Below are positions 1-64,000 of a stretch of DNA of 64,000 nt, piece by piece. Position 1 is the first letter of the stretch; every line of letters begins with the position of its first letter. Source of the stretch: Devosia soli (lineage in GTDB: Bacteria > Pseudomonadota > Alphaproteobacteria > Rhizobiales > Devosiaceae); the NCBI RefSeq assembly GCF_000970455.1, contig NZ_LAJG01000014.1:806001-870000 (forward strand), given 5' to 3'. A program made the translations under genes and the position numbers. The notes under the pieces are model-generated. The model was not told where the DNA came from. It ran no database searches and saw only the letters and a list, made by a program, of their open reading frames with translations.

Positions 1-878
1 GCTATGTCGCTGATCCCGTCGCGCGCCGGATGGTTAAGGGGCTCAACCGGATACTCGGCGTCTTCACCTACGAGCCGGCCTTCCCCTCTGCCCAGGCGGA
101 CTTTTTCACCCCATTTCTCCTTGGCATCGAGGAGGCGGCACAGGAGCTGGGCTATGACCTGCTGCTGCTCACCGGTGCTGGCGTGAAGAGACGAATTTTT
201 GGCGACAACGTTCGCCTGAGGCTCGCTGATGGCTGCATCATTCTTGGCCGCCAATTCGATCGGGACGAACTGACCCGTCTTGTCGCGGGCGACTTCCCCT
301 TCGTCGCCGTCGGCCGCCGTGACGACGCCGACGGACCTGTGCCCTATGTCGGTGGCGGTTACGTTGCGGCAACAGCCTCACTTGTCGGGCGCGCCAAAGC
401 AATGGGTCACCGGCGCATTGCCTATATGGGCCTTATTGAGGGCGCTGAATCGACCGTTGATCGCTGGCTCGGCTTCGAGCCGGCTCTGAAGGGCGCAGAG
501 CTCGTCCATACCCAATATGCCGTCGGGCAACCGCCGGGCGAAACGCTCGATGCGCTGCTCGCAGCTGGCGCCACCTGCGTTTTCTTCACTGAATTGGCCG
601 ATGCCATCGCTGTCGATGCCGTGGCGCGTCATCGTGGCATCAGCGTTCCCGGCGATCTCTCGATCGTCGTTCTTGGCAATCACATCCGTGCCGAAGAACA
701 CGGTCGCCGCTTTACGTCCTTCTCCATTCCCCGCGAGGCCATGGGCCGCGCCGCCACCGAAATGCTGGTGCGGCGCGTGGAGAATGACGCCCCGGTCGAG
801 CAGGTGCTGCTCGATTGCGCCATCGTCGAGGGGGAAACCCTCGGCCCTGTTTCTACCCAACACGTTCGGAACACATGA
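1..878 (+). CDS. LacI-family transcriptional regulator (5' truncated by window edge)
   Basis: Only the effector-binding part is inside the window. The reading frame is open from base 3 with no stop, and its first residues (YVADPVARRMVKGL) look like the end of the DNA-binding headpiece and hinge that precedes the periplasmic-binding-like core of LacI/GalR proteins. The core follows with the usual pattern of alternating beta/alpha segments and ends at residue HVRNT. The stop codon overlaps the start of the FAD oxidoreductase (ATGA), so the regulator is co-transcribed with the importer operon. I infer that it controls this operon in response to a sugar-like ligand. The helix-turn-helix itself is not visible. 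Confidence 0.85.
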   Translation, partial: YVADPVARRMVKGLNRILGVFTYEPAFPSAQADFFTPFLLGIEEAAQELGYDLLLLTGAGVKRRIFGDNVRLRLADGCIILGRQFDRDELTRLVAGDFPFVAVGRRDDADGPVPYVGGGYVAATASLVGRAKAMGHRRIAYMGLIEGAESTVDRWLGFEPALKGAELVHTQYAVGQPPGETLDALLAAGATCVFFTELADAIAVDAVARHRGISVPGDLSIVVLGNHIRAEEHGRRFTSFSIPREAMGRAATEMLVRRVENDAPVEQVLLDCAIVEGETLGPVSTQHVRNT

Positions 879-2488
879 CCAAAGAGCTTCACGCAGACAT
901 TCTCATCGTTGGTGGCGGGCTCGGTGGCGTCGCTGCAGCCCTCGGCGCATTGCGCTCGGGCCGCACCGTCATCATGAGTGAGGAATTCGACTGGATCGGC
1001 GGCCAATTGACGAGCCAGGCCGTGCCGCCCGACGAGCATTCCTGGGTCGAGCAATTCGGCGTCACCCGCTCCTATCAGCAACTGCGCCGCGGCATCCGCC
1101 AGTATTATCGTGACAACTATCCGCTGACCGCGGAAAGCCGCGCCTGGGGGGATCTCAATCCCGGCGCCGGCTGGGTCAGCCGCTTGTGTGCCGAGCCGCG
1201 CGTCGGCCTTGCCGTGCTCGAAGCCATGCTCGCGCCCTGGCGCGGCGGCGGTAAGCTGACCGTCCTGCAGCCCTACCGCCCCGTGGCCGCCGATGTCGAT
1301 GGCGACACGGTGCGTTCGATAACCCTCCGCCATCGCGATAGCGGGCGCGAAATTGTCTGCTCAGCGCCCTACGTGATCGACGCGACCGAACTCGGTGATC
1401 TCCTGCCGCTGACCGGCACCGAATATGCCAAGGGTTTTGAGGCCCAGTCCGATACCGGCGAACCCAGCGCCCCCGATCATGCGCAGCCCGATAACGTGCA
1501 GGCCGTGTCCGTGTGTTTTGCCATCGATCACGTCGATGGTGACCAGACCATCGACAAGCCGGAAAATTACGATTTCTGGCGCAAATATCAGCCTGAATTT
1601 TGGGGCGGACCGCTCCTCGGCTTCAAGGCGCCGCATCCACGCACGCTCGAAATCACCGAACGCTCCTTCACGCCCAATCCTGACGATGATCCGCTGCTGG
1701 TCGATGCCGACCAGCGCCGCAATGCGGGCGACGGCAATCTCTGGACCTTCCGCCGCATCGCCGCGCGCCGCAATTTCCAGCCCGGTGCCTACCAGTCCGA
1801 CATCTGCCTCGTGAACTGGCCGATGATCGACTATATGGAAGGCACGATCATCGACGTTTCCGAAGAGGAAAAGGCCAAGCACCTCAAGGCAGCTGCCGAT
1901 CTCTCCTATTCGGTCTTCTATTGGCTCCAGACCGAAGCTCCGCGCCTTGATGGCGGCCAGGGCTTCCCGGGCCTGCGCCTCCGCGGTGACGTCACCGGCA
2001 CCGACCATGGCCTTGCCATGGCGCCCTATATCCGCGAGAGCCGCCGCATCCTGCCCGTCACGCGCATCGTCGAGCAGGACGTGTCGATGACTGTGCATGG
2101 CAATAGCCTCTCCAAGAGCTATCGCGACAGCGTCGGCATCGGCATGTATCGCATCGACCTCCACCCCTCGACCGGTGGCGACAACTATGTCGACGTCGAA
2201 TCCGCTCCCTTTGAAATCCCGCTCGGCGCGCTGTTGCCGCGCCGGGTGAAGAACCTGCTGCCGGCGGGCAAAAACCTCGGCACCACGCACATCACCAATG
2301 GCTGTTATCGCCTGCACCCGGTCGAATGGAACGTGGGCGAAGTCGCCGGCATGCTCGCCGCGCACTGCCTCAACCATGGTCTGACCCCGCACCAGGTGCA
2401 GGCCGATGACGGCAAACTCGAAGATTTTCAGGCTCAGCTCTACCGCGCCGGCGTCGAAATCCGCTGGCCGGACGTGCGCGGCTACTGA
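875..2488 (+). CDS. FAD-dependent oxidoreductase
   Basis: Probable flavoprotein of 537 aa. The N-terminus carries a Rossmann FAD-binding motif, GGGLGG at residues 13-18, followed by an acidic segment and GGQLTSQ, a pattern seen in the PF12831-type FAD_oxidored family. A second conserved-looking block, LLPAGKNLGTTHITNGCYRLHP near the C-terminus, fits the FAD-contacting end of such proteins. I chose ATG 875 because it overlaps the LacI stop (ATGA) and sits just before the Rossmann fold; an ATG at 815 would add 20 unrelated residues. No signal peptide is seen, so it is probably cytosolic. It lies first in a sugar importer operon, which suggests oxidation of the imported compound. The substrate is unknown. 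Confidence 0.8.
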   Translation: MTKELHADILIVGGGLGGVAAALGALRSGRTVIMSEEFDWIGGQLTSQAVPPDEHSWVEQFGVTRSYQQLRRGIRQYYRDNYPLTAESRAWGDLNPGAGWVSRLCAEPRVGLAVLEAMLAPWRGGGKLTVLQPYRPVAADVDGDTVRSITLRHRDSGREIVCSAPYVIDATELGDLLPLTGTEYAKGFEAQSDTGEPSAPDHAQPDNVQAVSVCFAIDHVDGDQTIDKPENYDFWRKYQPEFWGGPLLGFKAPHPRTLEITERSFTPNPDDDPLLVDADQRRNAGDGNLWTFRRIAARRNFQPGAYQSDICLVNWPMIDYMEGTIIDVSEEEKAKHLKAAADLSYSVFYWLQTEAPRLDGGQGFPGLRLRGDVTGTDHGLAMAPYIRESRRILPVTRIVEQDVSMTVHGNSLSKSYRDSVGIGMYRIDLHPSTGGDNYVDVESAPFEIPLGALLPRRVKNLLPAGKNLGTTHITNGCYRLHPVEWNVGEVAGMLAAHCLNHGLTPHQVQADDGKLEDFQAQLYRAGVEIRWPDVRGY

Positions 2489-2511
2489 TCGGCTCATCAA
2501 CGGAGGAAAAG

Positions 2512-3783
2512 ATGACCAGACTTGCAATGCTCAAAGCCACGGCGGCTTCAGCCGGCATTCTTCTGCCTCTCGCCTGGGGCGGCGTCGCCTGGGCGCAGGA
2601 CGCAGTCAATCTGCGCATGACCATCTGGAGCGCCAACGAGGCGCATCTGGCGCTGTTCAACGAGATCGCCGAGGGCTTTAAGGCCACGCACCCCAATGTG
2701 TCCGTCACCTTCGAGCCGCTGCCGTTCGAAAACTATACGACGACGCTGACCACCCAGATCGCCGGCGGCAACCCGCCTGATCTCGCCTGGATTTTTGAAA
2801 CCAGCGCCGCCGACTTCGTCAATTCCGGGGCACTCGCGCCTTTGACCGAAGCCTTCACCAATACCGAAGGCTACGACCTCGCTGATGTAACGGAAGCTGC
2901 AACGGCCCTTTGGACGCGCGATAGCCAGCTGTACGCCTATCCGTTCTCGACGTCGCCCTTCGCCGTTTTCGTCAACAATGATCTGGTGACGGCAGCCGGC
3001 GCCAAAACCCCAGCTGAACTTATCGCCGCGGGCGAATGGACTTGGGACAACGCGCTGGCTACCGCCAAGGCTGTCGCTGACAATGGCAAGGATGGCCTCG
3101 TCATCCGCGACTTCAATTATCAGACCTGGCAGAACCTGACCGCCTTCTGGCGCGGCTGGGGCGCCAATGCCTGGAGCGAAGACGGCAAGACCTGCGGCTT
3201 TACTGAACAGCCGATGGTCGACGCCATGACCCGCCTTCATCAGGCCATCTTCGTCGATGGCGCCCTCCCCGGCCCCGGCGAAAATGTCGACTTCTTTGCC
3301 GGCGACGCGGCCATGACCATCACCCAGATTTCGCGCGCCTCGCTCCTTCCCAAGGATGATCCGTTCGATTGGGATCTGGTGCCGCTGCCGGAAGGTCCGG
3401 CCGGCGCCTATTCGGTGATCGGCCAGGCCGCCGTCGGCGCCTTCGCCAATCGTCCGAACACCGATGTTGCCGTCGAATTCCTCGGTTACATGACCAATCC
3501 GGAAAACAGCGAAAAGCTGGCCCAGTTCTTCCCGCCGGCCCGCGCAAGCCTCCTCAACGCTGAAACCCTCGGCAAGACCAATCCGCTGCTTGCCCCTGAG
3601 CAGATCGAAAACGTCGTCATTGCCGGTATCTCGAACGGCAAGGTGATCGCCGGTCACACCAACTTCGCCCAGATCCAGCAGACCATCCGGGCGTCGCTCG
3701 ATGGCCTCTGGGTGGCCGATGCCGATGTGCCCGCCGTGCTCGCCAGCGTCTGCCAGGGCGTCAGCCCGCTCCTGATGCGCTGA
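2512..3783 (+). CDS. Carbohydrate ABC transporter substrate-binding protein (family 1)
   Basis: Periplasmic binding protein of 423 aa that would deliver a sugar-like ligand to the permeases encoded downstream. A signal peptide occupies residues 1 to about 28 (hydrophobic core ILLPLAWGGVAWA, then QD). The mature part opens with a beta strand (VNLRMTIWSANE) and has GNPPDLAWIF near residue 85, the usual family-1 pattern in which the first domain ends with an A/GxxPDV-like motif. A good Shine-Dalgarno (GGAGG) precedes ATG 2512. A strong hairpin follows the stop codon, before the first permease gene. The ligand cannot be told from sequence; neighbours suggest a sugar or sugar derivative oxidised by the FAD enzyme. 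Confidence 0.85.
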   Translation: MTRLAMLKATAASAGILLPLAWGGVAWAQDAVNLRMTIWSANEAHLALFNEIAEGFKATHPNVSVTFEPLPFENYTTTLTTQIAGGNPPDLAWIFETSAADFVNSGALAPLTEAFTNTEGYDLADVTEAATALWTRDSQLYAYPFSTSPFAVFVNNDLVTAAGAKTPAELIAAGEWTWDNALATAKAVADNGKDGLVIRDFNYQTWQNLTAFWRGWGANAWSEDGKTCGFTEQPMVDAMTRLHQAIFVDGALPGPGENVDFFAGDAAMTITQISRASLLPKDDPFDWDLVPLPEGPAGAYSVIGQAAVGAFANRPNTDVAVEFLGYMTNPENSEKLAQFFPPARASLLNAETLGKTNPLLAPEQIENVVIAGISNGKVIAGHTNFAQIQQTIRASLDGLWVADADVPAVLASVCQGVSPLLMR

Positions 3784-3791
3784 ACCCATCC

Positions 3792-3816
3792 GCTCCCCGG
3801 CTTTGCGTCGGGGAGC
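3792..3816 (+). terminator. Intercistronic hairpin after the binding-protein gene
   Basis: Eight perfect base pairs (GCTCCCCG with CGGGGAGC) enclose a 9-nt loop and are followed by TTTCTT. The hairpin lies between the binding-protein stop and the first permease start. It could act as a partial terminator or a 3' stabiliser, giving more binding protein than permease. Confidence 0.6.
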
Positions 3817-3838
3817 TTTCTTCGATCACCGAGGCGAA

Positions 3839-4759
3839 ATGACCGATCACAGCGCCGCCCCAAACCAAAAACGCCCCTTCTGGACCATCGCCCGGAAAGA
3901 CGCGGCCGCGGGTTTCCTTTTCATTGCGCCGCAGACCCTGGGCATCATCACCTTCGTGCTGGTCCCGCTCGGGCTCGTCTTTTACTATTCGATGCACGAG
4001 TGGAACGTACTGGCGAGCACCTTCACCTTTGTCGGCGACGCCAACTACCAGATGCTGCTGCGCGACCCGAACCTGCCGCCAGTGCTGCTCGCCTCCGCCA
4101 TTTTCTCAGCCGGTCTCGTCGTCCTCAACCTCAGTCTGGCGCTGCTTCTAGCCGTGCTGCTCGACCAAAAGCTCAAAGGCATCGTCGTCTTCCGCACGCT
4201 GTTCTTCTCGCCGGTCGTGGTCTCGCTCGTCGCCTGGACCATCGTCTGGAGTTTTCTGCTGCAGGCCAATGGCGGCATCAATGGCATCCTCGCTGTCTTT
4301 GGCATCGAGGGCCCCAATTGGCTGCGCACCCCGACCACCGCAATGATTTCGGTCGTCGTGGTGCAGGTCTTCAAGAATGTCGGGCTCAATATGATCCTGT
4401 TCCTCGCCGCCCTTCAGGGCGTGCCCAAGGAGCTCTACGAAGCCGCACGGGTCGATGGCGCGAGCCCCTTCAAGCAATTCCGCCGCATCACCCTGCCGAT
4501 GATCTCGCCGACGATCCTCCTTACCTCGATCATCACCATCGTCGGCTCGCTGCAGGTCTTTGCCCAGATCGCCATCCTCACCAAAGGGGGCCCCGGCGTC
4601 TCGACCACGGTGCTGGTCTATTACCTCTACCAGCAGGCCTTCCAGTTCAATTTCTTCGGCTATGGCTCGACGCTCTCCATTCTTCTTTTCCTGATCGTCG
4701 CGGTGCTCACCTTCATCCAGTGGCAGATGCGCAAGCGGATCGTCTTCTATGAGAACTGA
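3839..4759 (+). CDS. Carbohydrate ABC transporter permease (MalF/UgpA type)
   Basis: Inner-membrane permease of 306 aa, one half of the translocation channel. Hydrophobic segments start at about residue 20 (AAGFLFIAPQTLGIITFVLVP) and the protein has the six-helix MalF/UgpA layout. The ABC-contacting EAA loop is visible as YEAARVDGASPFKQFRRITLPM in the second half. ATG 3839 is preferred because GAGG lies just upstream and because a start at 3803 would fall within the hairpin sequence. It overlaps the next permease by 11 bases, so the two are co-translated. Confidence 0.85.
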   Translation: MTDHSAAPNQKRPFWTIARKDAAAGFLFIAPQTLGIITFVLVPLGLVFYYSMHEWNVLASTFTFVGDANYQMLLRDPNLPPVLLASAIFSAGLVVLNLSLALLLAVLLDQKLKGIVVFRTLFFSPVVVSLVAWTIVWSFLLQANGGINGILAVFGIEGPNWLRTPTTAMISVVVVQVFKNVGLNMILFLAALQGVPKELYEAARVDGASPFKQFRRITLPMISPTILLTSIITIVGSLQVFAQIAILTKGGPGVSTTVLVYYLYQQAFQFNFFGYGSTLSILLFLIVAVLTFIQWQMRKRIVFYEN

Positions 4760-5591
4760 CCTTTCCCCCCGGCTGCGTGTCGCCCTTTATGGGTTGATGT
4801 GCGTGCTGCTCATCCCCTTCGTGTTCCCCACCTGGTGGATGATCACCTCCTCGGTCAAACCGATCAGCGACATCTTCGCCTTCCCGCCCGATCTCTGGCC
4901 GCGCCGCTTCGATTTCTCGACCTATCAACGGGTCTTCGAACTCCAGCCTTTCGCACGGCAATATTGGAACTCGGCCTATATCGCCGCCATCGTCACCGCG
5001 GGCACCATGGTCGTCTCCTCGATGGCCGGCTATGCCTTCGCGCGGATCAAGTTTCCCTTCAGCAATGCCATCTTCATGATCGTGCTGCTCGGGCTCCTGA
5101 TCCCCTCGGAAGTCACCATCGTGCCGCTCTTTCAGATGTTTTTGGGCTGGGGCATGATCAACACCCATTGGCCGCTGATCCTCGTGCCGATCTTCGGTGC
5201 GCCTTCGGTCTTTGCCACCTTCGTCATGCGCCAGTTTTTCATCGCCCTGCCAGGCGAACTCGAAGAAGCCGCACGCGTCGATGGCCTCGGCCGGTTCAAG
5301 ATTTTCTGGACCATCGCCCTCCCGCTCGCCAAGCCCGCGCTCGGCGCCGTCGCGATCTTCACCTTCCTCCACTCTTGGAATCTCTACCTCGAGCCCATCG
5401 TTTTCCTCTCCTCGACCCAGATGTTCACCCTGCCCCAGGCGCTGACCCAGTTCACCGACGCCTATGGCGGCGCCATGTGGAATATCCAGCTCGCCGCCGC
5501 GACCATGACCGCCATCCCAGTCCTCCTGGTCTTCATCGTTGCGCAGAAGCAGTTCGTCGAAGGTCTCGCCCATACCGGTTTGAAAGGCTGA
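4749..5591 (+). CDS. Carbohydrate ABC transporter permease (MalG/UgpE type)
   Basis: Second inner-membrane channel subunit, 280 aa. It begins with a short cytosolic tail and a helix at about residues 14-35 (LMCVLLIPFVFPTWWMITSSVK, the typical MalG-type first segment ending in a serine-rich stretch). The EAA loop appears as EEAARVDGLGRFKIFWTIALPL near residue 175. The start overlaps the preceding permease gene, and the ATPase gene begins 3 bases after its stop. Function as the partner of the preceding permease is inferred from family and position. Confidence 0.85.
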   Translation: MRTDLSPRLRVALYGLMCVLLIPFVFPTWWMITSSVKPISDIFAFPPDLWPRRFDFSTYQRVFELQPFARQYWNSAYIAAIVTAGTMVVSSMAGYAFARIKFPFSNAIFMIVLLGLLIPSEVTIVPLFQMFLGWGMINTHWPLILVPIFGAPSVFATFVMRQFFIALPGELEEAARVDGLGRFKIFWTIALPLAKPALGAVAIFTFLHSWNLYLEPIVFLSSTQMFTLPQALTQFTDAYGGAMWNIQLAAATMTAIPVLLVFIVAQKQFVEGLAHTGLKG

Positions 5592-5594
5592 TCC

Positions 5595-6641
5595 ATGGCC
5601 CCCGTCTCCCTCCATTCCGTCAAAAAAACCTATGGCGACGTCCAGATCCTCCATGGCATCGATGTTGATATCGCCGATGGCGAATTCATCGTCCTTGTCG
5701 GACCATCGGGCTGCGGCAAGTCCACCTTGCTCCGCATGATCGCCGGCCTTGAAACCATCACCAAGGGCGACATTCGCATCGGGGATCGGGTCGTCAACGA
5801 TCTCGAGCCCAAGGACCGGGACATCGCCATGGTGTTCCAGAATTATGCGCTTTATCCCCATATGACGGTCGCGACCAATATGGGTTTTTCGCTTGAACAT
5901 CGCGGCGCATCGAAGGCCGAGATCGCCGAGCGCGTTAAATGGGCCGCCGATATCCTTGACCTCTCGCACCTCCTCGATCGCTATCCCCGTCAGCTGTCCG
6001 GCGGCCAGCGCCAGCGCGTCGCCATGGGCCGCGCCATCGTGCGCAATCCGCAGGTGTTTCTGTTCGATGAACCGCTCAGCAATCTCGATGCCAAGCTGCG
6101 CGTCGTCATGCGCGGCGAGATCAAGGCGCTGCACCACCGCCTTGGAGTTACCACCGTTTATGTGACCCACGACCAGATCGAAGCCATGACCATGGCTGAC
6201 CGCATCGTCGTGATGCATGCCGGCAAGGTCGAACAGATCGGCGCGCCATTGGAGCTCTACGATCGCCCCGCCAATCTCTTTGTCGCCGGTTTTATCGGCT
6301 CGCCGGCCATGAACATTTTGGGCGGCACGATCGAAGGCGCCGAGTTCAAGGCCGCCGGCGTCACTCTGCCCCTGCCCGCCGGCGTCACCGCGACCGGCGC
6401 CGCCAGCTATGGAATCCGCCCCGAGCATTTTCAGCTTTCGCCGGAGGGTCTTCCCGCCGTGGTCTCGCTGGTCGAACCGATGGGCTCTGAAACCCAGGTC
6501 ACCATGACCCTTGGCGAACACCTCGTCACCGGCGTCTTCCGCGAACGCGTCGCCGCCCGCCCCGGCGAAACCATTCACATCCTGCCAGAGCTCGCTGCGG
6601 TCCATCTTTTCGACGCCACGACCGGCCAGAGGATCAACTGA
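5595..6641 (+). CDS. ABC transporter ATP-binding protein (UgpC/MsmK/MalK type)
   Basis: Cytosolic ATPase of 348 aa that powers the importer encoded just upstream. Walker A is GPSGCGKST at residues 36-44, the Q-loop is in [11 protein letters not shown], the signature is LSGGQRQR, and Walker B is [12 protein letters not shown], followed by the switch histidine in VTHDQIEA. The C-terminal third is the TOBE/OB-fold regulatory domain typical of MalK/UgpC proteins and contains GIRPEHF. The stop shares an A with the start of the next gene (TGATG), so translation is probably coupled. Confidence 0.9.
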
Positions 6642-7327
6642 TGTACGCAACGACCCCACTTTATCAAAAGCTCACCGACGGCAGCTTTCCCGTCATCGTT
6701 TCGCTCGCCCGGCACGACCTCGATCTTGCAAAAGCCGCGCTCGATGGCGGCGCCTATGCGCTCAAAACCCACCTTAACGCCTATCACCGCGCCACCGGCA
6801 CGACCTTCGGCTCCTTCGCCGAGGAGCGCCCATTCTTTGAACAATTGGCAAAGCTCGGTTGCCCCCTCTTAGTCATGGCAGGCCAGGAAACCGTGCCGAC
6901 TGCCGAGGAGATGGACGCTCTGCACGCGCTCGGCTTCGAGGGCTTCAACGTCTATGTCGATCACCTGCAGCCGCACCTGCTGCAATCGAAGCTCCGCCCA
7001 ATGCCGGCTCTGGCGTCGACCAGCACGCCCGAGGACGTGACAAAAATCGCAGCTATCCCCGGCTGCATCATCGAAGCCTCGATCATGCCCTTCGAGCGCT
7101 ATCGCACAGCGATGACCCCGGCAGACCTTCGACGTTATGCCGAGATCGTTGCCGCCGTCGATGTGCCCGTCATCGTCCCAAGCCAACTCGCCCTGACGCC
7201 AAGCGACGCCGTCGCGTTGCGCGAGGTCGGCATCGCCTCCCCCCTCCTCGGCGCAATCGTTACTGGCGATACGCCAACAAGCATGAAAAGCGCGGTAAAG
7301 GCGATCGTAGCCGGACTGGGATCGTAA
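6641..7327 (+). CDS. Uncharacterised probable TIM-barrel protein
   Basis: 228 aa, last gene of the LacI/FAD/ABC operon and coupled to the ATPase gene by TGATG. I do not recognise the family with certainty. The pattern of short strands followed by helices (FPVIVSLARHDLDLAKAA, GCPLLVMAG, GFEGFNVYVD, GCIIEAS, VPVIVPSQLALTPSDAVALREVG, LLGAIVTGD) looks like a small alpha/beta barrel, with a glycine-rich end resembling a phosphate-binding loop. An aldolase or epimerase acting on the imported sugar would fit the context, but this is a guess from fold pattern and position. Confidence 0.55.
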   Translation: MYATTPLYQKLTDGSFPVIVSLARHDLDLAKAALDGGAYALKTHLNAYHRATGTTFGSFAEERPFFEQLAKLGCPLLVMAGQETVPTAEEMDALHALGFEGFNVYVDHLQPHLLQSKLRPMPALASTSTPEDVTKIAAIPGCIIEASIMPFERYRTAMTPADLRRYAEIVAAVDVPVIVPSQLALTPSDAVALREVGIASPLLGAIVTGDTPTSMKSAVKAIVAGLGS

Positions 7328-7343
7328 GGTTCAATCAGAACAA

Positions 7344-7400
7344 GCGCAGGCCGTGCCAAGGACCTCGCAGGAGCAAGTCCTCCTCGAGCACGGCCTGCGC
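7344..7400. terminator. Long convergent hairpin between operons
   Basis: GCGCAGGCCGTGC (7344-7356) pairs perfectly with GCACGGCCTGCGC (7388-7400), a 13-bp stem. Inside the 31-nt loop, AGGAC and GTCCT can form a second stem. It lies between the plus-strand importer operon and the minus-strand SDR gene, where a bidirectional terminator is expected. There is no clear U-run on either side. Confidence 0.55.
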
Positions 7401-7476
7401 CATCCGCGCTTTGCCCCGAAGTGGCTGCGTTAAGGCAAGTCATTGCAGACTACCGCTGGTTTAGTCTTGTCGCCTT

Positions 7477-8313
7477 TCAAATCTCTTCGACATACCCGTG
7501 ACGCCAACCCAGAATACGTTCAGCCTTGCTCGAGTTGAAAAAGCTCTGCCGACCATCCCAGTCACCCTTGATCTCGACATCGGGCAAGAACTCTGCAGCC
7601 AGCGTTCGGCTCGATACGTCCGAAATCGTGTCAGGCGCAACAATGTAAAAGACCTCGTGCCCCTCAAACTTTGCTTCCAGCGCGAGAAGGCATGCATCGG
7701 CGGCGGCATCGCGGCGCGTGTACGCCCAGAGGTGCTTGGCCTTTTCAGGATGGGGATCGTAGTAGCGCTTTGCTACCGAGCGGTCGTCGCAAACGAAATG
7801 AAAACGCAGGCTGGCAATGGTCATGCCAGGATAACGGCGAACGAAGGCGTCGGCCTGCTGCTCGCAGATCCACTTTGAAAGGCTATAGGGATCCTCGCTG
7901 TAATTCGGATGATCCTCATCGATCGGGAAATAATCATAGCGCGGCGTCTTGCTGAAGGCGTGGCCGATGGCATTGACGCTCGACGCCTGGCAGATGCGCA
8001 GGATGCCATTGTCTGCAGCGGCCTGAAGGACATTGTAGCTGCCCACGACATTGTTGTTGTGGACGATATGGTCCGGGTGACGGCCGGGCGAAGGAATGGC
8101 AGCCATGTGGATCACGGCATCGCAGCCCACAAAGGCTTGGAGCAGTGCTTCATAATCCTCCATATCGGCGAGGACGAACCGCCGCTGCGTATTGGCGGCG
8201 ACGTCCGGGTGCTCGACGCGGTCGATGCCGACGACGCTATGGCCTCGCTCTTCCGCAAGAGCCAAGATGGCACGGCCTATGCCGCCGCTGGCCCCGGTAA
8301 TGGCGATCTTCAT
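7477..8313 (-). CDS. NAD(P)-dependent oxidoreductase, extended SDR (uronate-dehydrogenase-like)
   Basis: 278 aa. GASGGIG at residues 7-13 is the Rossmann nucleotide-binding motif. Ser111/112 and the YxxxK pair Tyr143-Lys147 (PYSLSKW) are the SDR catalytic residues. The length and the motif SVNAIGHAF resemble NAD-dependent uronate dehydrogenases and related epimerase-fold enzymes, which oxidise hexuronates to aldarolactones. The start overlaps the stop of the upstream UxuA-like gene (ATGA). Its place at the end of a sugar-acid operon supports a dehydrogenase role. An epimerase activity is an alternative. Confidence 0.75.
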   Translation of the reverse strand: MKIAITGASGGIGRAILALAEERGHSVVGIDRVEHPDVAANTQRRFVLADMEDYEALLQAFVGCDAVIHMAAIPSPGRHPDHIVHNNNVVGSYNVLQAAADNGILRICQASSVNAIGHAFSKTPRYDYFPIDEDHPNYSEDPYSLSKWICEQQADAFVRRYPGMTIASLRFHFVCDDRSVAKRYYDPHPEKAKHLWAYTRRDAAADACLLALEAKFEGHEVFYIVAPDTISDVSSRTLAAEFLPDVEIKGDWDGRQSFFNSSKAERILGWRHGYVEEI

Positions 8314-9284
8314 GATGGCTGGCTTTCTGCATAGACAGCCTCGTGGAGGCCGCGAATGTAACCGATGGCGTAGAGGCGACCGAAGGCGGAATAGCCGGCA
8401 TTGGCGTTGCTATCGCCTTCCACAGTCGGCACGTGATCAGGGCGCAAGACGCCGTCGAACCCGATGTCCCGATAGGCCTTCATGCAGGCGAGCATGTCGG
8501 TCTTGCCTGCGTCGTGCCAGGTTTCCTCGAACTGGGTCGGCACGCCTTTGACGTCGCGGAAATGGACGAAAGAGATCTTTTTGCCAAACTTGCGAATGAC
8601 CGCCGGCAGATCCTCGGTCATTAGCGTAAAATTGCCCTGGCACAGCGTGATCGTGTTCATCGGGCTTGGCGCCATTTCGACGAGCCGCTGGTAGTTGTCG
8701 ACCGTACGCATGATGCGACTGACGCCGCGAATGGGCGTGATCGGCGGATCGTCTGGATGCATGGAGAGCTTGACCCCGGCTCGCTCGGCAACGGGGAGGA
8801 CTCGCTTGAGAAAATACTCAAGGTTGATCCAGAGCTCTTCTTCGCTGATCGGCGGATTGCTGGTGAGATTTTCCGGCACATCGGCGGCGTTGAAACTGGT
8901 CACCACGGACCCGCCCCGTGAGGGCGTCGCCATATTGGTGCGCACCCAGTTGAAATCGGTCATCCACTCGTAGCACCAGACGGGAATGCCGAGCGTGCCC
9001 ATGCTTTCGAGCAAGGTACAGACGACGTCGATCTCTTCGTCGCGCCCGTCAAGTCCACGCTTGGCCTTGTTGAGTGGCGGGCGAGCTTCGATGACTCGAA
9101 GCTCGAAGCCCGCGTCTTCATAGGTCTGCTTCATGCGCGTCAAAGGCGCGAGGTCGCCCAGGCGCTCGCCGGGTCTTAGGCTGTCGAAAGGCAAGCCGCC
9201 CACGGCGAGGTTGACCCCGGCTTGCAGCGCGAGTTTCCAAACTGGCGAAGGCGTTGGGCTGATGAATTCAGCGATTTCAAGCAT
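8310..9284 (-). CDS. Mannonate dehydratase family protein (UxuA-like), copy 1
   Basis: 324 aa, TIM-barrel protein related to UxuA, which dehydrates D-mannonate to 2-keto-3-deoxygluconate using a divalent metal. Recognisable blocks are HPDDPP, LCQGNF, FVHFRDVKG and LRPDHVP followed by the glycine-rich NANAGYSAFGRLYAIGYIRG end, which contain the metal-binding His/Cys/Asp residues of the family. The protein is shorter than classical UxuA (about 390 aa) and its N-terminus differs from the second copy at 19858-20907, so the substrate may differ. It follows the transporter ATPase gene by 35 bases and overlaps the SDR gene. Confidence 0.8.
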   Translation of the reverse strand: MLEIAEFISPTPSPVWKLALQAGVNLAVGGLPFDSLRPGERLGDLAPLTRMKQTYEDAGFELRVIEARPPLNKAKRGLDGRDEEIDVVCTLLESMGTLGIPVWCYEWMTDFNWVRTNMATPSRGGSVVTSFNAADVPENLTSNPPISEEELWINLEYFLKRVLPVAERAGVKLSMHPDDPPITPIRGVSRIMRTVDNYQRLVEMAPSPMNTITLCQGNFTLMTEDLPAVIRKFGKKISFVHFRDVKGVPTQFEETWHDAGKTDMLACMKAYRDIGFDGVLRPDHVPTVEGDSNANAGYSAFGRLYAIGYIRGLHEAVYAESQPS

Positions 9285-9319
9285 TGGTCAAGACTTCGAA
9301 TGAGGTGGTGAAACGCAGG

Positions 9320-10156
9320 CTAGACTGTCTCGCGCGGCTTGAGCGGCTCGCCCCATTTCTTATTGAGGTCAGGCCATGGGATCGAATCCACGAGCAGGCG
9401 CGTGTAGCTATGTTGCGGGTTGCGGATGACGCTCTCGACATCGCCTTTTTCCACCACATCGCCCTTGTAGAGCACGACGATATCGTCGGCGACGTGGTAG
9501 GCCGTGGTCAGGTCATGGGTGATGTAGATGATCGATACGCCATGATCGCGATGGAGATTGCGCAGCGATTCCAGGATATTGGCACGGAGCGAGGCATCGA
9601 CCATCGAAACAGGCTCGTCCGCAATCAAGAGGCGCGGCTTCAGCAACAGCGCCCGGGCGACATTGATGCGCTGGCGCTGTCCGCCTGAAAGTTGATGGGG
9701 GAAGCGGCCGAGCACGTCCTCGGGACGCAACCCCACCGCCGTCAGCGCCTCTTCCATTCGTCTGACACCGTCGGCGCGCGACTTGGCGAGCTTGAACTGG
9801 CGGATCGGCACGGTCAAAAGATGGTCGACGGTGTAGAAGGGATTGAAGACTGCAAACGGATCCTGGAACACCGCCTGCACCTCGCGGCGATAGGCCATTC
9901 GTTCCTTGCCGACGAGGCCGGCAATGTTCTTGCCCCGGTAGAGGATCTCGCCTGTCGTCGCGGTAATGAAACCCAGCAGCAGCATGGCGAGCGTCGTTTT
10001 GCCTGAGCCGGACTCCCCGGCCACCGTCAGAATGGTGGGCTCATCTTCCTTGAGCGTCAGGGAAAACTGCTTGAGCGCAACTGTTGCCTTCGAGCTGAGC
10101 AGCCCACGCTGGTAGACCTTCGAGACCTTGCGGATTTCGAGCAGGTTTTCACTCAT
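9320..10156 (-). CDS. Oligopeptide/dipeptide-type ABC transporter ATP-binding protein (DppF-like)
   Basis: 278 aa ATPase. Walker A GESGSGKTT lies at residues 47-55, the signature LSGGQRQR in the middle, Walker B LLIADEPVSMVD and the switch His in YITHDL. ATG 10156 is used because it overlaps the end of the other ATPase gene by 8 bases and starts directly with the ABC domain (MSENLLEIRKV); an upstream extension would encode an unrelated arginine-rich tail. With 10149-11186 it forms the heterodimeric ATPase pair usual for Dpp/Opp systems, which in alphaproteobacteria often carry oligosaccharides rather than peptides. Confidence 0.88.
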   Translation of the reverse strand: MSENLLEIRKVSKVYQRGLLSSKATVALKQFSLTLKEDEPTILTVAGESGSGKTTLAMLLLGFITATTGEILYRGKNIAGLVGKERMAYRREVQAVFQDPFAVFNPFYTVDHLLTVPIRQFKLAKSRADGVRRMEEALTAVGLRPEDVLGRFPHQLSGGQRQRINVARALLLKPRLLIADEPVSMVDASLRANILESLRNLHRDHGVSIIYITHDLTTAYHVADDIVVLYKGDVVEKGDVESVIRNPQHSYTRLLVDSIPWPDLNKKWGEPLKPRETV

Positions 10157-11186
10157 GGCGATGACCGTCCTCGTTATAGAGATGACAGGCGACCATGCGG
10201 CCACCAGGCAAGGTGACCGGCTCCGGCCGCACGGAACGCTGCAGTCCTTCGTGCCCATGCGGGCAGCGCGGATGAAAGGCACAGCCGCTCGGCAGGCGTA
10301 GCAGCGAGGGCGCAAGGCCCGGAATTCCGCGGAAGACGCCCTTGGTATCGAGATTGGGCAGCGAAGAAATCAGCGCCTGCGAATAGGGATGTTTGGGATC
10401 GGTGAACATCTCCCGCACGCTCGACATTTCGACAAGCCGCCCGGCATACATGACGGCCACCTGATCAACCGCCTGCGCCATCAGCCCCATATCGTGGCCA
10501 ATGAGGATAACGGCGGCGTTGATCTCGGCCTGTACGCGGTTGATGGTCTCCATCACCTGCCGCTGCGTCACCACATCGAGCGCGCTCGTCGGTTCGTCGG
10601 CGATGATGACGCTGGGACGGAGGAGTATGCCGATAGCGATGCAGACGCGCTGCTTCATGCCGCCAGACAATTCATGAGCATACATGCGGAAGACGCCGGG
10701 ATCGAGGTCCACCGACCGCAAGGCGGCGGTGCAGCGATCCTCGATCGCTGAGCCTCGCTCGCCCCGGACGTGCGATTTGACCGCATCCATCATTTGCGCA
10801 CCGATCCGCATGACCGGATTGAGCGAGTTCATCGCGCCTTGCGGGATATAGGCGATCTTGTCGAGCCGGGCGGCGCGCATGCCTTCGTCGTTGAGGCTCA
10901 TGAGGTCGGTATCGCCGACAATGACCTCTCCGCCTTCGATGCGGCCAGGGGGCTTGATCATGCGCATCATAGCGAGGGCCAGGGTGCTCTTGCCCGATCC
11001 GGACTCGCCCACCATGCCGAGTTTTTGTCCCGCCTTCAGGCTGAAGCTGACGGAGTCGAGAGCCTTGGCGCGGCCGAGATCGGTGTAATAGGTGACCTCA
11101 AGATTGTTGACGCGCAGCACGGGTTGGCTGGCGGACATTGCGGCGGGTTTGGCGCTCGCTGCGGAATTCATGACCAGAGAAACCAT
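10149..11186 (-). CDS. Oligopeptide/dipeptide-type ABC transporter ATP-binding protein (DppD-like)
   Basis: 345 aa ATPase of the same importer. Walker A GESGSGKST is near residues 60-68, the signature is LSGGMKQR, and Walker B is VIIADEPTSALD. The C-terminus carries the Dpp/Opp extension with the cysteine-containing CAFHPRCPHGHEGLQ segment, a motif found in DppD/OppD proteins. The chosen start, ATG 11186, lies 4 bases after the upstream permease stop. ATGs at 11171 and 11138 are also possible, since the first 20 residues are low-complexity. Confidence 0.88.
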   Translation of the reverse strand: MVSLVMNSAASAKPAAMSASQPVLRVNNLEVTYYTDLGRAKALDSVSFSLKAGQKLGMVGESGSGKSTLALAMMRMIKPPGRIEGGEVIVGDTDLMSLNDEGMRAARLDKIAYIPQGAMNSLNPVMRIGAQMMDAVKSHVRGERGSAIEDRCTAALRSVDLDPGVFRMYAHELSGGMKQRVCIAIGILLRPSVIIADEPTSALDVVTQRQVMETINRVQAEINAAVILIGHDMGLMAQAVDQVAVMYAGRLVEMSSVREMFTDPKHPYSQALISSLPNLDTKGVFRGIPGLAPSLLRLPSGCAFHPRCPHGHEGLQRSVRPEPVTLPGGRMVACHLYNEDGHRHE

Positions 11187-11190
11187 GGGA

Positions 11191-12108
11191 CTATTCCGTT
11201 CTTCTGACGCGCGGATTGGCGAGCTCATCGAGACCCATATTCACCAGCGCCAGGGCGCCAAGGATCAGGATCATCGCGAAAGCGGGTTCAAGCGGCCACC
11301 ACCACCAGCCATTGAAGAAGGCGCCCTGGCTCTGTGCCGCCCAGATGATGTTGCCAAGGAGCGGCTCGCGCAGGGGGCCAAGGCCCAGGACGGCGAGATA
11401 GAATGACGCAAACACGGCACCGAACACCTGCCCCACAAAGGCCGCCGCGATAAACGGCAGGAGATTGGGCAGGATTTCTTTGAAGATGATGCCCAGGTCG
11501 GAGACGCCGGATAGCTTGGCGACGGCAACGAACTGGCGCTCCTTCATCGTGAGAACCTGGGCGCGGATGACGAGGGTCGGCCCCATCCAGGCCAGCATGG
11601 CGACGATCATGGCCATGGTGACGATGGTGACGTCGCGCTTATCCAGCGACCCGGCAACGACGACCTGGATGAGGAGGACAGGAATGGGTGTCAGGATCTG
11701 ACAGATGGTGCGGATCGTGCCGTCGACCCAGCCGCCGAAATAGGCTGCAAGAAAACCCAGAACCACACCGACAGCCGTGCCGATGCCGCCGGCTAGAAGC
11801 CCGATGAAGGCGGTCTGCCACATGCCGACAACCATTGCCGCAAGCAAGTCGCGGCCGAAGAAATCCGTGCCGAAGGGATATTTAAGGCTGGGGGGCTGCT
11901 TGAGTGCAGCCGAGAGAGGGTAAGCCTTTTTGGGGTCGATCACCAGAAGGCCGATTATGGTGAAAAGTGCCAGCGCCAGAATGATGGCGATGCCGATGGC
12001 CAGGCCTTTATTGCGTCTCAGATAGCGCAGGGTCAGGGTCAAGCGCGAAGGCTGGACGATGGCCACGTTCGGCGCCACGGGATTGGTGGATGCTGAGGTC
12101 AGGGTCAT
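11191..12108 (-). CDS. ABC transporter permease (DppC-like)
   Basis: 305 aa inner-membrane permease. The N-terminal helix (LAIGIAIILALALFTIIGLLVID) is followed by a periplasmic stretch containing YPFGTDFFGRDLLA, the hallmark of DppC/OppC subunits, and five further helices. The transporter-ATPase contact loop is the segment around FVAVAKLSGVSDLGIIFKEILPN. It lies 9 bases after the DppB-like gene and 4 bases before the first ATPase gene, in a five-gene transporter operon. Confidence 0.87.
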   Translation of the reverse strand: MTLTSASTNPVAPNVAIVQPSRLTLTLRYLRRNKGLAIGIAIILALALFTIIGLLVIDPKKAYPLSAALKQPPSLKYPFGTDFFGRDLLAAMVVGMWQTAFIGLLAGGIGTAVGVVLGFLAAYFGGWVDGTIRTICQILTPIPVLLIQVVVAGSLDKRDVTIVTMAMIVAMLAWMGPTLVIRAQVLTMKERQFVAVAKLSGVSDLGIIFKEILPNLLPFIAAAFVGQVFGAVFASFYLAVLGLGPLREPLLGNIIWAAQSQGAFFNGWWWWPLEPAFAMILILGALALVNMGLDELANPRVRRTE

Positions 12109-12117
12109 GGCTCGCTC

Positions 12118-13116
12118 CTAATTCGCCCGGATCCGCGGATCGAGCAGCGGATATACGAACTCGAGCAGCGTCATCAAAAGGGCGATGGCGATGGTGATGA
12201 AAAGAACGATGCCGTAGATGACCGGGAAATCATTGGCGCGAATGGCAAGATTGAGCGCCGTGCCGATGCCTGGCAGGCCGAAAAGTCCCTCAACAACAAC
12301 GGCTGAGGTCACGACCGTGCCGAGCGCCAAAGCAAGGCCGGTCACCTGCGGCAGCAGGGCATTGCGAAGGTAATAGTCGCGGAAAATACGGCGGCCGGTG
12401 AGGCCCTTGTGTTCGGCGAAGTTGACATAGTCCTCGCCCTGGATGGTGATCCCCATGCCGCGCATGGACAGAACCCAGCCGCCCACCGACCCAAGGATCA
12501 GCGACAGCGCCGGCAGGATCTGGTGCTCCATCAGATCGATGAAGAAGGACCACGACCAGGTGGGCACGATGCCGACCGAATAGGCGCCGCCGAGCGGCAG
12601 CCATTTGAGGCGGAAGCCGATAAAAAACAGCAGCAGAATGCCCATGATGACGGGCGGCACGCCCGTGAGCAGGATGAACGGCGTTGCCGTGGAGCGCAGC
12701 CAGCCCGGTGCTTTCGGCCAAGCAGCGACAGCGCCGAGGATAGTGCCGAGCACGAAGCTGATGACAGTGGTGACGAGCAGCAGGCCAATGGTCCAGGGCA
12801 AGGACTGCGCAATGACGTCGGTGACGGTCATTGGATAGCGGCTCAGCGAATATCCGAAATCCATCCGCAGGATGTTGCCGAGGTATTGCCAGTATTGCTC
12901 GAGCAGGGGCTTGTCGAGGCCGAATTGCTGCTGCATCGAGGCGATGAGCTTTTCGACATCGGCAGGCGAAAAGCCGCCTGTTCGGGCCAATTCACCGAAG
13001 CGTTCGCGAATGGCGTTGCGCGGCGAAAGGCGCGGAATGAAGAAGACGATTGTGGACGCAGCCCACACGACCAGGACGAAAAACAAGAGCCGCCTGGCGA
13101 CGATCCGTATATTCAC
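12118..13116 (-). CDS. ABC transporter permease (DppB-like)
   Basis: 332 aa inner-membrane permease. It starts with the typical DppB opening, a short basic tail and one helix (RRLLFFVLVVWAASTIVFFIP), then a periplasmic domain with QFGLDKPLLEQYWQYLGNILRMDFGYSLS, then five helices. The contact loop includes YVNFAEHKGLTGRRIFRDYYLRNALLP. I favour GTG 13116 over ATG 13167: an earlier start would place the first 17 codons inside a strong hairpin, and GTG 13116 gives the family N-terminus directly. Confidence 0.85.
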   Translation of the reverse strand: MNIRIVARRLLFFVLVVWAASTIVFFIPRLSPRNAIRERFGELARTGGFSPADVEKLIASMQQQFGLDKPLLEQYWQYLGNILRMDFGYSLSRYPMTVTDVIAQSLPWTIGLLLVTTVISFVLGTILGAVAAWPKAPGWLRSTATPFILLTGVPPVIMGILLLFFIGFRLKWLPLGGAYSVGIVPTWSWSFFIDLMEHQILPALSLILGSVGGWVLSMRGMGITIQGEDYVNFAEHKGLTGRRIFRDYYLRNALLPQVTGLALALGTVVTSAVVVEGLFGLPGIGTALNLAIRANDFPVIYGIVLFITIAIALLMTLLEFVYPLLDPRIRAN

Positions 13117-13144
13117 TGGACTATTCCCGATGCACTGGATGGGT

Positions 13145-13170
13145 GGGATGCGCACCAGAGCGCGCATCCC
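13145..13170 (-). terminator. Intercistronic hairpin after the binding-protein gene
   Basis: Nine perfect base pairs (GGGATGCGC with GCGCATCCC) around an 8-nt loop, 15 bases downstream of the family-5 binding-protein stop and before the DppB-like gene. No U-run follows. Its position suggests transcript-end stabilisation or partial termination that favours the binding protein. Confidence 0.6.
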
Positions 13171-13185
13171 GTAGGGATCGGACGA

Positions 13186-14970
13186 TCAGTTGCCCGAGGC
13201 CTTGAGGCCGGTGATCACCAGCATGCCTGTGTGAGCCCAGAAGGCGCCGTTCGTGCCCATGCCCACATTGGTGGCGCTCGGCCAGTTGGTCCAATAGTGG
13301 TTGTTATAGGGAATACGATGGAGCCACTGGATCACCGGTACGTCGATGACATCGCGCCAGTAGATGCCGAGCGCCTTGGCAGCACCCGAGATGAACTTGG
13401 GATCGTCCGAACCAAGCGGGGCGATCTCATCGAGAATGGCGTCGAATTCCGGATTTTTGTAGCGCGAGAACCGATTGTTGCCGGCCGATGAGCCGATCGC
13501 TTCCGAATAGCGGCCATGGAAGAGATTGAGCGCTTCGAACGGGTCGAAGAGGCTGGCGCCGTGGCCGAAGAGATAGAGCCCTGCCTTGCCATCGACCATG
13601 TTCTGATAGGCGTCGGTGCCGAAATTGACGTTGGAGTCAAAACCAGCCTGGCGCAGCATTTCGGAGAGCACCGGAGCGATGTCGCCATGGATGCTTTCGA
13701 AGGCCTGGATAGTGGCGTCGAGCGTTTTGCCGTCTTTTTCCCAGAGCCCGTCACCATTCTTGGTGAAGCCGGCTTCTTCCATGAGTTTGGCGCTTTCGTC
13801 CAGATCATAGGCGCCCGGATTGTACTTTTCCTGCTCGGCCTTGACCTCAGGACTATCAGCAAAGGTCTGGAGATTGGGATAGAGCGGAAAGGGGTAGATC
13901 GTGGCGATCTCGGCGCCTTCATAAAGCACTTCGTTGATCAGGTCGCGATTGACGGCAAGGCTGATCGCCTTGCGGACGCGAACGTCGCTATAGGGCTCGA
14001 GCTGGTCGTTCATCCAGAGCGAGTTCGGCCACCAATCGAGATAACCGTAAGGCGACTCCGTGCCGGTCCAAGATTGAATGTCCGGATTTTGCTGCAGGAT
14101 ATTGCCGATGATCTGGGCACGCATGTCGACCGAGGAGTCGAACTCGTTGTTCACGAGACGCTGCGCGACCGTATCGATCGGCTGGTTGAGAATATTGACG
14201 ACGATGACGCGCTTGACCGCCGGCTTCTCGACGCGACCAGCCTCGACGGCCCACCAATCGTCTCGGAGATCGAGAATCTTCTGATTGGCGTTCCAAGCGA
14301 CGATGTCATAGGGGCCCGAATGCGGCATTTCAGCCAGGCCCGGGGCCTTGGTCGGGTCTTCCTGCTTTTCAAGCCAGTGCTTTGGCACGATCGGGATACC
14401 GGTATCGAACTTTTCGGTCAGAACTTCGAACTTGAAGCGCGGCGCCGGCTGCTTGAACGTCACCTCGACGGTGTGCTCGTCCTTGGCCGAAATGGTGTCG
14501 ACGAGATCGGCGAACTGGGCGTGGTAGGGCAGCGTTTCATACTGCTTCTGCCCTTCGAACGTATAGACGACGTCCTCGGCCGTGACCGGCTCCCCGTCGG
14601 ACCATTTGGCCATCGGGTTGAGCTTGATCTCGAGCGCGGTGAAATCGTCCTTGGTATATTCCATGCTGTCGGCCAGCCACGGAATGAACTCGTTTTTATA
14701 AATGCCGAAATACATCAGCGGCTCGAACAGCAGGTTGTTGCCTTCCTGATGCGTATAGCCGGGCAGAACCCACGGATTGGTCGTGCCAATCGACGAAGAC
14801 GCCGAAACGCCCCAGGCCAGGTTCAGCGTTTCGTTACGCGCTACCTCCGGCAGCGACTGCGGCACGATTTCGGTTGGCGGCGGCGCACCGGTCTGGCCCA
14901 GCGCCGTCACCGGCAGCGTGATCAGCCCTAGGGCCAGCACCGCTGCGGTAACTGTTTGGAACTTGAACAT
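13186..14970 (-). CDS. ABC transporter substrate-binding protein, family 5
   Basis: 594 aa periplasmic binding protein of the Dpp/Opp class. The signal peptide spans about residues 1-25 (VLALGLITLPVTALG, then QT). The sequence WSDGEPVTAEDVVYTFE near residue 125 is the characteristic family-5 motif, and VRKAISLAVNRDLINEVLYEGAE is the second conserved block of these proteins. Although the class name suggests peptides, the operon around it is devoted to sugar acids, so an oligo-uronide or glycoside ligand is more likely. It is the first gene of its transcription unit and has a 337-base upstream gap. Confidence 0.87.
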   Translation of the reverse strand: MFKFQTVTAAVLALGLITLPVTALGQTGAPPPTEIVPQSLPEVARNETLNLAWGVSASSSIGTTNPWVLPGYTHQEGNNLLFEPLMYFGIYKNEFIPWLADSMEYTKDDFTALEIKLNPMAKWSDGEPVTAEDVVYTFEGQKQYETLPYHAQFADLVDTISAKDEHTVEVTFKQPAPRFKFEVLTEKFDTGIPIVPKHWLEKQEDPTKAPGLAEMPHSGPYDIVAWNANQKILDLRDDWWAVEAGRVEKPAVKRVIVVNILNQPIDTVAQRLVNNEFDSSVDMRAQIIGNILQQNPDIQSWTGTESPYGYLDWWPNSLWMNDQLEPYSDVRVRKAISLAVNRDLINEVLYEGAEIATIYPFPLYPNLQTFADSPEVKAEQEKYNPGAYDLDESAKLMEEAGFTKNGDGLWEKDGKTLDATIQAFESIHGDIAPVLSEMLRQAGFDSNVNFGTDAYQNMVDGKAGLYLFGHGASLFDPFEALNLFHGRYSEAIGSSAGNNRFSRYKNPEFDAILDEIAPLGSDDPKFISGAAKALGIYWRDVIDVPVIQWLHRIPYNNHYWTNWPSATNVGMGTNGAFWAHTGMLVITGLKASGN

Positions 14971-15054
14971 TAGTCAGCTCTCTCCCTTGATGCGCGGACG
15001 AGCCGACAGCCTTGTCTCGTGACAAAGCCCCTCGCGGCCGATCCGCCTCCTCTC

Positions 15055-15069
15055 ACCGGCTAAGCCGGT
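15055..15069. promoter_or_regulatory. Inverted repeat, candidate operator or leader hairpin
   Basis: ACCGGCT and AGCCGGT flank a single A, a 7-1-7 perfect inverted repeat upstream of the family-5 binding-protein gene. It could be a repressor site or an mRNA leader hairpin. No regulator gene lies next to it. Confidence 0.35.
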
Positions 15070-15252
15070 ATCGCTTTTGGTGAAGCTTGATCCGCGATCT
15101 CCTCAAACCGCAGTCATCAAGCCTATATTCACCAGGCGGTCGGCTCGATCTTTTGCCGAATACAACCACCTTCGAAATCGATACTGCGCCAACACCAAAT
15201 CGTTTGCAACACTATATATTTTGTCTTATTTGAAGACGCACAAATATTTATT

Positions 15253-15276
15253 CCGTCACTGTTATCGAAGTGACGG
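15253..15276 (-). terminator. Stem-loop downstream of the mutarotase-like gene
   Basis: CCGTCACT and AGTGACGG form an 8-bp perfect stem with an 8-nt loop, 32 bases after the mutarotase-like stop on the minus strand. It is followed by AATAAATATTTG rather than a U-run. A terminator or processing stem is likelier than an operator, but both are open. Confidence 0.35.
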
Positions 15277-15307
15277 TCGGCTCGCGTATTGATTATTGTA
15301 TTAGTGA

Positions 15308-16288
15308 TCAGTCCTTTACAGAGAATGCCGACACCCTATGCCTTATATGCACAGGGACGCCGGCATTGAGCGCGACGGCCGTAGGCACGCCGCGGCGATT
15401 GATGGGATTGGGTTGGGTGGAAACGGCGGTATTGAGGTCGAAAGCCGACGCAATCGGTTCGACGCCGACGCCGCGATATTGGCCATGCCAGGGGGCACCG
15501 TCGATGCCGCAATCCGTGTACCAGATCTGCAGCGAAGGCAGGATGGCGCGATCCCAGTCGAGCTCTATACCCATGGCCTGATCGAGAAAAATCGCACGCA
15601 AGGGTCCGGTCATGCCACAAAGCTGGACACTGAAATTGGCCATCTCAAGCGGCAGGTGCGACAGGTCCACGGAACTATCTGATGACGGGACGCTATCGAG
15701 GCCCGCAAACTCCTGACTTTCGCCGTCGCCGACGAGGCGCGGATGAACGAGACCAAACTCAAAATCAGCTTTGAGTTCCAACCGGCCTGGCGCTTCGGGG
15801 AGGCGCAAGATGGGATGAAGCCCAACCGAGATCGATCCCGATCGGCGCGGATAGATCGTCAGTTCCGACTCGAGAACCGGACTGCCCTCGTGCCCCGAAA
15901 CGGTGCGCTCCAGCCGCCGCACGAGGTGATTTTCGGGATAATCGAGCCCGAGCGTGATGCTGCTCTCGGTTTGCTCAACAATCGACCATTCCGCGTCGCC
16001 CGCCGGCCCATGGATAGGCACGGGCGGCGGTTCGGTCATGAGATCGGCCCAGGCGCGCGGGCCGATAGGCTCTGCCGGCCCTGCCCCGAACGGCACGCAG
16101 ACGAAATCCCCGCCTAGCTCGCGCAGGTGGCCGATGATATTCGGATCGTCCACCGTCCCCATCCAGGGCGCGCGGGCAAAGGGATGAAAGGCACCGGCGG
16201 GCAAGTCGAACCGGCAGTCCGCAAGCACCGCCGCGGTGCTGAGCACCACCGCTTCGCCATGACTCCAGCTCAGCCGGTATTCGGTCAC
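15308..16288 (-). CDS. Aldose 1-epimerase (galactose mutarotase-like) family protein
   Basis: 326 aa protein of the galactose-mutarotase-like beta-sandwich superfamily, whose members interconvert sugar anomers. Visible hallmarks are IHGPAGDAEW near residue 93, the histidine block VGLHPILRLP near 156, and the C-terminal GVGVEPIASAFD, which in the family holds the catalytic Glu. No signal peptide. It is the last gene of the sugar-acid enzyme operon, 10 bases after the enolase-superfamily dehydratase gene. It would speed opening or anomer exchange of the sugar substrate; the exact sugar is unknown. Confidence 0.75.
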   Translation of the reverse strand: MTEYRLSWSHGEAVVLSTAAVLADCRFDLPAGAFHPFARAPWMGTVDDPNIIGHLRELGGDFVCVPFGAGPAEPIGPRAWADLMTEPPPVPIHGPAGDAEWSIVEQTESSITLGLDYPENHLVRRLERTVSGHEGSPVLESELTIYPRRSGSISVGLHPILRLPEAPGRLELKADFEFGLVHPRLVGDGESQEFAGLDSVPSSDSSVDLSHLPLEMANFSVQLCGMTGPLRAIFLDQAMGIELDWDRAILPSLQIWYTDCGIDGAPWHGQYRGVGVEPIASAFDLNTAVSTQPNPINRRGVPTAVALNAGVPVHIRHRVSAFSVKD

Positions 16289-16298
16289 GCCCGGGCCC

Positions 16299-17456
16299 TC
16301 ACCAATTGGTCACCGAACCGTCGCGGCGGCGTAAGTGCGGCGCCTCCCAGAAGCGGAAGCTGTCATGGGTCAATTTGTCTTCATCGAGCTCCACGCCCAA
16401 GCCCGGTGTCTCCGGCACCCTATAGGTGACACCCTCGAGCATGGGCTGCCGGGTGAAAAGGCCGTAGCCTGGGTCGGTGCCATAGAGATCACCCGCTGCA
16501 ACGCGCGTCTCGAGCCAGGAAAAATTGGCGACAGCTGCCGAGAAGTGGATCGTGGCGGCGGTGCAAATCGGCCCCAGCGGATTGTGCGGCATCATGTCGA
16601 CGTAATGTGCTTCGCTCCAGCCGGCGACTTTCATCGCCTCGGTAAAGCCACCGACATTGCAGAGATCGAGCCGATTGAACTGGTGTATATCGCGCTCGAT
16701 ATAGGGCAGGAACTGCCACTTGCTGGCGAATTCCTCGCCGATAGCAAAGGGCACATCGGTCATGCGGCGCAGCGCCTCATAGGCTTCCGGCGTCTCGTCG
16801 CGGATCGGTTCTTCAAGGAAATCGAGCGTGCCCGACGGCATTTTCTGGCAAAAGCTTGCGGCCTCCGCGACGCTGAGGCGGTGGTGATAATCGATGCCTA
16901 TGACGACCTCGTCGCCCAGTTCCTCGCGCGCCTTGATCAAACACTTCGCGGTCTTGCCGATGGATTCGCGTGGTTCGAAAATACCCTGCCCGTCATCCCA
17001 GGCGCCGGGGAAGAAGCGAACGACATTCCAGCCATGAGCAATGAGCGCCTTGGCGCGCTCGATGGTTTCGGGACCATCTAGGCTCCCAGTCGACGGGAAG
17101 GTCGGGATGACATCGCGGTGCTTGCCGCCAAGGAGCTCATAGACCGGCACGCCGAGCGCCTTGCCCTTGATGTCGTGCAGCGCAATGTCGATGGCCGATT
17201 GCGCCGCGAGGAGGACGCGGCCTCCTTCGAAATACTGGCTGCGATAAAGCTCCTGCCAGATCGCGCCGATCCGCATGGGATCGCGGCCGATGAGAAACTC
17301 GCGAAAATGCTCGATGGCGCCGACAACCGCCTTTTCGCGGCCAGATAGACCGCTTTCGCCCCAGCCATAAATGCCCTCATCGGTCTCGATCTTGACGATG
17401 AGCTGGTTGCGATGTCCCACCCAGGCGGGAAACGGCTTGATTGCTGTGATCTTCAT
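16299..17456 (-). CDS. Enolase-superfamily sugar-acid dehydratase (galactonate dehydratase-like)
   Basis: 385 aa. Mandelate racemase/muconate lactonizing enzyme fold: an N-terminal capping domain (MKITAIKPFPAW to about residue 115) then a barrel. Barrel motifs include GIDYHHRLS, FLEEPIRDE and AIGEEFASKW (the metal-binding Asp, Glu, Glu set), and DMMPHNPLGPICTAA, the late-barrel His region, as in DgoD-type galactonate dehydratases. ATG 17456 is the true start: the longer frame upstream would lie entirely over the ManD-like gene. It sits 7 bases after that gene. Aldonate dehydration to a 2-keto-3-deoxy acid is the expected reaction; the exact epimer is not predictable. Confidence 0.82.
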   Translation of the reverse strand: MKITAIKPFPAWVGHRNQLIVKIETDEGIYGWGESGLSGREKAVVGAIEHFREFLIGRDPMRIGAIWQELYRSQYFEGGRVLLAAQSAIDIALHDIKGKALGVPVYELLGGKHRDVIPTFPSTGSLDGPETIERAKALIAHGWNVVRFFPGAWDDGQGIFEPRESIGKTAKCLIKAREELGDEVVIGIDYHHRLSVAEAASFCQKMPSGTLDFLEEPIRDETPEAYEALRRMTDVPFAIGEEFASKWQFLPYIERDIHQFNRLDLCNVGGFTEAMKVAGWSEAHYVDMMPHNPLGPICTAATIHFSAAVANFSWLETRVAAGDLYGTDPGYGLFTRQPMLEGVTYRVPETPGLGVELDEDKLTHDSFRFWEAPHLRRRDGSVTNW

Positions 17457-17463
17457 GGCCGGA

Positions 17464-18675
17464 TTACCAACTGGTGAGGGTGCCGTCTTCGAGACGGGCA
17501 ATGGGAAGATAGGCGGGTTGATAGGGGTGGCGCGCTGCCACGGCTTCGTCGATATCGACGCCATGACCGGGCACTTCGCCCGGCTGCAGGTAGCCGCGAT
17601 CATAAGTCCAGGCGCGCGGGAACATTTCGAGCGTGGCTTCGGTGTAGCCGGAGAATTCCTGGATGCCGAAATTGGGGATCGCCGTATCGACATGGATGTT
17701 GCACCCCATGGCGACGGGCGACACATCCATCGGCCCGTGGCAGGCCGAGCGGATGTGATAAATCGCAGCAAAGTCGAAAATTTTCTTGATGCCGGTCACG
17801 CCGCCGGCATGGACGGAGGTGACGCGTATATAGTCGATGAGCTGTTCTGTGATCAGCGTCGTCGTGTCGTAGATCGAGTTGAAGACTTCCCCCACCGCTA
17901 TCGGTTGGGTCGTGTGCTGGCGGAAAAGCCGGAAACCTTCCTGCAGTTCGGCCGGAATGGCGTCCTCAAGCCAGAAAAGGCGATAGGGCTCGAGATCCTT
18001 GCCTAATCGAGCAGCCTCAATGGGCGTCAGGCGGTGATGCACGTCGTGGAGGAGATGCACATCCCAGCCCACGGTATCGCGCAGCTTGGAAAAGAGCTTT
18101 GGCACCAGCGGCAAATATTTGTGGGTTGCCCAGACTTCTTCATTCGGCAACGGATGGATCATACCGCCGGCAGCCTGATCGGTTGAGGGACCGGTGCCAT
18201 AGATCGGTGGCAGGCCGGGAATGGCGACCTGGGCGCGGATGGCGTCTAGTCCCTGCTCTTTAAGGGCAAGAACGCCCTCGACGACCTCATTGATCTCCAT
18301 GCCGCTCGCATGCTTATAGACCATCACCTTGTCCCGCGAGCGACCGCCAAGCAGTTGATAAAGCGGCATATTTACCGCCTTGGCCTTGATGTCCCAGAGC
18401 GCCATGTCGATGCCGGAAATAGCGGCCATGGTGATGGGGCCACGGCGCCAATAGGCGCCCTTGTAAAGATACTGCCAGATATCCTCGCTGCGCATCGGAT
18501 CGCGGCCGATCAGGCAAGGCACGACATGATCTTCGAGATAGGCGACCACCGCCTTTTCACGGCCGTTTACGGTCGCATCGCCAATGCCATAAAGGCCCTG
18601 GTCGGTCATGATCTTGACCGTGACGAAGTTGCGGCCAGGAGACGCGACGATGATTTTTATCTCGGTGATCTTCAT
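17464..18675 (-). CDS. manD: D-mannonate dehydratase, enolase superfamily (ManD/RspA type)
   Basis: 403 aa, the usual ManD length. It matches the characterised ManD group over its whole length by recognisable blocks: an opening [19 protein letters not shown], then [79 protein letters not shown] and the end [15 protein letters not shown]. The Asp and His in the HDVHH block and the Glu residues in FWLED and GEVF are the metal ligands and acid/base residues in ManD. These enzymes convert D-mannonate (some also D-gluconate) to 2-keto-3-deoxygluconate. It is the third gene of a tight operon. Confidence 0.88.
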
Positions 18676-18681
18676 GATTGC

Positions 18682-19794
18682 TCAGCGCAAGTGCGGATGG
18701 AAAGCGACGACGGTGGGGGATCCGACGCCAATGGCCGGCTGGATAGGATCGAGATCGCCGGTGTCCGGGCGATAGCGAAAGAGTGTCAGGCAATCGCCTT
18801 CCTGGTTGGCGACAACCAGGATCGTACCGGTGGGATCGAAGGCAAAATCGCGCGGGATGCGCCCGCCGCTTGGCGTCGTGCCGAGGAAGGTGGCGATGCC
18901 GGTCTGCGGGTCGGTGCTAAAGCGTGCGAGGCTGTCGTGGCCGCGATTGCCGACATAGACATGCCGGCCATCGCGCGAAATGGCGATGGCTGAAGCCGAT
19001 GCGCCCTCATGGCCGCCCGATGGCAAAGTCGATGTGGTGGCGACAGCTCGAAGTGTGCCGGCCTCGGCATCGAAGGCCATGGTGACGAGGGCACAGTCGA
19101 GCTCGGTGACGCAATAAACGATTGGTAGACTTGGATGAAAGCAGAAATGCCGCGGTCCGGAGCCGGGTGGCAATGTCGCTTCGCCGTGCTCTTCAATGGT
19201 GCCTGCGCCGGCGTCAAACCGATAAATTTTGAGCCGATCGAGGCCGAGATCGGCGACGATGACGAAGCGGTTGTCCGGTGTCCATTGGATGCAATGGGCG
19301 TGCGGGCGATCTTGCCGCGATGCATTTGGCCCCCTGCCCTGATGCGCGACTTCCGCCATCAGCGGGCCGAGCCGGCCAATCTCGTCAGCGGGATATATTG
19401 CGAAAGATTTGTTGGGCTCTTCGGTGATCGGCAGGCCGCCATAGTTGGCGATGCCGACATAGCGGCCGGTGCGGTCGAAGGCGGCATGGCAGGTATAGTC
19501 GCCGCGGGTGGGTTGCTTGTTGAGATAACGCAGACTGCCGGCTAAGTCTTTGATTTCATAGCTGGTGACCAAGCCTTCGTGCCAGCCGTCGACCTCGCTG
19601 ACGGCGGCGAGGGCTTGGCCTTGGGGCGCGACGGCGATGAAGGTTGGATTGTCGATGCCTTCGGTGATCCCGAGCGGTTCGACGCGACCGGTATCGAGAT
19701 CGAGCTCGAAAGCAGCAATGCCCTTGCCAGCGGCTTTGGCGACATAGCCTATGCCGCGATTGACGCCGCCGATGTAAAAAAGCGCTTTTGGCAT
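18682..19794 (-). CDS. Lactonase, seven-bladed beta-propeller (6-phosphogluconolactonase-like)
   Basis: 370 aa, cytosolic, composed of repeated beta-rich blocks ending in short Ser/Pro/Gly turns, as in PF10282 lactonases. Examples of the repeat are FIAVAPQGQALAAVSEVDGW, YVGIANYGG, RFVIVADLGLDRLKIYRF, HVYVGNRGHDSLARF and FDPTGTILVVANQEGDCLTLF. The family hydrolyses sugar lactones. In this operon a lactone from a sugar dehydrogenase would be opened to the aldonate or aldarate used by the dehydratases. It lies 6 bases before the ManD gene. Confidence 0.82.
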   Translation of the reverse strand: MPKALFYIGGVNRGIGYVAKAAGKGIAAFELDLDTGRVEPLGITEGIDNPTFIAVAPQGQALAAVSEVDGWHEGLVTSYEIKDLAGSLRYLNKQPTRGDYTCHAAFDRTGRYVGIANYGGLPITEEPNKSFAIYPADEIGRLGPLMAEVAHQGRGPNASRQDRPHAHCIQWTPDNRFVIVADLGLDRLKIYRFDAGAGTIEEHGEATLPPGSGPRHFCFHPSLPIVYCVTELDCALVTMAFDAEAGTLRAVATTSTLPSGGHEGASASAIAISRDGRHVYVGNRGHDSLARFSTDPQTGIATFLGTTPSGGRIPRDFAFDPTGTILVVANQEGDCLTLFRYRPDTGDLDPIQPAIGVGSPTVVAFHPHLR

Positions 19795-19857
19795 AGAGGC
19801 TTGGTCCTGACTAAGATGATCGAGCCATCCGGACCAGCGGCCCGAATGACGGGCCCG

Positions 19858-20907
19858 CTAGAGTAAGCCGGAATATTGGGCCATGCGCACAAGGCCCTGC
19901 ATATAGCCGATGGCATGGGCGCGACCGCGGTGGTTCCAGTTGCTGTCGCCGTCCATCTTGGGGACATGGTCGTCGAGCAGAAATCCGTCGAAGCCATGGC
20001 GCGCGAGGAGGGCGATGACCTCGGCGGGATCGTAGTTGCCGTCGCCGATAAAGCACTCGGTGAAGTTGGGGACCGAGCCCTGCACATCGCGGAAATGAAT
20101 GTAGGCAATTGCACCGCGTGGGGCAAAGAACGTTACCAGTCCGTTAACGTTGACCGCGCCGCCGGGCATTTCCGAGCAACAGCCAAGGCAAAGGTCGAGC
20201 GCCCAGGCCGGCGATTGGCCCGCCATCTCGTAGGCTTTGTAAAAACCCTCAGGCCGATAGAAGAGACGCGCGACGCCACCCAGCATCGGCACCGGCGGAT
20301 CGTCGGGGTGGAGCGCGAGGCGAAGCCCCTCCTCTTCAGCGACCGGCAGGACGGCTTCGATGAAGTAGCGATAGTTTTCCCACATCGCGTCTTCGGTGAT
20401 GACGGGACCGTCCTTGCCGAAGAGTGGCATGGAGCTGGCCCGACCGAGGGTCGTCGGCATGAAGCTGCGGAGCTGGTCGAGATTGTCGGCATTGGCTTCG
20501 ACGACGGCCATATCGAATTGCCGCGCCAGGGCGCCGCCGCGCGTCTTAGCAGAGCGGTCCGTTGACCAGACCGAATTGGGCATGAAGTGATAACCAAGGA
20601 CCGGAACGCCGGCGCGGGCAACGGCACGAATGGTGGCCTGGTAGTTCTCGATCTGCTCGTCGCGCCCCTCAAGGCCGAGCATGGCCTTGTGATAGAAGTG
20701 GGTGGGTACGTTTTCGATGGCTTCGAATTTTAGCCCAGCCGCTTCGACCTGCTCGACAAGAGTGCGAACGTCTTGCTCTTCCCAGCGGTGGTCGCCGGGC
20801 AGGTTCGGATTGTTCATCTGAATGCCGCTGGCGCCGATTTGCGCGGCAAAGCGCAAACGCTCTTCGGTCAGATCGTGGAACTGCCCCACCGCGATCCTGA
20901 TCGCCAT
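19858..20907 (-). CDS. Mannonate dehydratase family protein (UxuA-like), copy 2
   Basis: 349 aa TIM-barrel protein, first gene of the sugar-acid enzyme operon. Blocks shared with UxuA are LALHPDDPPVP, LDLCLGCCSEM, YIHFRDVQGS and LLDDHVPKMDGD, followed by NHRGRAHAIGYMQGL. These hold the metal-ligand His, Cys, His and Asp. The opening (FHDLTEERLRFAAQIGASGIQMNNP) resembles xylose-isomerase-like barrels and is unlike copy 1. Together with ManD, the locus carries three proteins from two unrelated folds with apparent mannonate-dehydratase ancestry. A 225-base gap upstream should contain the promoter. Confidence 0.8.
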   Translation of the reverse strand: MAIRIAVGQFHDLTEERLRFAAQIGASGIQMNNPNLPGDHRWEEQDVRTLVEQVEAAGLKFEAIENVPTHFYHKAMLGLEGRDEQIENYQATIRAVARAGVPVLGYHFMPNSVWSTDRSAKTRGGALARQFDMAVVEANADNLDQLRSFMPTTLGRASSMPLFGKDGPVITEDAMWENYRYFIEAVLPVAEEEGLRLALHPDDPPVPMLGGVARLFYRPEGFYKAYEMAGQSPAWALDLCLGCCSEMPGGAVNVNGLVTFFAPRGAIAYIHFRDVQGSVPNFTECFIGDGNYDPAEVIALLARHGFDGFLLDDHVPKMDGDSNWNHRGRAHAIGYMQGLVRMAQYSGLL

Positions 20908-21132
20908 AGTCTCACCTCCCCCGTCGGTCAGTCGCGAACCGCGCTGCCGATCATGTTGACCTACGGTAGGAGCGAAACCACGCCTTTGCCAAGCATTATC
21001 GCATCAAATTCTCCAGATAATGTACAATCGTGATCGGAGCGTGCGCGAACGGCGGAAGCGTGATGGTCTGGTCGAAACGCGATGGAGGCCTAGACCGCGT
21101 CGTTTGACCCCGACACTTCTCGCGCCTCGTCC

Positions 21133-22110
21133 CTAGATCACTGCGGCGCGCGGACGATAGGACCCTTCGAGCTCCGCGATATCGTCTGAACCGAGCTGCA
21201 ATGTCAGCGCAGCGACAGCGTCCTTGAGATGGTGCGGCTTTGAAGCGCCGATGATGGGTGCGGTGACAAGCGGGTTGCTGAGAACCCAAGCAAGCGCAAC
21301 CTGAGACATCGGGACACCATGACGCTGTGCAACCCGTTGCACAGCGTCAACGATGGTCCTGTCCATCTCGGCAGTGTCGCCGTAGAGTTTGGGAATGACA
21401 TTGTCTGTTCCCGAGCGGCCGGTGGCCTCGCCCCATGGACGGGTGAGCAGTCCCCGGCCCTGAGGGCTCCAAGGAATGATGCCGACGCCTTGGTCGGCGC
21501 AGAGCGGCAGCATCTCGCGTTCTTCCTCGCGATAAAGAAGGCTCAGCTGGTTCTGCATCGAGATGAACGGCGTCCAGCCATTCATCTTGGCGACATATTG
21601 GGCTTTCGAAAACTGCCAGGCGGACATGGACGATGCACCGATATAGGTCGCCTTGCCGGAGCGCACCACGTCGTGCAGCGCCTCCATGGTTTCCTCGATG
21701 GGCGTGTCATTATCCCAGCGATGGATCTGATAGAGATCGACATAGTCGGTCTGAAGGCGGGCCAGCGACGCATCGATCTCCCGCATGATGGATCGTCGCG
21801 AGAGGCCGGTGGCATTGGCATCGGTTCGCCGCGTTGCTCCATTGACCTTGGTTGCGAGGACGACGTCCTCACGGCGCACGAAATCCTTGAGCGCGCGACC
21901 GACGATTTCCTCGGAGCTGCCATCGGAATAGACATTTGCGGTATCGAAAAAGGTGATGCCAAGATCGAGCGCCTGACGAATGAAAGGCCGGCTCTCATCC
22001 TCTGGAAGCGTCCACGGATGGTTGCCCTGATCTGGCGCACCATAGGTCATGCAGCCGAGGCAGAGGCGAGAAACCTTGAGGCCGCTATTTCCCATGCGTT
22101 TATGTTCCAA
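21133..22110 (-). CDS. Aldo/keto reductase
   Basis: 325 aa NADPH-dependent oxidoreductase of the AKR superfamily. The catalytic tetrad is visible: Asp56 (FFDTANVYS), Tyr61, Lys88 (LATKVNG) and His130 (YQIHRWD). The late-barrel nucleotide-binding segment IIGASKPHHLKDAVAAL is present. The size and opening resemble YajO/IolS-type reductases. It is a single gene, divergent from the dimethylformamidase-like operon. A 28-base perfect-arm palindrome lies inside its coding sequence. The substrate is unknown. Confidence 0.87.
   Translation of the reverse strand: MEHKRMGNSGLKVSRLCLGCMTYGAPDQGNHPWTLPEDESRPFIRQALDLGITFFDTANVYSDGSSEEIVGRALKDFVRREDVVLATKVNGATRRTDANATGLSRRSIMREIDASLARLQTDYVDLYQIHRWDNDTPIEETMEALHDVVRSGKATYIGASSMSAWQFSKAQYVAKMNGWTPFISMQNQLSLLYREEEREMLPLCADQGVGIIPWSPQGRGLLTRPWGEATGRSGTDNVIPKLYGDTAEMDRTIVDAVQRVAQRHGVPMSQVALAWVLSNPLVTAPIIGASKPHHLKDAVAALTLQLGSDDIAELEGSYRPRAAVI
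21321..21348. repeat. 28-bp perfect inverted repeat within the aldo/keto reductase gene
   Basis: Arms GACGCTGTGCAAC (21321-21333) and GTTGCACAGCGTC (21336-21348) are exact reverse complements with a 2-base centre. It encodes DAVQRVAQR on the minus strand, a helical stretch of the reductase, so it may be partly a product of coding. Its length makes it stand out as a possible protein-binding site or RNA hairpin. Confidence 0.7.
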
Positions 22111-22365
22111 CGTTCTTCTCCCAATGTCCGCATTGTCTTGTCGCGTTCAGCGTAAAGCTTGGCGAGGCCGGATGTATAGAATTAATCAGCGCACCACAGA
22201 ACGGCGCTCGACTGAGAGTGGACAAACGCTGGCGCATGCCTCCGAACCTTTCCGGGAACAGATTAAAACCGCAAAGCGAGGCATCATGGCCCTGGTTCGT
22301 CTGGCCGTTGGCCGCGCTTTGGCTTAGGTCCCTACCTGTTATCAATCGAATTATAGGCTTGCCCA

Positions 22366-24345
22366 ATGCTGCGCGCCGTCGATCACGCCTCGCTGGCGGT
22401 TTCAGGCTTTGTGGAGCCTTGGACCGGCACCGCCCGCACGCGCATGGTGTCCTGTTCTTGCGCCGGAAATGTCGAAACTGTCCGCATCCGCGCACTTGAT
22501 CGCGACGGCATGCCAGAACTCGATTGGCAGGTCAGGCCACTCCAAGCCTCTACTGGCCGCCGCTTTTCTCAAGGTTCGTGGCTTTCGATAGCCCATGCCC
22601 GAACGGTTACGGCGCTGTCCTTTGAAATGCTGCTGACGCGCAACGAGGGCACTCGCGTGCTGCTCGAGGCCGGCGCGTTTCAGTTGGCGATCGTCGACGG
22701 CGTCAACTTAGTGGTGCGCGAGGGCGAGAGCCTCGCTTCGGTCGGCAATCTGCCGCAGCGCCAGTGGCTCATGCTCGAACTGAGCCGCGGCGAGCTTCGG
22801 ATCGTGACGCTGGAAGAGGACAAGCCATTCGCCCTTGCAAGCAAGTTGCCCAGCCAGACGCTCGACCAAGTCATCATCGGCTCGGATGCAGACGAGGCGC
22901 TGCCAACGCTCAATTGCCGGATGGCCAACATCAGCCTCACCGCGGACGGTCGAAACGTCAGGTGGACCTTTCCCACCCTTTTTACCGACGCACCGATGAT
23001 GTCCGAGGGATTGGCGCTGCGGCTACACAACAATCCAACCTTTTGCGTGCGATCTGCGCGCTGGGACGGATCGAGCCTTGATCCGCGCCTGACGCCATCA
23101 CATTACGATGCCGTCCACTTTCACGACACCTACATGGCGGGGCTCGATTGGCCGGCCAGTTTCGCCATCGACATTCCGGCCGATGCGCGCTCCGGCGTCT
23201 ATGCCATCGAAATCCAGACAGGCGAAGCCACAGAGCGCATTCCCTTTTTCGTCTCGGCGGCCGAACCCACTTCGTCGCTTTTGTTCATCGCCCCGACGGC
23301 GACTTATCTCGCCTATGCCGATGAGTATCTGCCGCCCCATCTTTATGAATGGATCGGCACCGATCGCGGCCACGAATTTGCCCGGGCCAACAATCTGCGC
23401 TCGCTCTACGATTACCATTCCGATGCGAGCGGCGTATCCCTTGCCTCGACGCGCCGGCCAAAGGCGACGCTACGCGACGACTACAGCTATCCGCTCTGCG
23501 GCGCGCCGCACCTGCTGCCCGTAGATTTGCATTTCCTGGCCTTTGCTGCGCGCAACGGCATCGCGATCGATGTCGCCACCGATCATGATCTGCATGAAAA
23601 TGGGCTCGCCCTCCTCCGCCCCTATCGCAGCGTTATCACCGGCAGCCACCCGGAATATCTGTCGGTCTTCATGGAAGACGCCTATCGCCGCTATGTCGCC
23701 ACTGGCGGGCATCTTTCCTATCTCGGCGGCAATGGCTTTGCCGCAGCCGTCGCCTTCAAGGATGACCTGATGGAATTGCGGCGCGGGCCAACGCAGGCCG
23801 GTCGCACATGGGATGGCCCCCTGGCCGAAATGCCCCTGGCGCTGACCAACGAGCCGGGCGGCTATCTGCGCGATCGCGGCCGCGGCGAATTCACCCTGAC
23901 CGGCGTCGGTATCGCCCTGATGGGTTTTAGCAAGGCCCTGCCCTTCACGCGTACCGCCGCCAGTCATGAGCCAGCCTTTGCCTGGCTCTTCGGTGGGGTG
24001 GTAGGCGACACCTTCGGCCATACCGGGATGGTTCTCGGCGGCGCCGCGGGCTATGAGGTCGATAGCACCAATCCTGCGCTCGGCACGCCTGAAAACATCG
24101 TGGTTCTCGCGACAGCTCAGGGTTTTCCCGACGACTATGTCGATGACCCCGGCCGCTGGTACGAGGGTGGCACGGCCGAACGCGGCGCGCGCCAGATTGC
24201 GGAAATGACCTTCCTGTCCCACCCTTCGGGAGGATCGGTATTTTCGGCCAGCTCGGTTTCGTTTCTCGGAGCCTTGCCGGGACCGGATGAGCAAAACGAT
24301 GTTGGCAGGATGACACTGAATCTGCTCAGGCACTTTTCAAGCTGA
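22366..24345 (+). CDS. N,N-dimethylformamidase large (beta) subunit-like protein
   Basis: 659 aa. The C-terminal half from about residue 300 matches the DMFase large-subunit C-terminal domain pattern: APTATYLAYADEYL, then RSLYDYHSDASGVSLASTRRPK, LLPVDLHFLAFAARNGI, VATDHDLHENG, VITGSHPEYLSVFMEDA and GGHLSYLGGNGF. In characterised DMFase, tyrosines and a glutamate in this domain bind a catalytic iron and the enzyme hydrolyses DMF to dimethylamine and formate. The N-terminal part is beta-rich, fitting the family's sandwich domain. No small-subunit gene lies nearby. It precedes an SsuABC/TauABC-type importer, suggesting a small amide or related nitrogen compound as substrate. Confidence 0.72.
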   Translation: MLRAVDHASLAVSGFVEPWTGTARTRMVSCSCAGNVETVRIRALDRDGMPELDWQVRPLQASTGRRFSQGSWLSIAHARTVTALSFEMLLTRNEGTRVLLEAGAFQLAIVDGVNLVVREGESLASVGNLPQRQWLMLELSRGELRIVTLEEDKPFALASKLPSQTLDQVIIGSDADEALPTLNCRMANISLTADGRNVRWTFPTLFTDAPMMSEGLALRLHNNPTFCVRSARWDGSSLDPRLTPSHYDAVHFHDTYMAGLDWPASFAIDIPADARSGVYAIEIQTGEATERIPFFVSAAEPTSSLLFIAPTATYLAYADEYLPPHLYEWIGTDRGHEFARANNLRSLYDYHSDASGVSLASTRRPKATLRDDYSYPLCGAPHLLPVDLHFLAFAARNGIAIDVATDHDLHENGLALLRPYRSVITGSHPEYLSVFMEDAYRRYVATGGHLSYLGGNGFAAAVAFKDDLMELRRGPTQAGRTWDGPLAEMPLALTNEPGGYLRDRGRGEFTLTGVGIALMGFSKALPFTRTAASHEPAFAWLFGGVVGDTFGHTGMVLGGAAGYEVDSTNPALGTPENIVVLATAQGFPDDYVDDPGRWYEGGTAERGARQIAEMTFLSHPSGGSVFSASSVSFLGALPGPDEQNDVGRMTLNLLRHFSS

Positions 24346-24401
24346 GCTAATCCGTACATGTATGCTGCCAATGCCTTCGCGCCCCTCAAGGAACACCTCC
24401 C

Positions 24402-25364
24402 ATGAAGCTTGCATCACTCGCCCTTGCCGGTCTCTCGCTTGCGGCTCTCGCCGTCCCCGCTTCCGCTGAAACGGTCAAGATCGGTGTGCAGCCCTGGCTC
24501 GGCTATGGTCCGCTCTGGATTGCCGACCAGAAGGGGTTCTTCAAGGAGAACGGCGTCGATGTGCAACTGATCAACTTCACCTGGGACCAGGACGTTGCTG
24601 CGGCGCTTGCCAGCGGCAATATCCAGGTGATCTCCGCCGCCACCAACACCGTCATCCTCAACATGAACAATGGCGTCGATCTCAAAGCGTTCATGATTAT
24701 GGACGGCTCGACGACGGCAGACGCGGTCCTCGCCGGCAAGGACGTTGCCGCGATCACCGACCTCAAGGGCAAGAGCGTGGCCTACGAGAAAGGCTCGACC
24801 AGCGACCTCCTGATCAATTATGCGCTCAATTCCAACGGCCTCACCATTGCCGATGTCGAGGCGGTGCCGATCGCGGCGGCCGATGCAGGGCTTGCCCTGA
24901 TCGCTGGCCGCGTTGATGTGGCCGTGACCTACGAGCCCTATATTTCGGCAGCCCTCGCCCAGGGCCCGGACTTCAAGGTTCTTTATACCGCAGGCGAAAA
25001 GCCCGGCCTCATCAGCGACGTGCTCGCCGCCGAAACGAGCTTCATTGCCGGCAACCAGCAGGATCTCGTCGGCATCATCAAGGCCTGGGACGAGGCTGTG
25101 ACCTTCCTGCGCGACAATCCCGAAGAAGGCGGCAAGATCATCGCCGATGCCGTCGGCAGCCCGATCGAGGAATTCAACACCGCTTTTGCCGGCGTGCACC
25201 TCTATGACCTCGCCGAGAACGAAGCCGCCCTCAAGGGCGAATTCCAGGCAACGGTCGAAGAGATTGGCTCCATCATGCAGCAAGCCAACCCCGATGAGGT
25301 CAAGACGCTGCCGACGGGGGACACCTTCTTCGATCTCATGGCCCTTTCGGCCGCCGCACAATAA
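24402..25364 (+). CDS. ABC transporter substrate-binding protein (SsuA/TauA/NMT1-like)
   Basis: 320 aa. The signal peptide is at residues 1-22 (LAGLSLAALAVPASA, then ET). The mature N-terminus VKIGVQPWLGYGPLWIADQKGFFKENG is the typical opening of nitrate/sulfonate/taurine-type and NMT1/THI5-like binding proteins. It is followed by SAATNTVILNMNNG and KGKSVAYEKGS, conserved phases of the fold. ATG 24402 is preceded by AAGGA. It is followed by a 9-bp hairpin and the cognate permease and ATPase genes. Ligands of the family are small organic nitrogen or sulphur compounds or pyrimidine precursors. The upstream amidase-like gene points to an amide. Confidence 0.85.
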   Translation: MKLASLALAGLSLAALAVPASAETVKIGVQPWLGYGPLWIADQKGFFKENGVDVQLINFTWDQDVAAALASGNIQVISAATNTVILNMNNGVDLKAFMIMDGSTTADAVLAGKDVAAITDLKGKSVAYEKGSTSDLLINYALNSNGLTIADVEAVPIAAADAGLALIAGRVDVAVTYEPYISAALAQGPDFKVLYTAGEKPGLISDVLAAETSFIAGNQQDLVGIIKAWDEAVTFLRDNPEEGGKIIADAVGSPIEEFNTAFAGVHLYDLAENEAALKGEFQATVEEIGSIMQQANPDEVKTLPTGDTFFDLMALSAAAQ

Positions 25365-25370
25365 TTTTTG

Positions 25371-25393
25371 GCCGGCGTCGCGAAGACGCCGGC
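25371..25393 (+). terminator. Intercistronic hairpin after the binding-protein gene
   Basis: GCCGGCGTC pairs perfectly with GACGCCGGC (9 bp) around a 5-nt loop, 7 bases after the binding-protein stop and before the permease gene. It has the same placement as the hairpins after the other four binding-protein genes in the window. Confidence 0.6.
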
Positions 25394-25417
25394 ATCTATT
25401 CAAACTTCGAGTAGCGC

Positions 25418-26275
25418 ATGCCCAAGACCTCGAGCATCGCGGCAAATGCCGCGGCTGGTCGCATCGACCGTCGACAATCGCGCCGCAAAAAAGGTCTGTT
25501 GCGGCTGCGCCAGCCCATTCCGGATCGCGTCTTCACGACTGCCGGCCTCGTCGTGCCGGTGGTCCTCGTGCTCCTGTGGTTCGCGGTCACTGCACTTGGC
25601 CTCGTCAAGCCGCTGTTCTTGCCCAGCCCACTCGCCATCCTTGAAGAAGCATGGCGGCAGATCTCGACCGGCATCCTGTTCGAAGACGCCGCCGTCAGCA
25701 GCTATCGCATCATCGTCGGTTGGCTCAGTGCCGCGGTCCTGGCCATTCCCGTCGGTATCCTGATGGGCAATTTCCGTCTCTTCGAAGGGGCGCTCGAGCC
25801 GCTGATCTCGACGGTGCGCTATATGCCGATCGTCGCCTTGATACCGCTCACCATTCTTTGGGCTGGCATCGGCGACGAGCAGAAAATCCTGATCCTCTTT
25901 CTCGGCACCTTCTTCCAGATGACGCTGATGGTGATGGACAACGTCAAGAATATCGACGTCAATCTCATCCGGGCCGGGCAGACTCTGGGCTTTTCCAATA
26001 CCGAGATCCTCTGGCGCATCATCCTGCCGGCGGCCCTGCCTGCGATTTGGGATACGTGCCGCATCACCATCGGCTGGACCTGGACCTATCTTGTCGTCGC
26101 GGAACTGGTTGCCGCCCAAAGCGGGCTCGGCCGCCGCATCATGGATGCGCAGCGCTACCTTGCGACCGACACCATTATCTTCGGTACGCTGTTCATCGGC
26201 CTATTGGGTCTTTTGACCGACTACGCCTTCAAGCGCACCGGCCGATCGCTCTTTCGCTGGACGGCCGATCGATGA
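25418..26275 (+). CDS. ABC transporter permease (SsuC/TauC-like)
   Basis: 285 aa inner-membrane permease. After a basic N-terminal tail (RRQSRRKKGLLRLRQP) there are six hydrophobic segments. The first is TAGLVVPVVLVLLWFAVTALG. The segment KNIDVNLIRAGQTLGFSNTEILWRIILPAALP near residue 180 is the ATPase-contacting EAA loop with the family ending IxLPAALP. Its stop overlaps the start of the ATPase gene (ATGA), so the two are coupled. Confidence 0.87.
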   Translation: MPKTSSIAANAAAGRIDRRQSRRKKGLLRLRQPIPDRVFTTAGLVVPVVLVLLWFAVTALGLVKPLFLPSPLAILEEAWRQISTGILFEDAAVSSYRIIVGWLSAAVLAIPVGILMGNFRLFEGALEPLISTVRYMPIVALIPLTILWAGIGDEQKILILFLGTFFQMTLMVMDNVKNIDVNLIRAGQTLGFSNTEILWRIILPAALPAIWDTCRITIGWTWTYLVVAELVAAQSGLGRRIMDAQRYLATDTIIFGTLFIGLLGLLTDYAFKRTGRSLFRWTADR

Positions 26276-27075
26276 CCATGGCGCCCATACCCAAAATCCG
26301 CGCAGAAGCCGTGGGCAAGATCTTCGGCGAAGGCGCGGACGAGTTCCTCGCCATCGACCGGATCGACCTAACCGTTGCGCCCAACGAATTCGTCTCGATC
26401 GTCGGCACGTCCGGTTGCGGCAAGTCCACCTTCCTCAACATGGTCGGAGGCCTCACCGAGCCGACCTTTGGCGACATCCTCATCGATGGCAAACCGGTTA
26501 AGGGTCCCGGCCGAGACCGCGGCTTCGTCTTTCAGGGCTATAGCCTTTTTGAATGGATGACCGTCGAAGGCAACATTCTTTTTGCGCTCGAAAAGAGCCG
26601 GCTGAGCAAGCCGGAAAAGACCGAACTGGTGCGCCAGTTCATTCACGAGGTTGGGCTGAGGGGCTTCGAAAAGTCCTACCCGCGGCAGCTCTCGGGCGGC
26701 ATGCGCCAGCGCGTCGCGATTGCGCGGGCGCTGGTTTATAAGCCCTCACTGCTCCTTATGGACGAGCCGTTTGGCGCTCTAGACGCCCAGACCCGCGGCA
26801 TGATGCAGGAATTGCTGCTCAAGGTTTGGGAGGATCATAAGGTGACCGTTCTCTTCGTCACCCACGACGTCGAGGAAGCCATCTTTCTTGCTGACAGGGT
26901 CATTGTGCTCGCTTCCCGTCCCGGCCGCATCAAGCGCGAACTCACGGTCGATCTCCCGCGTCCCCGCCAATTCGACATCGTCACCAGCCCGGAATTCTCG
27001 CAGCTAAAGCGCGGCGTCCTCGCCGACATCCGGGAGGAAACGCTGAAAGTGATGTCGCTGGGTGACGCAGGCTAA
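26272..27075 (+). CDS. ABC transporter ATP-binding protein (SsuB/TauB-like)
   Basis: 267 aa cytosolic ATPase. Walker A GTSGCGKST at residues 45-53, Q-loop VFQGYSLFEWMTV, signature LSGGMRQR, Walker B LLLMDEPFGALD, and switch His in FVTHDVEEA. The NTSGCGKST-like Walker A and the FEWMTV segment are typical of nitrate/sulfonate/taurine ATPases. ATG 26272 is chosen because it overlaps the permease stop. A longer frame starting at 25651 would lie over the permease gene. It is the last gene of the amidase-like operon. Confidence 0.9.
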   Translation: MTMAPIPKIRAEAVGKIFGEGADEFLAIDRIDLTVAPNEFVSIVGTSGCGKSTFLNMVGGLTEPTFGDILIDGKPVKGPGRDRGFVFQGYSLFEWMTVEGNILFALEKSRLSKPEKTELVRQFIHEVGLRGFEKSYPRQLSGGMRQRVAIARALVYKPSLLLMDEPFGALDAQTRGMMQELLLKVWEDHKVTVLFVTHDVEEAIFLADRVIVLASRPGRIKRELTVDLPRPRQFDIVTSPEFSQLKRGVLADIREETLKVMSLGDAG

Positions 27076-27195
27076 GATTGGCGTCAAGGCTTGCGCCAGA
27101 TAGCTTGACGGTTGGATCAAAGCGCTAGGCAAGTGCGAGGGTTCGGGCCCTGCCGGACACTCCCCGGCATAGAGACCGCTGTCCACCATTAGGCG

Positions 27196-27786
27196 TTATC
27201 GAACATTTTCCCGGTATCGCTGAAGCAGCGCTTCGCTGATCTCTCTTGCATTCCTGCTCAGCGCCTCATTCGAAACCTCGCCTGCGGTCCAGAAGGACAG
27301 GACGCCGCGAAACGCAAAGGCAAGCTGACCTGGTAGGTGACGCAGCGCCTCGTCTCGCCGTGTTGCATCGAGGCCTTCCCCGTCGCCGAGCGCGAGCGAC
27401 CACAATGCCTTGGAGCGCTCCCAGACGCGGCCGGGCGTGGCCGAGGGTGTTCCCAGCCAGCCCATTACCGCCCGGCTGACATCGGGCTCATCAAGCATCA
27501 CGGCAACGGCCACATCGACGGCCAGTAAGACGCGGCTCATCGCATCCGGCAGGGGCGGCGTTTGAGCGAAACGCCGCGTCATCTCGTCGATCCGTCGCTC
27601 GGATAGAGCCTGCATGATGCCAGCCTTGCTGCCGAACTGGTTGAATGGGGTAGCAAAGCTGACCCCCGCACTTGAGGCCAGATCGCGCATCGAAAAGTCG
27701 GCCCGCCCCTCGCGCAACAACCGCTCCGCCGCCTCGATCACCCTTTGCCGGACGACCTCGCCCCGGGCGCCGTCACCTTTCTGCAT
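27196..27786 (-). CDS. TetR-family transcriptional regulator
   Basis: 196 aa. The N-terminal helix-turn-helix is clear: RQRVIEAAERLLREGR, then FSMRDLASSAGVSFATPFNQFGSKAGIMQAL, the TetR pattern of recognition helix plus F/Y-x-x-F. The C-terminal helical part is the ligand domain. ATG 27786 is the best start; the frame extends further upstream but over the divergent SDR gene. It is divergent from the SDR at 27850 with a perfect 14-bp palindrome between them, so I infer that it represses both genes. Confidence 0.85.
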   Translation of the reverse strand: MQKGDGARGEVVRQRVIEAAERLLREGRADFSMRDLASSAGVSFATPFNQFGSKAGIMQALSERRIDEMTRRFAQTPPLPDAMSRVLLAVDVAVAVMLDEPDVSRAVMGWLGTPSATPGRVWERSKALWSLALGDGEGLDATRRDEALRHLPGQLAFAFRGVLSFWTAGEVSNEALSRNAREISEALLQRYRENVR

Positions 27787-27810
27787 CTTGATCAATACCA
27801 CCCACCTATC

Positions 27811-27824
27811 TATATCATGATATA
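27811..27824. promoter_or_regulatory. Perfect 14-bp palindrome, candidate TetR operator
   Basis: TATATCATGATATA is self-complementary over its full length. It lies in the 63-base gap between the divergent TetR and SDR genes, 25 bases from the TetR start and 26 bases from the SDR start, where it would block both promoters. Confidence 0.6.
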
Positions 27825-27849
27825 ACAACGTGATTTTGAGAGTTAGATC

Positions 27850-28695
27850 ATGATCGAGACTGCGACCACCACCTTTTTGATCACCGGCGTGAGCTCCGGG
27901 TTGGGGCGTGCCTTCGCCATGGGCGCGCTCGAGGCTGGACACCGTGTTATCGGCACGGTGCGACGCGAGAGCGATGCCAAAGCCTTTGCCGCTCTCGCAC
28001 ACGATCTGGCTTACCCGCTCGTACTCGATGTTACCCAATACGACGCGATCCCGGACGCTGTCGCAGGCGCCGAGCGGGACGCAGGCCCGGTCGATGTCCT
28101 CGTGAACAATGCCGGCTATGGCCACGAGGGCGTTGTCGAAGAGTCTACGATGGATGACCTCGAACGGCAGTTTGCCACCAACGTGTTCGGTCCGGTGGCG
28201 ATGATCAAGGCCGTGCTGCCCGGTATGCGTGAGCGCCGGCAAGGCCATATTATCAACGTCACCTCGATGGGCGGATTCATCACCATGCCGGGAATCGCGT
28301 TCTATTGCGGCTCGAAGTTCGCGCTGGAAGGCATCTCGGAGGCGCTCGGCAAGGAAGTGGCCGGCTTCGGAATCAAGGTCACGGCGTTGGCGCCGGGACA
28401 GTTCCGCACCGACTGGGCCGGCCGGTCCATGGATCGCACCCCCCGCTCAATCCCGGACTACGACGCTGTAATGGATCCGATCCGCGCGGGCCGGCAAGCC
28501 AAGAGCGGTAACCAGCCCGGTGATCCGGCCAAGGCGGCCGACGCGTTGCTGGCGCTGGTCAAGGACCAGAACCCGCCGACACGTCTGTTTCTCGGAGAGG
28601 ACGCGCTCGGATTGGTGGAGCAAAAGCTGCACCTCATGAAGCGCGAACTTACAACCTGGGATGCCTTATCGCGCTCCACCAGTTTCGACACATGA
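27850..28695 (+). CDS. Short-chain dehydrogenase/reductase
   Basis: 281 aa classical SDR. TGVSSGLG at residues 12-19 is the NAD(P)-binding motif, NNAG lies at 86-89, and the catalytic Ser139, Tyr152 and Lys156 are in place (NVTSM, YCGSK). The arginines at positions 38-39 after the second strand (GTVRRE) favour NADPH. The C-terminal GDPAKAADALLALV and TRLFLGEDA are usual for the DltE/YdfG-like group. It is probably repressed by the divergent TetR protein. The substrate is unknown. Confidence 0.87.
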   Translation: MIETATTTFLITGVSSGLGRAFAMGALEAGHRVIGTVRRESDAKAFAALAHDLAYPLVLDVTQYDAIPDAVAGAERDAGPVDVLVNNAGYGHEGVVEESTMDDLERQFATNVFGPVAMIKAVLPGMRERRQGHIINVTSMGGFITMPGIAFYCGSKFALEGISEALGKEVAGFGIKVTALAPGQFRTDWAGRSMDRTPRSIPDYDAVMDPIRAGRQAKSGNQPGDPAKAADALLALVKDQNPPTRLFLGEDALGLVEQKLHLMKRELTTWDALSRSTSFDT

Positions 28696-28744
28696 CGGTT
28701 GGCTTTGTGAATATGGGCCCCGGCGACCCGGCATTGATCAAGAA

Positions 28745-28900
28745 CGTCTTCTGTGGATGACGCCTGCCGAATACGCCGACGCCTTCAACCCGCGAGGGGA
28801 TTTGCCGCTCCGCTCAATGACCAGTTCCGCGCCAGCTCCCCTCGCTCTCCCCGGCCAGGTCGGCCAAAACAACGCTCCGAGTCTACTTTCAGCGGGATAG
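28745..28900 (+). pseudogene. IS3-type transposase C-terminal remnant
   Basis: In one frame the sequence reads LLWMTPAEYADAFNPRGDLPLR followed by SSAPAPLALPGQ and a C-terminal SAG. This matches the tail of OrfB transposases of IS3-group elements, where the motif LGxMTPAEYA and the SAPAP tail are common. Nothing upstream in this frame continues the catalytic core, and the remnant starts abruptly after the SDR gene. The 17 bases GTCTGGGGGCAACGTCA at 28903-28919 directly after the stop could be the element's right terminal repeat. Confidence 0.5.
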
Positions 28901-28957
28901 GAGTCTGGGGGCAACGTCATCCACGGACGCAATTCAGCTTGCAGTCAGCCTTGGCAA

Positions 28958-29908
28958 TCAAGCCTCGTAAAACAGTTCGGTGTCGGCGGGCAGCAGGCCG
29001 TTCAGATGGCCGATGGATCCCTCACGTATCGCAACGTATAGCAGCGTCTGGTCGCCCGGATCGGCGCCGACCAGTTGACGTGGATCGTCTCTCCTCGAAA
29101 AGCGCTTCAGAGCAGGGATAAGATCAGCCGGCGGGTATTTCCAGAGATAGGAGCACTCAACGGTCTCCGTTCGACCTGCGATCGAGAACGCTATGCTTGC
29201 CGTTCCCTGCTTTCCGTCTGCGGGCAGCGTTACGACAATGTCTTCACGACGCAAAGGATGACCAAGCGAGGTCAGCACCGATGCGGTGATTTCGGCAAGA
29301 AGCGGTCCATCGTATTCGGTATGCGCCGGAACAAAGGTCATGCGACCGATATTGGCGCGCGCAAGATCGTGCAGTGCCGCAAAGGAATTAATGGCCTCGT
29401 GAATGCCGATGGCATATCCCGGATCTATTTCCTGCACGGCCTTCCAGAGCGATATCGCATCAACCTCGCCCGAATTGAGACCATCAACGGCTTCGAGCGC
29501 GGCGATCGTAGCAGTTAGCACTTGCAATTCTGATGCCGTTGGCTGAGTGGCTGGCGCTTTATATTTATCCTCGATAGTCGGCCGGCGCGTGGTCCCCACC
29601 GGTACTGCCTTTGCAGACGATGTCGTCGGATCTCCGGCCGACGCACTAACATGATCTCCACCGGCCCCGAACATATTGGGCGGTCCGCGCGTAACCGTCG
29701 AAGGCATTCTCCTCGCGGACGCGGCTGGCTTTATCATCCCGACAATGGCAAGCGCGACGAATGCCACGCAAGCAACGAGCACCACCCACCCGGCTACATC
29801 CAGAGGTTGCCGGAGCATAAGCGTCGCCGCACCCGCGACGGCAAAAAACAGGGCGCCGGCGAAAAGCTCGATTTTAGGCAACGAAGTCCCTTCAAACTGG
29901 TCGAACAT
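28958..29908 (-). CDS. Hypothetical membrane protein with two N-terminal helices
   Basis: 316 aa, family not recognised. Two transmembrane helices lie at about residues 13-33 and 39-61. A low-complexity Ser/Thr/Pro-rich linker covers 62-120. A soluble C-terminal domain of about 195 residues follows, with helices at 127-185 and beta-rich blocks later (TASIAFSIAGRTETVECSYLWKYPPADLI). It stands alone between the transposase remnant and a secreted protein gene. Codon usage is like its neighbours. Anchoring of a sensor or binding domain at the inner membrane is possible, but nothing in the sequence proves it. Confidence 0.5.
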   Translation of the reverse strand: MFDQFEGTSLPKIELFAGALFFAVAGAATLMLRQPLDVAGWVVLVACVAFVALAIVGMIKPAASARRMPSTVTRGPPNMFGAGGDHVSASAGDPTTSSAKAVPVGTTRRPTIEDKYKAPATQPTASELQVLTATIAALEAVDGLNSGEVDAISLWKAVQEIDPGYAIGIHEAINSFAALHDLARANIGRMTFVPAHTEYDGPLLAEITASVLTSLGHPLRREDIVVTLPADGKQGTASIAFSIAGRTETVECSYLWKYPPADLIPALKRFSRRDDPRQLVGADPGDQTLLYVAIREGSIGHLNGLLPADTELFYEA

Positions 29909-30145
29909 CGCGAGGATAAGATCGGAAAGACCATGCCCAACCCAGTTCGTTCAGGTGCCCAAACCGACCCAAGGAAAAAGTCGTGTTCTCCTCCCATGAA
30001 CGGGGCCTCTAATGCGATAAGGACGCGGTGACCGCGAGAAGTTCATGAGGAGGCGCAGCGCAGCATCTTGACCCTGGCTGGATCGGACCGCAGACGCGTT
30101 ACCGCCGCCGCGGCCCCTATTCAGCCGGAGTGGTCTCCCAAGAGT

Positions 30146-30760
30146 TTAGGTAGCGGGAGCGACTAAAGTGCCTTTGGTCTTCGGTGCTGCTTCACCGCTC
30201 GTCCAGAGAACAGGATCGTAATAAATCGGGAAATCGGCTTCGGTGTCCTTGCCTTCTTCAAAACGATAGTTGCCGCGATAGCCGACAGACGCGATCTCGC
30301 CGTCATCAGGGACAAGGAAAAGCAGACATCCCTCGTGACTGGCGCCTTCGGCCAACGTGGCCGGAGCGGTATTCTGGCATGCGGTGAACGGTTCACTGCC
30401 GCCCATGGTCGTTGAAGGCATAATCTCGGTGCCATCGGCATCGAAAGCGACGAAGCCGGCGACCTGGTAGTTGGAGAGGTCTTCCTGGCCGAGATTGGTG
30501 TAGCTGAAGCGCACGTAGTAAGGACGCGCATCCTCAAAGTCGGCTGGAATGTCGAAATTGGAGAGGTCCGAGATATCGCCTGCTTCGATTGCGCTGACCG
30601 TCAGTTCGATCGGCACTTCGGGTCCGTTGGGTATGAGGAATGGTACGGTAGCTTTTTCCCCGGCACTCAGAGTGGTACCGGCAGCGACGAAATCCTGCGC
30701 CTGCACGGTGCCTGCCGAAGCGAGCGCCAAAATGGATAGAGTAGAAATAATCTTGAACAC
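30146..30760 (-). CDS. Hypothetical secreted protein
   Basis: 204 aa. A GTG start at 30760 has a good Shine-Dalgarno (GAGGG) 8 bases upstream and directly begins a signal peptide (FKIISTLSILALASAGTVQA, then QD). The mature part is beta-rich and contains two cysteines (TACQN and EGCLLF, about 20 residues apart) that could form a disulfide in the periplasm. An Asp/Glu-rich character (pI clearly acidic) fits an exported protein. I do not recognise the family. It is monocistronic. Confidence 0.6.
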   Translation of the reverse strand: MFKIISTLSILALASAGTVQAQDFVAAGTTLSAGEKATVPFLIPNGPEVPIELTVSAIEAGDISDLSNFDIPADFEDARPYYVRFSYTNLGQEDLSNYQVAGFVAFDADGTEIMPSTTMGGSEPFTACQNTAPATLAEGASHEGCLLFLVPDDGEIASVGYRGNYRFEEGKDTEADFPIYYDPVLWTSGEAAPKTKGTLVAPAT

Positions 30761-31127
30761 GGCAAAACCCTCGCGATTTGAACGTCTGAGTTTGCGCTGA
30801 TCGAAGCGCCTCGATGTGCTGGACAACTATCTAGCAGAGGCCAAGTGTTAGAGATGGAATGTGCCAAGTTTGCGGCCTTGCTCTCGCGGAGAGGATCAGC
30901 GGGCTTGAAGCCTATCTGTCATCGGCTTCCAAGATGGCGTTCCCATCGGACAATCAAGTCCTTCGTCAAGACACCCAGAAACCGGCAGCGACAAGCATGA
31001 TCCCAGCTACGATTGGATCTGTCGCGGCTGACGCGATTATCGGCAGGAGGCGGCATTTGGCCGAAACCGAAGAAGAGAAGCGAGCCCGGATCACCGCTTG
31101 AGCCACCGCGCCCCACGCCACCCTGGG
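30761..31127. other. Intergenic region without a convincing gene
   Basis: 367 bases upstream of the secreted protein gene. Short frames exist on both strands (for example plus 30859-31101), but none has a good ribosome site, recognisable motif or coupling to a neighbour. I see no repeats. The part next to 30760 should contain the promoter of the secreted protein gene. Confidence 0.4.
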
Positions 31128-31517
31128 TCAAGCGCTCCGCATGTCCGCTTCGGTGATGAGCTGTGAAATTGCGGTTACCAGTTGCGACATGGCGAAAGGC
31201 TTGGACACCATAACGCTGTTTGGGACGCCGTTTGCTGCCCATTCGGAGGCGCTATCGCCGGACATGTAGAGGACAGGCAGGCTTGGCAGGCGTTCTCGCG
31301 CTCGATGAGCAACCTCCCATCCATTGGGACCTGGCCCAAGGCGAATATCCGTGATCAACGCCTTAAATCTTTGACCGTTTGCATGAAGTTCCTCGATTGC
31401 CCGCGTGCCGTTCGAGATGAAAACAAGGTCGTAACCGGCATCAGCCAGCTCGTCTTCTATGGCAATATGAAGGAGTGTTTCGTCCTCAACGACAAGCAGA
31501 ACAGGCATTACAGACAT
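31128..31517 (-). CDS. Single-domain response regulator (CheY-like receiver)
   Basis: 129 aa receiver domain with no output domain. The acidic pocket is Glu11-Asp12 (VVEDE), the phosphoacceptor is Asp57 (ALITDIRLG), the switch Ser is in YMSGDSA, and the conserved Lys lies in VSKPF. It resembles FixJ-N/Sdd-type stand-alone receivers common in alphaproteobacteria. ATG at codon 4 (MPVLL) is an alternative start. No kinase gene is adjacent, so its partner cannot be named from context. Confidence 0.85.
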   Translation of the reverse strand: MSVMPVLLVVEDETLLHIAIEDELADAGYDLVFISNGTRAIEELHANGQRFKALITDIRLGPGPNGWEVAHRARERLPSLPVLYMSGDSASEWAANGVPNSVMVSKPFAMSQLVTAISQLITEADMRSA

Positions 31518-32318
31518 CTCGATGAACCCCTAAGGTGGTCGACTGGCAATTAAGCGCGGCAATTGAACTTAAGCATTGAGGAGCGTACGTCATGATCCGA
31601 AGCTTGGATCACTGCGAAAATACCCCCCTTCCCACCACCCTCGTCAGGCCACTGTGTCAGGAGCTAGTCCACGACATCAACATGCGACGATTTTGGTGGT
31701 TCTTCAGCTTACTGCAGCGGCGCCTCGCCGGTACCAGCTGCCCATCGCGGACGGCGTACCGGTGTTCACAAAAATACCGTTTCGTGGACCAATTTCGCAG
31801 TTCGTATCCCGGCGTCTCCTGAAACTTCTTTCATCGCCTTCCCGCATGCGAAGTCTCCTGACTGGAAAGCTTTGCGCGTTTGACCGGAACCGCGGCCGGC
31901 CGCGACTTTTTCCGCACGATGTAGAAGTGGGCGTGGACATGCGCCATTGATGGTCCCATCGGCTTGATGGCGAGCAAGGGGAGTATCGGCATTGACCGCC
32001 TTGAAACCAGCGGGTCGCCCTTCAAGAAAAACGATCGATCCTGAAAGAATAACGTTCGTCTATTGTTCGTCCGAAAAGCAGTCTGCCTCGCGCATTTGAC
32101 AAAGTAGAAAATATGGCCATGATCGCCCGCATGAGCCCAAATACTTTTACCAATCGCCCAAAAGATACAGGTCATCGTCCGGCAGGCTGATTGCCTGGTG
32201 CTGCTACCTGCCAAAGGTAAGAGTGGCACCAGGGTGCTCTAACTCATCCCCATTTTCTTGACGCTTGAGTGCGCATGTTCAGCATGTGTCGACGGCGTCT
32301 GTCTCGATGAGGCAAACG
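31518..32318. other. Long region without a convincing gene
   Basis: About 800 bases. Overlapping frames on both strands (plus 31576-31950, minus 31831-32229) encode basic peptides without recognisable motifs, and codon preferences look unlike the neighbours. I found no repeat, tRNA-like cloverleaf or transposase motif. The minus peptide starting near 31994 (MPILPLLAIKPMG) has a weak AAGG upstream and is the only one I would test. Confidence 0.35.
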
Positions 32319-32528
32319 ATGACCTTCATGTACTCCGTTACCCTCCCCGTCAGCGGCGGCAACAAGCTGCGTCGATTCCGCGAGTGGGCAGAAGCCCATG
32401 TTCCTGCCTTGAGCTATAGCCTGCCGCAGCAGACCCCCATCAAAACCGAAACGATGACGATCAAACTGTTGTCTCTCGAAGACCGCCAGCAGCTGCTGGA
32501 AGCCTTCGCCAACTCGTCTCGCATTTAA
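32319..32528 (+). CDS. Small hypothetical protein
   Basis: 69 aa, not recognised. ATG 32319 has GAGG six bases upstream. The peptide starts MTFMYSVTLPVSGG, has a central segment rich in Trp/Ala/His, and ends with a helix LEDRQQLLEAFANSSRI. Its stop is followed after 10 bases by the start of a Cys-rich small gene with a consensus Shine-Dalgarno, and that gene overlaps the Rnk-like gene. The three therefore look like one operon. Confidence 0.45.
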   Translation: MTFMYSVTLPVSGGNKLRRFREWAEAHVPALSYSLPQQTPIKTETMTIKLLSLEDRQQLLEAFANSSRI

Positions 32529-32538
32529 GGAGGTTGCA

Positions 32539-32718
32539 GTGAAGGTACTTCGGTTCTGCCGGTCCTGCTCTGGGCCACGCCCCCGTTCTGCCAGCCGATG
32601 CCCTTGGTGCCTCAGGGACTATAACAGCCCCAAAGCAGCACCAGATCATCTATTCAGCGTTTTCGACCGAGCCAGCGGCGCAGGATCAAACTCTGAAACG
32701 AACGGGGCGTACCGATGA
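32539..32718 (+). CDS. Small Cys-rich (zinc-ribbon-like) protein
   Basis: 59 aa, too short for most gene callers. A near-consensus ribosome site (AAGGAGG) lies 5 bases before GTG 32539, and the stop overlaps the Rnk-like start (ATGA). Four cysteines form a CX2C-X10-CX2C pattern at residues 7, 10, 21 and 24 (FCRSC and CPWC), like a small zinc ribbon. The linker between the knuckles is Arg/Pro/Ser-rich and the tail is polar. I do not know a family. A nucleic-acid or RNA-polymerase contact role would fit the Rnk-like neighbour, but this is inference. Confidence 0.5.
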   Translation: MKVLRFCRSCSGPRPRSASRCPWCLRDYNSPKAAPDHLFSVFDRASGAGSNSETNGAYR

Positions 32719-33161
32719 CGACCATAACCTTGGCCGATTGGCTGCAGTCCCCCGAGATACTGATAGGAGCAAGCGAGCAGAAACGTCTGACCACCGCCGC
32801 GCTGACGGACGTCACACATCAGGCAGATGAAGTTGACTTCCTGCTTTACGAATTGGATCGCGCCACCGTGGTCGAAGACGCCGCATTGCCCGCGGACGTC
32901 GTGCGTCTCAACAGCATCGTCCGGTACAAGGCGAGAAACGGTGCTGAACGCACGGTCAAACTTGTTCTGCCGGGAGACCATGGGCGCGATGCCAGTTTTC
33001 GTCTGGCAGCAACGTCGATGCACGGCGCGGCGCTTCTTGGCCTGCGGCCCGGGCAAATCCTTTCATGGATGGGGCCGGACGGTTCAGCAGATCAAGTGGA
33101 GGTCGTTCAGGTGGCAAACTCGTCAGGTAACACCCCGAAACGAAGTCCTGTCACCTGCTGA
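32715..33161 (+). CDS. Rnk/GreA-GreB C-terminal-domain protein
   Basis: 148 aa. Residues about 62-130 match the GreA/GreB C-terminal (Rnk) domain: VVRLNSIVRYKARNG, then TVKLVLPGD, a Ser/Met/Ala-rich turn (AATSMHGAALLGLRPGQ) and WMGPDG. Such proteins bind near the RNA polymerase secondary channel, and Rnk affects nucleoside-diphosphate kinase levels and transcription. The N-terminal 60 residues are helical but lack the long Gre coiled coil, so cleavage stimulation is unlikely. Coupled to the Cys-rich gene by ATGA. Confidence 0.75.
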   Translation: MTTITLADWLQSPEILIGASEQKRLTTAALTDVTHQADEVDFLLYELDRATVVEDAALPADVVRLNSIVRYKARNGAERTVKLVLPGDHGRDASFRLAATSMHGAALLGLRPGQILSWMGPDGSADQVEVVQVANSSGNTPKRSPVTC

Positions 33162-33216
33162 TGCTTGAGAATGCAGCAGGTCGGCAAAACCCTTTGATTA
33201 GCTGAACCAGTTCGTT

Positions 33217-34095
33217 CTACGCCGAACCCTGCTGCAAGAGCGTTCTCAAAGCTGGGTTCGGAAAACGGCGTTCCATGGTGACGGCGAAGAAGGTCTCCGT
33301 GATTCCCATTGGCTCATCGCCCTCGACGAGGAGGCCGGCCGCCAGCTCGTCCTTGACGACGATGGGCGGAAGGACGGCTAGGCCGATATCTTCGCGGGCC
33401 AGAAGCCGCATCATCGCCATGTCCTCGACCTCCGCAACGATCTGCGGGCGCACCCCGAGGCGATCGACGAGAGCATCGAATCCGGCGCGCACGCTACTGT
33501 CCAGCGTCGGCACGATGATGGGATGCTCGCGCAGGAGATCGACAAAGCTCGATTTGCCACGGAACCGGTCAGGTGTGCCGACAAGACTGACGGGCTGTTC
33601 TGCGATCCTATGCGCGACGAAGGACGTAAGGACATCGCCGGCGGGCGCCTGATTGATCAGGACGACGTCGAGGTTCAGCGCTTCCAGCGCGCGCAAAAGC
33701 TCCGCGGCGCCGCCGGAGCGCAAGATCAGCTCGATGTCAGTCCGGCCAAGAACGGGCCGTAAAAACTCCATCTGGAAGTTGCGCGACAGCGTGGCGAGTG
33801 CCCCGACCCGCAAGGCTTGGCGCGCCCTGCCGGTGTCGCGAAGCGTGCCGAGCAGCTCTTCCCCGGTCGCAAATATCGCATCGGCGTGGTCGAGCGCTAT
33901 TCTGCCGGCCTCGGTCAAGTGAAGCTGTCGGCCGCGCCGGTCGAAGAGCCTATGGCCCAGCTGCTCCTCCAGTTTGCGGATCTGCACCGAAAGCGCCGAC
34001 TGGGTCAAGTTCAGGCGTCCGGCCGTGCGTGTGAGGTTGCCGTCATGGGCGACAGCGCGAAAGTATCGCAGATGGTGATAATTGAGCGCAGCCAT
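33217..34095 (-). CDS. LysR-family transcriptional regulator
   Basis: 292 aa. The LysR helix-turn-helix occupies residues 4-62 (NYHHLRYFRAVAHDGNLTR, LNLTQSALSVQIRKLEEQLG, LFDRRGRQLHLTEAG). Two alpha/beta effector subdomains follow. The start ATG 34095 gives the canonical N-terminus. It is divergent from the inorganic-carbon pump operon, with a T-N11-A-type inverted repeat in the gap. In autotrophs, LysR proteins (CbbR, CcmR) next to carbon pumps respond to carbon supply. An analogous role here is inference. Confidence 0.87.
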   Translation of the reverse strand: MAALNYHHLRYFRAVAHDGNLTRTAGRLNLTQSALSVQIRKLEEQLGHRLFDRRGRQLHLTEAGRIALDHADAIFATGEELLGTLRDTGRARQALRVGALATLSRNFQMEFLRPVLGRTDIELILRSGGAAELLRALEALNLDVVLINQAPAGDVLTSFVAHRIAEQPVSLVGTPDRFRGKSSFVDLLREHPIIVPTLDSSVRAGFDALVDRLGVRPQIVAEVEDMAMMRLLAREDIGLAVLPPIVVKDELAAGLLVEGDEPMGITETFFAVTMERRFPNPALRTLLQQGSA

Positions 34096-34097
34096 TA

Positions 34098-34116
34098 CGT
34101 TCGATAATAACGAACG
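34098..34116. promoter_or_regulatory. Inverted repeat, candidate LysR operator
   Basis: CGTTCG-N7-CGAACG, containing a T-N11-A core (TCGATAATAACGA), lies 3-21 bases before the LysR start, in the gap shared with the dabB-like gene. This is the usual place for an autoregulatory LysR recognition site. Confidence 0.6.
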
Positions 34117-34169
34117 AAAATGAGAATACAATGCATTTTCTTTAAGTCGACGGCCGGGCTAGCAGAGCA

Positions 34170-35771
34170 ATGTGTCGCTTCTGCACCCAGGAAATCATCT
34201 TGTCGCTCAATCTGCTGCCGCTCGCCGCACCACTTCTCTTGCTTTTCGCTGCGCTGTTTGCGTCTTCTCGCCAGGGTCGAAGGCCGCCGCTCGTAGCGGC
34301 AGTTGCTGAGGGAACCACCTTGACGGCCTTCGCCATCGCAGCGGCGTCGTTGGCTCTCCTGCTGTTCCATGTGCAGGGCGGCAGTGCACTGATTGGGTGG
34401 TCTGGCATCGGCCTCTCTGCCCGGCTCGACGCGGTTAGCGTGACCATGATGCTACTCGTGTCATTCGTCGGGTGGGTCGTAGTGCGCTATTCTCGCACCT
34501 ATCTCGATGGCGAAGCCCGCCAGGGCGCCTTCACGGGCTGGCTATGCGCGGCGCTTGCCGCCGTCCTTCTCCTCGTTCAGGCCGGCAATCTCGTTCAACT
34601 GCTCGGTGCGTGGATCGCGACGAGCTTTGCGCTTCATCGGCTGCTACTTTTTTATCCCCACCGCATCGGGGCGCAGCGCGCAGCCCGCAAAAAGCGGCTT
34701 TTTGCGATCATCGGTGCCTTATCGCTGGCTGGCTCGCTGCTGCTGATGAGCATGGCGTTCGGCACGACCGACATCGCAGCGATCAACGCCATGGCGCGAG
34801 CGGGCGACGTTTCCTGGTACGCGCCGGCCGCAGCAGGCTTGCTGGCACTTGCGGCACTGTTGAAGTCTGCGCAATTCCCGACCCATGGCTGGCTGACGGA
34901 AGTCATGGAGGCGCCGACGCCGGTCTCGGCACTTCTCCATGCCGGGGTCATCAATGCGGGCGGCTTCCTGCTCATCCGCTTTGCCGACGTCATGCTGCTT
35001 GCGCCCGGCGTACTGGCGGTGCTGGCGATGGTCGGCGGTTTTACAGCCCTGTTCGGCGCGCTCGTGATGCTGACCCAGCCGGCGGTAAAGACCTCACTCG
35101 CCTGGTCGACCGTGGCACAGATGGGGTTCATGATCTTGCAATGCGGGCTGGCACTGTTCCCTCTGGCGCTGCTCCACATCGTGGCCCATTCGCTTTATAA
35201 GGCGCATGCGTTCCTGGCCTCGGGCAGCGCCGTCGAACAGATTGTCTCCATCCGTCGCCCGGGTCCCGTCGCCATACCGGATGGCGGCGCCGTCGCTCGC
35301 GCTTTTGTCCTAGCGCTCGCGATTTATTTCGCGATCGGTGCGGCTTTCGGCTTCGGCTTCGGCCTAGAGCACAAGTCGCCCCAGTCACTTGCACTCGGCG
35401 CCATCCTCATCTTCGGCGTCGCCTATCTCCTGGCCCAGGGCCTGGCCGATGCCGCGCCCAGGGCCCTGACGACAAGGATGACGCTTTATGCGACTGCGGC
35501 CGCGCTCGGCTACTTCGCGCTCCAGACGGCAGCCGAATGGCTGACGGGGGGCGTGCTGCCGGCGACACCCGCCCCGGGGCGGCTCGAATGGACCTTGATG
35601 GCGCTCGCCGTCCTGACCTTCGGCCTCGTTGCGGTCGCGCAGGCGCTGTTGCCGCTCTGGGCGGGTCACCCGGCAGTCGCGGGCCTTCGCGTCCATCTGG
35701 CCAACGGACTTTATGTCAATGCCATGCTCGATCGCATGCTGGGCGGATGGTCCGTCCGCAAGCCTTCGTGA
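34170..35771 (+). CDS. dabB: Inorganic-carbon transport subunit DabB (NuoL/MrpA-like membrane protein)
   Basis: 533 aa, about 14 hydrophobic segments, of the proton-conducting membrane transporter family (PF00361). The key loop [34 protein letters not shown] near residue 250, with its conserved Lys/His/Glu neighbourhood, is clear. DabB couples cation flux to CO2 hydration by DabA in DAB (UPF0753) complexes. Start: ATG 34170 has a poor ribosome site; TTG 34200 has AGGA seven bases upstream and is a good alternative. The stop overlaps the earliest dabA ATG (TGATG). Confidence 0.82.
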
Positions 35772-35794
35772 TGCTCATGGATCAGGGATACCTC

Positions 35795-38218
35795 ATGCTG
35801 ATGATCACACCCAAGCCTTCCCTTCCCGGCAACGCAGCGATCTTGGCTGCCGCAGACGGCGCGGCACGCGCCATCCCTCCGCTCTGGCCGCTGGCGTCCA
35901 GCGTCGCTGTCAATCCGTTTCTCGGCCAGACGAACGAACCGCTGGCTGTTGCCGCGGCGCGCCTGAAGCGTGCCGGCGGCATCCGACTGACCATGCCGCG
36001 CCGCTGGTATCTGGAACGTCATCAAAGTGGCGACCTCACCGACGACGACCTTACCGAGGCGTTCGATGCGGCGCCCGCATCGCTGCGCCCCAAAACGGTT
36101 ACCGCGCTGAAGAGGGCATTACATGTCGAGAGATCGGCGGCGCGGGCTTTGCCGTCCGTCGCCGAATTGGCAGCCGAGGCCAGCGGCATCGATTGGCAGG
36201 CCGTTGTTGATGAGCGCATCAGCCATTGGGCGGCGGGCCACTTCGACCAGGGCCAAGCGCTCTGGGCCACACCTGAAGGTCGCAGTGCCTATTCCTCCTG
36301 GCGCACCGCCGCCATGCATGACCTGACCCCGGAGATCGTTGGGCTCGCTGGCTTCGCACGCACCGTCGCGGACGCACCGGGAAGCGCCGAGACCGCTATA
36401 ATCGACGCCGTCGAAACGCTGGGCTTGTGCGGGGAGGCGCTGGAAAGCTGCTTCCACCGGCTGCTGACCGGTCTTGGCGGCTGGGGCCAGCTCGCGCGTT
36501 ATCGTCTTTGGCAGGCCGAGCTCACCGGCAAGACGGATTCCACGCTTACCGATCTCCTCGCCATTCGGCTCGTCTGGGAAGCCGCGTTGCTGCGCCGGTA
36601 TGAAAGGGAAATCGGCCAGCAATGGCACAAGACTGCAATGGCCCACGCCGAACCGGTCGCCACAAGCCCGGATGATAACGTCGATGCGATTTTCCAGGAG
36701 GCTGCTGAGCGCGCAGCCCAGCGCAGGCTACGGGCCCTCTTCACCGGTACGGGGTCTGGTTCGACAGCTTCGTCGCGTCCTGCAATGCAGATGGCATTCT
36801 GCATCGACGTGCGCTCGGAGATCTTTCGCCGCGCGCTGGAAACGCTCGATCCCGGCATCAGCACCCTGGGCTTCGCCGGTTTCTTCGGCATGGGCATAGC
36901 GCACCGCCGCTTCGGCTCGGACGTGGTGGAAGCCCGCCTGCCCGTGCTGCTTAAGCCCGGACTCTTCACCTGCTCGGGAGAGCCAACGCCGCAGACCGAG
37001 CAGGCGGACCGGGCGGCACGGATCACTGCCCGTGCGCGGCGTGCCTGGGGCCGCTTCAAGCTCGCCGCCATCTCCTCCTTTGCCTTTGTCGAGGCGACGG
37101 GTCCGGTCTATATCGGTAAGCTTCTGCGCGATGCGCTGGGACTGACCGGCAACGGCGCGCCGAACGACCCGGCGCCACGGCCAGTCGACGCGATTGGCCT
37201 CGACCAGCGGATCGCCATGGCCGAGACCGTGCTCAGGGCGATGTCGCTCACGGACCGGTTCGCAAAGCTTGTGCTGATCGCCGGGCATGGCGCCAATGTC
37301 GTCAACAATCCGCATGCCAGCGCGCTACACTGCGGTGCCTGCGGCGGCTATTCGGGCGAGGTCAATGCACGGCTGCTCGCCTCACTGCTGAACGAACCCG
37401 CCGTGCGCGCCGGCCTTGTCTTGCGCGGCATTGCAATTCCTGACGACACGCTATTCCTGGCGGCTCTCCACGATACGACCACCGATAACGTGACGATTTA
37501 CGACAAAGATCATCCGTCAGCTGAACATGCCGCCGACCTTGCAGCCGCCAAAGGCTGGCTGCAGTCCGCGGGCAGGCTCGCCCGCGCCGAGCGGGCCATG
37601 CGCCTGCCCCGCGCCGAAAAGCAAGCCGATATCACCCGGCGCGCGCGTGACTGGGCCGAATTACGGCCCGAATGGGCCCTCGCCGGCTGTGAGGCTTTCG
37701 TCGCGGCTCCGCGGTTGCGCACTGCCGGCCGCGACCTGCGGGGGCGCGCCTTTCTGCACGATTATGACTGGCGTATGGACAAGGACTTCGGCGTGCTGGA
37801 ATTGATCCTGACCGCGCCGGTCGTCGTCGCGAGCTGGATCAGCTTGCAATATTACGGCTCGGCGATTGCGCCCGAACTTTTCGGCGCTGGCAACAAGCTC
37901 CTACACAACGTCACGGGCGGCATAGGAGTGGTCGAAGGCAATGCTGGTATCCTGCGGGCGGGGTTGCCCTGGCAGTCTGTCCATGACGGCGAACGGCTCG
38001 TTCATGAGCCGCTGCGGCTCTCCGTTTTGATAGAGGCGCCGCGCGACGCGATCACGGATATCCTCGAGCGCCACCCAAACGTCCGGGAACTATTCGACAA
38101 TCGCTGGCTGCATCTCTTCGCACTGGACGACGACGGCCGCATGGCCTGGCGCTACGCCGGCGATCTTGCATGGCACGAAGTGGAAATGGAGGCCGCGCTT
38201 CATCAGGCACACGCATGA
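35795..38218 (+). CDS. dabA: Inorganic-carbon transport subunit DabA (UPF0753/DUF2309)
   Basis: 807 aa, a usual DabA length. DabA has a beta-carbonic-anhydrase-like zinc site. The predicted ligands are present: Cys336 and Asp338 in FCIDVRSE, His498 in [12 protein letters not shown], and Cys513 in ALHCGACGG. The spacing of 15 from His to Cys is as in the characterised Halothiobacillus protein. I use ATG 35795 because AGGGA lies 6 bases upstream. ATGs at 35771 and 35777 are possible, and the first shares TGATG with the dabB stop. The complex is thought to trap CO2 as bicarbonate using membrane energy. Confidence 0.87.
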
Positions 38219-38676
38219 AGACCCTCAATTCAAAACCTGCCCCCCCGAAGCCGCCGTAGGCCACTGGTCTCCGCTCTACTCCGGCCGGAAGGCCGTGCTG
38301 TCCACCATGTACGGAAGAAGGAAGTGGTCGCGCACATCTTGCGCGCCCAGCTCGCTCTGAAGCGCGCTGAAGACTGGGCTATTAAGCGCCGCTTTCGAGA
38401 CATCAAGGAAGCTCCTAACGTCTCGTGAAAGCTGCCGCTTCTTCAAGACGGTTCGCAAGACTCCGGTGGCCCGATCTATCTTTGGCCGAAAGCACTATTT
38501 GGCGGTGTGTCTGGTCACTTTCAACTCGGCTTTGCCACGCCGGTCATTGGTTCAGACTGGAAATATTTTCGAGGACTCCTGCCGGGCAAAGAGTTAAGCT
38601 CACCTTTTCGTTATCGTAGGACCTTGGATACCAGGAGCTATACTTGCGGGAGGATGGGCCTTGTCCCAATGCTGTG
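38219..38676. other. Intergenic region with a possible gene remnant
   Basis: About 460 bases after dabA. On the minus strand, 38276-38458 encodes a 60-residue peptide ending LLPYMVDSTAFRPE that has a protein-like composition, and the frame stays open to about 38498. It has no clear start and I do not recognise it. It may be the tail of a decayed gene. No repeats or terminator with a U-run were found. Confidence 0.3.
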
Positions 38677-39366
38677 ATGAAATGGGATCAACGGATCTTC
38701 GTGGCAGAGCTGAACGTTAAGCATTTCCGTCAGAAACTTGCCGGTCCATTGGATGAGGCACGCCGCCGAACGATGACAGCGTTGTTGGCGACGGAAGAAG
38801 AGACGCTGGCTCGGCTTAAGTCGGCTGCAGCCGAGCGCGATCTTGCCGCGCTCCTCGATCTCCTCGCAGCAAGGGCGAGAACAGCATTCGATTCAGACTT
38901 GTTTGTGCGAAATCCTGCGCTGCGTGAGGCTTTTCTGCAAAGCTTGAAGGGGCTCCCGTTCGGCATCGGTCTCGTTGATGCGGATGGCAACATGATCATC
39001 GCAAATGAAGCGATGCAGCACCTGGTGCCAAGCAGGATTCCGTCCCGAGACGCTGATCGCATGCGCCGATTTCAAAGCGCGGACGAACTCAGACCCCTGC
39101 AATGGCCCGGTGCGCGCGCCTTGCGTGGTGACGCCGTCAACCCTGGGATCGCATTTGTGTTCACCAGCGAAGATGGCCGATCAAGTGAGGTCCGGGTTGC
39201 GGCTATTCCCGTTCGCGACGAGAATGCCAGAATTGTGGGAGCGCTGGCGGCGGCCTACGATCTGAAGCTGCTCGCCGACAACGAAACCAGGCAAGCGCTC
39301 GCAATCGCATTGGAAGAAGAAGCCGAACGTCAGTCCAGGGACGGAACAACAGACGGGGCAAGGTGA
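38677..39366 (+). CDS. PAS-domain protein
   Basis: 229 aa from ATG 38677 (221 aa if the GTG at 38701 is used, which opens with AELNVKHFRQKL). Residues 15-70 form a charged helical segment with repeated LLATEEETLARL-type heptads. A PAS-like sensor fold follows at about 105-215: GLPFGIGLVDADGNMIIANEAMQHLV, then later AAIPVRDENARIVGALAAAYDL. The C-terminus is a short charged helix. Such small soluble PAS proteins are common in rhizobia-related genomes and usually feed into two-component systems; its partner is not known. Confidence 0.65.
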   Translation: MKWDQRIFVAELNVKHFRQKLAGPLDEARRRTMTALLATEEETLARLKSAAAERDLAALLDLLAARARTAFDSDLFVRNPALREAFLQSLKGLPFGIGLVDADGNMIIANEAMQHLVPSRIPSRDADRMRRFQSADELRPLQWPGARALRGDAVNPGIAFVFTSEDGRSSEVRVAAIPVRDENARIVGALAAAYDLKLLADNETRQALAIALEEEAERQSRDGTTDGAR

Positions 39367-39410
39367 GGAACGTCATTCCTCGGGAGCGACTGCCTGCGTA
39401 CCGCATCAGG

Positions 39411-39638
39411 TCAAGCCTGCCATTCTCGCCAGTGTGTTGGCTCTAAACCCGACAATCTGTCTTTTTGTTCTGCATCCATCCACCCACCGACAATGCGGCG
39501 GCACGGAAAAACGAGAGCGTGTATGCCGTCATCATCGATGACCGCAAGTTCAATGGTGCGATCGAACGGCGCGCTTGAAACAGGTTCCCAGGACCGGGGG
39601 GTATCAGACTGCCCTGATGGATCGATAGGGATCGACAT
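39411..39638 (-). CDS. Small conserved-type hypothetical protein
   Basis: 75 aa from ATG 39638. The sequence WEPVSSAPFDRTIELAVIDDDGIHALVFPCRR, then GGWMDAEQK and PTHWREW, resembles a small family seen widely in Hyphomicrobiales, built around PFD-x-LxLAVID and a final THWRxW. No function is known to me. An upstream extension of the frame is possible but has no supporting ribosome site. Confidence in the family rests on memory of its motif pattern. Confidence 0.55.
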   Translation of the reverse strand: MSIPIDPSGQSDTPRSWEPVSSAPFDRTIELAVIDDDGIHALVFPCRRIVGGWMDAEQKDRLSGLEPTHWREWQA

Positions 39639-40084
39639 CGCATGCTCCGCTCTCAGGCGAGAGCACATCCGATGTCCCCAGTCGCCGGCGCCCGTTAAAG
39701 TCATCCCGGCGATGGCAACACCCTTCGCCCTAGATTGGTCACCAGCAATACTCTCGTTCAGCTCTTGCATTGCTTGACCCGAGTCAAAAACCTGACGCGA
39801 CGAACATCTGTCGCTAAAGTCTCGATAAACTCCAAAAATCCCGCCAAAGAACTAGCGAAGAGACCACGCCACATACCATCTGTTCGCTGTTGACGAGGCG
39901 ACAAGTGGCTGGCGAGCGCCGGCTCATGCGTCTGACGTCCGAGAAGGCTGATGGCTGCACGAGACCAACCACGCCTACCCTTTCGACGTACTCCGATTTT
40001 GTTCGCCATATCCCCGATGGGCGTTTAGATTGCGACTATGTCATCGTGACCATCTTGGTTGCGCGCAGCACAACTGGGACGTCG
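39639..40084. other. Intergenic region before the KaiC-like operon
   Basis: About 450 bases. Short frames on both strands (minus 39758-40009; a plus frame from 39890 that runs into the KaiC-like gene) have no motif or ribosome-site support. No strong inverted repeat was seen. The promoter of the KaiC-like operon should lie in the last 150 bases. Confidence 0.35.
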
Positions 40085-41521
40085 ATGAAAAAATCGAAGC
40101 AACCTCAGCCGGTGGCCACCGGCGTTCAAGGTTTGGATGAAATTCTGCGCGGGGGCCTGCCTCCGAAGAATTTTTACATGCTGCAAGGCGCACCGGGATC
40201 CGGCAAGACTACGGCAGCCCTTCAGTTCCTGCGAGCTGGCGTCGAGCAAGGGGAGCGTTGCATATATGTATCCTTATCGCAGACCGAGGCGGAGTTGACC
40301 TCCATTGCCGTTTCCCATGGCTGGTCTATGGAGGGGATCAGGGTCGAGGAACTTTCAGCCTCGGATGATGTGAACGGCGCGGCCGACCAGACCATTTTTC
40401 AGACTGCCGAGCTGCGGCTAGACGAAACCCGGCTCGCCATCGAGCGTGCCATCGACGAGTACAAGCCGTCGCGACTGGTATACGATTCCCTTCTGGAAAT
40501 TCGCCTCCTTACCGGCGACACGCCTCGATTTCGGCGCGAGCTTATCGGTTTCAAGGCATTTCTGGCTAAGCGGGACGTAGTTGCCTTGCTGCTTGATACA
40601 CAGACCAGCGAAGGCGTTAACGCCGAAGAAGTGGAGGGCATCGCGCATGGCGTCATCCGTTTCGATAAAACGCTGGAGGAATACGGTCCGGTGCGACGGC
40701 GGATGGAAGTGAGCAAGATGCGCGGCGTCGCCATCGCTGACGGCTTCCATGACATGGCAATCCGCAACGGCGACGGCGTTGTCATATTCCCGCGGATCGT
40801 GCCAGACCAAGCCACTCAGCAGCACAAGCCGGAACTGATAAAGTCTGGTCTGAGCACACTCGATGATTTGTTTGGCGGTGGCCAAGAGTCGGGGACGACA
40901 ACGCTGGTGATTGGCCAGGCGGGCACCGGTAAATCGACGATGGCATCTCTTTATGCGACCGCCGCGCTGAAGCGTGGAGAGCATGTCGCGCTGTTCCTGT
41001 TCGAAGAGCGGCTCGAAACTTTCTTCCGACGCTCCGAGGGCCTCGGACTCAACATGCGCGAGTTCTACGACGCCGGCAGGCTCACTATTTGCGACTTCAA
41101 CCCCAACGATGTCTCGCCTGGCGAATTCGCGCAGATCGTGCAGCAGATCGTGACCTCACAGGACAGCCGGGTGGTCGTCATCGATAGCTTCACGGGCTAT
41201 CTCAATTCGGTGCCACATCGCGACAAGGCCGTAAGGGACATCCAGTCGCTTCTCAAATACCTGGCACGGTCGGGCGTTCTGACGATGCTGATAGTGGCTC
41301 AACACGGACTGTTGGGTCAGAATGTCGGCATCGACGTCGACGTTAGCTTCCTGGGGGACACGGTGCTGCTGCTCCGGATTTCCGAGCATGACGGCCGACT
41401 GCGGCGCAATATCACGGTCGTCAAGAAGCGTCACGGTCCCCATGACCTGGATGTACACGAACTCCTCATCGACAGTTCCGGCGTGAAGGTGGTTCCATAT
41501 AACCCGCTGCCAGAGGCGTGA
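40085..41521 (+). CDS. KaiC-like two-domain RecA-fold ATPase
   Basis: 478 aa with two RecA-like domains. The first has Walker A GAPGSGKT at residues 35-42 and the second GQAGTGKS at 277-284. The second domain keeps the KaiC catalytic Glu pair (LFEERLE), while the first has only SQTEAE. In KaiC the phosphosite Ser-Thr pair sits in a HISTITDT segment; here the equivalent is VSFLGDT with Ser421 kept and the Thr replaced by Phe. No KaiA or KaiB gene is nearby. GTG of the HWE kinase gene overlaps its stop, so a signalling role with that kinase is likely. Confidence 0.82.
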   Translation: MKKSKQPQPVATGVQGLDEILRGGLPPKNFYMLQGAPGSGKTTAALQFLRAGVEQGERCIYVSLSQTEAELTSIAVSHGWSMEGIRVEELSASDDVNGAADQTIFQTAELRLDETRLAIERAIDEYKPSRLVYDSLLEIRLLTGDTPRFRRELIGFKAFLAKRDVVALLLDTQTSEGVNAEEVEGIAHGVIRFDKTLEEYGPVRRRMEVSKMRGVAIADGFHDMAIRNGDGVVIFPRIVPDQATQQHKPELIKSGLSTLDDLFGGGQESGTTTLVIGQAGTGKSTMASLYATAALKRGEHVALFLFEERLETFFRRSEGLGLNMREFYDAGRLTICDFNPNDVSPGEFAQIVQQIVTSQDSRVVVIDSFTGYLNSVPHRDKAVRDIQSLLKYLARSGVLTMLIVAQHGLLGQNVGIDVDVSFLGDTVLLLRISEHDGRLRRNITVVKKRHGPHDLDVHELLIDSSGVKVVPYNPLPEA

Positions 41522-42552
41522 GCGAACCGCTGTTCAGCTTTGGCAAAATGCAGGAGGTGCTCATCCTGGCACCTTACCGCCGGGATGCGGACTATGTGCG
41601 CCAACTTCTTCTGGCCCACGAGATCGACGCCAGCGTTGCGACCGACAGCGACACATTAGCAGACCAGCTCCGAGGCGTCCCCGGAGTGCTGGTGGCCACC
41701 CATGAGGCGTTGAAGCCTGAGGTTTTGGAAACGGTGGCCGCGCATCTGGAGGCGCAGCCAAGCTGGTCGGAGCTGCCCGTCGTTGTGCTTCTCGATAAGA
41801 ACGCACGAACCGAAACGTTAAGGCTCCACCTTAACCGCGTATGGCCGCGGGCGCGTCAACTGTTTTATCACCGGCCAGTCAGACCCGCGGAGCTCATCAG
41901 CGGCGTCCAATCTGGCTTGCTCGCGCGGCGTCGCCAGCAGGACTTGTATGAAAACCTGGAGCGGGAAGTCGAGCTTAGGCGAGAACTCAACCACCGGGTC
42001 AAAAACATCTTGGCCAGCGTCACTTCAATCTTCGAGATGACGGCCAGGCAGGCGGCATCGCTCTCCGATTTGAAGCAAGATTTCAGGGGGCGGCTGTCTG
42101 CGCTCGCCGGCATCCATTCCACGGTGTTCGATGCTGCCGGCGAGCAGGTCTCGATGTCCGAAGTAGCGGCCTTGATCTTGGAGCCGTATCGACGGGAAGG
42201 GGCATATCGTATTCGCGCTTCTGGTCCGGATGTACCGCTCAACCGCGAAGCAGCCACGACCCTTGCGCTGTGCCTGCATGAGCTTGCAACCAATGCGATC
42301 AAATACGGCGCCTTGTCAGTTGATGACGGCAATGTCGACCTCATTTGGTCCCATAGCCAAACGAGCGGTGAGCTCGCTCTTTCCTGGATAGAATGCGGCG
42401 GCCCGCCTGCCAAAGAACCAAGCCGGCTAGGATACGGAACGCGCTATTTGCGCTCTGCCATGACCATGTTTTTCGGCAATCCGCCCACATTTGAGTACAC
42501 AGTAGAGGGCTTCCGTTTTTCCGCCAAGGGAAACATTTCTCGGCCGAACTGA
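41518..42552 (+). CDS. HWE-family sensor histidine kinase with N-terminal receiver-like domain
   Basis: 344 aa. Residues 10-135 look like a degenerate receiver or ligand domain (VLILAPYRRDADYVRQLL to HRPVRPAELISGV). The dimerisation domain has ELNHRVKNILASV with phosphoacceptor His159. The kinase domain shows the HWE-family signatures: LHELATNAIKYGALS (N-box) and SWIECGG (W-x-E), and a GYGTRYL glycine motif. A GTG start overlaps the KaiC-like stop by 4 bases. KaiC-like/HWE kinase/receiver gene sets recur in alphaproteobacteria. No transmembrane segment, so it is cytosolic. Confidence 0.85.
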   Translation: MSEPLFSFGKMQEVLILAPYRRDADYVRQLLLAHEIDASVATDSDTLADQLRGVPGVLVATHEALKPEVLETVAAHLEAQPSWSELPVVVLLDKNARTETLRLHLNRVWPRARQLFYHRPVRPAELISGVQSGLLARRRQQDLYENLEREVELRRELNHRVKNILASVTSIFEMTARQAASLSDLKQDFRGRLSALAGIHSTVFDAAGEQVSMSEVAALILEPYRREGAYRIRASGPDVPLNREAATTLALCLHELATNAIKYGALSVDDGNVDLIWSHSQTSGELALSWIECGGPPAKEPSRLGYGTRYLRSAMTMFFGNPPTFEYTVEGFRFSAKGNISRPN

Positions 42553-42579
42553 ACCAGTAACGCTGGGAGGCGTTCGTTT

Positions 42580-42948
42580 GTGACAAGGAGCGCCAATCGC
42601 CGCATGCGAATATTTTATTTGGAAGATAATCCCTTAATCGCGTTCCATGTCGAGCAACTGGTGGAGGACTTGGGGCACACTTACGTCGGTTCCCTGGATA
42701 GCTTCAAAGCCCTCAAGCTGCAATTCGAGAACTATTCGATGGATGTGGCGCTCATTGACGTCGACCTGGCAGATGGTCGAACGGGGCCGCATGCCGCGCG
42801 CTGGCTGAAAGATCGAAAAATACCCTGTCTGTTTTTAACAGGGCAGGACCATATCGCCGCTGATGCCGGTGATATTGCTTTAGGCACGATTTCAAAGCCG
42901 GTTTCGCTTCAGTCACTCGCCGACGGATTGCTGTTGGTGCCCGAGTGA
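42580..42948 (+). CDS. Single-domain response regulator (receiver)
   Basis: 122 aa receiver. Phosphoacceptor Asp60 (VALIDVDLADG), acidic pair Glu15-Asp16, switch Thr87 and Lys106 (ISKPV). GTG 42580 has GGGAGG nine bases upstream. ATG 42604 (MRIFYLEDN) is an alternative that gives the usual receiver opening. It follows the HWE kinase gene by 27 bases and is the probable phosphate acceptor of that kinase. Confidence 0.82.
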   Translation: MTRSANRRMRIFYLEDNPLIAFHVEQLVEDLGHTYVGSLDSFKALKLQFENYSMDVALIDVDLADGRTGPHAARWLKDRKIPCLFLTGQDHIAADAGDIALGTISKPVSLQSLADGLLLVPE

Positions 42949-43372
42949 CCAGGGTAGCATCCAATTTGACAATCGAAGCGCTCCTTGCCCTGACGGCGAG
43001 GGTAAGCGCAAGTGCTACGGCCAGAGCTGTTGATGTTTGGCCACCGCGCAATTCTCTATGAGCCTTCCAGGCTTGAATGACTCCGATCAGCTATCGGCAA
43101 GCGACCTCAATTGACCGTCGCTGGACATTCCAGCTGCCGACTTATGTTGTTCTCGGACAGAGCCTCTTCTTCGCCCCGGAAACGCATCCTCAATCTCCGT
43201 AGCGGACCGCTCTCCTCATCCGACACGAGAGGTCAACAATCCGACTGCGGCCCAGCGTTGCCAAGTGAAGCATCATGAAATTGCAACATGAGCTATGCGT
43301 CGAGTAAGTTTGGCTTGACGAAAGCCACTTGTTCTCAAACAAGCACTTACTGCTTCAATCTGGACCGAAGTC
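42949..43372. other. Intergenic region with a short inverted repeat
   Basis: 424 bases without a supported gene. CTTGTT-CTCA-AACAAG at 43328-43343 is a 6-bp hairpin or operator-like repeat 30 bases before the second HWE kinase gene, overlapping a TTGACG that could serve as a -35 element. A short plus-strand frame after the receiver stop lacks recognisable content. Confidence 0.4.
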
Positions 43373-44902
43373 ATGACCGCAGATGGTAAGCATAGCGTCG
43401 CTTTAAATTCCGCTTTCCTTGCCGGGGGTGGCGAGCTTGGCGAACTCATCCGTAATTACGATTGGGCCACTACGCCTCTGGGCGCTCCTTCAACCTGGCC
43501 GGGAAGCCTCAGGACGCTGGTGCAGGTCATGCTCACGTCCAAGCAACCCATGTTCATCGCCTGGGGACCTGAGCGCACCATGCTCTACAATGATGGCTAT
43601 GCACCCATGTGCACCACCCGTCATCCCTGGGCATTGGGCAAGCCGTTTGCAGAGGTTTGGGCCGACATCATTGAGGATGTCGGCCCGATCATGGACGCAG
43701 CCTATGCCGGCACCCCGACCTACATGGACGATATCGAATTCCAGATGATGCGAAACGGTCGGCCGACCGAAACGCATTTCTCATTCGGCTATACCCCTGT
43801 TCATGACGAGACTGACCAAGTCGCGGGCATGTTCTGTACCGCTCTCGAAATCACCTCTGAAGTCATCTCGGGGCGCATGCGAGGGCAAGAGCTCGACCGG
43901 ATCAGGACGCTTTTGGAACAAGCGCCGAGCTTCATGGCAGTGCTGACAGGTCCCGAGCATCGTTTCGAGATCACCAATGCTGCTTATAGGCAACTTATCG
44001 GGCATCGAGACGTGATTGGCAAAACGGTGCGCGAAGCTTTTCCAGACATTGACGGCCAAGGATTTTATGAGCTCTTGGATAAGGTGTTCACGACCGGCGA
44101 AACCTTCGTGGGCCGCAGTATGCAGATTGAACTTCAGCATACCCCGGGCGGACCGGTTCAGAACGGCTATCTCAACTTCGTCTATCAGCCCATGTACGAC
44201 GAAGCCGGCCGGATAAACGGCATTTTTGTTGAGGGTAGCGACGTCACCGACCTCAAGAAGGCCGAACTGGCGCTCGTGGAATCGATCGCAACTCAACAAG
44301 TCCTCTCCGGCGAATTGCAGCACCGTATCAAGAACAGCCTTGCCATGGTCGCAGCCATTGCCGCTCAAACCTTACGGGGAGAAGACATTGCCGACAGACG
44401 GCAACTGTTCAGCTCGCGCCTAAGCGCATTGGCGACTGCACACGACATTCTGACTACCCGGACATGGACCACGGCTTCTCTACGGGAAGTTGTTGAAGGC
44501 GCTCTGCTGCCTCATTTGCCCAATGAGCAGAGGGTTTCCGTCCTAGGACGCCATATCGATCTCAATCCGAAGCAGGCTCTTTCCATGGCCCTCGCGATCC
44601 ATGAGCTTGCCACCAATGCCGCCAAATATGGGGCACTTTCCACCCCGACGGGCATCGTCTCGATCTCGTGGGATTTCATTGCGGCGGAAGACGAACAACG
44701 ATTTGTCTTCAGATGGGCTGAGAATGGTGGCCCAGAGGTAAGAGAGCCCAGCAGAGCCGGATTTGGCTCAAGATTAATCACAAAGGTGTTGGCCTCCGAT
44801 TTTGGCGGAGAAGTGAGCATCGATTATGCTCCAGAGGGCGTTCGGTGTGTCCTGGAAACCGATGCGGAAAGCGTCACTGCATCAAAGCCCTTTAAAAAGT
44901 GA
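43373..44902 (+). CDS. HWE-family sensor histidine kinase with two PAS domains
   Basis: 509 aa, soluble. Two PAS-like sensor regions lie at about residues 45-160 (FIAWGPERTMLYNDGYAPM is the typical opening of these tandem sensors) and 180-290 (LEQAPSFMAVLTGPEHRFEITNAAYRQL). Phosphoacceptor His317 is in ELQHRIKNSLAMV. Kinase motifs are IHELATNAAKYGALS, FRWAENGGP (W-x-E) and GFGSRLI. The frame overlaps the downstream receiver gene (GTG within the kinase stop), so the two are a cognate pair. The stimulus is unknown; such PAS-HWE kinases include light, redox and stress sensors. Confidence 0.87.
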   Translation: MTADGKHSVALNSAFLAGGGELGELIRNYDWATTPLGAPSTWPGSLRTLVQVMLTSKQPMFIAWGPERTMLYNDGYAPMCTTRHPWALGKPFAEVWADIIEDVGPIMDAAYAGTPTYMDDIEFQMMRNGRPTETHFSFGYTPVHDETDQVAGMFCTALEITSEVISGRMRGQELDRIRTLLEQAPSFMAVLTGPEHRFEITNAAYRQLIGHRDVIGKTVREAFPDIDGQGFYELLDKVFTTGETFVGRSMQIELQHTPGGPVQNGYLNFVYQPMYDEAGRINGIFVEGSDVTDLKKAELALVESIATQQVLSGELQHRIKNSLAMVAAIAAQTLRGEDIADRRQLFSSRLSALATAHDILTTRTWTTASLREVVEGALLPHLPNEQRVSVLGRHIDLNPKQALSMALAIHELATNAAKYGALSTPTGIVSISWDFIAAEDEQRFVFRWAENGGPEVREPSRAGFGSRLITKVLASDFGGEVSIDYAPEGVRCVLETDAESVTASKPFKK

Positions 44903-45279
44903 AGCTGGTTTACATGGCGCACTCGAAACAAACAGTCCTGGTCGTTGAGGATGAATCGCTGGTCAGGATGGCGATCGTCGATCGCCTTGAAAACGAAGGC
45001 TTCCTGGTTCGTGAAGCGGCTAACGCCGACGAAGCTCTAGCCATATTGACAAAAAATCTCGACATCCGACTGGTCTTCACTGATGTCGATATGCCCGGAA
45101 CAATGGATGGCTTGAAGCTTGCCGCCGCCGTGCGCGACAGATGGCCACCAATCAAGATCGTGGTCACGTCCGGTTACAAGCACGTAAGGCTCGATGAAAT
45201 TCCTGCAGAAGCCGAGTTCGTCCCAAAACCCTACGACCCGGACAATCTGATAAGTGCCCTTCGCCGTTTGATGAGCTGA
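44899..45279 (+). CDS. Single-domain response regulator (receiver)
   Basis: 126 aa. Acidic pocket Glu17-Asp18, phosphoacceptor Asp62 (LVFTDVDMPG), Thr90/Ser91 and Lys110 (FVPKPYD) are all in place. GTG 44899 overlaps the kinase stop; ATG 44914 (MAHSKQTV) is a plausible alternative. It is followed after 13 bases by a 9-bp terminator stem shared with the convergent DUF4394 gene. Confidence 0.87.
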   Translation: MKLVYMAHSKQTVLVVEDESLVRMAIVDRLENEGFLVREAANADEALAILTKNLDIRLVFTDVDMPGTMDGLKLAAAVRDRWPPIKIVVTSGYKHVRLDEIPAEAEFVPKPYDPDNLISALRRLMS

Positions 45280-45292
45280 CGCAGATGAAGGT

Positions 45293-45314
45293 CCGGCCTC
45301 CCGAAGGAGGCCGG
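45293..45314. terminator. Bidirectional terminator-like hairpin
   Basis: CCGGCCTCC and GGAGGCCGG form nine perfect pairs with a CGAA tetraloop, between the receiver stop and the convergent DUF4394 stop. The sequence after it on the plus strand is TCAGCTTTACT, only weakly U-rich. Confidence 0.65.
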
Positions 45315-45320
45315 TCAGCT

Positions 45321-46103
45321 TTACTGCAGGACAGCGATGTCGGTAAACGCATCAGCGCCTTCGATCGCGCCGATTTCGGTTGCCGCACCAGTCTCAAGGT
45401 TGACCGTATAAAGGGTTGAACCTGCAACAAGATAGGCCGTGTTGGTCAGGTCTTCGGTGGCGGCAATGTCGAAAGCATAATTGTCAGCGCCATCGATACC
45501 GAGCTTGCCGATAGCGGCGAGCGTGCCATCATTCGGCGAAGTCTGCTGGATCAAACCAACGATAGTGGCGTCAATATCATACATGGCGGTCGCTTCGGGC
45601 TTGCCGATCGAGTTGATATAGGCGGCAGCAACAATGGCCGGGGTTTCACCGGCATGCATGTCGCCGTCTTCAAACGCCAGCGAGCCATCAACGGTGACGG
45701 CGCCGTCATCGACATTGACCCGGAAATTGGTCCCATCGGTTGCCATCAAGCGCAGACGGTCAGCCATGGGGTTGAAATCGACGATAGCGCCCTCAAAGCT
45801 CGGCAGCATTTCAGAAAGCGTGCTTTGAACGGTGGCAGCACCCGTGGCAGTATCGATGGTCACGATCTCTCCGGCCAGTGACACGCCGTAGAGCATCTTG
45901 TCAGCGGGGCGAACATCGATCCCGGCAAGGCCATCCACGCCAGTGACTTCCATGGTACCGCTGACTTCAAGGCTTTCTGTGTCGAACATGACCAGCGTTT
46001 TGCTCCCGGAAAGGCCGATAGCTGGGGCAGCGAGTGCGGCACCGGCACCAATGGTGAGCGCTGAAATGGCGAGCATGCTGCGATAGGCGAACGTGGCAAG
46101 CAT
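45321..46103 (-). CDS. DUF4394-domain secreted protein
   Basis: 260 aa. Signal peptide at about residues 1-25 (LAISALTIGAGAALA, then AP). The mature protein is a run of beta blade-like blocks: LVMFDTESLEVSGTMEV, GLAGIDVRPADKMLYGVS, VDFNPMADRLRLMATDGTNFRVNVDDG and later YAFDIAATEDLTNTAYLVAGSTLYTVNL, matching the DUF4394 pattern. It is divergent from the ECF sigma gene with a 155-base gap. Genes of this family often sit beside ECF sigma/anti-sigma pairs, so I infer that this sigma factor controls it. Confidence 0.8.
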   Translation of the reverse strand: MLATFAYRSMLAISALTIGAGAALAAPAIGLSGSKTLVMFDTESLEVSGTMEVTGVDGLAGIDVRPADKMLYGVSLAGEIVTIDTATGAATVQSTLSEMLPSFEGAIVDFNPMADRLRLMATDGTNFRVNVDDGAVTVDGSLAFEDGDMHAGETPAIVAAAYINSIGKPEATAMYDIDATIVGLIQQTSPNDGTLAAIGKLGIDGADNYAFDIAATEDLTNTAYLVAGSTLYTVNLETGAATEIGAIEGADAFTDIAVLQ

Positions 46104-46121
46104 AAGACGTCTCCTCTTTGC

Positions 46122-46139
46122 CGGCGCAGATTTGCGCCG
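46122..46139. promoter_or_regulatory. Inverted repeat in the DUF4394/ECF sigma divergent promoter region
   Basis: CGGCGCA-GATT-TGCGCCG is a 7-bp perfect stem 18-36 bases upstream of the DUF4394 start. It would lie in the 5' leader or promoter of that gene, so it may be an operator or a leader hairpin. Confidence 0.4.
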
Positions 46140-46258
46140 TTTACAGACCCCTTACCCGTGACGACGGCATTCCGGATGCAGCCCACACGACTTTTTTTCG
46201 CGGCAGTGCATCTGAAGGTCGCAGCCAAGGGTAATCGACAAGGGAAGAGAACTCGCTC

Positions 46259-46813
46259 ATGCTGATGCTCATGCCGGATGTTACTGACATTTCAGACCTA
46301 TTGGCGCGCATTGGTCGCCGCGACCGAAATGCACTTGCCGCTCTATTCGACCACGAGTCAGGACGCCTGGTGGCAATCGCTCAACGCATCGTCCGTCGCC
46401 GTGATCTGGCAGAGGATGTCGTACAGGAGGTTTTCATCACCGTCTGGGCTCGAGCAGATCAGTTTGATCCATCTCGGGGGTCCGCTCGCGGATGGTTGAC
46501 AACGATGACCCGCAACCGAGCTCTGAACCTCATCCGAGACGACGCACGCGTCGATTATCATGATGTGGGCGTCATTTCAGACCTGGGTGATCGGCAATTC
46601 GATGCTTTGGCAGCCTTCGATACTCTGTCGGAACGCGATGCCCTTCGACATTGTCTGGGCGCGCTTGACGAGCCCAAACGGCAAGCCATTCTCCTTTGTT
46701 ATGTCACTGGACTTAACCATGGCGAGGCTGCCGCGACCTTGAAGGCTCCTCTGGGTACAGTGAAGGCTTGGATCAGGCGCGGCGTTCTGGCTTTGCAGGA
46801 GTGCCTCGCATGA
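46259..46813 (+). CDS. ECF-family RNA polymerase sigma factor (SigK-like)
   Basis: 184 aa. Region 2 spans about residues 25-95 (LAALFDHESGRLVAIAQRIVRRRDLAEDVVQEVFITVWARADQFD, then the -10-binding GSARGWLTTMTRNRALNLIRD), and region 4 spans 120-180 (LDEPKRQAILLCYVTGLNHGEAAATLKAPLGTVKAWIRRG, the -35 recognition helix). Two nearby ATGs (46259, 46274) could start it. The stop overlaps the anti-sigma gene (ATGA). The RskA-type anti-sigma and the ferritin-like targets suggest a response to redox or envelope stress. Confidence 0.9.
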   Translation: MLMLMPDVTDISDLLARIGRRDRNALAALFDHESGRLVAIAQRIVRRRDLAEDVVQEVFITVWARADQFDPSRGSARGWLTTMTRNRALNLIRDDARVDYHDVGVISDLGDRQFDALAAFDTLSERDALRHCLGALDEPKRQAILLCYVTGLNHGEAAATLKAPLGTVKAWIRRGVLALQECLA

Positions 46814-47508
46814 CATCCGATCAGTTGGAGCAGGCAGGGCAGTATGTTCTGGGTCTTCTCGGCGATGATGAACGCCGCATTTTTGAGGCGGAGATCGCTT
46901 CGGACACAGAACTGGCAAAGGCGGTGAACAAGCTGCGGGACCACTTTCACCGCCTCGATGACACCGCGGCCGCCCTGCCCCCTAACCCCGAACTCTGGAA
47001 CAAGATCGAGGCTCGCCTCGGCTCCTCGCCCATTGATTTGGCCGCTCTACGCAACCGTCCAACTGCCTCACCCTCTCGGGCTTGGCTACCTTTCGCAGCG
47101 GCGGCCAGTATCGTTGTGGCGCTCGGCGTCGGCTACATGGTTGGCAGCACACTCGGCACCACCAGGCAGCCGGAAATGATCGCGGTTCTGGTCAACGAAG
47201 CGGACGCCACACCGGGGGCTATCATCGAAGCTTTTGCCGATGATAGCGTTCGCGTCATCTCACTCGATAATTTTGTGATACCGCCCGGGCAGGTTCTCGA
47301 GGTTTGGACCTTGCCCGACGCCGATACCGGCCCAGTGTCGCTCGGCACATTCACTGATGCATCGACATTGCGGCTGACTGGTCCTGATCTTCCGGCGCCG
47401 CATGTGGGACAACTCTATGAAATTACCGTTGAACCATCGCCAGGCTCGCCAACCGGGCGACCTACCGGACCGATCCTCGTGAAAGGTTTTGCCAAGCAGC
47501 CAGTATGA
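46810..47508 (+). CDS. Membrane anti-sigma factor (RskA family)
   Basis: 232 aa, coupled to the sigma gene by ATGA. The cytosolic N-terminus (residues 1-75) is the sigma-binding helical part, with QAGQYVLGLLGDDERRIFEAEI as in RskA-type anti-sigmas. One transmembrane helix lies at about 91-113. The periplasmic C-terminal domain contains the RskA-like PPGQVLEVWTLPDADTGPVSLGTF block. It would hold the sigma factor at the membrane until an envelope signal triggers release. No zinc-binding Cys/His motif is visible. Confidence 0.87.
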   Translation: MTSDQLEQAGQYVLGLLGDDERRIFEAEIASDTELAKAVNKLRDHFHRLDDTAAALPPNPELWNKIEARLGSSPIDLAALRNRPTASPSRAWLPFAAAASIVVALGVGYMVGSTLGTTRQPEMIAVLVNEADATPGAIIEAFADDSVRVISLDNFVIPPGQVLEVWTLPDADTGPVSLGTFTDASTLRLTGPDLPAPHVGQLYEITVEPSPGSPTGRPTGPILVKGFAKQPV

Positions 47509-47518
47509 ACAAAAGATC

Positions 47519-47545
47519 GGCCCCGGACCAGATAGGTCCAGGGCC
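47519..47545. terminator. Convergent terminator-like hairpin
   Basis: GGCCC-C-GGACC pairs with GGTCC-A-GGGCC around AGATA, a 10-pair stem with one C/A mismatch. It lies between the anti-sigma stop and the convergent ferritin-like stop. No clear U-run. Confidence 0.55.
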
Positions 47546-47571
47546 AAGGCAGGATACTGACACAATAGTGG

Positions 47572-48228
47572 TCAGGCGAGGAATGGTGTCGCGGCAGCGA
47601 GTGCGGCCTTCTTGCTCAAAGGCTTGTCGAAGGCGCCATCCCAACCGAACTTGAGTCCGATGCGGCGCACCTCAGAAGCATGGCGGGCTTCAACCGAATG
47701 GATCTGCAGGGCAACGGTCAAAATTTCCTTTGATCCGATTAGGTTGCCAGCCTGGCCCTTGTAGGCTGCGACGCCGAGATCTTCAAAGGTCTGGCTGAGC
47801 GCGAGGAACGTGTCGAAGTTTTCCCAAACGTCAGCATATTTGCCGCCAGCAGTGAAGTCCACGCCCGGTGCCGCAACAGCAGCAGACCCCAGCACACCCT
47901 TGAGCAGCTTCACGTGAGCGTTTTCGTGCTGACCGATGGTGCGGAAGACCGACCTGTATTGCGATGGAATGACGCCCGACTTGTTGCCTTGTTCATAGAA
48001 GGCGGCCTCTAGATATTCTAGCGTCAGCGCGAAATTCAGCGTGTCCGTAACTTGCTGCGGCAGACTTTGCCCGAACGCCTGATTGGACGCCAAGGCTAGA
48101 ACCAGTGGAGCACTGGTCATGATGCCAGCGGCTTTGGCGTAACGCGTGAAGACATCGCGACGGCTGAAAGCGATGCTATCGACGAGTTCGGGCTCGATGG
48201 CGCCGAGAATGGTGTTGTCGTTGCTCAT
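47572..48228 (-). CDS. Ferritin-like domain protein (copy 2)
   Basis: 218 aa. The leader SRRDVFTRYAKAAG and hydrophobic run MTSAPLVLALAS form a Tat-like signal segment at about residues 22-52. The four-helix ferritin-like bundle follows (PF13668 type): LNFALTLEYLEAAFYEQG, HENAHVKLL, and a late SVEARHASEVR, which carry the Glu and His residues of a possible di-iron site. It lies 12 bases after its paralogue. Both probably act in the periplasm, in iron or peroxide handling. Confidence 0.8.
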   Translation of the reverse strand: MSNDNTILGAIEPELVDSIAFSRRDVFTRYAKAAGIMTSAPLVLALASNQAFGQSLPQQVTDTLNFALTLEYLEAAFYEQGNKSGVIPSQYRSVFRTIGQHENAHVKLLKGVLGSAAVAAPGVDFTAGGKYADVWENFDTFLALSQTFEDLGVAAYKGQAGNLIGSKEILTVALQIHSVEARHASEVRRIGLKFGWDGAFDKPLSKKAALAAATPFLA

Positions 48229-48240
48229 GATAGAAATTCC

Positions 48241-48897
48241 TTACGGCAAGGTGGCAGCGGTGACTTCGGTCACGATGAATGGAGCAGCCTTCGGCAGCAC
48301 CTTCGATGGCAACAAGGCCTTGTCGAGACCCTTCTGATCGACATTGCCTCGACCAGCAGCCTCGGCGCTGAACGGTCTCAAGAGGTCCGCAATGGCGGCA
48401 GCGTGGCGTGCTTCGACCGATACGATCGAACCGGCGGCAACAAGATAGTCCGGCGTGGAGATGAGCTGGCCCGCGCCGTTATAGGCCGCGACACCAAGAT
48501 TCTCGAAAACATCTGCCGTTCCAAGAACACTGGCACGGCTTGAGAAATCCACGGCAGAAAAATCGACTTCAAGCGCTGGAATGGCATTGGAGCCCAGTGC
48601 ACGCTTGAGGAAGTCGCGATGGGCAATTTCGTGGTCGCGAATCTGCTGTAGGATGCGCTGGTCGTTGACCTGCATGTTGCCGAACGGGTTCTCAAGCGCC
48701 TGAGTGTAGAAGGCGGCTTCGAGCTGTTCGAGCGCATACGCATAATTGAGTACGCCGATGTCGCCATCGCCCAATTCGGCGGCCAAAGCGGCACTGATAC
48801 CGAAATTAGGCAACACGGCACTCGCGATCGCCACCGTCGTGCCGGCCCCCGCCCACTTCAGCAGGTGGCGCCTTGAAAGGCTGGTCTTGCTTTGCAT
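48241..48897 (-). CDS. Ferritin-like domain protein with Tat signal (copy 1)
   Basis: 218 aa from ATG 48897, which has GGAG nine bases upstream. The longer frame to 48951 lacks such support. The twin-arginine motif SRRHLLKWAG at about residues 8-17 is followed by a hydrophobic helix and an Ala-x-Ala site (AALAAE). Ferritin-like motifs mirror those of the next gene: LNYAYALEQLEAAFYTQA, DHEIAHRDFLK and SVEARHAAAI. The pair is probably expressed with the ECF sigma regulon. The metal and exact activity are not determined. Confidence 0.82.
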   Translation of the reverse strand: MQSKTSLSRRHLLKWAGAGTTVAIASAVLPNFGISAALAAELGDGDIGVLNYAYALEQLEAAFYTQALENPFGNMQVNDQRILQQIRDHEIAHRDFLKRALGSNAIPALEVDFSAVDFSSRASVLGTADVFENLGVAAYNGAGQLISTPDYLVAAGSIVSVEARHAAAIADLLRPFSAEAAGRGNVDQKGLDKALLPSKVLPKAAPFIVTEVTAATLP

Positions 48898-49317
48898 GTT
48901 AGAAATCTCCGAATGGGTTCCGGAGAAGCTACGGCTTGGACCGAGGATCAAGTTTCGACGAAATACGCCGGAGACAATCGATTTATAGCGAAACTATTTT
49001 CGCAGCTTGACGTATGCGCGTGCAGCGTCTCGCAACCTCCAACGGCGGCCCTTGGAATATTCCGAGACGTTTCTAAGGGCTCTAATGAGGTCGTCTGCGG
49101 ATACGGTGGCGTTAACGCCTGCTCCCAACGGACTTGCTAAGCGGGGAAAGTAGGCTTGAGGCATGGCTCATGCTGAGGGGCCAATCTTCGCGTGGCCGCT
49201 CCCTCCAACGTTTCTTAGAGAAAATGTACGAAGAAACAATGTTTTAAGAGGCGGACGATAGAGTGCGACTTCATCAAGACATCGCCATTGATTTAGCCAT
49301 CGTCCAGTGTTGTCGCC
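48898..49317. other. Intergenic region, promoter side of ferritin-like operon and diguanylate cyclase
   Basis: 420 bases without a supported gene between divergent operons. It is AT-richer around 48960-49000. I found no perfect long palindrome and no insertion-sequence motif. On the ferritin side a GAAACTT element lies about 55-60 bases upstream of the start, which could be part of an ECF-type promoter, but a single site cannot prove it. Confidence 0.35.
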
Positions 49318-50541
49318 ATGCACCCAGCGTCCCTAAAGCTCTTTATGAGTCACGTTCGGCAGTTGGCCGCGTGCGCCGGTGTCGGCCTGCTTGAAGCGGG
49401 CCGCTGGATCGCCCACGAGGGCGTTTTGCCTTGCTCCGACCCCGTCCCTTCGCTCTTTCATGACTCCGCAAAGGTTTTCCCGCAAGGAGAGCAGTCTTTC
49501 GCTCCCTTTCTTCTGATTGTTCCAATTCCCACCATCGAAGAAGATCGCCCGCTCTGCCTGGTGCTCTGGGACACCCGCCCGCGCAGCGAAAATTCCAGCT
49601 ATATTTTGCTTGCTCGGATCATCGAGTTGGCGGGGCAGTTCGCAATGGCCGCAAGACGCGAGGCCGAGCGCCACCGACAATGTCTTCTGGAGCGTGCGTC
49701 AGCAACTGCCCGCATCGGCATCTGGTCATGCTCGCTGCCTGATGGGCGACTGACATGGACCAACGGCGTGTACGATCTCTTCGAGCTGCCGCGGAACTCA
49801 CACATCGACCGTGACACCACTCTGAAGATGTATTCACCCGAGTCGGCAAGGCAAATGCAGGCACTCAGGGCCGAGGCCATTGCTACGTGTGGCGACTTCA
49901 ACTTCGATGCTCAGATCATCACCGCCAAGGGCAACCCACGCTGGATGCGAATTACCGCAACGGTAGATGGCGTAGAGGGCGTCGCCCGGCGGATTTTCGG
50001 GATGAAGCAGAACATCACGGAAGAAAAGCACATGGCCGAACGCATGCGATTCTTGGCTCAAACAGATGTGTTGACCGGCCTTGCCAATCGCAGTCTTTTC
50101 AATGCGTGGATAGAGGACCTTCACGGTCAGCGAAACGGCGTTCCCGTGGGCGCACTGATCCTCATTGATCTCGACAACTTCAAGGCCGTTAACGACACGC
50201 TCGGCCATGTCCACGGTGACACCTGCCTCATAAAAACCGGGGAGCGTCTGCGCCAATGCGCTCCGCCCGGCGCTTTGGTGGCGCGTATCGGCGGCGATGA
50301 ATTCGCAATTCTCACCGATAGCCGCGATAGTGTTGAAATGGAGCGCATTTCCAAGACAATCATCGACGCTTTTGGACACCCGGTTCAACTCGGAACGCAC
50401 CAACATAGGATCGGCGTATCGCTCGGAATTGCCATGCGCAAAGGGCAGGATGCGGATACGCTCTACCGTGATGCCGACGCCGCGCTCTACGCTGCGAAGT
50501 CTGCCGGTCGCGGCACCTGGCGCCTGTTCAACGCCGCCTGA
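49318..50541 (+). CDS. Diguanylate cyclase with sensory N-terminus
   Basis: 407 aa, soluble. Residues 10-115 resemble a short GAF-type domain. A PAS-like domain follows at about 125-240 (IGIWSCSLPDGRLTWTNGVYDLFELP, then GNPRWMRITATVDG and RRIFGMKQNITEEK). The GGDEF domain runs from about 245 to the end, with the active-site GGDEF at 325-329 and DVLTGLANRSLF at its start. The usual inhibitory RxxD site five residues upstream is absent (PPGA instead). It would make cyclic di-GMP. Monocistronic. Confidence 0.87.
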   Translation: MHPASLKLFMSHVRQLAACAGVGLLEAGRWIAHEGVLPCSDPVPSLFHDSAKVFPQGEQSFAPFLLIVPIPTIEEDRPLCLVLWDTRPRSENSSYILLARIIELAGQFAMAARREAERHRQCLLERASATARIGIWSCSLPDGRLTWTNGVYDLFELPRNSHIDRDTTLKMYSPESARQMQALRAEAIATCGDFNFDAQIITAKGNPRWMRITATVDGVEGVARRIFGMKQNITEEKHMAERMRFLAQTDVLTGLANRSLFNAWIEDLHGQRNGVPVGALILIDLDNFKAVNDTLGHVHGDTCLIKTGERLRQCAPPGALVARIGGDEFAILTDSRDSVEMERISKTIIDAFGHPVQLGTHQHRIGVSLGIAMRKGQDADTLYRDADAALYAAKSAGRGTWRLFNAA

Positions 50542-50771
50542 TTCTAACAACTCTGCAACTGCGTCGCTGTGACCAACTCGCAACTCGTTCGAGGTGTGGC
50601 GGCAGGCTTGAAGGGAAGCCAAACGTCTCTTGAAGTACTAAATCGGGTCGTTGTGAGACCAGCTCTCAGGAGGTGATAAACCGACCGACCGCTCTGGGTG
50701 TGCGAAATGCGATAGCACACATTCGGTCTGCCTTCATTCGCCTGTCATTTGCGATCGCCAATGTGTTGGCT

Positions 50772-51434
50772 ATGGCGGAGCATCAGACCCAAGTGAAGCT
50801 GCGAGAAGCTTGCGAGCATCTGCTTTCGACCGCAGCGCACCCTGACGAAGTCACGGTCCGTTCGATCACCCAGCGGGCCGGCACGAATGTCAGTGCCGTC
50901 AACTATCACTTCGGCAGTCTACAGCAGTTGGTCTTCTCGACGGCGGAGCGGGTCTACCTTCGCCTCAACGCGGAGCGTCTGAGGCTTTTGCAGAGTGCAG
51001 TGCAACGCACCCATCCCGCTCCTGCATCGGTGGAAGACCTTATTGCCGCACTGGTCGGCCCCTCTATCCGATGGAGCCTGGATCCCACGTCCAGCTACAA
51101 TGTCATGCGGCACATGACGACCTTGGCTCAGGCCAGTGATCATCCGGAAATCTTTCGACCGATGATCGAAGACATCGAACATCACCTGCAATTCATCCCG
51201 CATTTCCGCAAGATAGCTCCGTGGCTGAGCGAGGTTGATATCGGCTTCCGGATATCCTGCCTTTTGGGCGTGCGGACGCAGATGACCCGCAACCGCCAGA
51301 GAACGCTGGAACTGACCCAGCACGCCATCGATCTTGAAAATGCCGACAGCGTCATCGCGCAGATCGTTGCCGCAACCGCGCCCATGTTCGTGGCGCCGAT
51401 TTCAAACAGCGTTCCAATCCCGTCACGTCACTGA
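50772..51434 (+). CDS. TetR/AcrR-family transcriptional regulator
   Basis: 220 aa from ATG 50772. A GTG at 50673 would add 33 residues with no family support. The helix-turn-helix is TVRSITQRAGTNVSAVNYHFGSLQQL, typical of the AcrR/NalC-like group. The C-terminal domain has long helices. It lies 41 bases upstream of the first metallophosphoesterase gene, same strand, so it may both control and be transcribed with the phosphatase-importer genes. It is not a close copy of the second TetR at 54445-55014. Confidence 0.78.
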   Translation: MAEHQTQVKLREACEHLLSTAAHPDEVTVRSITQRAGTNVSAVNYHFGSLQQLVFSTAERVYLRLNAERLRLLQSAVQRTHPAPASVEDLIAALVGPSIRWSLDPTSSYNVMRHMTTLAQASDHPEIFRPMIEDIEHHLQFIPHFRKIAPWLSEVDIGFRISCLLGVRTQMTRNRQRTLELTQHAIDLENADSVIAQIVAATAPMFVAPISNSVPIPSRH

Positions 51435-51475
51435 GACGGGAGGGCTTTAGTCAGGCTCCAACCGAGGAGCTTGCT

Positions 51476-52327
51476 ATGGCCGAGACCACCTTTATCCACA
51501 TCACCGATCTGCACGTCGGCAATCCCGCAGTCCCCGACGATCATTTGTTCAGCGACACCTCGGCAACGCTCGCCCGTGTGCTTGAGATGATCGACACCAT
51601 GGATCAGACGCCGAGCTTTATCGTGGCGAGCGGCGACCTGACCAATCGCGGCGATGTCGACAGCTATCGTCAGCTCAAAGCCATCATGGCGGCGACCGAT
51701 CTGCCAGTGGTTTATGCGATCGGCAATCACGACACCCGGCCCGGATTTTATGAGGGCATGCTCGAGCGCACCAGCGACCTCGACACGCCCTATGACCACG
51801 ATCAGGTCATCGCTGGCACCCATATCATCACCCTCGACACGACCACGCCCGGACAGATCGGTGGCAGCCTGACGCCCGAGCAGTTTGCCTGGCTCGAAGG
51901 CCGTTTGGACAGCCATGCCGACCTGCCGAAACTGATCGTTGCGCATCACGCGCCTGCGCTCGGCGATGCCCCGCCATGGGATCATTGGCGCACCATCGAA
52001 TTCGATCAGAGCCAGCAGCTGGCCGCCCTTCTCAAGGGTCGGAATGTGCTTGGAATTCTGTCCGGCCATATCCATCACGATCGCTTCTCGGTCTGGCATG
52101 GCATCCCAGTCATCGTGGGGATGGGCCAGCACGCAGCCACCGATATTTTGACGACGAACGTGCTCCGCATGGTCGAAGGCGCCTCCTTCGGCATCGGCAC
52201 GATCCGGTCTTCGGGGCTGACAATGGCGCTCGTCCCCCTTCCCCAAACGCGGCGTGAACTCAACCGCTACGACCTCTCCCTGCTCCGACAGAAGCAGGAA
52301 GCGGCGCTGACCAACGCGGCCGAATAG
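51476..52327 (+). CDS. Metallophosphoesterase (class III cNMP-PDE/GpdQ-like), copy 1
   Basis: 283 aa, no signal peptide, hence cytosolic. The dimetal motifs are complete: DLH (Asp11, His13), GDLTNRGD (Asp54), GNHDTRPG (Asn84, His85), HHAPAL and GHIHHD. This order is that of class III phosphodiesterases such as CpdA, Rv0805 and GpdQ, acting on cyclic nucleotides or glycerophosphodiesters. It is followed by an importer-binding-protein gene (26-base gap) and has a close paralogue at 55164-56036, also upstream of a binding-protein gene. The context favours an imported phosphodiester over a cyclic nucleotide. Confidence 0.85.
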   Translation: MAETTFIHITDLHVGNPAVPDDHLFSDTSATLARVLEMIDTMDQTPSFIVASGDLTNRGDVDSYRQLKAIMAATDLPVVYAIGNHDTRPGFYEGMLERTSDLDTPYDHDQVIAGTHIITLDTTTPGQIGGSLTPEQFAWLEGRLDSHADLPKLIVAHHAPALGDAPPWDHWRTIEFDQSQQLAALLKGRNVLGILSGHIHHDRFSVWHGIPVIVGMGQHAATDILTTNVLRMVEGASFGIGTIRSSGLTMALVPLPQTRRELNRYDLSLLRQKQEAALTNAAE

Positions 52328-52353
52328 CTTTTCCTCGAAAAGGACACCCCTCG

Positions 52354-53649
52354 ATGCAAAAACGCACTTTCCTCAAGCTGGCGGCTCTTGCGCTCGGCGC
52401 AACGGCCATGACCGGGGCAGCCCGCGCCGAAATGGCTGCAGAAATCACCGAACCGGTGACCATCAGCTTTTACAATTATAACCTCGCCACCGCGAGCGCC
52501 GGGGCCGATGCCACCCGCGAGATGATCGCCAAGTTCGAAGAAGAAAACCCGCTGATCAAGGTGGAAACCGTCGGCGTCCCCTCGAATGAGATCATCACCC
52601 GCATTCAGGCCGACATGGCTGCGGGGATCCAGCCTGACGTTGCCCAGCTGGTCTTCCGCGACCTGATCTATCTCGCCTCCGACCTCGGCGCCCAGCCGCT
52701 CGAAGACATGGCCGGTGCTCAAGGCTATGCCGAACTCGTCGATGGCCTGATCCCGCGCGGCGTCGATCTCGGCAAGATCGACGGCAAGACCTATGGTCTG
52801 GCCTACACCTTCTCGACCCCGATCCTTTACTACAATGCCGATCTCTTCCGTCAGGCAGGGCTCGACCCGGACAATCCGCCCAAGACATGGGCCGAGGTGA
52901 ATGCCGCAGCCGAAGCCATCGTCGAAAAGACCGATGCCGACGGTTTCTTCCCCGGCGCCTATGGTCCTGCGGATGGCACCTTCGTCTACCAGGCCATTCT
53001 GATGTCCAACGGCGGCAAAGTGCGCGATGGCAATACGCTGACCTTCGCCGATCCCGCCGGCATCGAGGCAGTGCAGATGCTGCGCGACATGGTCGACAGC
53101 GGCGCCCACGCCCGCCTCGATCCGTCCAACCCGCAGGAAGCCTTCGCGGCCGGCCAGCTCGGCATGTATCTCTATACCAGTGCGCTGCAGAGCTCGCTGT
53201 CCAAGGCCTCCGAAGGCAATTGGGAATTGCGCGTGGCCGCCATGCCCGCCTTTGGTGACAAGCCGACGGCGCCGACCAATTCCGGTTCGGCCCTCTACGC
53301 TTTCTCGCAGGATCCGATCAAGCAGCGCGCCGCCTACGAGCTGATGAAGTTCCTGACCTCGGACTATGGCTACACCATCATCACCTCCAAGATCGGCTAC
53401 CTGCCGCTCCGCCTCGACATCGTCGACGACCCGAAGTTCCTTGGTCCGTGGACGGCTGAGCATCCGCTGATCCGCCCCAATCTCGAGCAGCTTTCGCGCC
53501 TGACGCCAAACGTTGCCTTCCCTGGCCCCAATTACCGCCAGGCGGAGTCGATGATGAAGGAAGCCGTCACCGAAGCCGTCCTTGGCACCAATGACGTCGC
53601 GCAGACCCTGACCGATGCGCAGGCTAACGCACAGGCATTGATGCCCTGA
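52354..53649 (+). CDS. Carbohydrate-type ABC substrate-binding protein (family 1), copy 1
   Basis: 431 aa. The signal peptide covers about residues 1-25 (LKLAALALGATAMTGAARA, then EM). The mature part has PVTISFYNYNLATASAG, RIQADMAAGIQPDVAQLVF and KTYGLAYTFSTPILYYNADLFRQAGLDPDNPPKTW, standard family-1 blocks close to UgpB-type proteins. It is highly similar in block order to 56062-57351. A 9-bp hairpin follows the stop. No permease gene follows; the next gene is a phosphatase, so it probably uses the permeases at 57412-59194. Confidence 0.87.
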   Translation: MQKRTFLKLAALALGATAMTGAARAEMAAEITEPVTISFYNYNLATASAGADATREMIAKFEEENPLIKVETVGVPSNEIITRIQADMAAGIQPDVAQLVFRDLIYLASDLGAQPLEDMAGAQGYAELVDGLIPRGVDLGKIDGKTYGLAYTFSTPILYYNADLFRQAGLDPDNPPKTWAEVNAAAEAIVEKTDADGFFPGAYGPADGTFVYQAILMSNGGKVRDGNTLTFADPAGIEAVQMLRDMVDSGAHARLDPSNPQEAFAAGQLGMYLYTSALQSSLSKASEGNWELRVAAMPAFGDKPTAPTNSGSALYAFSQDPIKQRAAYELMKFLTSDYGYTIITSKIGYLPLRLDIVDDPKFLGPWTAEHPLIRPNLEQLSRLTPNVAFPGPNYRQAESMMKEAVTEAVLGTNDVAQTLTDAQANAQALMP

Positions 53650-53657
53650 TGCGCCGT

Positions 53658-53680
53658 GGGAGCCGGCAAAACCGGCTCCC
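53658..53680 (+). terminator. Intercistronic hairpin after the binding-protein gene
   Basis: GGGAGCCGG pairs perfectly with CCGGCTCCC around CAAAA, followed by GTTTC. It lies 8 bases after the binding-protein stop and 39 bases before the phosphatase start. Confidence 0.65.
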
Positions 53681-53719
53681 GTTTCATCGACAAAATATCC
53701 AAGACAAGAGGAGGTCGCG

Positions 53720-54439
53720 ATGCGTCATTGGCGTTTGCCCGACACACACAATATTCGCGACCTTGGCGGCTATCCGCTGGCATCAGGCGGAACCGCGCAA
53801 TGGCGCCGAATACTGCGGGGGGAAGCACTGCACACCCTGACCGCAGAAGGGCTTTCGGGCCTCGTCGAGAATGAACTGGTGCTCGTCATAGACCTGCGCG
53901 GGCCGCATGAAACCGGCCTTCACATCCATCCCTTTGCCGACCATGACCGTGTGGGCTATCGCAACATCGTGCTGTTCAACGCCCTGAGCCCGATCGCCTT
54001 GGCGGGCCCGTCTTTTGACATGGCGCAGCGCTATTGCGACGCTCTCGACCAATGCGGACCCCAATTCGCCGAAGTCTTTCGCGCTATAGCGAATGCACCT
54101 CTGGGCATGGTGCTTTTTCATTGCACCGCCGGCAAGGACCGCACCGGTGTCGTCGCCGCGCTGCTGCTCGCCAATGCCGGTGTGGCCGAGGAAGATATCG
54201 TCGCCGATTATGCGCTGACCTCCTCGGCAACCGGCTTGATCGACCAACTGCGTACGCGCGCCCTGTCGACCGGCTCCGACCCGATGCAGGTCGAGCGCAT
54301 GCTCGCGAGCGACGCCGCGACAATGGAGCGGTTTCTCGCAGCGCTCAATACCAAGCATGGCGGCATCAAGGCCTATCTCGACGCGATCGGCCTATCGGCT
54401 TCCGAGGTCGACGCGGTCAGAAATCGGCTCTGCCAGTGA
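53720..54439 (+). CDS. PF13350-type tyrosine/inositide-like phosphatase, copy 1
   Basis: 239 aa Cys-based phosphatase. The P-loop [10 protein letters not shown] has the nucleophile Cys135 and Arg141, and the N-terminal THNIRDLGGYPLASGG block is the hallmark of the Y_phosphatase3 family (MptpB and LipA among characterised members, some of which act on phosphoinositides). No signal peptide. It ends 5 bases from the convergent TetR gene. Its linkage to a metallophosphoesterase and an importer suggests it removes a phosphate left after diester cleavage. Protein-tyrosine dephosphorylation is an alternative. Confidence 0.85.
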   Translation: MRHWRLPDTHNIRDLGGYPLASGGTAQWRRILRGEALHTLTAEGLSGLVENELVLVIDLRGPHETGLHIHPFADHDRVGYRNIVLFNALSPIALAGPSFDMAQRYCDALDQCGPQFAEVFRAIANAPLGMVLFHCTAGKDRTGVVAALLLANAGVAEEDIVADYALTSSATGLIDQLRTRALSTGSDPMQVERMLASDAATMERFLAALNTKHGGIKAYLDAIGLSASEVDAVRNRLCQ

Positions 54440-54444
54440 TCGCG

Positions 54445-55014
54445 TCAGCGCCGAATGGCGGCCCAGCACATGTCGGCAATCATGCGCCGGTCCTTGGGTG
54501 CGAGCTTGCTGCCCTTCTGCCGCAGTCGCTTCAAGGCATTGCGGATCGCGCCGCGCACAAAGCTCATGATCAGGGTGGGAAGACCTTCACGCACCGCGCC
54601 GGCGGCCTGGGCGGCTTCGATCAGCCCTATGCCATGCTGGACGAAGGGACCAAAGACCGCTTTGGCATCGTCGAAACTGATCAGCGGGTTGTTGTCGAGA
54701 TAATCGAAGAGACGCGCGCGCTCGGCATCTTCCCAGATGAAGTCGATATAGCGTTCGATATAGCTCGCGAGGTCGGCCTCGGAAGACGTGGAGGCCTTGT
54801 CGGCCAGCATGAGGCTCTCGGCCATTTCCATGCTGACGCGGACATAGACACCGAGGACAAGCTCTTCCTTGTTTTTGAAATAATTATAGAGCGAGCCCGT
54901 CGCGACACTGGCCTCTTCGGCAATGGCCGACATGGAGCATTGCAGACCATTGCGCACGATCAGCCGTGCCGCCGCCGCAAGGATCCGCTCGCGCTTATCC
55001 GGAACCACATCCAT
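54445..55014 (-). CDS. TetR-family transcriptional regulator
   Basis: 189 aa. Helix-turn-helix: RERILAAAARLIVRNG and CSMSAIAEEASVATGSLYNYFKNKEELVLGV, an AcrR/FadR-like pattern. The ligand domain contains EADLASYIERYIDFIWED and a basic C-terminus. It is divergent from the second metallophosphoesterase gene, with an 18-bp inverted repeat directly upstream of its own start. I infer that it represses both itself and the importer operon in response to a metabolite. Confidence 0.87.
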   Translation of the reverse strand: MDVVPDKRERILAAAARLIVRNGLQCSMSAIAEEASVATGSLYNYFKNKEELVLGVYVRVSMEMAESLMLADKASTSSEADLASYIERYIDFIWEDAERARLFDYLDNNPLISFDDAKAVFGPFVQHGIGLIEAAQAAGAVREGLPTLIMSFVRGAIRNALKRLRQKGSKLAPKDRRMIADMCWAAIRR

Positions 55015-55018
55015 TTTC

Positions 55019-55036
55019 TGAATGAACCTTCATTCA
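55019..55036. promoter_or_regulatory. 18-bp inverted repeat, candidate TetR operator
   Basis: TGAATGAA-CC-TTCATTCA has 8-bp perfect arms. It lies 5 bases upstream of the TetR start codon, in the gap shared with the second phosphatase/importer operon. The arms TGAATGA and TCATTCA equal those of the FadR (TetR-type) operator consensus known from Bacillus. Confidence 0.7.
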
Positions 55037-55163
55037 CCTGTCATGGTCGGAAGGTAGCTTTATGACCGTCGCCGCGCAAGCCCTGTGCGAAAAAAGATCG
55101 GCGAACCAGATAGTTACGGCGCGCTAGCGGCCACCAGGGCCCGTGCCAGAACAGGAGACTTCC

Positions 55164-56036
55164 GTGTCCGACACCACAACCTTCGTTCACCTCACTGACC
55201 TCCATGTCGGCAATCCCGCCGTCGAGGACGATCATCTCCATTCCGATACGACGACGACGCTGCGCCGCATTCTGGCCGACGTGAAGTCGCTTGTTCCGCA
55301 GCCCAAATTCATGGTCGTCAGCGGCGACCTGACCAATCGCGGCGATGCCGGGTCCTACGAAAATCTCAAGGGCCTGATCGCCGAGGCCGGTTTCGACATG
55401 CCGATCCTCTTCGCGCTCGGCAATCATGACCGTCGCGACGGGTTTTATCCCACCATGCTCGGCCGCAGCGACAATCTCGATACCCCTTACGACCATGCCG
55501 CGGTGATCGCCGGCATTCACGTCATCGTCCTCGATACCAGCGTTCCCAACAAGATCGGCGGCGCCTTCGAACCGGGCCAGCTCGATTGGCTCAAAAGCGA
55601 ACTGGCCCAGCACGCGGACCTGCCCAAGTTGCTCGTCATGCACCATGCCCCCGCGCTCGACACGCACGACCCGTCGATGGAGTGGGAATCGCTCTCCTAC
55701 GCCGACACCGAAGCGCTGCGCGATGCCGTGGCCGGCAAGAACGTCCTCGGCATCCTTTCGGGCCACATCCACTACGATCGCGTCGCCAATTGGTATGGCA
55801 TCCCGACGGTGGTAGGCATCGGCCAGCACGCGGCAACGGACGTGCTCTGGCTGCATGAGGGCCTCCGCATGCTTGAAGGCGCGGCCTTTGCCATCGGCAC
55901 GGTTCGTCCCTCCGGCCTTGCCATCACCTTCGCGCCACAGCCGGCGACGCGCCGCGAGATCGGCGGGTTCCGCTTCGCCGACATGGCCGAAATGCTCAGG
56001 AAATACGAAGCCGACACCGCGGCTGCCGCCGAATAA
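55164..56036 (+). CDS. Metallophosphoesterase (class III cNMP-PDE/GpdQ-like), copy 2
   Basis: 290 aa. GTG 55164 is used because AGGAG lies six bases upstream. An earlier GTG at 55143 would have no ribosome site. Motifs match copy 1: TDLHVGNPAV (Asp12, His14), SGDLTNRGD, GNHDRRDG, HHAPAL and SGHIHYD. It has no signal peptide. The next gene encodes a binding protein (25-base gap). Likely the first gene of a six-gene operon up to the ATPase at 61046, repressed by the divergent TetR protein. Confidence 0.85.
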   Translation: MSDTTTFVHLTDLHVGNPAVEDDHLHSDTTTTLRRILADVKSLVPQPKFMVVSGDLTNRGDAGSYENLKGLIAEAGFDMPILFALGNHDRRDGFYPTMLGRSDNLDTPYDHAAVIAGIHVIVLDTSVPNKIGGAFEPGQLDWLKSELAQHADLPKLLVMHHAPALDTHDPSMEWESLSYADTEALRDAVAGKNVLGILSGHIHYDRVANWYGIPTVVGIGQHAATDVLWLHEGLRMLEGAAFAIGTVRPSGLAITFAPQPATRREIGGFRFADMAEMLRKYEADTAAAAE

Positions 56037-56061
56037 ACCCGCGAACGAGAAAGCCTCTCCC

Positions 56062-57351
56062 ATGTTCCGCACGTCTCTTCTTGCCGGCCTCCTGGCCCTT
56101 TCCGCGGCGACGCCCGTGCTCGCCCAGACCATGGCGCCGAGCATCGACCAGCCGGTCACCATCACCTTCTACAACTACAATCTTGCCACCGCTGGTCTCG
56201 GCGCCGAGGCGACGCAAAAGCTGATCAACGAATTCATGGCGGCCAATCCCAATGTCACCGTGACAGGGATCGGTTATTCCAGCGCCGATTCGAGCCGCAT
56301 CCAGGCCGATCTGGCTGCGGGTCAGCCGATCGATCTCGTCCAGACCGTCTTTTCCGATCTCGATTTCTCGGTTCACAATTTTGGCGCGCAGGCGCTCGAA
56401 GATATCGCGCCAGCCGAAGAAATCACCGCCCATCTTGCCGGCATGCACCCCAATGGCACCAAGCTCGGTGTGCTCGATGGCAAGACCTATGGGCTCGCCT
56501 ATACGTTCTCGACGCCAGTGCTCTTCTACAATGTCGACCTGTTTCGTGAAGCCGGTCTCGACCCAGATGCGCCGCCAGCAACCTGGGAAGAGCTGAAGGC
56601 TGCAGCCCTTGCCATCGAAGAAAAGACCGACGCCGAAGGCTTCTCCGCCGGCATCACCGGGCCGAGCGCTGTCGACTGGCTGTTCCAGGGCATTGTCCGC
56701 TCCAACAATGGCGAAGTCATCTCGCGCGATCGCAAGACGCTGAAATTTGCCGAGCCCGAGGCGGTCGAAGCCGTCAAGATGCTGCGCGACCTCAACGACG
56801 CCGGCGTCTACGAAGTCTATGAAGGCCTTGGCGCTGTCGACGCGATGTCTTCGGGTTCGCTCGGCATGTATCTTCAGACCAGCGCCCTGCAGTCTGGTCT
56901 CGTCAAGGGCGCCGAAGGCAATTTCGAACTGCGCTCGGCGGCCATGCCGCGCTTTGGCGACAAGCCGACGCGCCCGAACAATTCCGGCTCGGCCCTGACG
57001 ATCCACACCACCGACCCGCTCAAGCAGCGTGCCGCATGGGAGCTGATGAAGTTCCTCACCTCCGATCATGGCTACACCGTCATCACCTCGGAAATCGGTT
57101 ACCTGCCGTTGCGTCCAGCCATCGTCACCGATCCGAACTATCTCGCCGACTGGGTTGCCGAGCACCCGCTCGTCGCCCCCAATCTCGAACAGCTTGACCG
57201 TCTCGAGCCATGGGACCCGATGCCGGGCCCGAACTACCGCCAGATCGTCAAGACGATGATGGACGCAGTCGAAATGTCGATCTTTGGCGGTGCGGATGTC
57301 GAGGCGACGCTCGCTGATGCGCAGGCCAATGCCCAGGCCCTGATGCCCTAA
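56062..57351 (+). CDS. Carbohydrate-type ABC substrate-binding protein (family 1), copy 2
   Basis: 429 aa. Signal peptide at about residues 1-21 (LLAGLLALSAATPVLA, then QT). ATG 56062 starts it directly; a longer frame from 55855 lies over the phosphodiesterase gene. Family blocks such as PVTITFYNYNLATAG, RIQADLAAGQPIDLVQ and KTYGLAYTFSTPVLFYNVDLFREAG match copy 1 at 52354-53649, so the two are paralogues that may bind related but different ligands. A hairpin follows, then the permease genes. Confidence 0.87.
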   Translation: MFRTSLLAGLLALSAATPVLAQTMAPSIDQPVTITFYNYNLATAGLGAEATQKLINEFMAANPNVTVTGIGYSSADSSRIQADLAAGQPIDLVQTVFSDLDFSVHNFGAQALEDIAPAEEITAHLAGMHPNGTKLGVLDGKTYGLAYTFSTPVLFYNVDLFREAGLDPDAPPATWEELKAAALAIEEKTDAEGFSAGITGPSAVDWLFQGIVRSNNGEVISRDRKTLKFAEPEAVEAVKMLRDLNDAGVYEVYEGLGAVDAMSSGSLGMYLQTSALQSGLVKGAEGNFELRSAAMPRFGDKPTRPNNSGSALTIHTTDPLKQRAAWELMKFLTSDHGYTVITSEIGYLPLRPAIVTDPNYLADWVAEHPLVAPNLEQLDRLEPWDPMPGPNYRQIVKTMMDAVEMSIFGGADVEATLADAQANAQALMP

Positions 57352-57358
57352 ACCCCGC

Positions 57359-57384
57359 GACCCATCGCCGAACGGCGTTGGGTC
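57359..57384 (+). terminator. Intercistronic hairpin after the binding-protein gene
   Basis: GACCCA-T-CGCCG pairs with CGGCG-T-TGGGTC around AA: 11 Watson-Crick pairs with one T/T mismatch. It lies 8 bases after the binding-protein stop and 27 bases before the permease start. Confidence 0.6.
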
Positions 57385-57411
57385 ACCCTCTATTCTAAAA
57401 AGGAGCGATCG

Positions 57412-58332
57412 ATGGCCGTGGCTGCAGCCGCCCTTCCCCGCCGCCGGCGCATAACCCAATCGCGCTGGGCGCCCTGGCTTTATCTGTCGCCTGCAATCAT
57501 CACGCTGGTAGTCTGGAGCTATTGGCCGCTGGTGGACGCCGTTCGCCTCAGCTTTTTCCAGTGGAACATGCTGCCGACATCTCCGCAGACCTTTGTCGGC
57601 TGGGACAATTATGTCCGCATCTTTGCCCTGCCCAAATTCTGGCAGGCGTTGCGCAATACCGGGGTCTATATCCTCGGCCTCTTGCCGCTGGCCGTGCTCA
57701 TTCCGCTCGCCATTGCCATCTACACCCATGACCTGCCGGAGCGTTCGCGAAACATCTATCGCGCAATCATCTTCGTGCCGATGATCATCGCGCCTGTCGT
57801 CGGCGCCGCCGTGTGGCGCTGGCTTCTCGACCCCGGCTACGGCCTCGTCAATCAGGCGCTCAAGGGTCTCGGCCTTAACCCGGTAAAATTCCTGTCCGAT
57901 CCGAACGTCGCGATCTGGACTGTGATCATGATCACCGGCTGGAAGCTGATGGGCTTTTCGACACTCATCCTCTCGGCCGCCAATGCCAATATCAATCCAT
58001 CGCTGATCGAAGCGGCGCGCATGGATGGCGCGAGCAAGTGGGAAGTCGTCCGCGACATCCGCCTGCCGCTGTTGAGCTCGACCGTGCTGTTTCTCGTGGT
58101 CATGACCATCCTGCTCGGCGCCCAGTGGAGTTTTACCTATATCAACGTGTTGACCGGCGGCGGTCCGCTCGGCTCAACCTCCAACATCTACTACCTCCTC
58201 TGGGATTTCGGCTTCTCCACCATGTCGGTTGGTTGGAGCTCGGCCTCCGCCGTCATCCTCTTCCTCGGCTTTGGCGCAGTGGCCTTCGTGCTCTTCCGTC
58301 TGATCGACAGGTATTCCTTCCATGACAACTGA
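57412..58332 (+). CDS. Carbohydrate ABC transporter permease (UgpA/MalF type)
   Basis: 306 aa inner-membrane permease. After a basic tail (PRRRRITQSRWAP) it has six helices, beginning with LYLSPAIITLVVWSYWPLV. The ATPase-contacting EAA loop is IEAARMDGASKWEVVRDIRLPLL near residue 200. A ribosome site (AAGGAG) precedes ATG 57412. Overlaps the next permease gene by 11 bases. Confidence 0.87.
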   Translation: MAVAAAALPRRRRITQSRWAPWLYLSPAIITLVVWSYWPLVDAVRLSFFQWNMLPTSPQTFVGWDNYVRIFALPKFWQALRNTGVYILGLLPLAVLIPLAIAIYTHDLPERSRNIYRAIIFVPMIIAPVVGAAVWRWLLDPGYGLVNQALKGLGLNPVKFLSDPNVAIWTVIMITGWKLMGFSTLILSAANANINPSLIEAARMDGASKWEVVRDIRLPLLSSTVLFLVVMTILLGAQWSFTYINVLTGGGPLGSTSNIYYLLWDFGFSTMSVGWSSASAVILFLGFGAVAFVLFRLIDRYSFHDN

Positions 58333-59194
58333 AGCTTTGCGCGCGCCGCGAATTGCGACGCGACCGCTCCGTCGCATCTCGGAAAAATCCGGGCTCGATA
58401 CGGCGGCCGGTCACGTGCTGATGGTCCTGCTGTCGATCTTTTGCCTCTTTCCGGTCTATTGGATGCTGGCCAGCTCGCTCCGGCCCGCTAATGCTATGTT
58501 CGAGACAAGCCTTGTCCCGACCAGCATGTCGCTCGACAATTATACCCAGGCCATCGACGCGATCCCCATCGCCCGCATGTTGATCAACACGCTGGTCTTT
58601 TCGGTTCTCTCGACCGTCTTCCAGCTACTGACCGGGATCATTGCCGCATTTGCCTTTGCGCGCTGGAAATTCCGCTTCGACAAGCTGGTCTATACCGCCA
58701 TCGCCCTCACCTGGCTCGTGCCCTTCCAGGTGGTGATGATCCCCAACTATCTCCTCATCGCGCAGATGGGCCTGCTCGACAGTGTTGCGGCCCTGATCCT
58801 GCCCAATCTCGCAGCCGCTCTCGCTATCCTGCTGCTCGCCCAGGCGATGCGGGGATTTCCCAGGGAGGTCATCGAGGCCGCCCGTATGGATGGCGCCCGC
58901 AATTGGCGGATCCTTTGGGAAGTGCTGGTGCCGAACCTCCGTGGTACCATCGCCTCGCTCGCCATCCTCATCTTCATCTCGAGTTGGAACGAGTACTTCT
59001 GGCCCCTGCTCCTCAGCCGAACGGCAGAAAATTCGGTCATCCAGATCGGCATCCAGATGTTCATGACCGCCGAAGGCAATCAGTGGGGCCCGCTCATGGC
59101 CGCCTCGACCCTCGCGAGCCTCCCCGTCCTACTCATCTACATCGTCCTGCAGCGCCAGGTCGTCCAATCCTTCATGAAATCCGGTATTCGCTGA
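58322..59194 (+). CDS. Carbohydrate ABC transporter permease (UgpE/MalG type)
   Basis: 290 aa permease. The first helix is at about residues 30-52 (HVLMVLLSIFCLFPVYWMLASSL). The EAA loop is IEAARMDGARNWRILWEVLVPNL near residue 180. Its stop shares a base with the start of the second phosphatase gene (TGATG). Together with the preceding gene it is the only permease pair in the phosphatase region and is probably used by both binding proteins. Confidence 0.87.
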   Translation: MTTEALRAPRIATRPLRRISEKSGLDTAAGHVLMVLLSIFCLFPVYWMLASSLRPANAMFETSLVPTSMSLDNYTQAIDAIPIARMLINTLVFSVLSTVFQLLTGIIAAFAFARWKFRFDKLVYTAIALTWLVPFQVVMIPNYLLIAQMGLLDSVAALILPNLAAALAILLLAQAMRGFPREVIEAARMDGARNWRILWEVLVPNLRGTIASLAILIFISSWNEYFWPLLLSRTAENSVIQIGIQMFMTAEGNQWGPLMAASTLASLPVLLIYIVLQRQVVQSFMKSGIR

Positions 59195-59925
59195 TGCACC
59201 AGACCCGACACCTGCCCATTCCCGGCACGCACAATGTTCGTGATCTCGGCGGCTATGCCACCGCTCACGGTTCGACCCGGTTCCGCCGCATACTCCGCGC
59301 CGATGCCCTGCACAAGCTCGACGAAACCGGCATCGGCAATCTGGTCGATACGGGAGTGAAGACAGTCATCGACCTTCGCCATACCGATGAGCTGGCACAC
59401 CGACCGAACCCCTTTGCGACCCACGACACCGTCGCCTATCACAACGTTTCCCTGCTTGATGGTCTGGCGCCCGATCTGATGAGCGAAGGCGATCTGCTGC
59501 TCGAACTCTATCGGCTGACGTTGCAGTCGCGTCAGGCACCGATCGCCGAGGTCCTCACCCTTGTCGCCGAAGCGCCTGAAGGCGTCGTCTTGTTTCATTG
59601 CACCGCCGGCAAGGACCGCACAGGCATTATCGCAGCCCTATTACTGGGGCTGGTGGGCGTAGAACCCGATGACATCGTCGCGGATTATGCGCAGACTGCT
59701 TCCCTGATCGCGCCGATCATTGCCGAAATAACCGCAGGCGCCGTTGCCCGTGGCGCCGACCCCGATAGCTTCAAGCGCCTCTTGGCCTCCGAGCCCGAAA
59801 CCATGGCGGCAACCCTTGCCTTTATCGATGCCGAATATGGCTCGGTGGAGCGCTATCTAGAACTGATCGGGCTCGAGGCAACAACGATAGAGCGCCTCCG
59901 CCAACGCCTTCTGGGAGACTTCTGA
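59194..59925 (+). CDS. PF13350-type tyrosine/inositide-like phosphatase, copy 2
   Basis: 243 aa, coupled at both ends by TGATG (to the permease before and the ATPase after), so it is made together with the importer. N-terminal [15 protein letters not shown] and P-loop [10 protein letters not shown] with Cys136 and Arg142 are intact. It is a clear paralogue of 53720-54439. A longer upstream frame lies over the permease gene and is not real. Cytosolic. Being embedded inside the transport operon, it is likely to act on the imported compound rather than on proteins. Confidence 0.87.
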
Positions 59926-61046
59926 TGGCTGACCTCAAAATTTCCAACGTGAAGAAGGCCTATGATGGCAAGCCCGTGCTACATGGCGTCGACCTCTCCA
60001 TTCCCGATAGCCATTTCGCCGTCATCGTCGGTCCATCGGGCTGTGGCAAATCCACCCTTTTGCGCATGATCGCGGGGCTCGAAGACATCACTTCGGGCGA
60101 AATCGCCATTGGCGGCGTGGTCATGAACGATATCGAGCCATCCGACCGCGGCTGCGCCATGGTGTTCCAGAACTATGCGCTTTATCCGCACATGTCGGTA
60201 CGCCAGAACATTGCCTATCCGCTGCGTCTCGCCGGTGTGCCGGTCGCCGAGCGTAATGTCCGCGTCGAACAGGCCGCAAAAATCCTCAACCTCACAGACT
60301 ATCTTGATCGCCGGCCTGCCCAGCTTTCCGGCGGCCAGCGCCAGCGCGTTGCCATGGGCCGCGCCATCGTGCGCGAACCAGACGTCTTCCTGTTCGACGA
60401 ACCGCTATCCAACCTTGACGCGCTCCTCCGCGTGCAGATGCGCATCGAGATCAAGAAACTGCACAAGCGGCTCAATGCCACCTCGATCTTTGTGACCCAT
60501 GATCAAGTGGAGGCCATGACCCTTGCCGATACGCTGATCGTCATGAATGGCGGCCGGGTCGAGCAGATCGGCTCGCCAACCGAAATCTATCGGGAACCCG
60601 CATCGGCCTTCGTCGCTGGCTTTATGGGCGCCCCGGCCATGAACCTCTTGCCTGCGACGGTCGGCGCCGATGGGCAGATCCTGCTGGATGCACCTGGCAA
60701 TCCGCAGGGCCTCGCCCGCTGCGCCTTACCCGAAGGATCGCCCGTGACCCTCGGCATTCGTCCTGAAAATGTCGTGCTGGCAGAGACGTCAGGTGCAGGT
60801 CTCCCCGCCACGGTAGATCTCGTCGAAGAGCTCGGGGGGTCACGTGTGGCCTATTGCAATGTCGCTGGTCACGAAATGTCCGTCGTCTTGCCCGCCAGCG
60901 ACGACCCGCTCGAAGGAAAACCTGTCTGGCTGACCCTGCCGAACCAGGACCTGCACCTGTTTGACCGCATTTCCGGACGTCGACTGGAGGCGGACATGAC
61001 AACTGGCGACAAGTTAGCAAAGCGAGAAGTGGAAACGGTCGCTTAG
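59925..61046 (+). CDS. ABC transporter ATP-binding protein (UgpC/MsmK type)
   Basis: 373 aa. Walker [10 protein letters not shown] at residues 36-44, Q-loop [11 protein letters not shown], signature LSGGQRQR, Walker [13 protein letters not shown], and switch His in VTHDQVEAM. The C-terminal TOBE domain contains LGIRPENV. It is the last gene of the operon and the only ATPase among the phosphatase-importer genes. Similar in order of motifs to 5595-6641 but a separate gene. Confidence 0.9.
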
Positions 61047-61333
61047 CCCAGCGTTGAAAAGGCCGGACGGGCATTGATTTGGTTTGATCTCAGCCACATC
61101 GTCGACGCCACCATTGCGGTTTCAAGCACTTTGGACACTGTAAAAGGAGCTAGGGCTGTGTAGACGCGAAGGATGCTCCGGCGCATGAGCGCCATCGCAG
61201 TCGTTTGTCCTGGTGAATCGGGCCGAACAGTTAGACCAAACGATGTGGCGTCAGCTTTGGATTTTCGGTGGGCGTCAGCTCTACGGCTGAAATGGTGTCG
61301 CCATCGGTCCATTTGATCCATGGTCGCAGATCT

Positions 61334-61624
61334 TCAGTCCTCGTTCGAAGGAGTTACCTCGCTTGTCTGCGAACAGGAGGCTGCTCGAATGGCTTCGACG
61401 AGGCGCTGGTACGCCACGATCAGGCGCCCTATCTCCACCGCTCTAGCGGGATGCTGACGTCCCAGATCAATCAGGAATTTTGCTTCTTGCAAAAGTAGAG
61501 CAATCGCCTCCTCCCGGCGACACGACACCTTCGACATCCATCGCCAGCCCTGTAAAAGCTTGCGTGATGCTCTTATCCGACTTTCGACGTCGGCCAGGTC
61601 CGAAAATGTGAGCGTCGATTTCAT
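61334..61624 (-). CDS. Small hypothetical helical protein
   Basis: 96 aa, not recognised. It is predicted almost wholly helical, with a regular charged/hydrophobic pattern (DLADVESRIRASRKLLQGW, EAIALLLQEAKFLIDLGRQHPARAVEIGRLIVAYQRLVEAI). ATG 61624 overlaps the stop of another short minus frame (ATGA), which may be a coupled gene. No neighbours suggest a function. Confidence 0.45.
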   Translation of the reverse strand: MKSTLTFSDLADVESRIRASRKLLQGWRWMSKVSCRREEAIALLLQEAKFLIDLGRQHPARAVEIGRLIVAYQRLVEAIRAASCSQTSEVTPSNED

Positions 61625-61770
61625 CGTGTCGCTTCCTTGTCACAGGGCAAGCGCTCGCGACCGGCAAGAGTTGCGCTAATCAGTCGTGTGGTGGGAATGA
61701 GGGCACCGCCTGAAATGACGCGTGCGAACTCAGAACTGGGAGGGTGGGTCTTGGCGCGTACTCGACACAT
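61621..61770 (-). CDS. Possible very small gene upstream of the helical protein
   Basis: 49 aa from ATG 61770, ending with an ATGA overlap onto the next gene. The peptide MCRVRAKTHPPSSEF, with a hydrophobic middle (ARVISGGALIPTTRLISATL) and a charged tail, is not recognised. The overlap is the main support. No good ribosome site is visible, and the frame could start further upstream at 61836. Confidence 0.28.
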   Translation of the reverse strand: MCRVRAKTHPPSSEFARVISGGALIPTTRLISATLAGRERLPCDKEATR

Positions 61771-61888
61771 CCCGCGCTCATCCACCTTGGCACTAACCGA
61801 TGAACAAAAGCTTGCGCACACATCCTTCGGCGCCATTATACCGACCGGAATTCTTGATTTGGTCCACGATCAGATGCGTAACCTCTAA

Positions 61889-62363
61889 AGGCTGGTAGTT
61901 CGCGAAGCCAGTTTATCTGCAAGCGGCTTGCGGGCATAAAAACGGCCACTTTTACGGCTGGAATTTTTTGCATCACGGGTCTGCGCGGATTTCTGCCTGG
62001 CCATTTCGCACGATGCGCAAACTATAGCAGACGCTGGCTTACGGATGGCTGACAATCACCCTCTATGCCGCCGATACTGACTTGGTTGGTTACACGGGCT
62101 TCGAAGCGGACTGGCGACTTCCATGCAATGAGGTCGACAACATGTTGGGTCGGGTACAAATCTGCCGCGGCTGAGGCAACGAAAAGCCAGTCTTCTGGAA
62201 GGCTCGTTTCAGACTGCCCCCCGGATTAGCCAAGTGGTCGAAGCTGTTTTAGGCCCCTACAGCCAATGAATTGGCACTGTGCGACCAGAACGACCTGATT
62301 AGGTAATTCTCACCCTGGATTGACTGAATCAAACACAGCGGGCAGCAGGATTATAACGCGCAT
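61889..62363. other. Intergenic region without a supported gene
   Basis: About 475 bases. No start-supported frame, long repeat, tRNA-like fold or transposase motif was found. One plus-strand frame near 62040-62180 stays open without a start codon but encodes nothing I recognise. Confidence 0.35.
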
Positions 62364-62900
62364 TTAACGCTTTACCCGATAGTGCGACTGCACAAGTCCT
62401 GAGGGGAAACTCCTGGTCTCGACATGCTCGAGCACGATATCAGCATGAAGAGCACCGAACAAAGGTAGCCCGTCACCGATCAAAATAGGGACGCGGCTGA
62501 TCACCATGTCGTCGATCAGCCCTGCCCGGAGGAAAGACTGGATCACGGAGCCGCCGTCGATATAGACGCCACGCCAACCGCGCTCCTCGGCGATTATCAT
62601 GGCTTCGTCGGGTGAGGCATTGATGAACTCCACCCGTCCCTCCAGCGATTGAGGAACATCAGAGCTTGTCAATGTACGGCTTAGCACCAGCACAGTCTTT
62701 TGGTAGAACCACGGCTTGATGTCCTTGACGGCCTCGAATGTTCCCCTGCCCATGATGATGCCGTCCACCCGCGCCATGTGAACATCGTATCCGTGGTCCT
62801 CACCAAGGCTCGAGAAACCGGTCAGCCAGCCAATATCGCCATTCCGCCGCGCGATGAAGCCATCTACGCTTGTGCCGATGAATACATGTCCTTTGGGCAT
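62364..62900 (-). CDS. Dihydrofolate-reductase-like (RibD C-terminal domain) protein
   Basis: 178 aa. FIGTSVDGFIARRNGDIGWL at the N-terminus, then DGIIMGRGTFEAV, LVLSRTL and GWRGVYIDGGSVIQSFLRAGLIDDMVISRVPILIGDGLPLF match the RibD_C/YyaP-like reductase pattern, a DHFR-fold family that binds NADPH. Length is typical. True DHFR or riboflavin reductase activity cannot be assumed, as stand-alone members have diverse or unknown substrates. Monocistronic, no linked pathway. Confidence 0.82.
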   Translation of the reverse strand: MPKGHVFIGTSVDGFIARRNGDIGWLTGFSSLGEDHGYDVHMARVDGIIMGRGTFEAVKDIKPWFYQKTVLVLSRTLTSSDVPQSLEGRVEFINASPDEAMIIAEERGWRGVYIDGGSVIQSFLRAGLIDDMVISRVPILIGDGLPLFGALHADIVLEHVETRSFPSGLVQSHYRVKR

Positions 62901-63371
62901 AACCGATCTCCAACCTCGAGGGCAACGGAGCTACTTCCTGCTCCTGTCAGAAAATGGCAGCAAGATTGACGCCTGCTCTACTTAAAGTTCGGGGTGCGGG
63001 GGCAGGCTGATATTCAGGTCTTCGCGCAAGCGCTAACCAGACGGATGATACCGATCCGGTTTCATCACTGTACCGCTATAAAATTCTGACGGGGTTTGCG
63101 CGGAAGCTGTCGGCCCGGAGCGCTCGGATAGAGGCACGGCCAATGGAGCCTGGTTCTTTTGAGCGTTGGATTCGAGCAACCTCCGCGGCTGAGCTGAACC
63201 CCACGGCCAGGTCGGCGCCTTTGAGAGTATCAAGTGCGCGGTCGAGCTCGTTGAGGATAGCGCGAAGTCCTAAGGCTGGGCACTGTTGCCTGCGCTGCTC
63301 TTTACGGCAACCAGGAGGTCACGCGGCGCCTTAGGCGCCCTGCTCAGGTTGTCGGTCAGACAGGAAATCCG
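62901..63371. other. Intergenic region with an unassigned coding-like frame
   Basis: About 470 bases. On the minus strand, around 63080-63280, a frame without start codon encodes a protein-like stretch (ILNELDRALDTLKGADLAVGFSS). It could be a decayed gene tail. I see no motif that identifies it, and no inverted repeats. Confidence 0.3.
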
Positions 63372-64000
63372 TTAAAATTCACTCCAATCCTGCTTAATCG
63401 CAGAAGTGCCCTCATTCAGGTAGGACCCAGCGGCTGGTTTGACCCTGTGCTGAGGGGCGTGGATGCCTGTCTTGGCTGCTCGCATGGCCTGGTTTGGCGG
63501 CAGAGACTGCCGCTTGCCGCCATTGATCTTGAATACGTCCACGATCCTATCGAGTTCGACTGCCTGGGCCTCGGTCTGCTCGATTGCAGCATTTGTCTCT
63601 TCCACAAGCGCCGCATTGTGCTGGGTCATCTCATCCATCTGGCGGATGGCGGTGCTGATCTCGGCGATCGCCGAAGACTGCTCGCCGCTGGCCAAGGAGA
63701 TGCCCTGCATTAGGACGCTGTTTTCGCGTACCGCCTCAAGAATTGCCTGCAGCTTCTTGGCGGCGTTATCCACCAGCTTTGCACCACCATTCACCTCCAT
63801 CGCGCTCTGCTCGATCAACGCCTTGACCTCGGCTGAGGCCTGAGCGGCAGACTGTGCCAGCCGCCGAACTTCCACCGCAACCACAGCGAAGCCCTTGCCC
63901 GCCTCACCGGCGCGAGCAGCTTCGACGGAAGCGTTTAGCGCCAGCAAGTTGGTCTGGAAGGCGATGTCGTCGATCAAGGCAATAATGTTGGAAATCTTGG
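63372..64000 (-). CDS. Methyl-accepting chemotaxis protein, C-terminal part (5' end beyond window)
   Basis: The frame is open to the window edge and gives 208 residues of the signalling tip and C-terminal arm. The hairpin-tip sequence [41 protein letters not shown] is the invariant CheA/CheW-binding segment of MCPs. A methylation-helix-type region follows, with [32 protein letters not shown], and a disordered basic tail. No CheR/CheB-binding pentapeptide is seen at the end. The sensor and transmembrane parts are outside the window. Confidence 0.9.

Follow-up and report, generated by a model that had tools for sequence, protein, structure and literature searches.

The locus described here raises the question of why a single membrane transporter should be accompanied by two sets of binding proteins and enzymes. 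Within the analysed window, a 64,000-nucleotide stretch of the Devosia soli contig NZ_LAJG01000014.1 whose positions serve as coordinates throughout, a triplet encoding a metallophosphoesterase (MPE), a CUT1-type binding protein (SBP) and a PF13350 phosphatase (PTP) is present twice, and a permease pair and an ATPase are found once only in the locus. The first-pass annotation had recognized the two pairwise-alike triplets as well as the single transporter core, and the coordinates, families and identities of the pairs agree with this: 153/286 identical residues (53%) for the MPEs, 236/407 (58%) for the SBPs and 104/237 (44%) for the PTPs. Judged from sequence, the locus probably represents two linked cassettes for phosphodiester import, cytoplasmic cleavage and dephosphorylation, under the control of phosphate and substrate.

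The first set, type A, is preceded by a TetR-like regulator gene (50772..51434, + strand; ATG 50772 was chosen as the start rather than GTG 50673), which scores 26.6 bits with TetR_C_30 (cut-off 26.3) and 22.4 bits, under the cut-off of 24, with TetR_N, and whose orthologs head type A loci elsewhere. It is followed by MPE1 (51476..52327, +), SBP1 (52354..53649, +; PF13416/PF01547) and PTP1 (53720..54439, +). This set contains neither permeases nor an ATPase and adjoins a complete type B set. Between both sets lies the divergent TetR regulator of type B (54445..55014, - strand; PF00440), a position kept in type B loci. The type B set comprises MPE2 (55164..56036, +; GTG start with AGGAG upstream, alternative GTG 55143), SBP2 (56062..57351, +; PF13416/PF01547), a UgpA-like permease (57412..58332, +), an overlapping UgpE-like permease (58322..59194, +; both PF00528), PTP2 (59194..59925, +) and the sole ATPase of the locus, of the UgpC type (59925..61046, +). 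The AlphaFold models of SBP2 and PTP2 have pLDDT values of 90.2 and 91.7, respectively. The TGATG couplings that the first-pass annotation noted on both sides of PTP2 are real and largely conserved: the permease stop and the start of the PTP2-type gene overlap or abut in 31/33 type-B loci, and the PTP stop is overlapped by an ATG in 26 of the 33.

MPE1 and MPE2 contain the PF00149 domain (56.6 and 57.1 bits, cut-off 21.5), and their metal-ligand columns, D-x-H, GDLT, GNHD, HH and GHxHxD, are intact and invariant in all 16 rows of the alignment. Domain and motifs fit the class III metallophosphoesterases of the SpdA/CpdA/Rv0805/GpdQ type; with the SpdA equivalog model the MPEs reach 87.6 and 84.4 bits, below its cut-off of 400. 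As read from the sequence, MPE1, MPE2, PTP1 and PTP2 have no leader, as the first-pass annotation had it, and open directly with the catalytic domain; SBP1 and SBP2 open with a hydrophobic leader. MPE1 is a predicted cytoplasmic phosphodiesterase.

PTP1 and PTP2 are the only two PF13350 matches in the whole genome. Their loop HCxAGKDRTG, invariant in 29/29 aligned sequences, conforms to the P-loop signature HCxxGKDR[TA]G described in PMC6409689 for the atypical lipid phosphatases of PF13350 (PtpB/LipA type), and the solved fold closest to the PTP2 model is that of PtpB from M. tuberculosis. Used as an anchor, the PTP identified 20 places in 19/397 genomes of the order. The four close matches all lie inside the module, while the 16 distant ones (E 7e-32 to 2e-37) have no module gene within ~1.5 kb, so that the PF13350 family at large is not confined to the role it has in the module.

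The origin of the two sets is indicated by phylogenetic trees (FastTree only; the MPE tree was read in part), in which MPE1, SBP1 and PTP1 belong to type A and the permeases and the ATPase to type B. The trees and the identities of 44–58% rule out a very recent local duplication, and the earlier description as a duplicated set is misleading. By these sequence relationships, the two sets are two old module types brought together. Types A and B each occur elsewhere with their own permeases, and the type A cassette placed beside type B seems to have lost its own membrane transporter. The same composite is also present in other Devosia and in Chelatococcus.

Conservation of the neighbourhood in other genomes, on which the first-pass reading had been made to depend, is evident. 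Among 76 loci selected solely by their MPE, an SBP lies within 8.5 kb in 65, both permeases in 64 and a PTP in 62. Conversely, when 29 fetched class loci were anchored on the SBP, an MPE of the L121 kind adjoins in 15 and a different MPE in 2 more. The genome scan retained the best 80 of 132 relatives, and in the genome searches, the one anchored on the PTP included, only a few best candidates were scored per genome, so that absences are soft.

A set without its own transporter could also be a relic in decay, whose type A enzymes and SBP stayed behind without a function of their own once the type A permeases had been lost. In line with decay, set A is absent from three type B loci of other Devosia (L032, L043 and L082), L033 and L036 have a PTP1 divided between two frames, and all of L070 is broken (this frame-broken MAG was left out of the trees, Pho-site scoring, and operator and gene-overlap counts). 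However, MPE1, SBP1 and PTP1 are each a single open frame in eight other composite or hybrid loci (L034, L035, L038, L040, L041, L042, L074 and L078). Moreover, in D. psychrophila, whose genome has a single MPE, and in Rhizobium Leaf306, the SBP and MPE of set A were kept and their set-B counterparts are absent from the locus, and SBP1 would therefore have to serve B-type permeases there. We consider a relic very improbable and prefer a set A that works through the type B transporter.

Parts of the module are exchanged between loci. In some of them, a related MPE and PTP are paired with a PF00496 peptide-type importer, as in a Sulfitobacter variant made of a PF00496 binding protein, an MPE and a PTP, and in one locus a HAD hydrolase occupies the place of the PTP. 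A divergent whole module is found in an actinobacterium, with identities of 40% for the SBP, 46–49% for the permeases, 37–38% for the PTP and 28–35% for the MPE. This exchange argues against an ordinary sugar importer accompanied by a regulatory MPE and PTP, acting in cyclic nucleotide turnover and protein dephosphorylation and not in catabolism. The carbohydrate-type ABC family and the Pfam label of PF13350, tyrosine phosphatase family, speak for such a role, but the MPE stays when the PTP gives way to the HAD hydrolase or the CUT1 importer to the peptide-type one, and no sugar catabolic gene is constantly linked.

Clustering of the neighbour genes of 80 loci revealed no constant eighth partner that would name the substrate among clusters present in at least 4 loci (solo Agrobacterium-lineage loci were left out, and the flanks of the Bartonella tamiae locus L072 were not covered); the commonest clusters are scattered ABC and SDR genes. 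An apparent peptide-type transporter link of the solo MPEs in 10 Agrobacterium-lineage loci (L047-L052, L056, L058, L059, L061) was dropped as a substrate clue, because these MPEs adjoin a gene resembling Na/Pi cotransporters and one for a long protein that is 28% like the ATPase. The same machine could act on a different substrate class, namely nucleotide-like compounds such as short RNA fragments (e.g. dinucleotides) or 2',3'-cyclic nucleotides, with the MPE yielding a nucleoside monophosphate and the PTP removing its phosphate. This appears rather unlikely: the relevant model scores are all far under their cut-offs, and the lack of a constant extra partner means that no nucleoside catabolism genes adjoin the module either.

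The binding proteins keep three residues that coordinate phosphate in UgpB. According to PMC12718374, phosphate coordination in UgpB involves Tyr64, Ser143, Ser266 and Tyr342. The columns of the latter three could be mapped in the SBP alignment, and that of Tyr64 could not. The equivalents of Ser143 and Tyr342 are S and Y in 84/84 SBPs, and that of Ser266 is S in 78 and T in the other 6; SBP1 has S/S/Y. Of the family members in the D. soli genome, 24 could be aligned reliably, and among these only SBP1, SBP2 and the true UgpB have the Ser/Ser/Tyr set (of 35 PF13416 matches, 30 were fetched and 24 remained for the residue comparison, from which L146, L162, L165, L168 and L170, with frames scoring near zero, and L161, a repeat of L156, were left out). 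The Trp188/Trp191 clamp of G3P binders is incomplete in the SBPs. The Trp191 position is W in 45/45 type B and F in 39/39 type A proteins, and in the gapped and insecure Trp188 column no Trp occurs among the residues listed (39/39 type A, 42/45 type B). The UgpB equivalog model gives the SBPs 70.5 and 65.7 bits, short of its cut-off of 411. In the structure comparison the top match is a sugar binder, as a sugar importer would have it, and phosphodiester binders are nearly tied with it, so the comparison does not discriminate between ligands and was dropped as a ligand test. The phosphate residues speak against a sugar importer.

A candidate Pho box, with the consensus CTGTCAY-N4-CTGTCAY as reference, precedes both sets. 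In a genome-wide scan, CCTTCATTCGCCTGTCAT (50731..50748, +) ahead of the type A set matches 12/14 consensus positions; CCTTCATTCACCTGTCAT (55027..55044, +), at the type B set, likewise matches 12/14. The scan also places sites ahead of phnM, ugpB and cpdB. A best score of at least 11/14 was found in 29/33 type B and 8/11 composite type A upstream regions, compared with 1.6–1.9% of random stretches (10 solo loci were left out, and a coordinate rule kept L038 and L041 from the type B count, though both have the motif). Beyond types A and B, in 11 type C-like loci and L213 (L211 and L214 left out), the mean best score is 9.2 against 8.8 for random stretches, and 1/12 loci scores at least 11. The type B site overlaps the right arm of a predicted TetR operator, TGAATGAACCTTCATTCA (55019..55036), a conserved palindrome whose strict core is present in 35/40 and looser form in 38/40 type-B intergenic regions, and which has no other occurrence in the genome when up to 2 mismatches are allowed. 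This coincidence weakens the Pho-box case for type B, and CTGTCAT, judged by eye, may partly owe its conservation there to being a -35 element on either strand; the 11-base phase is built into the score and is no independent evidence. On these sites, both sets look as if they are switched on by phosphate hunger, which further disfavours the sugar importer with regulatory enzymes, an improbable reading overall.

In the proposed pathway, small phosphodiesters would be scavenged for phosphorus and perhaps carbon. In the periplasm, SBP1 and SBP2 would bind related but distinct phosphodiesters, one each, and deliver them to one common permease pair and ATPase. The imported diester would be split by MPE1 or MPE2 in the cytoplasm into an alcohol and a phosphomonoester, from which PTP1 or PTP2 would then remove the phosphate; the MPE and PTP of a set would presumably match its SBP. 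Under phosphate starvation, PhoB is predicted to activate both sets, and the TetR of each set is predicted to release it in the presence of a pathway compound. Intact import, cleavage inside the cell, phosphate removal and two SBPs for related ligands had all been suggested in the first-pass annotation, and the conserved neighbourhood, the swapping of parts, the SBP residues and the Pho-box-like sites lend support to that suggestion. The glycerophospho-polyol that it named as an example would be one candidate ligand.

Whether the locus also exemplifies a widespread, unnamed class of phosphodiester-scavenging cassettes is in our view evenly balanced. Such cassettes would have exchangeable parts, with the MPE as a near-constant core, two unrelated importer types and phosphatases of two unrelated folds, and would be carried both chromosomally and on plasmids by Alphaproteobacteria and Actinobacteria. 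The composite of Devosia and Chelatococcus would be a merger of two such cassettes for different ligands, in which two SBPs and two enzyme pairs feed one channel under joint PhoB/TetR control. Intact uptake and cytoplasmic cleavage would keep the freed phosphate in the cell, unlike the action of secreted diesterases. If true, a gene set that now carries the labels sugar transporter, metallophosphoesterase and tyrosine phosphatase would mark the use of organic phosphorus by rhizobia, Devosia and Roseobacters. The composite locus would then offer a natural experiment on how a transporter comes to be shared by two binding proteins.

The Ugp system (UgpBAEC and UgpQ), which takes up G3P and glycerophosphodiesters, encodes the diesterase UgpQ in its operon and is under Pho control. 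It shares with the present locus a CUT1 importer, a UgpC-type ATPase (NF008653, 511.6 bits, cut-off 432) and the phosphate-coordinating Ser/Ser/Tyr of the SBP. In contrast to Ugp, the SBPs and permeases (119.9 and 136.9 bits with the UgpA/UgpE models, cut-offs 335/297) score far under the Ugp cut-offs, the G3P clamp is not complete, and the diesterase is a metallophosphoesterase and not of the GDPD type. The PF13350 phosphatase, the TetR regulators and the two SBP/enzyme sets per transporter are additional.

In the agrocinopine (acc) system, AccF is GDPD-like, AccG is inositol-phosphatase-like and the importer is not known to be of the CUT1 type; these descriptions would set its enzymes and importer apart from those of the present locus. 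The SBPs of the present locus belong to PF13416/PF01547. The likeness is one of layout, with set B assigned by family: importer, predicted phosphodiesterase and predicted phosphatase are in one operon, as PMC4526662 describes for the acc operon of pTiC58, in which an ABC importer, the cytoplasmic phosphodiesterase AccF and the phosphatase AccG handle a sugar phosphodiester. The layout nearest to acc is that of the Sulfitobacter variant. CUT1 binding proteins for phosphodiesters with the Ser/Ser/Tyr set, the glycerophosphocholine-binding UgpB of M. tuberculosis and the Thermus U3G binder, are described in PMC12718374, and both give a high structural match to the SBP at 21–23% identity. A similar set, by annotation only, appears in Phaeobacter sp. 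MED193, where the table of PMC10132767 has MED193_11288 (predicted phosphodiesterase), 11293 (sugar ABC SBP) and 11308 (sugar ABC ATPase) raised in P starvation; in the phoB mutant the phosphodiesterase and ATPase are not detected and the SBP is still raised (+3.27). The tag spacing would fit MPE-SBP-permease-permease-ATPase, with tags 11298 and 11303 absent from the table. By analogy, the locus resembles the Ugp and agrocinopine import-and-cleave systems, of which it may be a further version.

The locus, at positions 50772–61046 of the window in a genome of 4.1 Mb, opens with a gene for a TetR-like regulator, followed by a metallophosphoesterase (MPE1), an ABC binding protein (SBP1) and a PF13350 phosphatase (PTP1), which form set A. 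A divergent TetR gene separates these from set B, comprising MPE2, SBP2, two permeases, PTP2 and a UgpC-type ATPase. The pairwise likeness proposed in the first-pass annotation is borne out, with 53, 58 and 44% identity between the MPEs, SBPs and PTPs, respectively, and the alignment shows intact catalytic motifs in both enzyme families.

Related loci fall into two layouts: type A, with a leading TetR, an ATPase in some, then MPE, SBP, two permeases and PTP, and type B, with a divergent TetR, MPE, SBP, two permeases, PTP and ATPase. FastTree phylogenies, built part by part, separate A from B for every part: SBP (39 A and 45 B rows, support 100), PTP (34 and 40, support 98), the UgpA-like permease (28 and 44, support 100), the UgpE-like permease (28 and 43, support 100) and ATPase (9 and 36, support 91), while the MPE tree has an A clade of 39 rows with support 100. 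In the window, MPE1, SBP1 and PTP1 lie in type A clades and the sole permeases and ATPase in type B. As judged from the sequences, A and B are therefore old module types, and the locus is a type A module minus its transporter core, adjoining a type B module. The same composite occurs in seven other Devosia loci (L033–L036, L038, L040, L041) and in Chelatococcus (L042), its first-set PTP being typed as A only where it is a single frame. The composite locus of a Devosia ginsengisoli MAG (L070/L026) has most genes broken, as from sequencing errors.

The locus lacks MPE2 and SBP2 in Devosia psychrophila (L074) and Rhizobium Leaf306 (L078), from which we infer that a type A SBP could function with type B permeases. 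Tandem SBP copies with one permease pair (L024, L030, L055, L065; MPE is also repeated in L024 and L065) show that multiple SBPs per transporter recur. A functional set A is disfavored by L033 and L036, where PTP1 is broken across two frames. The close coupling of the phosphatase to its neighbors, noted earlier for set B, is largely kept across type B loci: of 33, 31 have a start codon that overlaps or directly adjoins the stop of the permease, and 26 have an ATG overlapping the stop of PTP, so phosphatase and transporter are probably translated together.

The neighborhood, suggested at first pass to be a linked unit, proved conserved when the MPE alignment was scanned against 84,980 species genomes. 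Among 76 loci, from the best 80 of 132 relatives, SBP accompanies MPE within 8.5 kb in 65, both permeases in 64, PTP in 62 and ATPase in 38. The 11 loci without SBP are L075, a 5-kb contig with no module gene in its 3.9 kb of downstream sequence, and ten solo MPE genes of the Agrobacterium lineage. Three SBP-bearing loci lack PTP: L045, L107 and L076, the last on a contig that breaks off within SBP. The MPE is rare: within the genus, 7 of the 36 remaining genomes carry it, as do 5 of 397 in the order at 1e-50 (own genome included, as well as G059, with no module gene across the 14.7 kb fetched) and 1 of 385 in the class, its own. Type B modules on Sulfitobacter and Pseudosulfitobacter plasmids (L110, L111) adjoin IS21, IS3 or TniQ/TniB/Mu-type transposase genes, which suggests mobility.

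Phosphate control is predicted from the motif CTGTCAT-N4-CTGTCAT, which with up to two mismatches has 19 sites in the genome versus six for the reversed control. They include sites ahead of phnM, ugpB and cpdB (identified by NCBIfam above cut-off) and of both sets; some lie within or distant from genes lacking a clear phosphate role. A score of at least 11 of 14 positions is reached by 29/33 type B and 8/11 composite type A upstream regions, versus 1.6–1.9% of random stretches, and by 6/23 and 2/23 for type A solos versus 1.2%. The type B site is near-constant in sequence and overlaps a palindrome present in 38 of 40 regions; a predicted TetR operator may therefore account for some of its score. 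In Phaeobacter MED193, three products are reported to be up under phosphate starvation: a ‘predicted phosphodiesterase’ (tag 11288), the SBP of a sugar importer (11293) and an ATPase (11308). In the phoB mutant 11288 and 11308 were undetected and 11293 was still up (PMC10132767). The tag spacing would fit modules of the window type, a likeness by tags and annotation.

Parts are exchanged elsewhere. Two Roseobacteraceae plasmids viewed carry a peptide-type importer (PF00496 demonstrated for L112), then MPE and PTP, with a Na/Pi cotransporter gene upstream on one; L112 shares 44–46% (MPE) and 37–49% (PTP) identity with the window genes. Na/Pi cotransporter-like genes, perhaps for liberated phosphate, lie near MPE in two unrelated settings (L051, 7482–9131; L112, 1129–2784). 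In L117, next to a convergent importer of the peptide type, a xylose-isomerase-like TIM-barrel gene (6186–7783) and an MPE gene overlap, a possible sugar-phosphodiester clue. Rhizobium T136 has an ATPase-permease-permease-SBP-MPE cluster closed by a HAD hydrolase at the expected PTP place, Microbacterium sediminis has every part in a different order (28–49% identity), and the one Enterococcus faecium plasmid viewed has SBP-permease-permease-ATPase-MPE and no phosphatase. With SBP as anchor, 34 of 385 class genomes match at 1e-35, own genome counted. An MPE of the L121 kind adjoins SBP in 15 of 29 fetched loci. A different MPE, accompanied by PTP, occurs at L173 and L175, as the extended stretches L214 and L213 show. 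The more common alphaproteobacterial type C cluster (L202–L212, L121) reads ATPase-permease-permease-SBP-MPE, mostly without a Pho-like site; most of its loci show no phosphatase in linkage, which argues against a fixed three-part pathway.

Import coupled to cleavage is already known in Ugp/UgpQ. The agrocinopine system, where AccF is named a phosphodiesterase and AccG a phosphatase, follows the same principle (PMC4526662). In Xanthomonas, xanthosan is used through a sugar-phosphodiester system built from other protein families (PMC12807533). Pho16B, a PF13350-type enzyme, is described as promiscuous on small phosphate esters (PMC6409689). Among the best-ranked matches in the open-access literature, no paper named the MPE-PTP-CUT1 module.
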